This document shows, piece after piece, positions 1 to 36,379 of a stretch of DNA of 36,379 bases (positions are counted from its first letter, which is position 1; each line of letters starts with the position of its first letter). The stretch lies in the NCBI GenBank assembly GCA_017464225.1, contig JAFUDW010000139.1, forward strand, positions 1 through 36,379, given 5' to 3'. A program made the position numbers and the translations under genes. The stretch is from Clostridia bacterium. Its GTDB lineage: Bacteria; Bacillota_A; Clostridia; Christensenellales; Aristaeellaceae. A model generated the notes under the pieces. That model was given only the letters and a program-made list of their open reading frames with translations. It was not told the DNA's origin and ran no database searches.

Positions 1-2493
1 CGGGTGGAAAAGGCGGTCAGCCAAGTGCCGGGGGTGGAAAGCTGCTCGGTGAGTTTGCTGACCAATTCCATGGGCGTGGAGGGCACCGCGTCGCCCCAAT
101 CCATCATCAGCGCCGTGGAAGCGGCGGGCTATGGCGCCAGCCTGAAAACCAGCGCGAAGGCGGCGGAAAGCGCCGCTTCCGCCGATGAGGAAGCGCTCAA
201 GGACCGGGAAACGCCCATCCTCAAAAAGCGGCTGATCGCCTCCGTGATCCTGCTGATCCCGCTTTTGTATCTGTCCATGGGCCACATGATGTGGGGCTGG
301 CCCCTGCCCGCCTGGTTTGACGGCAACCACGTGGCCATGGGTATGGTGCAGCTGGTGCTGACCGGCCTCATCATGGTGATCAACCAGAAGTTCTTCATCA
401 GCGGCTTCAAGGCCCTGTGGCACCGCGCCCCCAACATGGACAGCCTGGTGGCCCTGGGCGCGTCGGCCTCCTTCCTATGGAGCCTGTACGTGCTCTTTGC
501 CATGACCCGGGCCGTAGTGGACGCCGACGAGGCCGCGGTCATGACCTACATGATGGATTTCTATTTTGAATCGGCCGCCACCATCCTGACCCTGATCACC
601 GTGGGCAAAATGCTGGAGGCCCGGGCCAAGGGCAAGACCACCGACGCCCTGAAGGGCCTCATGAACCTGGCCCCCAAAACCGCCGTTTTGCTGCGGGATG
701 GGAAGGAAGTGGAAGTGCCCATCGCCCAGGTCCGGCAGGGCGATGTGTTCGTGGTGCGCCCCGGCGACAGCATCCCGGTGGACGGCATTGTGCTGGAGGG
801 CAGCAGCGCGGTCAACGAAGCGGCCCTGACAGGTGAAAGCGTGCCTGTGGATAAAGCCGTGAACGACAGCGTTTCCGCTGCCACCGTCAATCAATCCGGG
901 TACCTGAAATGCCAGGCCACCCGGGTGGGCGAGGATACCACCATGAGCCAGATCATCCGCATGGTCAGCGACGCGGCGGCCACCAAGGCCCCCATCGCCA
1001 AGATCGCAGATAAGGTGTCCGGCATCTTCGTGCCGGTGGTGATCGGCATTGCCATCGTCACCGCCGCGGTATGGATGCTGGTGGGCAAGGATACGGGCTA
1101 CGCCCTGGCCCGCGGCATCAGCGTGCTGGTGATTTCCTGCCCCTGCGCCCTGGGCCTGGCGACGCCCGTTGCCATCATGGTGGGCAACGGCGTGGGCGCG
1201 AAGAACGGCATCCTGTTCAAAACCGCCGCGTCCCTGGAGGAAACGGGCCGGGTGCAGATCGTGGCGCTGGATAAGACCGGCACCATCACCCAGGGTGAGC
1301 CCCGGGTGACCGATCTGGTGCCCGCCGCCGGCTTTGATGACAACGCGCTGCTGGCCTTGGCAGCCTCCGCCGAGCAGCACAGCGAGCATCCCTTGGCCAA
1401 AGCCATCCTTCAGGAGGCGGAAGAAAAGAAGATCGCCCTGGCGGAAGTATCCGATTTTGAAGCCCTGCCCGGCAGCGGCATCCACGCCTCCCTGGGCGGG
1501 GAAAAGATCCTGGGCGGCAGCGTATACTTTATCCAGGGCCAGATGCGGCTTTCCGCTGATATGGAAAAGAAAGCCCAGGCGCTTTCCGAACAGGGCAAAA
1601 CGCCTCTGCTGTTTGCCCGGGATGGGCAGCTCATCGGCATGATCGCCGTGGCCGACGTCATCAAGGAGGACAGCCCCCAGGCCATTTCCGAGCTTCGCGG
1701 CATGGGCGTCCGCGTGGTGATGCTCACCGGCGATAACGAGCGCACGGCCCAGGCCATCGGCCAGCAGGCCGGCGTGGACGAGGTGATCGCGGGCGTCAAG
1801 CCCGACGGCAAGGAGCAGGCCATCCGGCAGCTGCAGGAAAGCGGCAAGGCGGCCATGGTGGGCGACGGCATCAACGACGCCCCGGCCCTGACCCGCGCGG
1901 ATATGGGCATCGCCATCGGCGCGGGCACCGACGTGGCCATCGACGCGGCGGACGTGGTGCTGATGAAGAGCCGCCTGTCCGATGTGCCCGCCGCCATCCG
2001 GCTCAGCCGCGCCACCCTGCGCAACATCCACGAAAACCTCTTCTGGGCCTTTATCTACAATGTGATCGGCATTCCTCTGGCGGCGGGCGTGTTCATCCCC
2101 ATCTTCGGCTGGACGCTGAACCCCATGTTTGGGGCGGCCGCCATGAGCCTTTCCAGCTTCTGCGTGGTCAGCAACGCCCTGCGGCTGAACTTCGTACGCC
2201 TGCGGGGCAAAGAGGGGCAGCAGGCGCCGCAGCCCGCTCCTGAAGTTAAAACTGTTGCAACCCAGCAAGTTCCCAAGGCGCGGATGGAACTGACCATCGC
2301 CGGCATGATGTGCGAGCACTGCGAAGCAAGGGTCAAAAAGGCGCTGGAATCCATCCCCGGCGTGATCAGCGCGACAGCCGATCATCAGGCGGGACGGGCC
2401 ACGGTGCAGGCGAAACAGGCGATAGACGAAGCGATGCTCCGCCAGGCCGTGGAAGCGGAGGATTATCAGGTACTGAATATTGTGAATGCGTAA
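1..2493 (+). CDS. copA: Copper-translocating P1B-type ATPase, 5' end outside the window
   Basis: Heavy-metal P-type ATPase that exports Cu(I) across the membrane with ATP. The reading frame is open to base 1 and begins inside an N-terminal HMA domain after its metal-binding loop, so the true start lies upstream. Visible motifs: TGES actuator loop (826-840), the CPC metal site in SCPCALG (about 1135-1155), DKTGT phosphorylation site (Asp codon 1270-1272), SEHP, and GDGIND (1861-1878). Several hydrophobic segments precede and follow the catalytic core. A second HMA domain is attached at the C-terminus (about 2287-2490) with GMMCEHC, its Cys codons at 2311 and 2320. The two-component pair downstream may respond to copper or envelope stress; that link is inference. 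Family assignment is firm; Cu over Ag specificity is assumed from CPC. Confidence 0.95.
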   Translation, partial: RVEKAVSQVPGVESCSVSLLTNSMGVEGTASPQSIISAVEAAGYGASLKTSAKAAESAASADEEALKDRETPILKKRLIASVILLIPLLYLSMGHMMWGWPLPAWFDGNHVAMGMVQLVLTGLIMVINQKFFISGFKALWHRAPNMDSLVALGASASFLWSLYVLFAMTRAVVDADEAAVMTYMMDFYFESAATILTLITVGKMLEARAKGKTTDALKGLMNLAPKTAVLLRDGKEVEVPIAQVRQGDVFVVRPGDSIPVDGIVLEGSSAVNEAALTGESVPVDKAVNDSVSAATVNQSGYLKCQATRVGEDTTMSQIIRMVSDAAATKAPIAKIADKVSGIFVPVVIGIAIVTAAVWMLVGKDTGYALARGISVLVISCPCALGLATPVAIMVGNGVGAKNGILFKTAASLEETGRVQIVALDKTGTITQGEPRVTDLVPAAGFDDNALLALAASAEQHSEHPLAKAILQEAEEKKIALAEVSDFEALPGSGIHASLGGEKILGGSVYFIQGQMRLSADMEKKAQALSEQGKTPLLFARDGQLIGMIAVADVIKEDSPQAISELRGMGVRVVMLTGDNERTAQAIGQQAGVDEVIAGVKPDGKEQAIRQLQESGKAAMVGDGINDAPALTRADMGIAIGAGTDVAIDAADVVLMKSRLSDVPAAIRLSRATLRNIHENLFWAFIYNVIGIPLAAGVFIPIFGWTLNPMFGAAAMSLSSFCVVSNALRLNFVRLRGKEGQQAPQPAPEVKTVATQQVPKARMELTIAGMMCEHCEARVKKALESIPGVISATADHQAGRATVQAKQAIDEAMLRQAVEAEDYQVLNIVNA

Positions 2494-2507
2494 AGAGGTG
2501 AAACGTA

Positions 2508-2924
2508 ATGAAAAAGAATCCATGGATCAGCATCCTTGCGGTGATCGTCCTGACTGTTTTTTGTGCCGCCGCCCTGGGCGAAACGGCAGAGGAACCGGAT
2601 ATAAACGCTATTCCCGTCAGCGCCAGCGAACTGATCGAAATGATGTATTACCCGGAGGACGCGGCGCTGATCGGAGAAACGATCGAAATCGAGGGATACT
2701 TCGGCGGCATCTATAACGAAGGCACAGAGGACGCTTACTGTTTCCTGGTCATTGCCGAGCCTGGCTCCTGCTGTGCGGAAAGCATCCGCTTTATCCCGGA
2801 TGCCGCGTGTACAGAATTTCCTGAACCCAATACGATCGTTACCCTAACAGGCACATTGGAGAAAACAGAAACAGATGAGTACAGCGCTCTTCGTATCGTG
2901 AATGCGACCCTAACCTGGGAGTGA
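2508..2924 (+). CDS. Small exported protein, possible OB-fold
   Basis: Unrecognised 138-residue protein. Residues 1-24 form a signal peptide (KK, then a long hydrophobic stretch ending in AALG). There is no lipobox, so it is probably released or held by other means. The mature part has beta-rich segments such as IEIEGYFGG and TIVTLTGTLEKTE, which resemble OB-fold proteins, and a Cys-Cys pair in PGSCCAES followed by a further Cys. This CC-A pattern recalls the C-terminal domain of DUF1980-type permease partners, but I cannot confirm homology. It starts 14 bases after copA with ribosome-binding site GAGGTGA and ends 3 bases before the response regulator, so it is probably part of one operon with both. 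A periplasmic metal or redox role is only a guess. Confidence 0.75.
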   Translation: MKKNPWISILAVIVLTVFCAAALGETAEEPDINAIPVSASELIEMMYYPEDAALIGETIEIEGYFGGIYNEGTEDAYCFLVIAEPGSCCAESIRFIPDAACTEFPEPNTIVTLTGTLEKTETDEYSALRIVNATLTWE

Positions 2925-2927
2925 TCC

Positions 2928-3605
2928 ATGAACATCCTGATCATTGACGATGAAAAAATGATCCGGGAATCGGTGGAGGCGTTCTTGGAAAAGCAAAATT
3001 ATGCCTGCTTCTCCGCGTCAAATGGCGCGGAGGGCCTTTTGCTGTTTGAAAAGGAGAAGATCGACTGCGTGATCCTGGATCTGATGCTGCCGGACAGGAG
3101 CGGGGAAGAAATCTGCCAAATCATCCGAAAACAATCGGACGTGCCCGTGATCATGCTGACGGCCAAAAACCTGGAGCAGGATCTGCTGAACGGCTTTTCC
3201 CTTGGCGCGGACGATTATGTGGTGAAGCCCTTCAGTCTGAAGGAATTGTCCGCCCGGGTGGCGGCTGTGCTGCACCGCTGGCGGAAAAAGACGGACGCCA
3301 GGCAGCGCTTGGACGATCTGGAAATGGATGAAGAAGCCCATACGCTTTTGAAAAGAGGCGCGCCGGTAGAATTGACCCAGGCCGAATGGCGCATTCTGTC
3401 GGTGCTGATAAAAAACAGGCAGCGGGTGTTCACCCGGGAGGAGCTGATCGACGCGGCCTTCGGCATGGCTTACGACGGCTTTGACCGGGCCATCGACACC
3501 CACATCAAAAACCTGCGCAAAAAGATTGAGGATGATCCCCGGAACCCCGTGTATATCCTGACGGTGTACGGCCTGGGCTATAAGATAGGAGGGGGAGAGG
3601 CGTGA
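2928..3605 (+). CDS. OmpR/PhoB-family response regulator
   Basis: Cytoplasmic DNA-binding response regulator of 225 residues. The receiver domain (about 1-118) has the acidic pair Asp7/Asp8, the phospho-acceptor Asp51 in ILDLMLPD, Thr78 and Lys100 in VVKPF. The C-terminal winged helix (about 130-222) carries ELTQAEWRIL and ends with the typical VYGLGYKI. It overlaps the following kinase gene by four bases (GTGA), as expected for a cognate pair with coupled translation. The target genes are not shown by the sequence; copA upstream is the natural candidate because it lies in the same apparent operon. Confidence 0.95.
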   Translation: MNILIIDDEKMIRESVEAFLEKQNYACFSASNGAEGLLLFEKEKIDCVILDLMLPDRSGEEICQIIRKQSDVPVIMLTAKNLEQDLLNGFSLGADDYVVKPFSLKELSARVAAVLHRWRKKTDARQRLDDLEMDEEAHTLLKRGAPVELTQAEWRILSVLIKNRQRVFTREELIDAAFGMAYDGFDRAIDTHIKNLRKKIEDDPRNPVYILTVYGLGYKIGGGEA

Positions 3606-4996
3606 GAAAGAGTTTGCGGTTTCAGCTTTCCCTGAGCAGCGCCCTGCCCGTGCTGCTCACGGTGTGCCTGATCAGCCTGTCCGCCCATTTCTTTATCCAG
3701 CGGCAGTTTGACCGGTACATCACGGAGCAGCAGGCTGCCCACGCCGCGTCCCTGGCGGAATCGGTCTCCTCCCAATACGACGCGCACCACGGCGGCTGGA
3801 ACCTGGATTACCTCCACGGCTTTGGCATGTATGCCCTGAGCGACGGCTATATCATGAAGGTGTACGACGCCGCCGGCGCCTCCGTTTGGGACGCGGAAAA
3901 CCATGATATGACCTTGTGTCATGGGGTGATGGATTCCATCCTTTCCCGGATGCGGCAGCAAAAGCCCGGCACGAATGTGGAATTGATCGATACATCCTTT
4001 GATCTTTCTTCGGACGCCGGCGCAGCAATCGGCAGAGTGGCCATTCAGTATTACACCCCCAATTACGCCCATGAAAGCGATTTTGGCTTTTTGCAGGCGC
4101 TGGATCAGCTGCTGGTCTACGCCGCCATGGCCTCCCTGGTGATCGCGGTGGTGATCGGCCTGTGGATGGCCAGGCGCATCGCCCGTCCCATCACCGCTGC
4201 CACCGGGGCCGCCGAGGAAATCTCCAAGGGCCACTACGGCGTGCGCATCCCGGAGCATACCGGCTCGGCGGAGCTGAAAACGCTGACCTCAGCCGTCAAC
4301 CAGATGGCGGCGGATCTGGAAAGCCAGGAGGAGCGAAAGCGCCGCATGACCACCGACGTGGCCCATGAGCTGCGCACGCCCATCGCCAACATTTCCTCCT
4401 ATCTGGAGGCCATGGCGGAGGGCGTATGGGAGCCCACGCCGGAAAGGCTCGCCGAATGCCATCAGGAGGCCCAGCGCATCGCGGGCATCGTGGACCAATT
4501 GGAAACGCTGCACCGCAGCGAAGGGAACGAATCAGCAGTTCAGAAATTATCGGTTCAAATCCGTCCATTATGCGAATCGGTGGCTGCGTCCTTCGCCCGC
4601 TCCCTGGAGGAGAGAAACCAGCGGTGCAGGATTGAAGGCGATGATTTCATCCTGCAAACGGACAGGGACAAGCTGCGCCAGGTGCTGAATAACTTGATGT
4701 CCAACGCCATCAAGTATTCCCCGAAGGGCACGGCCATCACGATCACCCTGTCCCGCACCGAAAAAGACGCCCTGATCCGCGTTCAGGACCAGGGCATCGG
4801 AATCCCGAAATCAGAGCAAACTTTGATTTTCGAGCGCTTTTACCGCACCGATCTTTCCCGCAGCCGTAAGACCGGCGGGGCGGGCATCGGCCTGGCCATC
4901 GTAAAAGCCCTGACCGAGCAGTTGGGCGGGCAGATTACCGTAGAAAGCCGGGAAAATGAGGGCAGCGCCTTTACCGTCTCCCTGCCGCTGCAATAA
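3602..4996 (+). CDS. Membrane sensor histidine kinase
   Basis: Sensor kinase of 464 residues paired with the regulator just upstream. Transmembrane helix 1 spans about residues 11-31, an extracytoplasmic sensor region about 32-168, helix 2 about 171-189, then a HAMP linker. The HisKA box has phospho-acceptor His255 in DVAHELRTP. The ATPase domain shows the N box NNLMSNAIKYSP, G1 QGIGIP, F box FERFYR and G2 GGAGIGLAI. The start is GTG inside the stop of the preceding gene, which gives the expected N-terminus MRKSLRFQ. The sensor region contains several His residues and one Cys, which would allow metal sensing, but no known sensor fold is recognised. Confidence 0.95.
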   Translation: MRKSLRFQLSLSSALPVLLTVCLISLSAHFFIQRQFDRYITEQQAAHAASLAESVSSQYDAHHGGWNLDYLHGFGMYALSDGYIMKVYDAAGASVWDAENHDMTLCHGVMDSILSRMRQQKPGTNVELIDTSFDLSSDAGAAIGRVAIQYYTPNYAHESDFGFLQALDQLLVYAAMASLVIAVVIGLWMARRIARPITAATGAAEEISKGHYGVRIPEHTGSAELKTLTSAVNQMAADLESQEERKRRMTTDVAHELRTPIANISSYLEAMAEGVWEPTPERLAECHQEAQRIAGIVDQLETLHRSEGNESAVQKLSVQIRPLCESVAASFARSLEERNQRCRIEGDDFILQTDRDKLRQVLNNLMSNAIKYSPKGTAITITLSRTEKDALIRVQDQGIGIPKSEQTLIFERFYRTDLSRSRKTGGAGIGLAIVKALTEQLGGQITVESRENEGSAFTVSLPLQ

Positions 4997-5019
4997 AAAG
5001 AAAAGAGCTGAAAGAACTT

Positions 5020-6468
5020 ATGCAATGTGCCTGTTCCTGCGCGGAAAGCCATACGGACGCCTTATCTTTCGTTCCTTATTCTGAGGATTCACTCAAGCTT
5101 TTCCTCCCCTGGCTGCGCGCCTGCCCCGCCATGTGCAACGACCTCTCCGCGGGCTCGCTGTTCATGTGGCAGGAGGGCATGAACGTGCAGTTCTGCCTGT
5201 GGCACGATACCTTTCTTGTGCGACAGGACATCAATGAGCAGGCCGCTTTCAGCTGGCCCTGGGGCGCTGACATAGACGGCATGATCGATCGTTTGCTTGC
5301 CTACGTTCGGGAAAACGATCTGCCGCTGCGCTTTTTTGCTGTTTCCGAAGAGCAGTGGACGAATATCCAAAACGACGCCCGATTGCAGCCAGCCCTGGCC
5401 GCATTCGACGAGCGCTGGAGCGATTATATCTATGATTTTGAAGAGGTCCTGACCTTTCAGGGCAGAAAATACAGCGGCCAGCGCAACCACATCAACAAAT
5501 TCCGTAAGCTCTATGGAGAGCCTGCGGTGCTGCCCATCCGGCCGGAAGACCGGGAAAAGATCGAACGGCTGCTCTCCGAATATGAAGCGGAGCATCCCGA
5601 CGCCAACGTCCTGGAAAAAACTGAATTGAGCCGAGCTCGTCAGCTGATCGACCAAGCGGAGGAATTGGACCTGTTCGCCGCATATCTATCGGTTGGGGAA
5701 GAAGCGGCGGCGCTGAGCGTCGGTGAGATCATGGGCGATTCACTGGTCATTCATGTGGAAAAGGCACTCCGGCATTTTGAGGGCGCATACCCCGCCATGT
5801 ACCAGGGTTTTGTCCGATATGTGGCTGATCAGATCGGCCATCCCCTGCGCTTCGTCAACCGGGAGGACGATTCCGGCGATCCGGGCCTGCGCGTTTCCAA
5901 GCGGCAGTATCAGCCCCTCTTCCAAGTACCTAAATATCTGGTGCACGCATCTTCTCCCGCGTGCGGGATGCCAGGGGACGCCGTGATCCGCGGGGACGGC
6001 GTCGTGCTCACCGCCTTTCGGGAATCGGATAAACCGGCCTATCTGCTTTTGAACACGGACGTGGAAAACAACCGGATGTGGGGCTATGATTACCGGGAGG
6101 ATGAAACCATCACCGGCCCCATCGATGAAAACACCTTCTATGGCGGCGCGCAGTACGATATGCGTTCCGGCGATTCCATCAACCTCGCCATTCGCTTATC
6201 GGAAGAAGGCCCCATGATCGGCGAAGTGATCCTGTGGCATTTTACCGTGAACGGCAATGCGGAGATCGGCTGCCGCCTGTTCCCGGCGTATCACGGAAGG
6301 GGGCTTGGAAAAGCGGCGTTCAGCTCCGCCGTCGATTTTGCCCGGGATCAGCTGGGGTTGCGGGTTTATGCCAGATGCTTTATCGACAATTTCGCCTCTT
6401 ATCGGATGATCATAGCTTCCGGGATGAAGTTCATCCGGAAAGATGCGCGTTATTGTTTTTTCCAATAG
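5020..6468 (+). CDS. DUF2156 domain fused to GNAT acetyltransferase
   Basis: 482-residue two-domain protein. Residues about 15-310 match the DUF2156 family (C-terminal domain of phosphatidylglycerol lysyltransferase-like enzymes, itself a double GNAT-like fold): SGQRNHINKF and LRFVNREDDSGDPGLRVSK are typical. Residues about 325-482 form a separate GNAT acetyltransferase with YHGRGLGKAAF as the acetyl-CoA loop and a final FIDNFASYRMI helix. Substrate is unknown. The start at 5020 keeps the complete N-terminal domain but has only a weak ribosome-binding site, and the first residues are unusually Cys-rich (MQCACSC). It follows the kinase by 23 bases and is probably co-transcribed with it. The fused arrangement is less usual than either domain alone. 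Confidence 0.85.
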   Translation: MQCACSCAESHTDALSFVPYSEDSLKLFLPWLRACPAMCNDLSAGSLFMWQEGMNVQFCLWHDTFLVRQDINEQAAFSWPWGADIDGMIDRLLAYVRENDLPLRFFAVSEEQWTNIQNDARLQPALAAFDERWSDYIYDFEEVLTFQGRKYSGQRNHINKFRKLYGEPAVLPIRPEDREKIERLLSEYEAEHPDANVLEKTELSRARQLIDQAEELDLFAAYLSVGEEAAALSVGEIMGDSLVIHVEKALRHFEGAYPAMYQGFVRYVADQIGHPLRFVNREDDSGDPGLRVSKRQYQPLFQVPKYLVHASSPACGMPGDAVIRGDGVVLTAFRESDKPAYLLLNTDVENNRMWGYDYREDETITGPIDENTFYGGAQYDMRSGDSINLAIRLSEEGPMIGEVILWHFTVNGNAEIGCRLFPAYHGRGLGKAAFSSAVDFARDQLGLRVYARCFIDNFASYRMIIASGMKFIRKDARYCFFQ

Positions 6469-6484
6469 GAATGTATCTGTATAA

Positions 6485-6501
6485 CCTATTTGACATATAG
6501 G
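6485..6501. promoter_or_regulatory. LysR-type operator before lysR-metA
   Basis: Dyad CCTAT-N7-ATAGG at 6485-6489 and 6497-6501. The inner T-N11-A spacing is the classical LysR-type recognition geometry. It encloses the -35 hexamer of the lysR-metA promoter, which suggests repression or autoregulation by the LysR encoded at 6707. The same dyad occurs before metY (8549), and a variant occurs before the dpp operon (14285). Binding is inferred from shared sequence and context. Confidence 0.6.
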
Positions 6502-6518
6502 TAAATGGGTTGTATACT
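6490..6518 (+). promoter_or_regulatory. Sigma-A promoter of lysR-metA
   Basis: The -35 hexamer TTGACA (6490-6495), a 17-base spacer and the -10 hexamer TATACT (6513-6518) are near consensus. Transcription would begin at about 6525, giving a leader RNA of about 180 bases before lysR that includes the leader ORF and terminator described next. Confidence 0.85.
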
Positions 6519-6547
6519 TTTTCCATCCTCATAAGGAGGGTTTTCTG

Positions 6548-6628
6548 ATGCGCACCATTTCTGTTCCGTACGGCATGGTCAAGCAGAGCATGTGTATGTC
6601 CCTCATGCTCTTTTTGCCGTGCCCATGA
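6548..6628 (+). CDS. Met/Cys leader peptide of the lysR-metA attenuator
   Basis: A 26-codon ORF with a strong ribosome-binding site (AAGGAGGG, 6533-6540) just downstream of the promoter. It contains the run Ser-Met-Cys-Met-Ser (codons at 6587-6601), then further Met and a Pro-Cys-Pro end. The codon string GC-ATG-TGT-ATG-T is shared with the leader of the dpp operon. An 8-bp hairpin (6585-6592 with 6604-6611) covers the Met-Cys-Met codons. The peptide is probably not functional; ribosome position on it would decide the downstream RNA fold. It resembles no catalogued leader I can name, so the call rests on start signals, composition and RNA structure. Confidence 0.75.
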   Translation: MRTISVPYGMVKQSMCMSLMLFLPCP

Positions 6629-6655
6629 TGGAAGAAACAACGCATCGCTCCATTC

Positions 6656-6684
6656 GGCAGTTCGCACGGCGGGCTGTCTTTTTT
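6656..6684 (+). terminator. Attenuator terminator before lysR, with competing antiterminator
   Basis: Contiguous 10-bp stem (6656-6665 with 6669-6678, three G-U pairs, ACG loop) followed by six T (6679-6684): an intrinsic terminator 22 bases before lysR. The segment GCCGTGC (6616-6622), in the last codons of the leader ORF, can pair perfectly with GCACGGC (6664-6670) and would break this stem. A ribosome stalled at Met-Cys-Met (about 6590-6598) leaves 6616-6622 free, giving antitermination; one reaching the stop codon covers it, giving termination. Confidence 0.75.
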
Positions 6685-6706
6685 CTTTCATAAAGGAGAT
6701 ATTGTT

Positions 6707-7654
6707 ATGACAATTCAACAGCTCAATTATGTGATTCATATTGCGGAATGCGGTTCTTTTAACCGGGCGGCGGAAAAGCTGTTTGTGGCGCAGCCTTCCC
6801 TGACAGGCGCGATCAAGGATTTGGAAAGAGAAACTGGCATCACCATCTTTAACCGCACCGGAAAAGGCGTGACGCTGACGGCTGAAGGCGCGGAATTTTT
6901 GCCTTATGCGCGGTCTGTGTATGATCAGTTTCAAAACCTGCTGGATGCCTATGGAAAAAACGGCGTGCGAAAACAGAAATTCGCGGTATCCATGCAGCAC
7001 TATTCCTTTGCGGTCAAGGCTTTTGTGGAATTGACCCGGGCCTTTGACGTGGGCGAATATGAGTTTGCCGTCCGGGAAACCAGAACCAGGGATGTGATCG
7101 CCGACGTGGCGGCTGCCCGCAGTGAGATCGGCATTTTGTATCTGAACGATTTTAACCGAAAGGCGCTTCTAAAACTGTTCAATGAAAACAATTTGCAGTT
7201 TCAGCATTTGATCGATTGCGCCGCCTACGTCTATCTGTGGAAGGATCATCCATTGGCAAAAAACAGCAGCATCTCCTTTCAAGATCTGCTGCCCTACCCC
7301 TGCCTGTCCTTTGAGCAGGGCGAGGGAAGCAATTTCTATCTGGCGGAGGAGATCCTTTCCACCAACGAATATCCCCGGATCATCAAATGCTGCGACCGGG
7401 CCACCGTGCTGAACCTGATGGTGGGCGTAAACGGATATACCCTGTGCAGCGGCATCATCTGCGAGGAACTGAACGGCGGAGATTATATCGCTATTCCCTA
7501 TCGGGATGAAAAGAGCGCACCGGACAGCACGATGGAATTGGGGCTGATCACGAGGAAAAACCATATTCTTTCTCCTGCCGGGGCGCGCTATATAGAAGAG
7601 CTGAAAAAATACCTGGGAATCGAGGAGGTACAACATGCCCATTCGGATCAATGA
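6707..7654 (+). CDS. LysR-family transcriptional regulator
   Basis: 315-residue LysR-type regulator. The N-terminal winged helix-turn-helix (about residues 1-60) shows GSFNRAAEKLFVAQPSLTGA, followed by a linker helix and a periplasmic-binding-protein-like co-inducer domain (about 90-300). The start at 6707 has AAAGGAG at a good distance. Its last 20 bases overlap metA, so the two are co-transcribed and probably translationally coupled. Dyads with T-N11-A spacing before its own operon, metY and dpp suggest that it controls sulfur amino-acid supply, as CysB/MetR/CmbR-like proteins do. The co-inducer cannot be read from the sequence; O-acetylhomoserine, O-acetylserine or homocysteine would fit the context. 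Confidence 0.93.
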   Translation: MTIQQLNYVIHIAECGSFNRAAEKLFVAQPSLTGAIKDLERETGITIFNRTGKGVTLTAEGAEFLPYARSVYDQFQNLLDAYGKNGVRKQKFAVSMQHYSFAVKAFVELTRAFDVGEYEFAVRETRTRDVIADVAAARSEIGILYLNDFNRKALLKLFNENNLQFQHLIDCAAYVYLWKDHPLAKNSSISFQDLLPYPCLSFEQGEGSNFYLAEEILSTNEYPRIIKCCDRATVLNLMVGVNGYTLCSGIICEELNGGDYIAIPYRDEKSAPDSTMELGLITRKNHILSPAGARYIEELKKYLGIEEVQHAHSDQ

Positions 7655-8555
7655 AGCCATGCCCGTGGTTCAAAGGCTGCGGGAGGAGCAGATTTTTGTC
7701 ATTCCGGAAAGCCGGGCGGCAGCCCAGGATATCCGAACGCTGGAAATCGCCATCCTGAACATCATGCCGGATAAGCAGGAAACGGAATTGCAGCTGCTGC
7801 GTCTCCTTTCCAATTCTCCCCTGCAGGTGCGCGTCACCTTCCTGCGGCTGGATTCCCATCGGTACAAATATACCTCCGAGGAATATTTGGCGCGTTATTA
7901 TCGGGCGTTTTCCGACATTCGCGATCAATGCTATGATGGGTTGATCATCACCGGCGCGCCGGTGGAAAACTTGCCCTTTGACCAGGTGGATTATTGGCGG
8001 GAGCTTTCGGATATCTTCGCGTGGAGCAATACGCACGTTACCTCCACCGTCTATATTTGCTGGGCGGCCCAGGCGGGGCTCTATTATCATTACGGCATTG
8101 AAAAGCATGCGCTGCCGCGAAAGCTGTCCGGCGTATACCGGCACCGCACCCTGTACCGTGATGAAAGCCTGACCCGTGGATTCAACGATATTTTCCACGC
8201 GCCGCATTCCCGCTATACCGGCGTCCATCGAGCGGATATCGAAAAAACGGACAGCCTGACTGTCCTGGCAGATTCAGAAGACGCGGGCGCATACCTGATC
8301 CAGGATAAAGCCAAAAACAGGATTTTTATCACCGGGCATCCCGAATACAGCCGCATGACCCTGGCAAGGGAATACTTCCGCGACGTGGGGAAAGGCCTTG
8401 ATCCAGCTGTGCCCATCCGCTATTTTGAGACGGATGATCCGCTGAAGGAGCCCATCTTCCAGTGGAAAGCCCATGCGTACCTGCTGTTTTCCAACTGGCT
8501 GAATTATGCGGTGTATCAGGAAACTCCCTATGACATCAGCACAATAAACCTATAA
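7635..8555 (+). CDS. metA: Homoserine O-acetyltransferase, MetA family
   Basis: Acylates homoserine as the first committed step of methionine synthesis. 306 residues. The catalytic triad is visible at the family positions: Cys142 (YICWAAQ), His235 and Glu237 (TGHPEYSR). Residue 111 is Glu (GAPVEN), the known determinant of acetyl-CoA rather than succinyl-CoA use in MetA enzymes, so the product should be O-acetylhomoserine despite the common 'succinyltransferase' label. That matches the O-acetylhomoserine sulfhydrylase encoded next. Ribosome-binding site GAGGAGGT lies inside the end of lysR. The stop codon overlaps the LysR-type dyad of the next unit. Confidence 0.95.
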   Translation: MPIRINEAMPVVQRLREEQIFVIPESRAAAQDIRTLEIAILNIMPDKQETELQLLRLLSNSPLQVRVTFLRLDSHRYKYTSEEYLARYYRAFSDIRDQCYDGLIITGAPVENLPFDQVDYWRELSDIFAWSNTHVTSTVYICWAAQAGLYYHYGIEKHALPRKLSGVYRHRTLYRDESLTRGFNDIFHAPHSRYTGVHRADIEKTDSLTVLADSEDAGAYLIQDKAKNRIFITGHPEYSRMTLAREYFRDVGKGLDPAVPIRYFETDDPLKEPIFQWKAHAYLLFSNWLNYAVYQETPYDISTINL

Positions 8556-8565
8556 ATCCGATAGG
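8549..8565. promoter_or_regulatory. LysR-type operator before metY
   Basis: CCTAT-N7-ATAGG (8549-8553 and 8561-8565), the same dyad and spacing as at 6485, overlapping the metA stop codon. It is followed by TATAAT at 8573-8578 without a good -35, and 29 bases further by CGTATTGGAC (8594-8603), a 10-mer also found in the dpp promoter region (14318-14327). The second copy can serve as a -35 (TTGGAC) with a weak TAAGAT at 8623-8628. Which start is used is unclear. Confidence 0.55.
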
Positions 8566-8658
8566 TAAAAGCTATAATTATACATCGGTCTTTCGTATTG
8601 GACAATCAAATGCGGATTGAATTAAGATAGAAACCAATCAACGAAAGGAGGCTGGACC

Positions 8659-8715
8659 ATGAGAAATCACGCCCTGAGATTTATTTCACTGGTTCTGAGC
8701 CGCAATCGAATGTGA
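8659..8715 (+). CDS. Leader ORF before the tRNA-Cys-like element
   Basis: An 18-codon ORF with a strong ribosome-binding site (AAAGGAGG, 8644-8651). It is Arg/Leu rich, ends in Arg-Asn-Arg-Met and stops at UGA (8713-8715), one base before the 5' end of the tRNA-Cys-like element. Immediately after the stop the same frame reads TGG TGC TGT (Trp-Cys-Cys) and stays open to a TAA at 8824. The string from 8710 matches 13 of 16 bases of the Met-Cys-Met-Cys-Cys region of the dpp leader (14407-14422), so this may be a diverged member of the same leader family. Function is inferred from position only. Confidence 0.6.
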   Translation: MRNHALRFISLVLSRNRM

Positions 8716-8716
8716 T

Positions 8717-8880
8717 GGTGCTGTGGCCAAAGAAGGTCACCGCTTGCGGTGACGAGCGAAAGCAAATGCCTGCATTTGCCGAGCGAAGCCTCGCGTCATG
8801 AAATGAGGAGAGGCCGATCCAGGTAAGGCCAAGGTCTGCAAAACCTTTATTCCCCGGTTCGATTCCGGGCAGCACCTCCA
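8717..8880 (+). tRNA. tRNA-Cys(GCA)-like element with a structured ~90-nt insertion in the D-loop
   Basis: Acceptor strands 8717-8723 (GGTGCTG) and 8870-8876 (CAGCACC) pair perfectly; discriminator T and encoded CCA end at 8880. The D-stem is GCC (8726-8728) with GGC, the anticodon arm is AAGGT-CTGCAAA-ACCTT (anticodon GCA, Cys), and the T arm is CCCGG-TTCGATT-CCGGG. U73 and GCA are bacterial tRNA-Cys identity features. The D-loop, normally about 9 bases, contains an extra ~90 bases (about 8731-8820) that fold into hairpins 8736-8753, 8762-8779 and 8788-8814. The first two are followed by the linker CGAGCGAA (8753, 8780). It could be an interrupted real tRNA, a dead tRNA, or a tRNA mimic acting in the metY leader; the perfect stems argue against decay. 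Confidence 0.7.
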
Positions 8881-8914
8881 ACTTATAGAAAAGAAGATCA
8901 AAGGAGATAGAACC

Positions 8915-10219
8915 ATGTCTGATATTAAGAATTCCGCCAACTGGAGCTTTGAAACCAAGCAATTGCACATCGGCCAGGAGCAGGCTGATCCCGTTACCGA
9001 TGCCCGTGCGGTGCCGATTTACGCCACCACCTCGTATGTGTTCCATAACAGCGAGCATGCTGCGGATCGCTTTGGCCTCAGGGACGCCGGCAATATTTAC
9101 GGCCGCCTGACCAACCCCACCCAGGGCGTATTTGAGGCCCGCATCGCGGCCCTGGAGGGCGGCAGCGCGGCGCTGGCGGTGGCCTCCGGCGCGGCGGCCA
9201 TTACCTACACCTTCCAGGCGCTTGCTAAGGCGGGTGAGCACATTGTGGCCTCCAAGACCATCTACGGCGGCACCTTCAATCTGCTGGCCCATACCCTGCC
9301 CCTGACCAGCAGCATCACCACCACCTTCGTGGATCCCGATGTGGAAGGCAGCTTTGAAAACGCCATCCAGGAGAATACCAAGGCTATTTTCATCGAGACC
9401 CTGGGCAACCCCAATTCCAACATCATCGATATTGAAGCTGTCGCCAAGATCGCCCACTCCCACGGCATCCCTCTGGTTGTAGATTCCACCTTTGCCACGC
9501 CTTACCTGGTGCGTCCTATTGAATACGGCGCGGACATCGTGGTGCATTCCGCCACCAAATTCATCGGCGGACACGGCACGGCCATCGGCGGCGTGATCGT
9601 GGAGGGCGGCAAATTCGATTGGAAGGCCAGCGGCAAGTATCCCTGGATCAGCGACCCCAACCCCAGTTATCACGGCATCTCCTTCTATGACGCCGTGGGC
9701 CCCGCCGCCTTCGCCACCTACATCCGGGCCATCCTTTTGCGGGATACCGGCTCCACCCTGTCTCCCTTCCACGCCTTCATCTTCCTGCAGGGGCTGGAAA
9801 CCCTGTCCCTGCGAGTGGAGCGGCATGTGGAGAATGCCCTCAAGATCGTGGAATATCTTTCCAAGCATCCCCAGGTGGAGGCGGTGCACCATCCCGCTCT
9901 GGAGACCGAGCCCAGCCACAAGCTGTATCAAAAATACTTCCCCAACGGCGGCGGCAGCATTTTCACCTTTGAAATCAAGGGCGACAGCGATACCGCCAAG
10001 AAGTTCATCGATAACCTGGCTATCTTCTCCCTGCTGGCCAACGTGGCGGACGTGAAATCCCTGGTGATCCACCCCTTCACCACCACCCACAGCCAGCTGA
10101 CTGAGGAGGAACTGCTGGATCAGGGCATCAAACCCAACACCATCCGTTTGTCCATCGGCACGGAAAATGTAAACGATCTGATCGCTGCCCTGGAGGCTGC
10201 TTTTGAGGCGGTCAAATAA
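8915..10219 (+). CDS. metY: O-acetylhomoserine sulfhydrylase
   Basis: PLP enzyme of the Cys/Met metabolism family (434 residues) that converts O-acetylhomoserine plus sulfide, or a sulfur-carrier thiocarboxylate, to homocysteine. The PLP lysine is Lys215 in HSATKFIGGHG, and the substrate-binding C-terminus has the family pattern RLSIGTEN. The long middle insertion with NPSYHGI is typical of O-acetylhomoserine sulfhydrylases rather than cystathionine gamma-synthase. Ribosome-binding site AAAGGAGAT precedes ATG 8915. It lies 34 bases after the encoded CCA of the tRNA-Cys-like element, so processing of that element would give the metY mRNA a new 5' end. It forms an operon with the transporter and ridA downstream. 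Confidence 0.95.
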   Translation: MSDIKNSANWSFETKQLHIGQEQADPVTDARAVPIYATTSYVFHNSEHAADRFGLRDAGNIYGRLTNPTQGVFEARIAALEGGSAALAVASGAAAITYTFQALAKAGEHIVASKTIYGGTFNLLAHTLPLTSSITTTFVDPDVEGSFENAIQENTKAIFIETLGNPNSNIIDIEAVAKIAHSHGIPLVVDSTFATPYLVRPIEYGADIVVHSATKFIGGHGTAIGGVIVEGGKFDWKASGKYPWISDPNPSYHGISFYDAVGPAAFATYIRAILLRDTGSTLSPFHAFIFLQGLETLSLRVERHVENALKIVEYLSKHPQVEAVHHPALETEPSHKLYQKYFPNGGGSIFTFEIKGDSDTAKKFIDNLAIFSLLANVADVKSLVIHPFTTTHSQLTEEELLDQGIKPNTIRLSIGTENVNDLIAALEAAFEAVK

Positions 10220-10239
10220 CAAAAATAGATTGTAATCAA

Positions 10240-10265
10240 GGGAGCGGAGCTGCATCTCCGCTCCC
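10240..10265 (+). terminator. Perfect hairpin between metY and the transporter gene
   Basis: A 10-bp perfect stem (10240-10249 with 10256-10265, loop CTGCAT). It is not followed by a T run, so full termination is unlikely. It more probably protects the metY mRNA 3' end or lowers expression of the transporter. Confidence 0.5.
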
Positions 10266-10294
10266 TGTATGCTTTCAGGAGGTGTACAATATTT

Positions 10295-11560
10295 ATGAGC
10301 GAATCCACGCGAAAACCGTCTAATAAAAAGGCCGTCCGATTGAGCATCGCCATCCTGACGGGGCTGATCCTGGGCGCGCTGTTCGGCCTGGTGATGCCCG
10401 ATTGGGCGCAGCCGGTGACCAGCCTGATCGCTACCATTTATCTCCATGCCTTGACCATGATGATCTATCCCCTGGTGTTCTGCTCTCTGATCGTAGGCAT
10501 CAAGGGGATCGGCAGCGTGTCCGCCACCGGCAAGGTAGGCGGGCAGGCGCTTTTGTATTTCATCGGCACCACGCTGTTTGCAAGCCTGCTGGGATTGTTC
10601 CTGCCCAAGGCCCTGAACATCGGTGCTGGCGTCGCCATCGAAATGGCGGAGGCGGACGTGCAGGCGGCCCAGTTTACCAGCCTGGTGGATACGGTTCAAA
10701 ACCTGATCCCCGCCAATCCCTTTGCGGCCTTCGTCAACGGCAATATGCTGCAGGTGCTGGTGTTCGCCATCATCGTGGGCATCACCTGTCTGGCGCTGGG
10801 CAAAAAAGCCGATCCCTTTGTGAAGCTGTGCGAGGCGGTGGATGAAATTTCGGTGAAGATCGTTTCCGCCGTGATGTACACCACGCCCGTGGGCGTGTTC
10901 TGCTCCCTGGCGGGTACGGTGCACGCCAACGGCTTGCAGACCATCCTGTCCCTGGCGGCGGTGCTGGGCATTTTGTACCTGGTGATGGCGCTGTATATCG
11001 TGATCGTGTACGGCGTGGTGCTGGTGAAGGGCATCGGGAAATTCAGCATCCGGAAGTTTTTCGTCACCGTCCTGCCCGCCGCCCTGAACGCCTTTGGCAC
11101 CGCCTCTTCCTCCGCCACGCTGCCCATCAGCAAGCGCTGTGCCGATGAAATGGACGTGCCCAACGAGATTTCCTCCCTGGCGCTGCCCCTGGGGGCCACC
11201 ATCAACATGGACGCCGTTTCCATCGTGATGTCCTTCATGATCGTGTTCTTCGCCAACGCCACCGGCACGGAGATTTCCTACGGCCTCTTGGCGGTGGTGC
11301 TGCTGAGCAACACGCTTCTGTCCATCGGCGCGCCGGGCGTGCCCAACAGCGCCATCGCCTCCTTTGCAGCTCTGGCGACAATCGCAGGACTGCCAGCGGG
11401 CATCATGGGCATGTACGTCAGCGTCAATATCCTGGTGGATGCCGGGGCCACCTGCTGCAACGTGCTGGGCGATCTGGCCAGCGCCGTGGCCATGAAGCGA
11501 ACCTGCAGGCTGCCGAAAACGCATAAAAACAGTTTAACGGAAGAGGGGCAAGCGCTATGA
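10295..11560 (+). CDS. SLC1/DAACS-family sodium- or proton-coupled amino-acid symporter
   Basis: 421-residue secondary transporter with about eight hydrophobic helices and the two re-entrant hairpins of the GltPh fold. The serine-rich hairpin motif TASSSATLP lies near residue 269, the NMD cation/substrate motif (PLGATINMDAVSI) near residue 304, and the last core helix carries CNVLGDLASA. Family members carry glutamate, aspartate, serine/threonine or cystine (TcyP). The position between metY and ridA points to a sulfur amino acid, possibly cystine or homoserine-related, but no residue pattern here proves it. Ribosome-binding site CAGGAGGTG precedes ATG 10295; the stop overlaps the ridA start. 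Confidence 0.9.
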   Translation: MSESTRKPSNKKAVRLSIAILTGLILGALFGLVMPDWAQPVTSLIATIYLHALTMMIYPLVFCSLIVGIKGIGSVSATGKVGGQALLYFIGTTLFASLLGLFLPKALNIGAGVAIEMAEADVQAAQFTSLVDTVQNLIPANPFAAFVNGNMLQVLVFAIIVGITCLALGKKADPFVKLCEAVDEISVKIVSAVMYTTPVGVFCSLAGTVHANGLQTILSLAAVLGILYLVMALYIVIVYGVVLVKGIGKFSIRKFFVTVLPAALNAFGTASSSATLPISKRCADEMDVPNEISSLALPLGATINMDAVSIVMSFMIVFFANATGTEISYGLLAVVLLSNTLLSIGAPGVPNSAIASFAALATIAGLPAGIMGMYVSVNILVDAGATCCNVLGDLASAVAMKRTCRLPKTHKNSLTEEGQAL

Positions 11561-11937
11561 AAATCATTCACACAGACAAGGCTCCCGCCGCCATCGGCCC
11601 GTATTCCCAGGCCATTGCGGAAGGCGGCTTCATCTACACATCCGGCCAGATCCCAATCGATCCCCATTCCGGCGTGATCGAAAGCGCCGGCATCGAAGAG
11701 CAGACGGAACAAGCCCTTCAAAATCTTCGGGCGGTGCTGGAAGCTGCGGGAAGTGATCTATCGCATGTCGTCAAAACGACGTGCTTTTTGCAGCGGATCT
11801 CCGATTTTGCCGCGTTCAACGCCGTGTATGAAAAGCATTTTCCCGGCAAGCCTGCCAGAAGCTGCATCGAGGTATCCGCCCTGCCCAAGGGCGCACTGGT
11901 GGAAATAGAGGCCGTTGCTTTTGAAAGTGAGAAGTGA
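11557..11937 (+). CDS. ridA: RidA-family enamine/imine deaminase
   Basis: 126-residue RidA (YjgF/YER057c) protein that hydrolyses the reactive 2-aminoacrylate or related enamines released by PLP enzymes. It has the N-terminal AIGPYSQA, GQIPIDP, and the substrate-carboxylate Arg101 in ARSCIEV. It overlaps the transporter by ATGA. Next to metY, the likely role is clean-up of imines from sulfur amino-acid PLP chemistry; this is inference from the neighbours. Length and motifs are complete. Confidence 0.95.
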   Translation: MKIIHTDKAPAAIGPYSQAIAEGGFIYTSGQIPIDPHSGVIESAGIEEQTEQALQNLRAVLEAAGSDLSHVVKTTCFLQRISDFAAFNAVYEKHFPGKPARSCIEVSALPKGALVEIEAVAFESEK

Positions 11938-11939
11938 AG

Positions 11940-12031
11940 ATGAAAATCATTGTGAGCGGTGAACCCAGGGAAATTGACGCCTCGGTGACTGTGGCGCAAT
12001 TGCTGGAATTGGAGCAGATAGAGATGCCTGA
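11940..12031 (+). pseudogene. thiS-like sulfur-carrier gene, truncated
   Basis: ATG 11940, two bases after ridA. About 31 codons match the N-terminal half of ThiS/MoaD-like sulfur carriers (MKIIVSGEPREID, then TVAQLLE). The match ends near 12031; beyond it the frame runs as unrelated sequence to a stop at 12132-12134, so the C-terminal Gly-Gly that carries sulfur is missing. The adjacent sequence belongs to an oppC gene in another frame, so this is one side of a deletion or assembly junction. ThiS-like proteins next to metY are known to donate sulfur for homocysteine synthesis (HcyS in Wolinella), so the intact ancestor may have done that. Confidence 0.65.
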
Positions 12032-12325
12032 ATCAAAATCGCCCTGTCCCACGTCCTGCCCAACATCAGCGGCATTGTCATCGTCCGCGCCATGTTTTCC
12101 ATTCCATCCGCCATTTTCTTTGAAACTTTTTTGAGCTTCCTGGGCGTGGGCATGCGCATCCCCAACGCCTCCATCGGCACCCTGCTCAACGGCGGCTATA
12201 AGGTATTCCGCCTGTATCCTTATCAGATGTTCATTCCCGCCGTGATCCTGTGCGTGATCATGCTCTCCTTTAATCTGTTCGCGGACGGGCTGCGGGATGT
12301 ATTCGACCCCAAGATGAAGGAGTGA
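12032..12325 (+). pseudogene. oppC: oppC permease gene, 3' fragment only
   Basis: About 97 codons of the C-terminal third of an OppC-type permease: HVLPNISGIVIVRAM, then ETFLSFLGVG and a C-terminus ending in FDPKMKE. There is a TGA in this frame at 12029-12031, and no start with a ribosome-binding site serves the fragment; the N-terminal two thirds and the rest of oppA-oppB are absent. It lies directly before oppD (4-base gap), as a normal oppC would. It is not a copy of dppC at 17213: the preserved sequence is clearly of OppC type. Confidence 0.8.
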
Positions 12326-12329
12326 GAAG

Positions 12330-13385
12330 ATGAGCGAAGCCATTTTGCAGATCAATCATCTGTCCGTTTCCTTCGATACCTATGTGGGCACGGTGCGTGC
12401 GGTGCGGGATATCAGCTTTTCCCTGCAGCAGGGCGAAACGCTGGCGTTGGTGGGCGAATCGGGCTGCGGGAAAACGGTCACCTGCCGCAGTATCATGCGG
12501 CTGCTTGCCCGCAACGCCCATATCGATCAGGGAGAAATCCTCTTTGACGGCAGCGATCTGCTGCAAAAAAACAACCGGGATATGCGCTCCGTCCGGGGCG
12601 GTCAGATCGCCATGATCTTTCAGGATCCCATGACCAGTCTGGATCCTACCATGAAGATCGGCCGGCAGATCACCGAAGCGGTGACGCTGCATCGGCGCGT
12701 TTCCAGAAGCGCCGCAAAGCGGAGAGCCATCGAGCTGCTGGAGCTGGTTGGCATCGAGAACGCGGAAAAACGGTTCAGCCAGTATCCCCATGAATTCTCC
12801 GGCGGCCAGCGCCAACGGATCGTGATTGCCATTGCCCTGGCCGCCGACCCTCAAATTCTGATCGCGGATGAACCCACCACCGCCCTGGACGTTACCATGC
12901 AGGCGCAGATCCTGGATTTGATCAAGGATATTCAAAAGAAAACCGGCACATCGGTGATCTTTATCACCCATGATTTGGGCGTGGTTGCCAACGTGGCGGA
13001 TCGGGTTGCGGTGATGTATGCCGGGCGGATCGTGGAAATTGGCACGGCGGACGAGGTGTTTTATGATCCCCGCCATCCCTATACCTGGGGCTTGCTTGCT
13101 TCCATGCCCACCCTGGCCACCGAAAAGACGGCGCTATACGCCATCCCGGGCACGCCGCCCACGCTGATCGATCCGCCCGCGGGAGACCTGTTCGCCCCCC
13201 GCAATCCTTATGCCCTGGAGGCGGATTGGCTTTCTGAGCCGCCGCTCTTCCGGGTCACGGATACACACTTTGCCGCCACCTGGCTGCTGGACGCAAGAGC
13301 CCCCAAGGTCGAGCCGCCGCCGGCCATCCGAAAGAGAAAAGAGGAATTTGACAGGCGGCTGTCGGAAAAGGGAGCGTCATTATGA
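12330..13385 (+). CDS. oppD: Oligopeptide ABC transporter ATPase OppD
   Basis: 351-residue ATP-binding subunit. Walker A GESGCGKT (about residues 43-49), signature FSGGQRQR, Walker B ILIADEPT and the switch His in FITHDLGV are all present. The C-terminal oligopeptide-transporter extension is present, but its usual Cys residues are replaced (LFAPRNPYAL; AATWLL), a form seen in many Firmicutes OppD. It should pair with OppF and two permeases, but the cognate permeases are reduced to the oppC fragment upstream. It could still work with permeases elsewhere, or be an orphan. Overlaps oppF by ATGA. Confidence 0.93.
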   Translation: MSEAILQINHLSVSFDTYVGTVRAVRDISFSLQQGETLALVGESGCGKTVTCRSIMRLLARNAHIDQGEILFDGSDLLQKNNRDMRSVRGGQIAMIFQDPMTSLDPTMKIGRQITEAVTLHRRVSRSAAKRRAIELLELVGIENAEKRFSQYPHEFSGGQRQRIVIAIALAADPQILIADEPTTALDVTMQAQILDLIKDIQKKTGTSVIFITHDLGVVANVADRVAVMYAGRIVEIGTADEVFYDPRHPYTWGLLASMPTLATEKTALYAIPGTPPTLIDPPAGDLFAPRNPYALEADWLSEPPLFRVTDTHFAATWLLDARAPKVEPPPAIRKRKEEFDRRLSEKGASL

Positions 13386-14272
13386 GTGAAAAACCAAAGC
13401 TCATGGAGGTCAAGGGCCTGACCCATGATTATACCAACGGAAAAGGCAGGCCCGCCGTGAACCAGATCAGCTTTTTTATCCGGGAGGGTGAAACCTTTGG
13501 GCTGGTGGGCGAATCCGGCTGCGGAAAAACGACCACAGGCCGGATGCTGGTAAGGCTTTTGGATATTACCTCCGGCACCGTATTGTTTGACGGGCAGGAT
13601 GTGACGCGCCTGCAGGGAAAGGAGCTTCTTTCCTTCCGACGCCAGGCGCAGATCATTTTCCAGGATCCTTACGCCTCCCTGGATCCCCGCAAAAAAGTGA
13701 AGGACATCATTGCCGAGGGGATCGATATTCATCATTTGGCCAAGAACAAAACCGACCGCGACGCCCAGGTGGCCCAGCTCATGACCTCCGTGGGCCTGCG
13801 GCCGGAACACCTGACGCGCTATCCCCATGAATTCTCCGGCGGCCAGCGTCAGCGCATCGGCATTGCCCGAGCGCTGGCCACCCGTCCCCGATTCGTGGTG
13901 TGCGATGAACCCATTTCCGCCTTGGATGTGTCCATTCAGGCGCAGGTGGTGAATTTGCTGAAAGCGGAGCAGCGCAGGCGCGCGCTGACGTATCTGTTTA
14001 TCGCCCATGACCTGTCCATGGTGAAATACATCTCCGACCGCATCGCCGTCATGTATCAGGGCCGAATCGTGGAAACGGGCCCCAGCGAAAAGGTGTATAA
14101 CAATCCCCTGCATCCATATACCCAAAGCCTGATTTCGGCCATCCCGCTGCCCGACCCGGAAAGCGAGAGAACCCGCCGCCGTATCCCCTATGCCGGAGGG
14201 GATACCTTCCGGCATGCCGTTCTGACGGAAGCTGAGACGGAGCACTATGTCCTGACGGAAGCCGATCCTTAA
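13382..14272 (+). CDS. oppF: Oligopeptide ABC transporter ATPase OppF
   Basis: 296-residue partner of OppD. Walker A GESGCGKT, signature FSGGQRQR, Walker B RFVVCDEPI and FIAHDLSMV are intact. It is a little shorter than usual (about 310-330) and lacks the C-terminal Cys-containing segment seen in DppF at 19058. The start overlaps the oppD stop (ATGA). No terminator is obvious directly after it; the dpp promoter region follows. Confidence 0.93.
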   Translation: MSEKPKLMEVKGLTHDYTNGKGRPAVNQISFFIREGETFGLVGESGCGKTTTGRMLVRLLDITSGTVLFDGQDVTRLQGKELLSFRRQAQIIFQDPYASLDPRKKVKDIIAEGIDIHHLAKNKTDRDAQVAQLMTSVGLRPEHLTRYPHEFSGGQRQRIGIARALATRPRFVVCDEPISALDVSIQAQVVNLLKAEQRRRALTYLFIAHDLSMVKYISDRIAVMYQGRIVETGPSEKVYNNPLHPYTQSLISAIPLPDPESERTRRRIPYAGGDTFRHAVLTEAETEHYVLTEADP

Positions 14273-14284
14273 AATCCTGTTAAC

Positions 14285-14312
14285 ATAGGAATTTACTATG
14301 TAATTCTATAGG
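14285..14312. promoter_or_regulatory. LysR-type binding region before the dpp operon
   Basis: ATAG-N7-CTAT (14285-14299; T-N11-A spacing) followed by CTATAGG (14306-14312). The string ATAGGAATTTA here matches ATAGGAATGTA before lysR-metA (from 6465). The dyad is centred about 64 bases before the predicted transcription start, the usual activator position for LysR proteins, unlike the promoter-overlapping site at lysR-metA. So the same protein may activate peptide uptake and limit its own operon (inference). Confidence 0.5.
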
Positions 14313-14317
14313 AGATA

Positions 14318-14349
14318 CGTATTGGACGAAAATAAAAAGCCGCGATAAT
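14318..14349 (+). promoter_or_regulatory. Promoter of the dpp leader
   Basis: The -35 TTGGAC (14322-14327) lies inside the CGTATTGGAC 10-mer shared with the metY region; spacer 16; -10 GATAAT (14344-14349). Predicted start at about 14356, 27 bases before the leader ORF. Confidence 0.6.
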
Positions 14350-14382
14350 ATATATGCGATTCTTGAAAGGAGGCAATTTGGC

Positions 14383-14457
14383 ATGAGCAAGCGTCAGTGC
14401 ATGTGTATGTGTATGTGCTGTGTGAAGCACGTTATTTGTCATGCGCATGCCGATTGA
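14383..14457 (+). CDS. Cys/Met leader peptide of the dpp attenuator
   Basis: A 24-codon ORF with a strong ribosome-binding site (GAAAGGAGG, 14365-14373). Eight consecutive codons (14398-14421) encode Cys-Met-Cys-Met-Cys-Met-Cys-Cys, and another Cys follows at 14437. Such a run of two rare amino acids in a short leader is the hallmark of ribosome-mediated attenuation. The last codons (CAT GCG CAT GCC, 14440-14451) hold the antiterminator strand for the terminator at 14484. It precedes a peptide importer, so a shortage of charged Cys- or Met-tRNA would open peptide uptake. The peptide itself is probably not used. Confidence 0.85.
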   Translation: MSKRQCMCMCMCCVKHVICHAHAD

Positions 14458-14483
14458 TCGCCAGGTTGCCGGCGCTCCTCCAG

Positions 14484-14513
14484 GGCATTCGCACGAATGC
14501 CTTATTTTTTATT
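14484..14513 (+). terminator. Attenuator terminator of the dpp leader
   Basis: Perfect 7-bp stem GGCATTC (14484-14490) with GAATGCC (14495-14501), loop GCAC, then TTATTTTTTATT. A competing pairing is available: 14443-14451 (GCGCATGCC, in the leader ORF) with 14484-14492 (GGCATTCGC), eight pairs with one mismatch. A ribosome stalled on the Cys/Met run leaves 14443-14451 free for antitermination; one at the stop codon (14455) covers it and lets the terminator form. Confidence 0.85.
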
Positions 14514-14532
14514 AAGCAAAAGGAGGGAGAAC

Positions 14533-14574
14533 ATGCTTTTATTGCGGATCGGACGGGCCGGAAGCCGATGTTGA
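14533..14574 (+). CDS. Second mini-ORF before the binding-protein gene, ends in Cys
   Basis: A 13-codon ORF with a strong ribosome-binding site (AAAAGGAGGGA, 14518-14528) placed after the attenuator terminator. It reads MLLLRIGRAGSRC and stops at TGA, 55 bases before the start of the binding protein. The only Cys codon is the last sense codon. It may be a second sensor acting on translation of the next gene, or chance. A CCGAT/ATCGG hairpin follows it. Confidence 0.4.
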   Translation: MLLLRIGRAGSRC

Positions 14575-14629
14575 CGCGCAGGATCGGTCTCTGTTCCATT
14601 CACTGATCAATTATTTGGAGGATATAATA

Positions 14630-16168
14630 ATGAAACGTTTGATTACCGCGCTTTTCACCCTGATCATGATCCTTTCTCTGGCTGCCGCTGCGTCTGCCGA
14701 CGCCGCCAACAACACCTTCATTTACGGCATTGCCGGCGATCCCGGCAACGATATCAACACCGTGTCCACCTCCAGCCGTTATGATCTGACCACCGAGCGT
14801 GTGCTGTACAGCCCGCTGTACAACTATTACAGCGCCGACGATATCGAGTATCGCCTGGCCGAGAGCTTTGAGCTTTCCGAGGACGGCCTGGCGCTGACCG
14901 TGCACCTGCGCCAGGGCGTGGTGTGGAGCGACGGCGAGCCCTTCACCGCCGACGACGTTGTGTTCACCTATGATTTTATCATCAACACCGATTATGCCAA
15001 CGGCCATGATACCTTTGTCTACGGTAATGAAAAGGTGACCGTGGAGAAGATCGACGATTATACCGTCCGGTTCACCGCTCCCCTCTATACGCCCACCCTG
15101 GTGAGCGACCTGGCCGCCGAGCACTACATCATGGCCAAGCACATCTACGAAGGCGACGAAACCCTGGACAACAACCCCAAGAATGCCACCCCCGTGGGCA
15201 CCGGTCCTTACATCCTGGAGGAATACAAGCCCGGCGAGTATCTGCGCTTCAAGGCCAACGAGAATTACTTCCTGGGCGCGCCAAAGATCGAAACGCTGAT
15301 CTTCCAGATCGTCACCGATAACAACACCGCCTCCCTGGCCGTCAAGACCGGCGAAATCAACGCCCTGTTCACCTCCACCACCGAGGCCGCCGATTTTGCC
15401 GACAGCGACGTATCGATCTACGCCTATCCCGAGGGCCGCGTCTCCTACACCGTGTTCAACCTGTCCTCCAGCCGCACCCACGATATCAACCTGCGCAAGG
15501 CCGTGTTCTTCGCCCTGAACCGCGATGAAATCAACCTGGGCTCCTACGGCTCCGAGGAATACTTCCTTAATGCCTATTCCTTCCTGCCGGCGGGAAACGC
15601 CTTTGGCACCGAGGATCTGGAAAAGTACGAGCAAAACATCGATTTGGCCAAGGAATACCTGGCCAAAGTGGAGGGCGACGTGCCTACCCTGCGTCTGGGT
15701 TACACCGCCAACAACGTGACCCAGGAGACCATCGGCCTGATCATGCAGCAGGAGCTGAAGGCCGTGGGCATCGATCTGGAGCTGATCGCCTTTGAGGGCA
15801 ACGCCCTGACCAACCTGCTCTACGCCGAAAACGACGACGCCGACCTGTACTTGACCGGCTACATCATGGGCGATGATCCCTCCTCCTACGGCACGCTGTT
15901 CGTATCCACCGGCAGCGCCAACTTCAGTCACGTGTCCGATGAGGAGCTGGACAGCTACTTTGCCGCCGGTTCCGTGGAGCAGGATCAGGAAGCGCGCAGG
16001 GAAATCTACTATGACGCCCAGCGCCGCCTGGCCGACCTGGCCGTGCAGTTCCCCTTCGCCACCGATCAGCGCCTGCTGGTGCTGACCAACGACGTGGGCG
16101 GCGTGGAGGAAGCCCGTCTGATTCCCATCTACTTCTTCTCCAACCTGGATCAGCTGTACTTTAAGTAA
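14630..16168 (+). CDS. Peptide ABC transporter substrate-binding protein
   Basis: 512-residue solute-binding protein of the DppA/OppA family (SBP_bac_5): VVWSDGEPFTADDVVFTYDF and the GTGPYILEEYKPGEYL region are typical. Residues 1-23 form a signal peptide ending ASA, but there is no lipobox Cys; in a Gram-positive cell it must be retained some other way or be released. ATG 14630 is chosen over the in-frame TTG 14615 because TTGGAGG at 14615-14621 is its ribosome-binding site. The mature protein has no Cys at all and few Met, which suits a protein made during sulfur amino-acid starvation. First gene of the dpp operon behind the Cys/Met attenuator. Confidence 0.93.
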   Translation: MKRLITALFTLIMILSLAAAASADAANNTFIYGIAGDPGNDINTVSTSSRYDLTTERVLYSPLYNYYSADDIEYRLAESFELSEDGLALTVHLRQGVVWSDGEPFTADDVVFTYDFIINTDYANGHDTFVYGNEKVTVEKIDDYTVRFTAPLYTPTLVSDLAAEHYIMAKHIYEGDETLDNNPKNATPVGTGPYILEEYKPGEYLRFKANENYFLGAPKIETLIFQIVTDNNTASLAVKTGEINALFTSTTEAADFADSDVSIYAYPEGRVSYTVFNLSSSRTHDINLRKAVFFALNRDEINLGSYGSEEYFLNAYSFLPAGNAFGTEDLEKYEQNIDLAKEYLAKVEGDVPTLRLGYTANNVTQETIGLIMQQELKAVGIDLELIAFEGNALTNLLYAENDDADLYLTGYIMGDDPSSYGTLFVSTGSANFSHVSDEELDSYFAAGSVEQDQEARREIYYDAQRRLADLAVQFPFATDQRLLVLTNDVGGVEEARLIPIYFFSNLDQLYFK

Positions 16169-16201
16169 TAGCTTCCCGCGTGAAGCAAGGGAGCCTGCGC
16201 C

Positions 16202-16224
16202 GCCCGTCAGCGCGGGCCCCTTTT
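16202..16224 (+). terminator. Hairpin after the binding-protein gene
   Basis: GCCCG (16202-16206) with CGGGC (16213-16217), followed by CCC and TTTT. Probably a leaky terminator or mRNA stabiliser that keeps the binding protein more abundant than the permeases, common in ABC importer operons. Confidence 0.5.
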
Positions 16225-16252
16225 CGGCTTTTATGCATGGAGGGATTCCATT

Positions 16253-17209
16253 TTGCTGCGCTATACCATCAAACGCATATTGCAGGCCGTCCCGCTGCTG
16301 CTGGTGATCAGCGTGATCTGCTTTGGCCTGATGCAGCTGGCGCCCTTTGACGCCATCGACGCGCTGACCACGCCCGATATGGCGCTCGAGGTCAAGGAGG
16401 CCATGAAGGCCCGGGTGGGGCTGGATCAGCCCGTGCCGGTGCAGTATATCCGCTGGCTGGGCCGCATGGTGCGGGGCGATCTGGGCTATTCCATCGTGAC
16501 CCACCTGTCGGTGTCGGAGGGCTTTTTTTCGCGGCTGCCCAACACCGTGCTGCTGGTGCTGCCCAGCTATCTGATCGCCTTAATGATCGCCGTTGTGCTG
16601 GGGCTGATCGCCGGCTCCAACCGCGGCGGACGGGCCGATAAGATCATCGATACCCTGTGCTCCATCGGCATGGCGACGCCCACCTTTTGGGTGGGCATGA
16701 TGCTGGTGTACCTGTTCGGGTACGAATGGCGGCTGCTGCCGATCCTGGGCATGCACACCATGGGCGTGGAGAACAGCATCTCCGACCTGATCCGCCATAT
16801 GATATTGCCGGTGACCGTGCTGACGCTGGGCAATTTGCCCTCCACCATCCGCTTTGTGCGCTCCTCGGCCATCAGCCAGTACAGCGAGGATTACGTGACC
16901 GTGCAGAAGGCCTTCGGCGCCAGCCGGGCGCAGATCCTGTTCCGCCATGTGGTCAAAAACGTGCTGCTGCCGGTGATTACGCTGGTGGGCATGTCGCTGC
17001 CCACGCTGGTGACCGGCGCGTTTGTGACCGAATCCATTTTCAGCTGGCCAGGGGTGGGCACCTATTTTTTGACCGCCATCCAGGCCTTTGATTATCCCGT
17101 GGTCATGACGGTGATGTTTTTCTCCTCCGTGATGGTGATCCTGGGCAACCTGCTGGCCGATCTGGCCTACGCGCTGGTGGATCCGCGGATCAAATCGATG
17201 GAGGGATAG
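16253..17209 (+). CDS. dppB: Dipeptide ABC transporter permease DppB
   Basis: 318-residue inner permease subunit with six predicted membrane helices and the long loop after helix 1 typical of DppB/OppB. The EAA loop that docks on the ATPases reads AFGASRAQILFRHVVKN. TTG start at 16253 with ATGGAGGGA about 9 bases before it; this gives the standard N-terminus LRYTIKRILQAVPLL. Three bases separate it from dppC. Confidence 0.94.
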   Translation: MLRYTIKRILQAVPLLLVISVICFGLMQLAPFDAIDALTTPDMALEVKEAMKARVGLDQPVPVQYIRWLGRMVRGDLGYSIVTHLSVSEGFFSRLPNTVLLVLPSYLIALMIAVVLGLIAGSNRGGRADKIIDTLCSIGMATPTFWVGMMLVYLFGYEWRLLPILGMHTMGVENSISDLIRHMILPVTVLTLGNLPSTIRFVRSSAISQYSEDYVTVQKAFGASRAQILFRHVVKNVLLPVITLVGMSLPTLVTGAFVTESIFSWPGVGTYFLTAIQAFDYPVVMTVMFFSSVMVILGNLLADLAYALVDPRIKSMEG

Positions 17210-17212
17210 CTT

Positions 17213-18067
17213 ATGGGCATGATGACCAAACGCCGGCGGCAGCAGCTGCGCGCCGAGCTGAAATACAACAAGGGCATTTTTGTGGCCCTGACCTTTTTGA
17301 TCCTGATCGCGCTGGTGTCGATCTTCGCCTTCCTGTCGCCCTATGATCCCGACGCTATCGATATGCTGCATCGTCTGGAGGGTCCCTCCTCCGCCCACTG
17401 GTTCGGCACCGACGATCTGGGGCGGGATTATTTGACGCGCATCCTGTACGGCGGGCGCATATCGCTGCTGGTGGGGGTGATCTCCATGCTGATCTCCACC
17501 GCCATCGGCGTCACGGTGGGCACGGTGGCCGGGTACTTTGGCGGCTGGATCGATAACCTGCTGATGCGGCTGGTGGATATTCTTTCCTCCATCCCCTGGA
17601 TGGTGCTGGTCACGGTGGTCAGCATCTTCCTGCGCCCCGGGCTGCAGGCCATCATCCTGGTGATCGGCCTGTTCACCTGGATGAGCGTGGCCCGCCTGGT
17701 GCGGGCCGAAACGCTGAGCGTCAAGGAGCGGGAATACGTGCTCTATGCCAAGGCCATGGATCAGCGGCCTTCTTTCATCATCCTGCGGCATGTGATCCCT
17801 TCGGTGCTGCCCACCATCATCATCGCCGCCACCGGCGATATCGCCAGCGCCATCATGATTGAGTCCTCTCTGAGCTTCCTGGGCCTGGGCGTACAGCAGC
17901 CCATGTCCTCCTGGGGCAGTATGCTCAACCGCGCCCAGAACATGCTGGGCCGCGCGCCCTACATGGCCATCGTGCCGGGCGTGATGATCATATTGACGGT
18001 GTTTTCCTTTAACAAGCTGGGCGATCTGATCCGCGTATTCGTGGAGCCCAAGGCCATCGAACGATAG
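17213..18067 (+). CDS. dppC: Dipeptide ABC transporter permease DppC
   Basis: 284-residue second permease. The N-terminal helix (VALTFLILIALVSIFAFL), FGTDDLGRD periplasmic motif and EAA loop (AKAMDQRPSFIILRHVIPS) are all present. It is complete, unlike the oppC fragment at 12032, from which it differs clearly in sequence. Ends 10 bases before dppD. Confidence 0.94.
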   Translation: MGMMTKRRRQQLRAELKYNKGIFVALTFLILIALVSIFAFLSPYDPDAIDMLHRLEGPSSAHWFGTDDLGRDYLTRILYGGRISLLVGVISMLISTAIGVTVGTVAGYFGGWIDNLLMRLVDILSSIPWMVLVTVVSIFLRPGLQAIILVIGLFTWMSVARLVRAETLSVKEREYVLYAKAMDQRPSFIILRHVIPSVLPTIIIAATGDIASAIMIESSLSFLGLGVQQPMSSWGSMLNRAQNMLGRAPYMAIVPGVMIILTVFSFNKLGDLIRVFVEPKAIER

Positions 18068-18077
18068 GAGGAAGCGC

Positions 18078-19057
18078 ATGAGTAAGCCCATATTGGAAGT
18101 CAAGGCGCTGCGCACCTCCTTTCACACCCGCGGGAAAACGGTGCAGGCGGTGCGCGGCATCGACCTGACCGTGCGCGAGGGCGAGATCCTGGGCATCGTA
18201 GGCGAAAGCGGCAGCGGCAAAAGCGTATCCATGAAGTCGGTGATCCGCCTGGTGCCGCCCTCGGCCGCCGTGACCGCCGATTCCATCCTGCTGGACGGCG
18301 TCGAGCTGACCGCCCTCACAGAAAAGCAGATGCGCTCTGTGCGCGGCGGCAGTGTATCCATGATCTTTCAGGATCCCATGACCTCGCTGGACCCCTTAAA
18401 GCGCGTTGGCGCGCATATCGGCGAGGTGCTGCGCCGCCACCTGAATATGAGACGCGCCGAAGCCCGACAGGAGGCCGTCTCCCTGCTGCGCAAGGTGGGC
18501 GTTCCCTCTCCCGAAACCCGGGTGGATCAGTATCCCCATGAGTTTTCGGGCGGCATGCGCCAGCGCGTGCTGATCGCTATGGCCCTGGCCTGCCATCCCA
18601 AGCTGCTGATCGCCGACGAGCCCACCACCGCCCTGGACGTGACCATCCAGGCGCAGATCCTGGATCTGATCCGCGATCTGCAGCGGCAGGATAAAATGTC
18701 GGTGATCCTGATCACCCACGATCTGGGGGTTGTGGCGCAGCTGTGCCACCGCATCGCCGTGATGTACGGTGGGCTGATCCTGGAGGAAGGAACCACCGAG
18801 GAGATCTTTGAGTCCCCGGCCCATCCCTACACCCAGGCGCTGCTGCGCTCCATCCCCTCCATCGACGAGACCGGGAGCCAGCGCCTGCAGCCCATCGAGG
18901 GGCACGCGCCCTCGCTGATCGTGCCGCCGCCAGGCTGCCCCTTTGCCCCGCGCTGCCCCCGTGCCACGGCGGCATGCGTTGAGGGAATTCCTGCGCTGGA
19001 GCGACTGTCCGACACCCATAGTACCCGCTGCCCATTCCATCGAAAGGAGGAAACGCC

Positions 19058-19061
<4 letters not shown>
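18078..19061 (+). CDS. dppD: Dipeptide ABC transporter ATPase DppD
   Basis: 327-residue ATPase with Walker A GESGSGKS, signature FSGGMRQR, Walker B LLIADEPT and ITHDLGV. The C-terminal extension keeps the Cys motif ([15 protein letters not shown], then a further Cys) that in related DppD/OppD proteins can hold an iron-sulfur cluster; OppD at 12330 has lost it. Overlaps dppF by four bases. Confidence 0.94.
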
Positions 19062-20029
<968 letters not shown>

Positions 20030-20090
20030 TATCCATTGCATTGTTCTTGAAAAGCCCTGTCTTTTTCACCGCAGGAAAGGAAGGAAAACC

Positions 20091-21281
20091 GTGTCAGCAC
20101 GTGAGATCATTGCCGCTTATATCGTTAAGCAGGATGCCGTATACCGCCAAATTGCGTTGGATATCCATGCCAAACCCGAAGTGAGCAATTATGAGTTTTT
20201 CGCCTGCGAGCGTTTATCCAATCAGCTGAAAGACGAAGGTTTTTCCGTGCAGGTGGACGTAGCCGGGCATCGTACCGGTTTTTCCGCCGTTTACAAGGGG
20301 AAAAAGCCGGGCCCGGTATTGGTGTTTCTGGCGGAATACGATGCGTTGGCCGGGCTGGGCCATGGCTGCGGTCACAATCTGTTTGGCGCTACCTCCGCCC
20401 TGGCCGCCGCTGCCTTGAAGCAGGTCATTGATGACGAAGGCGGCGAGGTGCGGGTCTATGGAACGCCCGGCGAGGAGGGCGGCGAAAATGGCAGCGCAAA
20501 AGGCAGCTTTGTGCGGGAAGGTTTTCTGAAGGATGTGGACGCCGCTTTGTGCGTGCATCCCGGGGATAAACATGTGGCTTCCGGCCCATCCCTGTCCTGT
20601 GCGCCGGTGGATATTGAATTCTGGGGAAAACCGGCCCATGCCGCCGGTGCGCCGGAAAAGGGAATCAATGCCCTGGATGCGCTGATCCTCACCTTTAACG
20701 GCATCAACGCGCTGCGCCAGCATGTCACGCCCGACGTGCGCATCCACGGCATCATCACCCATGGGGGCGACGCGCCAAACATCGTGCCGGAATACGCGGC
20801 AGCCAAATTCTATTTTCGCGCAGCCACCGCGCCGGGATTGGAAAATGTATATCAGCGTATTGTAAAAATCGTAGAAGGAGCCGCGGCGATGACCGGCGCG
20901 AAAGGCCGCCTGCAACCTTATCAGAACCGCGTGGAAAACATGGTGCCCACGCCTTCCTTTGATGCCGTTTATGGAAAAGAGCTTGCGCTGCTGGGTTATT
21001 CGCTGCAATCCCCGGATGTGAAAAGCGGCGTTGGCTCCAGCGACGTAGGCAATATATCCCAGGTGGTTCCTACCATTCAGCCATCCATCTGTATTACCGA
21101 ATGCCCTACCCCCTGGCATACCGTGGAGGCTAGGGAAGCCGCCCGTTCTGAAAAAGGATTGGCGTCTATCTCGCTGGGCGCAAAAGCGTTAGCGCTGACA
21201 GCCCTTGATCTGATTCAGGATGCGGCTTTGCTTGCCCATATCAAGCAGGAACATCGGGAGAACGTCCAGGCTCAAGCTTGA
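20091..21281 (+). CDS. M20-family amidohydrolase (dipeptidase/N-acyl amino-acid hydrolase)
   Basis: 396-residue metallopeptidase of the M20D type (aminobenzoyl-glutamate/N-acyl-L-amino-acid hydrolases). Metal-site motifs: AEYDALAGLGHGCGHN (His91-Asn96) and TPGEEGGENG; a lid-domain His lies in KPAHAAGAPEKG. GTG 20091 is preferred because AGGAAAGGAAGG (20073-20084) precedes it; upstream extension of the frame has no support. It follows the dipeptide importer by 61 bases and probably hydrolyses imported substrates in the cytoplasm. Given the Cys/Met leader, N-acyl-cysteine, Cys/Met dipeptides or similar are plausible substrates, but this is inference. Confidence 0.9.
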   Translation: MSAREIIAAYIVKQDAVYRQIALDIHAKPEVSNYEFFACERLSNQLKDEGFSVQVDVAGHRTGFSAVYKGKKPGPVLVFLAEYDALAGLGHGCGHNLFGATSALAAAALKQVIDDEGGEVRVYGTPGEEGGENGSAKGSFVREGFLKDVDAALCVHPGDKHVASGPSLSCAPVDIEFWGKPAHAAGAPEKGINALDALILTFNGINALRQHVTPDVRIHGIITHGGDAPNIVPEYAAAKFYFRAATAPGLENVYQRIVKIVEGAAAMTGAKGRLQPYQNRVENMVPTPSFDAVYGKELALLGYSLQSPDVKSGVGSSDVGNISQVVPTIQPSICITECPTPWHTVEAREAARSEKGLASISLGAKALALTALDLIQDAALLAHIKQEHRENVQAQA

Positions 21282-21639
21282 TGTTTATAAAGTACAAAAG
21301 ACACTTATGAACTTTCCATATACTTCGTCATAAATAAACAACGAAGAAGATATAAAGCGGCAAACCTGCAAATAGATTTCAAGAGGGAAAAACAGAAAAA
21401 ATTCGTAACATAAAGCTGAAAAAAACGAACAGCAAACAACCCTGCAGCAAGATACTTTTTGCAGCAGGAAATAGCACAACCCACCATCGCAGTCAAGAGT
21501 AACCGGCTTCGCCGCGCCTGCGGCGCTCTTGACAGCGCTGGAGGATTGCGCTCAGCAGCAATCAAGGAAGGCTTCGCCTCCCTCTGCTCCAGGGAGCGTC
21601 TTTTCAGCTTGGAGAGATGGATGCCGATACCATATCTAT
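21282..21639. other. AT-rich intergenic stretch, no gene supported
   Basis: Bases 21282-21490 are clearly richer in A than the surroundings and contain a hairpin with CCTGC (21431) and GCAGG arms without a T run. Bases 21492-21606 hold the palindromic element listed separately. Open frames on either strand here lack start signals and recognisable protein sequence. Confidence 0.6.
21492..21606. repeat. Multi-hairpin palindromic element
   Basis: Arm GTCAAGAG (21492-21499) pairs with CTCTTGAC (21527-21534) around an inner CGCCGC-GCCT-GCGGCG hairpin. The next part folds as an outer CTGGAG/CTCCAG stem enclosing GATTGC/GCAATC and a GGAAGGC/GCCTCCC hairpin. This dense stem arrangement in a non-coding gap is typical of REP/MITE-like repeats or a structured RNA. 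Only one copy is in the window, so repetition cannot be tested here. Confidence 0.45.
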
Positions 21640-21966
21640 ATGGCTCGGCACCTAAATGGAGTTCCAGCTGTTCGGGTATTCCGAACAACTGAAATGTGTA
21701 TGCAGGTCTGCGAACCGGAGGAGGAAAGCTGGGAGCGCAACCCCGCGCCGGAGCAGCTTTTTTCCCAGATCGCAGAGAATAAAAAGGATTTGTGCATCCT
21801 GCTGCCGAAGGAAAAGGCGATGTTCACCCTGAACCGGGATGAACTTTGCATGGCGGTGTATCAGCCGTCGGATCGGTTGCTTCGGCTGCTGGATCGACTG
21901 GCAACGGCGGCGGGGCTGTTCCTGTGGCAGCCGCCCCGGAAAGATCAATCCACCGCTGCAACGTGA
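21640..21966 (+). CDS. Hypothetical small protein
   Basis: Not recognised. 108 residues if it starts at ATG 21640; an internal start at 21694 (MCMQVCEPEEE) is equally possible, and neither has a clear ribosome-binding site. The hairpin GTTCGG-GTATT-CCGAAC (21670-21686) lies just before the second start. The protein is acidic then mixed, with two short hydrophobic stretches (KDLCILLP; TAAGLFLW), no signal peptide and no motif I can name. Same strand as the genes on both sides, 27 bases before the next one. Confidence 0.5.
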   Translation: MARHLNGVPAVRVFRTTEMCMQVCEPEEESWERNPAPEQLFSQIAENKKDLCILLPKEKAMFTLNRDELCMAVYQPSDRLLRLLDRLATAAGLFLWQPPRKDQSTAAT

Positions 21967-21993
21967 TATTGCGTTTACAAGGGGGCGTCCAGA

Positions 21994-22263
21994 ATGAAAC
22001 GAATGTTTCTTTTTCTTCTGGCAATTCTGCTCTTTGGCGTCTGCGCCGCTTATGCCGAGGGCTATGTGCAGATCGACCAGGAAACGGTGAAGGAAATGAT
22101 GGCCCGGGGCAATATGGTACGCTACCTGGCGGAGATCCAGGCCGACGCGCCGGAGCAGATCAAAGGGTTTAGTATTAGCAGCTATCATTTTTACGCGGAA
22201 CGCTCCAACAATACGCAATACGTATTTGTTCGCACGGAAATACCAGGCAAAATAAGCGTTTAG
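21994..22263 (+). CDS. Small secreted protein
   Basis: 89 residues with a clear signal peptide (KRMFLFLLAILLFGVCAAYA, cleaved near residue 22). The remainder, about 67 residues, is not recognised; it has an acidic helix (DQETVKEMMARG) and a beta-like C-terminus. Ribosome-binding site AAGGGGGCG is weak but well placed. It may be co-expressed with the aldolase gene 22 bases downstream. Confidence 0.6.
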   Translation: MKRMFLFLLAILLFGVCAAYAEGYVQIDQETVKEMMARGNMVRYLAEIQADAPEQIKGFSISSYHFYAERSNNTQYVFVRTEIPGKISV

Positions 22264-22285
22264 ACAAAAAGAAAGGATGAGATCA

Positions 22286-23077
22286 ATGAACGAAAGGTTG
22301 CAAAAAGTCACAGAGAAAATGAAACGCGGAAAACCTGTTGTCGGTGTGTTCGTTCTCCTGGCTGACGCTTCGGTCAGCGAAATCGTGGGCTATTCCGGCT
22401 GTGATTTTGTGTGGATCGATTCTGAGCACGGCATGATGGACCGGCGGGAAATCTATCATCATGTATTGGCGGCGCAGTCAGCAGGCGCATGTGCCTTTGT
22501 GCGGGTGCCGGGGGTGGAGTATTATCAGATCAAAAACATTTTGGACATGGGTCCGGACGGCATCATCTTTCCCTTTGTAAATACTCCGGAGATTGCCCGA
22601 CAGGCGGTGGAAGCCTGCACCTATCCCGCCGACGGCGGAAAACGTGGTATCGGGCCGCTCCGCGCTATCAAATATGGCCTCGACAATGAAGCAGAATACC
22701 TGAAAATTGCCAAGGATGAAGTATGGAAGATTTTCCAGATTGAAAGCATGGAGGCCGTGGATAATCTGGAGGAGATTGCGAAAGTACCCGGCTATCACTC
22801 TTTGTTTGTTGGCCCAGCGGATTTGGGCATGTCCATGACCATCGTCGATCCGAAAGACAAGCCCGCCCTGATCGCGGATGTACAGAGGCGAGCTGCTAAA
22901 GCAGCGGCGGAGAACGGAAAATACTGCGGCTCCTGCGCCGGACCGACAAAGAAATCTTGCGCTGAACTCCTGGAGCGCGGCGTCCAATGGATGACCATCG
23001 CGCAGGATGCCCGCATAATCAGTGGCTTTCTTGCGGATGCGATCCAAAAAATCAATGACTCTTCCGCAAATCGATGA
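22286..23077 (+). CDS. HpcH/HpaI-family aldolase
   Basis: 263-residue class II pyruvate-type aldolase that splits or forms 2-keto-3-deoxy/4-hydroxy-2-oxo acids with a divalent metal. Key residues are in place: His48 in IDSEHGMMD, Arg73 in AFVRVP, metal ligands Glu153 (FQIESMEAV) and Asp179 (VGPADLGMS). ATG 22286 is chosen because GAAAGGA (22271-22277) fits it; an ATG nine bases earlier is too close to that site. Sugar-acid or aromatic catabolism is the family role, but no pathway partner is nearby. Confidence 0.9.
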   Translation: MNERLQKVTEKMKRGKPVVGVFVLLADASVSEIVGYSGCDFVWIDSEHGMMDRREIYHHVLAAQSAGACAFVRVPGVEYYQIKNILDMGPDGIIFPFVNTPEIARQAVEACTYPADGGKRGIGPLRAIKYGLDNEAEYLKIAKDEVWKIFQIESMEAVDNLEEIAKVPGYHSLFVGPADLGMSMTIVDPKDKPALIADVQRRAAKAAAENGKYCGSCAGPTKKSCAELLERGVQWMTIAQDARIISGFLADAIQKINDSSANR

Positions 23078-23104
23078 TTATTAAAGGAGCCCTGACTGAA
23101 CCAT

Positions 23105-23148
23105 AAAAAAACAGCTTTCGAGCCGATTTTAAGGATCGAAACGAAAGC
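23105..23148 (-). terminator. Intrinsic terminator on the minus strand
   Basis: GCTTTCG (23114-23120) and CGAAAGC (23142-23148) form a stem that on the minus strand is followed by TG and a run of T (A run 23105-23111 on the plus strand). Probably ends the tRNA-Ala transcript. Confidence 0.6.
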
Positions 23149-23201
23149 CGCTTGAAATTCGCAATGGTACGAACGATGGTACTAAACGCCCCAAAATAGG
23201 C

Positions 23202-23229
23202 GAAAACCCTTGAAAAATCAAGGGTTTTC
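23202..23229. terminator. 12-bp perfect hairpin next to tRNA-Ala
   Basis: A 12-bp stem (23202-23213 with 23218-23229, loop AAAA) three bases past the 3' end of tRNA-Ala. The 3' arm carries TTTTC on both strands, so it may act as a terminator or 3' processing boundary in either direction. Confidence 0.6.
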
Positions 23230-23231
23230 GA

Positions 23232-23307
23232 TGGTGGAGCATAGGAGATTCGAACTCCTGACCCCAACACTGCCAGTGTTGTGCGCTACCAACTGCGCTA
23301 ATGCCCC
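23232..23307 (-). tRNA. tRNA-Ala(GGC)
   Basis: 76 bases with encoded CCA. Acceptor GGGGCAT pairs with ATGCTCC and includes the G3-U70 wobble that identifies tRNA-Ala. Anticodon loop CTGGCAG gives GGC (reads GCC codons, frequent in this genome). T arm AGGAG-TTCGAAT-CTCCT. Its promoter lies at 23321-23349. Confidence 0.95.
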
Positions 23308-23320
23308 ATCGGCGAAAATT

Positions 23321-23349
23321 ATAATACCACAAATTTTGCTTTTTGTAAA
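23321..23349 (-). promoter_or_regulatory. Promoter of tRNA-Ala
   Basis: On the minus strand: -35 TTTACA (23349-23344), 17-base spacer, -10 TATTAT (23326-23321), placed just before the tRNA 5' end at 23307. Confidence 0.7.
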
Positions 23350-23671
23350 GGGGTAAAATGAAAAAATTTGTGCGGACGGATTTTCGGAATTTACGTCGGA
23401 ATTGCGTGGACGGATTCCCGGAGAAGGCCCGGCAGGGCCTATGCGGAAAAAACTATCAATGATCAGAATTGACCGCGCACATTCCGGCGCGAATTCCGCG
23501 GGGGAAGGGGAGGAGAAACGACGGCGGGGATTTCAGCGTAAAGGCACGTCCATAAAACCGCCGGGACGCTGTACGGCGACCCGGCGGAAGGTTGGTTGGG
23601 ATTTCCCTGAAAATACGGAAATTGGGAGGCGGCGGAAAGCGCCTTTGCGGAGGATGAAAGCGGGGAAAGCC
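23350..23671. other. Gap between the tRNA-Ala promoter and the end of glgB, no gene supported
   Basis: G-rich, purine-biased sequence with a short hairpin AGGCCC-GGCA-GGGCCT near 23426. An open frame on the plus strand runs through it into glgB antisense, but has no ribosome-binding site and repetitive Arg/Gly/Lys composition. No glgB terminator with a T run is evident. Confidence 0.5.
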
Positions 23672-25579
23672 TTATTTTTCACGGGAAAGGGGACGGGTAT
23701 AGGTGAAGAACAGGGTGGAAAGCGGCGGCATGACGATGCCGCACGACCATTTGAAATTGGCCATGGGTTTGCGGTGGGCGCGGAGCGAACGGGGATTGCC
23801 CTTGCCGCTGCCGCCGAATTCCTTGCTGTCGGTGTTCAGGATCTCCCGAAGATAGCCGAAGGAAGGCAAGCCGATGACGTAATCCTCATAATAGGCCGGG
23901 GTGAAATTGGTAACGCATACGATCCCGTTGCCCTCTTTGTCCCAGCGGACGAAGGAGGTAATGCTGCGGTCGCTGTCGTTGGGGTTGAGCCAGGTAAAGC
24001 CCTCCCAGCTGTCGTCCTTTTGCCATAGGGCCGGGGTATTCTGGTAAAAATCGTTCATGGCCTGCACGCAGCGCTTGAGGTCGGGATGGCGCTCATAGGC
24101 CAGCAGCATCCAGTCCAGCTGGGTGTCGTCCCGCCATTCGATGAACTGGCCAAACTCGGTGCCCATGAAGTTGAGCTTTTTTCCGGGATGGCTCAGCTGA
24201 TAGCCCAGCAGCGCCCGGAGACCGGCAAATTTGCGCCACAGATCGCCGGGCTGCTTGTCCAGCATGCTGTGCTTGCCGTGCACCACTTCGTCGTGGGAGA
24301 AGGGCAGGATGTAGTTTTCGCTGAAGGCGTACATCAGCGAGAAGGTGAGCTTGTTGTGCTGGTATCTGCGGTAGATGGGATCGTTGGCGATATAGGACAG
24401 CATGTCGTTCATCCAGCCCATATTCCATTTGAAGCTGAATCCCAGCCCGCCCTTCTGGGTGGAATGGGTCACCAGGGGATAGGCGGTGGATTCCTCGGCG
24501 ATCATCAGCACGCCGGGGAAGCGGCTGGCGGCGGCCTGGTTCAATCGGCGCAGAAACTCGGCGCCCTCCAGGTTCTCCCGACCGCCGTGCACGTTGGGCA
24601 GCCATTGGCCGGGCTCCCGGCCGAAATCAAGATACAGGATGGCGCTCACGGCGTCGCAGCGGATACCGTCGGCATGGTAGTATTCCAGCCAGTAGCAAGC
24701 GCTGGATACCAGGAAGCTGCATACCTCGCCCCGGGCGTAATCAAACTGGACGGTGCCCCATTGCGGCATATCGCTGCGCCGGGGATCGGCGTGTTCGTAG
24801 CAGTTTTCGCCGTCAAAGCGCATCAGGCCCTCGGCGTTGCGCGGAAAGTGGGCGGGCACCCAGTCCAGGATCACGCCGATGCCGGCCTGGTGCAGCCTGT
24901 CGATCAGCCCCATCAGCTGCTGCGCCGTGCCGTAGCGGGCGGTGGGCGCGAAGAATCCGGTTACCTGGTAGCCCCAGCTGGCGTCCAGCGGATGCTCCAT
25001 CACGGGCAGAAATTCCACATGGGTATAATGCATGTCCAGCAGGTAGGGGATCAGCTCGTCCGCCGTTTCCGTATAGGTGTAAAAGCCGCCGTCCTCATGG
25101 CGCTTCCAGCTGCCCAGATGCATTTCATAAATATTGACCGCGGTGTGCACCCAGTCGGTGCGGGCGCGGCGCTCCAGCCAGGCGGCGTCGTTCCATTCGT
25201 AATCCGAAAGGTTGCAGAGCTTGCTGGCCGTGCCGGGCCGCAGCTCGGCGGAAAAGGCGCAGGGATCGGCCCGCAGGCGCCAGGCGCCGTCTGCGCAGCG
25301 GACGGCGTATTTGTACAGCGGGCTTTCGGCAAACAGGCTGGCGGGCAGCGTGAGCTCCCACGTGCCGTCAAACTGCTTTTTCATGGGGTAGGCTTCATAA
25401 TGCCAGTGGCAAAAATCCCCCGTTACGCATACCTGCAGGGCGTGAGGCGCCCAAACGGTGAATTTCCAGTCCTTGCCCTTGGGCGTCAGCTTGTGCGCGC
25501 CAAGCCAGCGGTAGGCGTCGTTTGAAAAACCCTGATGAAAAGCCTCCCGGGCGGCGGAATCGGGAGCGGTATACAGCAT
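23672..25579 (-). CDS. glgB: 1,4-alpha-glucan branching enzyme
   Basis: 635-residue GH13 enzyme that introduces alpha-1,6 branches into glycogen. An N-terminal CBM48-like domain (about 20-110, with KFTVWAPHA) precedes the TIM barrel. Catalytic residues: nucleophile Asp309 in DGIRCDAVSA, acid/base Glu362/363 in MIAEESTAYP, and Asp430 in FSHDEVVHG. A C-terminal beta domain follows. ATG 25579 is chosen because AAAGGAGGG sits nine bases before it. No other glycogen genes are adjacent, so it is a single-gene unit here, divergent from the transporter at 25713. Confidence 0.95.
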   Translation of the reverse strand: MLYTAPDSAAREAFHQGFSNDAYRWLGAHKLTPKGKDWKFTVWAPHALQVCVTGDFCHWHYEAYPMKKQFDGTWELTLPASLFAESPLYKYAVRCADGAWRLRADPCAFSAELRPGTASKLCNLSDYEWNDAAWLERRARTDWVHTAVNIYEMHLGSWKRHEDGGFYTYTETADELIPYLLDMHYTHVEFLPVMEHPLDASWGYQVTGFFAPTARYGTAQQLMGLIDRLHQAGIGVILDWVPAHFPRNAEGLMRFDGENCYEHADPRRSDMPQWGTVQFDYARGEVCSFLVSSACYWLEYYHADGIRCDAVSAILYLDFGREPGQWLPNVHGGRENLEGAEFLRRLNQAAASRFPGVLMIAEESTAYPLVTHSTQKGGLGFSFKWNMGWMNDMLSYIANDPIYRRYQHNKLTFSLMYAFSENYILPFSHDEVVHGKHSMLDKQPGDLWRKFAGLRALLGYQLSHPGKKLNFMGTEFGQFIEWRDDTQLDWMLLAYERHPDLKRCVQAMNDFYQNTPALWQKDDSWEGFTWLNPNDSDRSITSFVRWDKEGNGIVCVTNFTPAYYEDYVIGLPSFGYLREILNTDSKEFGGSGKGNPRSLRAHRKPMANFKWSCGIVMPPLSTLFFTYTRPLSREK

Positions 25580-25635
25580 GGGACAGGCCCTCCTTTGATC
25601 CATTGAAGCTTGTTTCCACTTAAAATGATATTTTT

Positions 25636-25663
25636 ATTATACCAGAATCCGGAAAATTTTCAA
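25636..25663 (-). promoter_or_regulatory. Promoter of glgB
   Basis: Minus strand: -35 TTGAAA (25663-25658), 16-base spacer, extended -10 TGGTATAAT (TATAAT at 25641-25636). Confidence 0.8.
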
Positions 25664-25677
25664 CCATTCCCATCGGG

Positions 25678-25706
25678 TTGAATAATAAAGTTGCCTATGG
25701 TAGAAT
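25678..25706 (+). promoter_or_regulatory. Promoter of the EamA transporter, probably leaderless
   Basis: -35 TTGAAT (25678-25683), 17-base spacer, -10 TAGAAT (25701-25706). Transcription should start 6-8 bases later, at or within a base of the ATG at 25713, and no ribosome-binding site precedes that ATG. Confidence 0.65.
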
Positions 25707-25712
25707 CACGGC

Positions 25713-26579
25713 ATGAAGAACGCAAGCGGAAGCCTGATGCTGCTATTGACGGCGCTGATCTGGGGCACGGCGTTTGTGGCGCAGCGTTTTGGTATGAATT
25801 TTGTGGGCCCCATTACCTTCCAGGCCGTGCGCACGCTGCTGGGTTTTGCGGCGCTGCTGCCCGTGGTGCTGCTGCGCCGCAAAAAACAGGGCGCGGCCTT
25901 TCGCATGCCCTCGCTGAAAGCTGGACTGATCTGCGGCTTGCTGCTCACGGGGGCCAGCACGCTGCAGCAGATCGGCCTGACCACTGTGCCCGCGGGCAAG
26001 GCCGGCTTCATTACGGCGCTGTATGTGGTGCTGGTGCCGGTGCTGGGCATTTTTGCGGGCAGGCACACCAATCGGCGTACGTGGGTCGGCGTGGCGCTTT
26101 CGGTGGCGGGGCTGTACCTGCTGTCCTCCATCGGCAGCCTGTCGGTGGCCTCCGGCGAGGTGCTCATCATGATCTGCGCTGTGCTGTATTCCCTGCAGAT
26201 CCTGGCTGTGGATCGCTTCGCGCCGGAATGCGACGGCGCGGCGCTGAGCTGCGCCCAATTTCTGGTGGCAGGGCTGGTGCCGCTGCCCATTGCGCTTTTT
26301 ACCGAGCATCCCCAATGGCAGCAGCTGTGGGACGCCAGGCTGGCCATCTTTTACACCGGTGTTTTTTCCTGCGGCATCGCCTATACCCTGCAGATCATTG
26401 GCCAGCGGCGCACGCCGCCCGCGCTGGCGTCGCTGATCATGAGCCTGGAATCGGTATTCTCGCTGATCTTCGGCGTGCTCCTGCTTCATGAATCCATGAC
26501 CGGTCGGGAGCTGGCCGGCTGCGCGCTGATGCTTACGGCGGTGGTGCTGTCCCAATTGTCCGAGCGGGGAAAGGACTGA
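25713..26579 (+). CDS. EamA/DMT-family transporter
   Basis: 288-residue membrane protein with about ten helices in two EamA repeats (about 5-140 and 150-283). The first repeat begins [17 protein letters not shown] and the second ends in a helix-rich [20 protein letters not shown] block, both typical. Members export amino acids, metabolites or drugs; the substrate cannot be told. The start is supported by protein homology at the N-terminus, although there is no ribosome-binding site, consistent with a leaderless message. Confidence 0.9.
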
Positions 26580-26634
26580 AAAAATGGCCGCCGCTCTGGC
26601 GTTCGTGCGCCTTGCAACAAATGTTTTGATCCCC

Positions 26635-26663
26635 TTCACAAATGCGAACATATGTGCTATAAT
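26635..26663 (+). promoter_or_regulatory. uvrA promoter with LexA (SOS) box
   Basis: -35 TTCACA (26635-26640), 17-base spacer, -10 TATAAT (26658-26663). The spacer contains CGAAC-ATAT-GTGCT (GAAC 26646-26649, GTGC 26654-26657), one base off the Gram-positive LexA core GAAC-N4-GTTC, directly against the -10. LexA bound here would block uvrA until DNA damage. Confidence 0.8.
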
Positions 26664-26695
26664 TGCCGCTGTAAATCGCACTTCGGAGGAGAAAC

Positions 26696-29530
<2,835 letters not shown>

Positions 29531-29546
29531 GCGCAAAGCGCTTTCC

Positions 29547-29575
29547 TTGACTTTCGGTTTTTTATCTTCTATAAT
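29547..29575 (+). promoter_or_regulatory. Promoter of the type I toxin mRNA
   Basis: -35 TTGACT (29547-29552), 17-base spacer, -10 TATAAT (29570-29575). The mRNA should begin near 29582, exactly at a 9-bp hairpin GCCGTTTGA-GCGA-TCAAACGGC (29582-29603) that would cap its 5' end, a stabilising feature common in type I toxin mRNAs. Confidence 0.8.
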
Positions 29576-29666
29576 AAAAAAGCCGTTTGAGCGATCAAAC
29601 GGCAGACAGGGAGAAGATTACGCGGGGCTGTGCCTGCTGGACTACCAAGGAAAGCAGGTGATGTGC

Positions 29667-29759
29667 ATGAGCGCATATGAAATCATTATGATTTGCATTG
29701 CTTCCATGACACTCTTGCTGAAACTGATCGAATTTATCTTCGATTCGATTCGTAAATAA
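29667..29759 (+). CDS. Holin-like type I toxin peptide
   Basis: 30-residue peptide: short N-terminus (MSAYEIIM), one membrane helix (about residues 6-25) and a charged end FIFDSIRK. This pattern (MS-x-YE, single helix, short basic tail) is that of the 'putative holin-like toxin' family in Firmicutes. Overexpression of such peptides damages the membrane. ATG 29667 has AGGTG upstream; ATG 29661 is an alternative. The 5' untranslated region of about 85 bases and an opposing RNA gene over its 3' end support a toxin-antitoxin locus. Too short for homology to be certain. Confidence 0.7.
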   Translation: MSAYEIIMICIASMTLLLKLIEFIFDSIRK

Positions 29760-29762
29760 GCA

Positions 29763-29854
29763 AACGAAAAGCCACCGCGCAACGTCACTGCACGGTGGCT
29801 TTGTGAAATAATCGCTGGCAGGCGATTGTCTCGCGGAGTCCACTCAAACTCCCT
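29763..29854 (-). ncRNA. Antisense RNA antitoxin (type I)
   Basis: Predicted RNA of about 90 bases, transcribed from the minus-strand promoter at 29888-29861 towards the toxin gene and ending at the shared terminator (29802-29768) with TTTTCGTTT after it. It would be complementary to the 3' end of the toxin mRNA over at least the 35-base terminator. An internal hairpin AATCGC-CTGCCA-GCGATT (about 29826-29809) exposes CTGCC, which can pair with GGCAG in the 5' hairpin of the toxin mRNA. The convergent layout is that of Fst/RNAII and TxpA/RatA loci. Confidence 0.65.
29768..29802. terminator. Bidirectional terminator shared by toxin mRNA and antitoxin RNA
   Basis: Stem AAAGCCACCG (29768-29777) with CGGTGGCTTT (29793-29802), 15-base loop, T-rich arm on both strands. 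Confidence 0.8.
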
Positions 29855-29860
29855 GTCTTT

Positions 29861-29888
29861 ATTATACGCAAATCAATCGCTTTGTCAA
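29861..29888 (-). promoter_or_regulatory. Consensus promoter of the antitoxin RNA
   Basis: Minus strand: -35 TTGACA (29888-29883), 16-base spacer, -10 TATAAT (29866-29861), both hexamers perfect. It overlaps the region just before the DUF4867 gene and points away from it, so it cannot serve that gene. Confidence 0.85.
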
Positions 29889-29903
29889 GCAAGGAGAAAG
29901 CCT

Positions 29904-30392
29904 ATGGATACAAGCTTTGGAGAATATGGCCGCGTTGTTCACGGCGTTCCGACGGAGGAATTGATGGCTGCGGTGCAGCGCTTTTCTTTGCCCGATTCCG
30001 GCATGGTCTATTCTCCTCGGGAGGACGATCTGCACGCCGTACTCTCCTTTACGCCCTGGGGCGCGCGGCTGTTTGCCGATATGCCCTATCAGCTGGGGTA
30101 TTGCGCGGGCAGCAATCAGTCCGCCGATACGCTGGTGCGCCACGGCGGCAGCGCTTTTATCTGCGGACAGAGCGATTTTGCGCTGGCGGTCCGCCATCGC
30201 TGGGAGCAATCGACAAAGCGTTTTGTCATCCCGGCGCAGACGTTGGTGGAAATCTACGGCGATACGCTGCGCTCCGCGCCGTTGGGTGAAGGCTTTCGCG
30301 TGCTGGCGCTGCTGCCCTACGCCACCAATACCGAATGGCGGGGCGAGGATGGGATCATCGCCCGCAATACCTGGCAGGAGCGGCGCATATGA
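29904..30392 (+). CDS. DUF4867-family protein
   Basis: 162-residue protein of a Firmicutes family of unknown function. Typical segments: EYGRVVHGVPTEELM near the N-terminus, YQLGYCAGSNQSADTL in the middle, and a cupin-like stretch FVIPAQTLVEIYGDTLRSAP near the end, which suggests a small-molecule or sugar-acid binding beta barrel. AAGGAG lies seven bases before ATG 29904. It overlaps mnmG by ATGA, so the two are translated together. DUF4867 genes are often met near carbohydrate genes; its coupling to a tRNA-modification gene here is unexplained. Confidence 0.8.
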   Translation: MDTSFGEYGRVVHGVPTEELMAAVQRFSLPDSGMVYSPREDDLHAVLSFTPWGARLFADMPYQLGYCAGSNQSADTLVRHGGSAFICGQSDFALAVRHRWEQSTKRFVIPAQTLVEIYGDTLRSAPLGEGFRVLALLPYATNTEWRGEDGIIARNTWQERRI

Positions 30393-32164
30393 GCTATGAT
30401 ATTGTTGTGATCGGCGCGGGCCATGCCGGATGCGAGGCCGCGCTGGCCGCCGCCCGTATGGGGCTGGAAACGCTACTTTTCACCCTGAACCTTGACGCCA
30501 TCGCGCTGATGGCCTGCAATCCGGCCATTGGCGGCACGGGCAAGGGGCATCTGGTGCGCGAGGTGGACGCCCTGGGGGGCGAAATGGGACGGGCCATAGA
30601 CGATACCACGCTGCAGAGCCGCATGCTGAACATGAGCAAGGGCCCGGCGGTGCATTCGCTCCGCGCGCAGGCCGATAAGCGCATGTATCAGAAACGCATG
30701 AAACGCGCGCTGTTCAGCCAGGAGCGCCTCACCGTGCGCCAGGGCGAAGTGACGCGGATCGAAACGGCAAACGGCACGGTCGCTGGGGTGGTGACGGCCA
30801 CGGGCGACCGGATCCCCTGCCGGGCGGCGGTGGTGTGCACGGGCGTATACCTGCACGGGCGCATTTACATCGGCGAGGCCCAGTGGGCGGGCGGCCCGCA
30901 GGGGCTGCTGCCTGCCAATGGGCTCACCGCGAGCCTGCTGGACCTGGGATTTTCCATTCGCAGGTTCAAGACCGGCACGCCTGCCCGCATCGACGCCCGC
31001 AGTATTGATTTTGACAGGCTGGAGCCTCAGCACGGCGATGAACCGCCCGTGCCGTTTTCCTTCCTGACAGACCATGCCATTGAAAACCGCATGGACTGCT
31101 ATCTGACATACACCAATCCCCAAACGCACCGGATCATCCTGGATAACCTGGACAGGGCGCCCATGTTCAACGGCGCCATCACCAGCGCCGGCCCCAGGTA
31201 CTGTCCCAGCATTGAAAGCAAGATCGTGCGCTTTGCCGATAAGGAGCGGCATCAGCTGTTCCTGGAGCCCGAGGGGCTGAACGATGAGGAATGGTACGTG
31301 CAGGGGATGTCCAGCAGCCTGCCCGAGGACGTGCAGTGGGCCATGTACCGCACGGTGCCGGGGCTGGAGCATTGCATCCTGACCCGCCTGGCTTACGCTA
31401 TTGAGTACGACTGCATTGACAGCCTGGCGCTGAACCAGGGGCTGGGCGCTTTGCAGGTGCCCGGACTGTACCTGGCGGGTCAGGTCAACGGCACATCGGG
31501 CTATGAGGAGGCTGCCGCCCAGGGCATCCTGGCGGGCATCAACGCGGCCCTGTACGTGCGGGGAAAGGAGCCCTTTATCCTGACGCGGGATCAGGCGTAT
31601 ATCGGCGTGCTGGTGGATGATCTGACCACCAAGGGCACCGACGAGCCCTACCGCATGATGACCAGCCGCGCGGAGCACAGGCTGTATCTGCGCCAGGATA
31701 ACGCAGACCTGCGGCTTACCGCCCGGGCCTATGCCATCGGGCTGGCCTCGGACGAGCGCATGCGCCGCATGGAAACCAAGGCGCGGGAGACCCGGGAGCT
31801 CATGGACTGGCTGAAGGCGCAGAAAAAGGACGCGCTGCTGCGGCATCCCGAGAATACCATCGATCCGCTGCTGCCCGATCCCAACGCCTATACGCCCGGC
31901 GCGCGGCAGCAGGCCGAGATCCAGATCAAGTATGAGGGCTACCTGCAAAAGGAGGAGACCGCCATCCGCCAGGCCCGGGTCATGGAGGAGAGGCTGCTGC
32001 CTGAAGACGCTCCTTATATGGAAATCACCGGTCTGCGCATGGAGGCTCGGCAAAAGCTTGCCGCCCAGCGTCCGCGCTCCATCGGCCAGGCCAGCCGCAT
32101 TCCCGGCGTGTCGCCTGCCGACGTGGCCGTTTTGATGGTATGGCTGAAGAAAAACGAAGGGTGA
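30389..32164 (+). CDS. mnmG: tRNA uridine-5-carboxymethylaminomethyl modification enzyme MnmG (GidA)
   Basis: 591-residue FAD enzyme that works with MnmE to modify U34 of tRNAs. FAD-binding motif VIGAGHAGCEAA (about residues 5-16), ACNPAIGGTGKGHL, FKTGTPARID, NGTSGYEEAAAQG and TSRAEHRLYLRQDNAD are all conserved, and the C-terminal MnmE/tRNA-binding end IPGVSPADVAVLMVWL is present. Somewhat shorter than the usual 620-630. ATG 30389 overlaps the upstream stop; the longer in-frame N-terminus is unsupported. mnmE is not adjacent. Confidence 0.96.
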   Translation: MSYDIVVIGAGHAGCEAALAAARMGLETLLFTLNLDAIALMACNPAIGGTGKGHLVREVDALGGEMGRAIDDTTLQSRMLNMSKGPAVHSLRAQADKRMYQKRMKRALFSQERLTVRQGEVTRIETANGTVAGVVTATGDRIPCRAAVVCTGVYLHGRIYIGEAQWAGGPQGLLPANGLTASLLDLGFSIRRFKTGTPARIDARSIDFDRLEPQHGDEPPVPFSFLTDHAIENRMDCYLTYTNPQTHRIILDNLDRAPMFNGAITSAGPRYCPSIESKIVRFADKERHQLFLEPEGLNDEEWYVQGMSSSLPEDVQWAMYRTVPGLEHCILTRLAYAIEYDCIDSLALNQGLGALQVPGLYLAGQVNGTSGYEEAAAQGILAGINAALYVRGKEPFILTRDQAYIGVLVDDLTTKGTDEPYRMMTSRAEHRLYLRQDNADLRLTARAYAIGLASDERMRRMETKARETRELMDWLKAQKKDALLRHPENTIDPLLPDPNAYTPGARQQAEIQIKYEGYLQKEETAIRQARVMEERLLPEDAPYMEITGLRMEARQKLAAQRPRSIGQASRIPGVSPADVAVLMVWLKKNEG

Positions 32165-32210
32165 TATACTGGTAAACAGGCATTTGATGGGGAGGGGAAC
32201 GTTAAGGAGC

Positions 32211-32245
32211 GCCGCCCCTTAGGAACCCTGCCAGGGTGGGGAGGC
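32211..32245 (+). other. Structured hairpin in the mnmG 3' region
   Basis: GCC-CCCC (32211-32218) pairs with GGGG-GGC (32238-32245) around a second stem ACCCT-GCC-AGGGT (32225-32237), with bulge TTAGGA. It is followed by TCTTA but no long T run. Might be a weak terminator or part of a small RNA from the 150-base stretch before the main terminator. Confidence 0.4.
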
Positions 32246-32316
32246 TCTTATCGCCATCCCGCTGCAAAATCACTGTTATCGGACATACATCTTTTATCAG
32301 AGCTCAATATTAGAAG

Positions 32317-32370
32317 AAACCGCAGCAGGTATTCCCGACGATCGGGCGATGAATCTGCTGCGGTTTTCTT
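32317..32370. terminator. Bidirectional terminator between mnmG and the minus-strand operon
   Basis: A 12-bp stem AAACCGCAGCAG (32317-32328) with CTGCTGCGGTTT (32355-32366), and an inner CCCGA-CGA-TCGGG stem. T-rich on both strands (TTTTCTTTT; TTTCTTCT). Confidence 0.85.
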
Positions 32371-32388
32371 TTGTTATGACGGGCTGTA

Positions 32389-33171
32389 TCAGCCGTTTAC
32401 CTCTCCCGCCACCACGAAAGAGTTGCGCATGAACTCGGCGTAGAGCGTAAACTCGGCCTCCCGCTCCTCGGGGTAGGTGATGGTGAGCGAATGGAAAAGG
32501 CTGTCTCCGCTGTAGATGATCACATACATGCCGGTATCCTGGGCGGTGAGCATGTTCACCTCGGGCAGGTCGTTGATGATCAGGCCGTCGTTCTCCTCGC
32601 CCAGCAGCTGGCGGGCGTACTCCTCGCGGTTGAGATCAAGCGCGTCCTCAACGCGGTAGCGCACGCCCGAGATAAAGCTGCCGTCCTCGGCATAGTACGA
32701 AAAATCATAAGCGTCGTCGTCGTTGACGGCGTAAAGATCGGGCAGGCTCACCGAAAAATCATCGGCTTCCAGCATCGTCATGCCGCCAAAGGCATAATAA
32801 TCCCCGGTCTCGCAGGAGACGAGCGCGTAGCCGTCCCCATCGCGGCGGACGCATATCGTGGCGTCGCACAGCCAGGTAATGGATTCGTCGGGGGCAAAGT
32901 GGGGCAGGCTGTCGCCGCCCTCCTCGGCGTATACGTCGCACTCCAGCACGTAGCAGCCGCCATCCTCCACGCAGCTGTATACCAGCGCGCCCACATAGGT
33001 GTTATCGTCATACTCCAGGGGCAGCGCTTCCCGCGCCGCGCTGTCCAGCCAGGCGCGCATGGTGGACAGCTCAGCCTCGCTCAGGGCGCTCTCCCGCAGC
33101 TCCCGGGTGGGAGCGGCCAGGGCGCTCATGGGCAGCAGCAGGCACAGCAGCAGGCAGATCAGCTTTTTCAT
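32389..33171 (-). CDS. Secreted hypothetical protein
   Basis: 260 residues with a signal peptide (KKLICLLLCLLLPMSALA). The mature protein is strongly acidic with many Asp/Tyr clusters (AVNDDDAYDFSYY) and six Cys, of which several could form disulfides outside the cell. No domain recognised; the repeated beta-type pattern and the closing LYAEFMRNSFVVAG resemble secreted proteins with no known function in related Clostridia. Its start overlaps the stop of the flavoprotein gene (ATGA), so the two share an operon; a redox partner role is possible but unproved. Confidence 0.75.
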   Translation of the reverse strand: MKKLICLLLCLLLPMSALAAPTRELRESALSEAELSTMRAWLDSAAREALPLEYDDNTYVGALVYSCVEDGGCYVLECDVYAEEGGDSLPHFAPDESITWLCDATICVRRDGDGYALVSCETGDYYAFGGMTMLEADDFSVSLPDLYAVNDDDAYDFSYYAEDGSFISGVRYRVEDALDLNREEYARQLLGEENDGLIINDLPEVNMLTAQDTGMYVIIYSGDSLFHSLTITYPEEREAEFTLYAEFMRNSFVVAGEVNG

Positions 33172-34013
33172 TTGTTTTCTCCCTTTTCGTTCAGGTATTG
33201 GGCGATGGCCAGCGCGGCGGTATTGCCCTGGCCCACGGCCCGGGCGGCCTGATAGGGCGCGCCGGTGATATCGCCCGCGGCGAATACGCCCTCCACGCTG
33301 GTGCGCATCTTTTCGTCCACCTTGACGGCCTCGCCGTTCATTTCCAGCTTGGGCAGCAGCGTGGTCAGAGCTACGGCGGGGCGCAGGATGAACACGCAGT
33401 CATAGGCTTTTTCGCTTTCGCCGGCGGTGAGCACAACCCCTTCGCCCTCGGCGCGGATGGCTGTGGGTTTGCCGGGGATCACCGTTACGCCTTCGGGGGC
33501 GTCGTGCGGCTTTTCCATATAATAGTCCACCGGGCAGATGGATTTGAGGAAGTCCACATCCTCTTTAAAGGAAGCGTCCTGGCAAACCACGGCCACCGGG
33601 CGGCCCTTGTACAGCATGCCGTCGCAGGTGGCGCAATAGCTGACGCCCTGGCCCACCAGCGCGTCCTCGCCCGCGATGCGCGCCACGCGGCCGATGCCGA
33701 TGGCCAGCAGCACGGCGTCGCACTTGATCATGTCCTCGCCCGCCAGCACGGTAAAGCCCCGGCGGGTCTTCTGGATCAGCCGGGCCAGACCGGTTTTGAA
33801 TTGTACGCCGGCCTTTTCAGCCTGCTGGGTAAAATTCTTTTGCATTTCACTGCCCGCCATTTCGGGCAGTCCGGGATAATTGTCCACGCGTTTGGCCTTC
33901 TCCAGGGCGCTTGCCCCCGAACGCAGAATGGTGACGTCGGCGCCGCGCAGCCGCAGCGTCAGGGCGGCCGAGCAGCCCGCCGGGCCGCCTCCAATGATCA
34001 ATACATGCGCCAT
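33168..34013 (-). CDS. Thioredoxin-reductase-like flavoprotein without NADPH motif
   Basis: 281-residue FAD disulfide reductase. FAD motif IIGGGPAGCSAAL (about 5-17), redox-active CATCDG (about residue 133), and the C-terminal FAD motif GVFAAGDITG. At the place of the second nucleotide-binding motif (normally GGGxSA, then the HRR patch) it reads VAVVCQDASFKE, so NADPH use is unlikely. Clostridial ferredoxin-dependent thioredoxin reductases lack the same motif, so ferredoxin or another donor is the best guess. Ribosome-binding site GAAAGGAGC. No thioredoxin gene is adjacent in the window. Confidence 0.88.
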   Translation of the reverse strand: MAHVLIIGGGPAGCSAALTLRLRGADVTILRSGASALEKAKRVDNYPGLPEMAGSEMQKNFTQQAEKAGVQFKTGLARLIQKTRRGFTVLAGEDMIKCDAVLLAIGIGRVARIAGEDALVGQGVSYCATCDGMLYKGRPVAVVCQDASFKEDVDFLKSICPVDYYMEKPHDAPEGVTVIPGKPTAIRAEGEGVVLTAGESEKAYDCVFILRPAVALTTLLPKLEMNGEAVKVDEKMRTSVEGVFAAGDITGAPYQAARAVGQGNTAALAIAQYLNEKGENK

Positions 34014-34045
34014 TCGATTCTGCTCCTTTCATTTGTTACATATTT

Positions 34046-34073
34046 ATTATACCACACTTTATATTTTTGCAAT
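34046..34073 (-). promoter_or_regulatory. Promoter of the flavoprotein operon
   Basis: Minus strand: extended -10 TGGTATAAT (TATAAT 34051-34046) with a -35 near ATTGCA (34073-34068), spacer 16. Confidence 0.65.
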
Positions 34074-34182
34074 ATATGGGCGATGTAAATATTTTATGAA
34101 CGGGCGCGCGGGAAAACCGGAGGCCGAAGCGCGCCCGGAAAATCCTTACAAAAATATTTTTCAGAAATATTTCTTTCCCCTA

Positions 34183-34211
34183 TTGACAATTCTCTTAGGA
34201 GGTGCTATTCT
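34183..34211 (+). promoter_or_regulatory. hrcA promoter
   Basis: -35 TTGACA (34183-34188), 17-base spacer, -10 TATTCT (34206-34211), 12 bases before CIRCE. A 9-bp GC-only hairpin (34101-34109 with 34129-34137) of unknown purpose lies upstream. Confidence 0.85.
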
Positions 34212-34222
34212 TATCACAGTTG

Positions 34223-34249
34223 TTAGCACTCAACACGATCGAGTGCTAA
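34223..34249. promoter_or_regulatory. CIRCE operator
   Basis: TTAGCACTC (34223-34231), nine bases, GAGTGCTAA (34241-34249): a perfect match to the HrcA-binding consensus. HrcA bound here represses the heat-shock operon. Confidence 0.98.
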
Positions 34250-34272
34250 CAAACAAAACGGAGGTGAGCGCA

Positions 34273-35292
34273 ATGGATGTGGATGACCGCAAGCTGCGGA
34301 TATTGCAGGCCATTGTGGAGGATTACATCCTGAGCAATACCCCCGTGGGAAGCCGGACGCTGAGCAAAACCTGCGGATTGGGCGTATCCAGCGCCACCAT
34401 CCGCAACGAAATGGCCGACTTGACCGATATGGGCTATCTGGTACAGCCCCATGTATCGGCGGGCCGCGTGCCCAGCGCCAAGGCCTATCGCCTGTACGTA
34501 ACGCAGCTGCGTCCCCGGGGCATGACCGAGCAGGAGCTGGACAGCGCCCGCCGGGCATTCAGCAGCCGGGTGCGCGATATCGAAAGCGTGGGCAGCCAGG
34601 GCGCGGCCGCCATCAGCGACCTGACCCATTACACAGCCCTGGTGCTTACCCCGCGGCAGAGCGATTTGAAGGTGCGCTCGCTGCACCTGATCCCCGTGGG
34701 CGGCGGCCGGGCGCTGCTGGTGATCGTCACCGACAGCGGCGTGATCCGGGATACCAGCATTCGCGTGTCCAGCCGCCTGGACGCTTCGGCGCTCTACACC
34801 ATCGGCCAGATGCTCACCCAGCGTATGCAGGGCCTGACGCTCAGGCAGATGCGCGAGATGCTCTACGGCTACGCGGCCAGCGGGGATGCCGACGCCCGGG
34901 TGTTGGGCGGCATTGCAGATCTGGCGGCCCAGGTGGAAAAGCAGACCGAGACCGACCGGATCACCGTGGGCGGCTCCCACAACATCCTGTACTATCCCGA
35001 GTATGCCGATGTCAGCGCGGCCCGCGCCTTCATGAACGCCCTGGAGGACAGGGACAGCCTGATGGGCCTGCTGCGGCCCCAGGAGGGCGGCGTTACCGTG
35101 CGCATCGGTCCCGAGACCGGCATAGAAGCCTTCCGGGAATGCTCGGTGATCACGGCTCCCTACCGGGTGGGCCGGGGCCATACCGGGGCCATCGCCATCG
35201 TGGGCCCCACGCGGATGCCCTACGCCCGGATGATGGATATGATGGGCATGTTCAGCCAGGAGCTGACAGCCGCCCTGTCCATAAAGGATTAA
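34273..35292 (+). CDS. hrcA: Heat-inducible transcription repressor HrcA
   Basis: 339 residues, the normal length. N-terminal winged helix (VDDRKLRILQAIVEDYI; GVSSATIRNEMADL) binds CIRCE; a GAF-like middle domain and a C-terminal helix bundle follow. ATG 34273 has GGAGGTGAG before it and lies after CIRCE; the upstream extension of the frame is not real. First gene of hrcA-grpE-dnaK. Confidence 0.97.
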   Translation: MDVDDRKLRILQAIVEDYILSNTPVGSRTLSKTCGLGVSSATIRNEMADLTDMGYLVQPHVSAGRVPSAKAYRLYVTQLRPRGMTEQELDSARRAFSSRVRDIESVGSQGAAAISDLTHYTALVLTPRQSDLKVRSLHLIPVGGGRALLVIVTDSGVIRDTSIRVSSRLDASALYTIGQMLTQRMQGLTLRQMREMLYGYAASGDADARVLGGIADLAAQVEKQTETDRITVGGSHNILYYPEYADVSAARAFMNALEDRDSLMGLLRPQEGGVTVRIGPETGIEAFRECSVITAPYRVGRGHTGAIAIVGPTRMPYARMMDMMGMFSQELTAALSIKD

Positions 35293-35305
35293 AGGAGAAT
35301 GGATT

Positions 35306-35862
35306 ATGAGCAAGAAGAAACCGATCCCGCCTGAGGAGATGCCGCAAGGCGCCGAAGCGCCCCTGGAGGATGGGGCTGTGGACGCGCAGGAGGCCGCTCC
35401 CGAGGATATCGAAGCCCTCAAGGCCGAATTGGAAGCCGCAAAGAAGCAGAGCGAGGAATACCTGAACATGGCCCAGCGCGTGCAGGCGGACTTTGAAAAC
35501 TTCCGCCGCCGCAATAACGCCGCCCGGGCCGACAGCTTTGAGGAAGGCGCAAGGGCTTTCATCACCACCATCCTGCCGGTGATGGATAACTTTGAGCGGG
35601 CCCTGGCCGTTGAAAGCCAGGACGAGGCGCTCAAGGAAGGCGTGAGCATGGTGTATCGCCAGCTCGGCGACGCGCTGGAAAAGCGCGGCGTCACGCCCAT
35701 CGACCGGCTGGGCGAAAAGTTTGACCCGAACCTTGAAAACGCAGTGATGCAGGGCACCGCGGAGGAGGGCGAGCCCGGTACGGTTTGCGCCGTGCTGCAG
35801 AAGGGCTACAAGCTGGGCGATTTTGTGCTCCGGCACGCCATGGTGAAGGTCGTTTCAGACTG

Positions 35863-35863
<1 letters not shown>
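35306..35863 (+). CDS. grpE: Nucleotide exchange factor GrpE
   Basis: 185-residue GrpE: an acidic disordered N-terminus (about 1-45), a long coiled-coil helix with RVQADFENFRRRN, and the C-terminal beta domain (GEKFDPNLENAVMQ; VLQKGYKLGDFVLRHAMV). It releases ADP from DnaK. Ribosome-binding site AAAGGAGAA. Follows hrcA by 13 bases. Confidence 0.97.

Positions 35864-36379
<516 letters not shown>

Follow-up and report, generated by a model that had tools for sequence, protein, structure and literature searches.

An accessory tRNA-Cys gene in a Clostridia metY leader, very probably interrupted in its D-loop by a dispersed three-hairpin repeat

The stretch of DNA analyzed here (the window, 36,379 nucleotides of a contig from a Clostridia bacterium) very probably carries an accessory tRNA-Cys(GCA) gene in the leader of metY, after a conserved upstream open reading frame (uORF), with one 88-nt copy of a multi-copy repeat inserted in its D-loop. 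The repeat was identified and its boundaries were placed, and a canonical tRNA-Cys remains when it is left out. Related genomes have complete tRNAs (CAU anticodon on a Cys-like body) or tRNA remnants at the same place in the leader. The host is a rumen-type gut bacterium, and the extra tRNA-Cys gene occupies part of the control region of a gene for methionine synthesis. The interrupted form has been seen on this one contig. The features of the locus are collected in Table 1.

Read from the sequence, the element is a tRNA-Cys(GCA) in which none of the four arms is missing and CCA is encoded. The acceptor stem (8717-8723/8870-8876) has 7/7 pairs, the anticodon stem (8831-8835/8843-8847, with GCA at 8838-8840) has 5/5, and the T-stem (8853-8857/8865-8869, with T-loop TTCGATT) has 5/5. 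The D-stem is GCC/GGC at 8726-8728/8827-8829, with a possible fourth pair at 8725/8830. U73 is present, CCA occupies 8878-8880, and U8, A14, and G18-G19 are retained (tRNA numbering). The insert lies after position 16 and before G18-G19, which we take to be the part of the D-loop that varies in length. The cloverleaf, GCA anticodon, U73, and consensus T-loop are those of a tRNA-Cys; the D-loop, with its 88-nt insert, is neither uninterrupted nor of ordinary length. The minimum free energy fold of the element (-64.8 kcal/mol, z -2.9, with 1 of 200 shuffles equally good) is a cloverleaf with three hairpins in the D-loop, where a longer D-stem is gained at the cost of one anticodon-stem pair. On the whole window ARAGORN missed the element and reported a tRNA-Ala elsewhere as the sole tRNA; without 8733-8820, it reports a 76-nt tRNA-Cys(gca). 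The Rfam tRNA model (RF00005) matches 8810-8870 only, with 33 bits. We also observed that the GGCC at the 3' end of the repeat (window 8812-8815) can substitute for the tRNA's own GGCC as the 5' strand of the D-stem. The Rfam model picks this repeat-derived strand, and the two folds may compete.

Table 1. Features of the metY leader region and its flanking genes in the window
Feature	Coordinates	Strand	Evidence
metA-like homoserine O-acyltransferase, precedes the leader	7635..8555	+	NCBIfam NF047918, 449.3 bits, slightly below the cut-off of 460.5
ATAG-N7-CTAT dyad, candidate LysR-type box (inferred)	8561..8575	+	sequence; similar dyads before metY leaders of relatives, by eye
Probable promoter TTGGACA ... 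TAAGAT	8598..8628	+	scan match TGGACA/TAAGAT 9/12 (scan found 2 sites vs 1.1 expected); TTGGACAA in many relatives, by eye
Leader uORF MRNHALRFISLVLSRNRM*, ending CGA AUG UGA	8659..8715	+	sequence; strong SD AAAGGAGG at 8644-8651
tRNA-Cys 5' part: acceptor strand, D-stem 5' strand, D-loop start	8717..8732	+	sequence; fold; ARAGORN without insert
Inserted three-hairpin dispersed repeat	8733..8820	+	R2 model, 83.7 bits; copies in other genomes; covariation
tRNA-Cys 3' part: D-loop GG, D-stem 3' strand, anticodon arm, T arm, acceptor 3' strand, U73, CCA	8821..8880	+	sequence; Rfam; fold; ARAGORN without insert
metY, O-acetylhomoserine sulfhydrylase	8915..10219	+	TIGR01326, 609.9 bits, above the cut-off of 495.1

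The insert is composed of three hairpins (8736-8753, 8762-8779, and 8788-8814), and CGAGCGAA is present at 8753 and at 8780. When the leader was used as a BLAST query against 200 genomes treated as relatives of G001, it matched tRNA-Cys genes, one leader, and four short stretches (one in G051, two in G132, and one in G009) that correspond to nothing but the insert. All four fetched copies match the window insert along its full length, linkers included. The order within the repeat is hairpin 1, linker GACGAGCGAcAGC, hairpin 2, linker GCCGAGCGAAGCC, hairpin 3, and GGCCGA (with variants). Both G132 copies are in tandem, near an ORF that by eye resembles a MobA/MobL relaxase. A covariance model, R2, was built from these four copies and the window insert. 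It matches the window at exactly 8733-8820 (83.7 bits, model positions 1-88 of 88), a result that is partly circular, as the window is one of the five seeds. Leaving out exactly the R2 span restores the canonical 76-nt tRNA-Cys. No further R2 copy was found in the rest of the 36-kb window. In 84 loci (1.3 Mb, including 80 metY loci) R2 matched its five seeds and nothing else; the repeat is therefore no general feature of metY neighborhoods.

Elsewhere, in a set of 200 genomes treated as relatives of G132, R2 had matches at E <= 1e-4 in 22; three of these genomes (G333, G365, and G378) had at least 22 matches each, and tandem runs of copies were seen in some genomes. The contexts of 20 copies were mixed, and 9 of these overlap no ORF of at least 120 aa. 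Of 200 relatives of G001, 2 contain an exact repeat pattern, which G001 and G003 themselves, both near relatives of the window, lack. As judged from these matches, the family is diverse in sequence, and its abundance is established for some relatives of G132 and not for the window's nearest kin.

Covariation was assessed on 36 distinct rows, derived from 46 matches in 34 sources and including the seeds and overlapping fetches. Paired cells made up 93.0% of the total, compared to 76.2% in column shuffles, and compensatory change on both sides was seen in 15 of 19 pairs, compared to 7.8 in shuffles. The covariation score was 0.389 against 0.087 in shuffles (0 of 500 as high), in an alignment that was fitted to the R2 model and is thus biased towards that model's structure. 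Shifting the partner strand abolishes the signal. Hairpin sequences vary freely among copies while pairing is kept; in hairpin 3, columns 73/121 fail to pair in 25 of the 34 rows with letters there. The insert family is a structured dispersed repeat with strongly covarying hairpins. In L238-L267 (for example, G378:C33:41364-41872), linker bases also seem by eye to change jointly, CTAGCGA occurring with GCGTAG and CGAGCGA with GCGAAG, with some exceptions. These joint changes hint at a linker-linker contact.

The original prediction described a tRNA-Cys-like element with GCA, CCA, paired arms, and a three-hairpin insert in the D-loop, and the sequence, the fold, and ARAGORN without the insert all agree with it. 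Its estimate of about 90 inserted bases becomes 88 nt, the linker repeats at 8753 and 8780 are confirmed by sequence reading, and 34 bases do separate the tRNA 3' end (8880) from the ATG of metY (8915), the downstream gene being an O-acetylhomoserine sulfhydrylase. Its interpretation of the insert is not supported. It had seen no match to an intron class known to it, had listed a spliced or tolerated interrupted tRNA among its options, and had taken the perfect stems as a sign of selection; the insert is instead a copy of a dispersed repeat with many copies at unrelated sites (22 of 200 genomes, mixed contexts), the very kind of mobile element at random sites that it had named as pointing to a disrupted tRNA gene. 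An intron of unknown class is ruled out by the copies elsewhere and their covarying hairpins, and no new class of tRNA intron is needed. No Rfam intron family was found at E <= 5 in 8540-8930, and tRNA was the sole Rfam family to reach its cut-off for the insert and leader region. The insert had no match in plasmid or phage collections (E <= 1), which speaks against phage or plasmid sequence, and two exact patterns found nothing in IMG/VR. A clear target-site duplication was not seen by eye around the insert, and an empty-site allele of the same species was not found. BLAST with the leader in 200 relatives of G001 found no second genome with an interrupted tRNA.

The uORF that precedes the tRNA is widespread. 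With its SD sequence and CGAATG, it was found in 54 of 80 metY loci of related genomes and was absent in 26; CGAATG itself occurs in 56 of 80 metY upstream windows, compared to 95 of 1,600 random windows. Among 54 aligned uORF tails, the window's included, the Arg codon is CGA in 54/54 and Met follows in 54/54; these tails were chosen by CGAATG, and the codon preference is therefore read from an unbiased search for any Arg-Met in such ORFs, which gave CGA in 54 loci and CGG in 2 (one of these also has CGA). The codon after CGA-AUG is Cys in 26 tails, UGA in 18, and another in 10, with no UAA or UAG. Other positions of the uORF show synonymous variation, so the ORF looks coding. It commonly ends in (S)xNRM, with CGA-AUG followed mostly by UGY or UGA, and from its sequence it may be an arrest or attenuation peptide for sulfur amino acids. 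Six uORF peptides had no NCBIfam match, the string SRNRM returned one HIV paper only, and in the titles and abstract openings of open-licence literature we found no publication on the uORF, the leader tRNA, or the repeat.

A 26-base uORF pattern (up to 3 mismatches) was found in 14 of 300 relatives of G003; of its 16 occurrences, 5 have a CAU tRNA after them. The uORF also precedes a MetQ-like lipoprotein gene (L145), an msrA-like gene (L154), and ABC binding-protein genes (L014 and L149), all named by eye, and since it stands before several sulfur-type genes, it may be a sulfur regulon leader. A T-box or SAM riboswitch was found neither at the Rfam gathering cut-off in the window nor at E <= 5 in 8540-8930, which speaks against a riboswitch or T-box in the leader. 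L149 (minus strand) has, by eye, a second uORF rich in Met and Cys (MRKNMMCRAQMYMCMMAMCSLCVR...) together with a terminator-like hairpin; the SRNRM-type uORF, the CAU tRNA, and a gene resembling a branched-chain-type ABC binding protein lie downstream of these.

A Cys-derived tRNA recurs in the uORF leaders of relatives. The original prediction had called for a search of related genomes for the fold before metY; tRNAs indeed recur there, in leaders of sulfur amino-acid genes, and BLAST with the leader did not find the interrupted form again. Complete leader tRNAs with a CAU anticodon occur at seven loci, six before metY (L003, L004, L008, L153, L158, and L208) and one before an ABC binding-protein gene (L149). 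In all seven, the tRNA 5' end lies exactly 3 nt beyond CGAATG; in the window the distance is 4 nt. The Cys-like body bears U73 in 6/7 (G in L008), CCA is encoded in 4/7, and L008, L149, and L158 have lost one or two of the upper anticodon-stem pairs. The changed base in these tRNAs is position 13 by standard numbering, not A14.

A geometric test for an acceptor and T arm was applied to 55 uORF leaders, consisting of 49 metY leaders (the window included) and six added loci, four of which were added for carrying a tRNA; five uORF loci were left out. Twelve leaders were positive and 43 negative, and 0 of 100 shuffles were as good as the positives. The positives comprise eight complete tRNAs and four remnants (L001, L006, L012, and L013) in which the acceptor and T stems survive and the loops are changed. 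L010, with a weak match (27.5 bits) to the leader-tRNA covariance model R1, was negative. Pairs were counted in a set of 12 made up of the seven CAU tRNAs, the lone tRNA-Cys of L006, and the four remnants. Paired cells amounted to 95% in the acceptor, 97% in the T, 86% in the anticodon, and 81% in the D stem, and only 4 pairs showed a double change, a number reached in 115 of 500 shuffles. Selection on the leader tRNA stems is suggested by these sequences.

R1 was run on 400 genomes treated as relatives of G012; among the matches listed, leader-type scores (>100 bits) occurred in 4 genomes, and most matches were of ordinary tRNA strength, 78 bits or less. On the window, R1 gave 35 bits at 8781-8880, covering the part 3' of the insert. 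With the L004 tRNA as query in 13 genomes, all 6 matches at E <= 0.1 sit at leaders. G003 has a leader tRNA, three other CAU tRNAs, and a housekeeping tRNA-Cys; the three other CAU tRNAs rule out, for G003, that the leader tRNA is the genome's only elongator tRNA-Met. In a MetY tree of 40 rows, the tRNA-bearing leaders were weakly resolved, a pattern that would fit one origin of the leader tRNA or several. Two side observations concern these loci. L153 and L208 show, by eye, an approximately 30-nt tandem duplication of the tRNA 3' acceptor strand and trailer between the leader tRNA and metY. L003 and L001 both come from assembly JAFUZM01 (G001, 5.0 Mb), where one metY locus has a CAU leader tRNA and the other, different one has a remnant; this MAG may be a mixture.

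The arms of the window tRNA are most like those of a lone tRNA-Cys before metA in L006, L013, and G022, which is 75/75 identical among the three (L006, 8724-8798; L013, 7162-7236; G022:C4:15436-15510). The window tRNA and the pre-metA tRNA-Cys share a 5' end sequence, GGTGCTGT, and a 3' end sequence, CAGCACC; none of ten other tRNA-Cys genes compared has these ends. The locus with the closest MetY (L001, 96%) bears a remnant that by eye has a GCA-like anticodon region. Because of these shared arms and ends and the GCA-like remnant, the window gene is probably a member of a tRNA-Cys lineage of met loci that is distinct from the housekeeping copy; in relatives, the housekeeping copy sits in a Val-Asp-Phe-Gly-Cys cluster. 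The lone intact pre-metA tRNA-Cys is seen together with a leader remnant before the following metY.

Taken together, comparison with the repeat family suggests that the repeat arrived in the D-loop by insertion. This insertion may be recent or tolerated, as the length-variable D-loop site and the self-folding hairpins leave the four tRNA stems paired. The interrupted copy would no longer supply normal tRNA-Cys, a loss presumably made harmless by a housekeeping tRNA-Cys elsewhere, such as the one seen in relatives, and RNase P and 3' enzymes may still cut the transcript at the tRNA ends. Against an insertion that killed the gene long ago stand the perfect stems, which are unexpected in a long-dead pseudogene. 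It is very unlikely, in our estimation, that the interrupted tRNA is still functional and delivers Cys, either spliced in vivo or tolerated with an extended D-loop. Such a role would agree with the pairing of all stems, with the retention of U8, A14, G18-G19, TTCGATT, U73, and CCA, and with an insert placed where the D-loop varies in length; it fits poorly with a dispersed repeat found at many unrelated sites, with the lack of an Rfam intron match at E <= 5, and with there being a single example.

Alternatively, the leader tRNA could be a regulatory processing signal for metY, a reading that is unlikely on balance. A ribosome paused at the uORF end (CGA-AUG-UGY/UGA) would cover the tRNA 5' strand; once it departs, the tRNA would fold, RNase P and 3' enzymes would excise it, and the metY mRNA released in this way would be altered in stability or translation, with the window's repeat carried along because it folds separately. 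The fixed spacing from CGAATG (3 nt in the seven CAU leaders and 4 nt in the window), the acceptor and T stems that persist in four remnants despite changed loops, and the uORF-tRNA pair before the ABC binding-protein gene of L149 all point in this direction. However, covariation is modest among the 12 tRNAs (4 double-change pairs, with 115/500 shuffles as many), most uORF leaders have no tRNA (43/55 negative), and the remnants look like decay. It is distinctly unlikely that, more generally, in a group of gut Clostridia a ribosome on the conserved uORF gates a processing switch in sulfur-regulon leaders, the switch being a cis-encoded tRNA derived from tRNA-Cys that in some species has acquired a Met anticodon, and that the window's switch carries the 88-nt D-loop repeat and would still fold. 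If the leader tRNA were regulatory, tRNA processing would be used as a gene switch in cis. The thrS leader is a precedent for a leader that mimics a tRNA, and by analogy the leader tRNA might mimic tRNA-Cys or tRNA-Met, bind a synthetase or other tRNA-binding protein, and sense amino-acid status. The anticodons GCA and CAU do correspond to the two sulfur amino acids and to the codons at the uORF end, but we regard mimicry as highly improbable: the CAU leaders join a Met anticodon to a Cys-type U73 (6/7), upper anticodon-stem pairs are broken in 3/7 of them, and the CCA encoded in the window and in 4/7 CAU leaders suggests excision rather than mimicry. The complete leader tRNAs of relatives would keep the mimic and cleavage-signal options alive for the family, less so for the interrupted copy. 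Besides the favored reading of a repeat inserted in an accessory tRNA-Cys gene, two subjects are worth study: the multi-copy, strongly covarying three-hairpin family, whose window copy has no Rfam match, and the sulfur-regulon leader with its conserved uORF and Cys-derived tRNA (Cys or Met anticodon) at a fixed distance.

Among known systems, allo-tRNA or selC-type tRNA-Cys has a 12-bp acceptor branch arranged as 8/4 or 9/3 (PMC7609411); the window tRNA, with 7/5 acceptor/T arms, falls outside this type. With the housekeeping bacterial tRNA-Cys(GCA) of the Val-Asp-Phe-Gly-Cys cluster it shares GCA, U73, the short D-stem GCC/GGC, and the T arm, whereas the window's copy is solitary, lies in an mRNA leader after a uORF, and has a D-loop interrupted by 88 nt. 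Bacterial dispersed hairpin repeats (REP/BIME-like and MITE-like) are short, self-complementary, and present in many copies, in tandem runs and at many sites. The R2 family resembles them in all of these respects and differs in its three distinct hairpins, conserved linkers, strong covariation, and lack of a matching Rfam family. Group I introns in bacterial tRNA genes are larger, self-splicing, and usually located in the anticodon loop; the insert likewise interrupts a tRNA gene, but it is 88 nt long, sits in the D-loop, and matches no Rfam intron. T-box leaders and peptide attenuators are amino-acid-responsive leaders of Met/Cys genes, and the window leader also precedes such a gene, but it has no T-box or SAM match, and its tRNA is part of the leader itself (in cis) rather than a ligand bound in trans. 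Finally, tRNA-mRNA cotranscripts such as E. coli tRNA-tufB and metY(tRNA-fMet)-nusA similarly have a tRNA gene and downstream protein genes on a single transcript, whereas the window leader has one atypical tRNA abutting the conserved uORF of a putative sulfur regulon.
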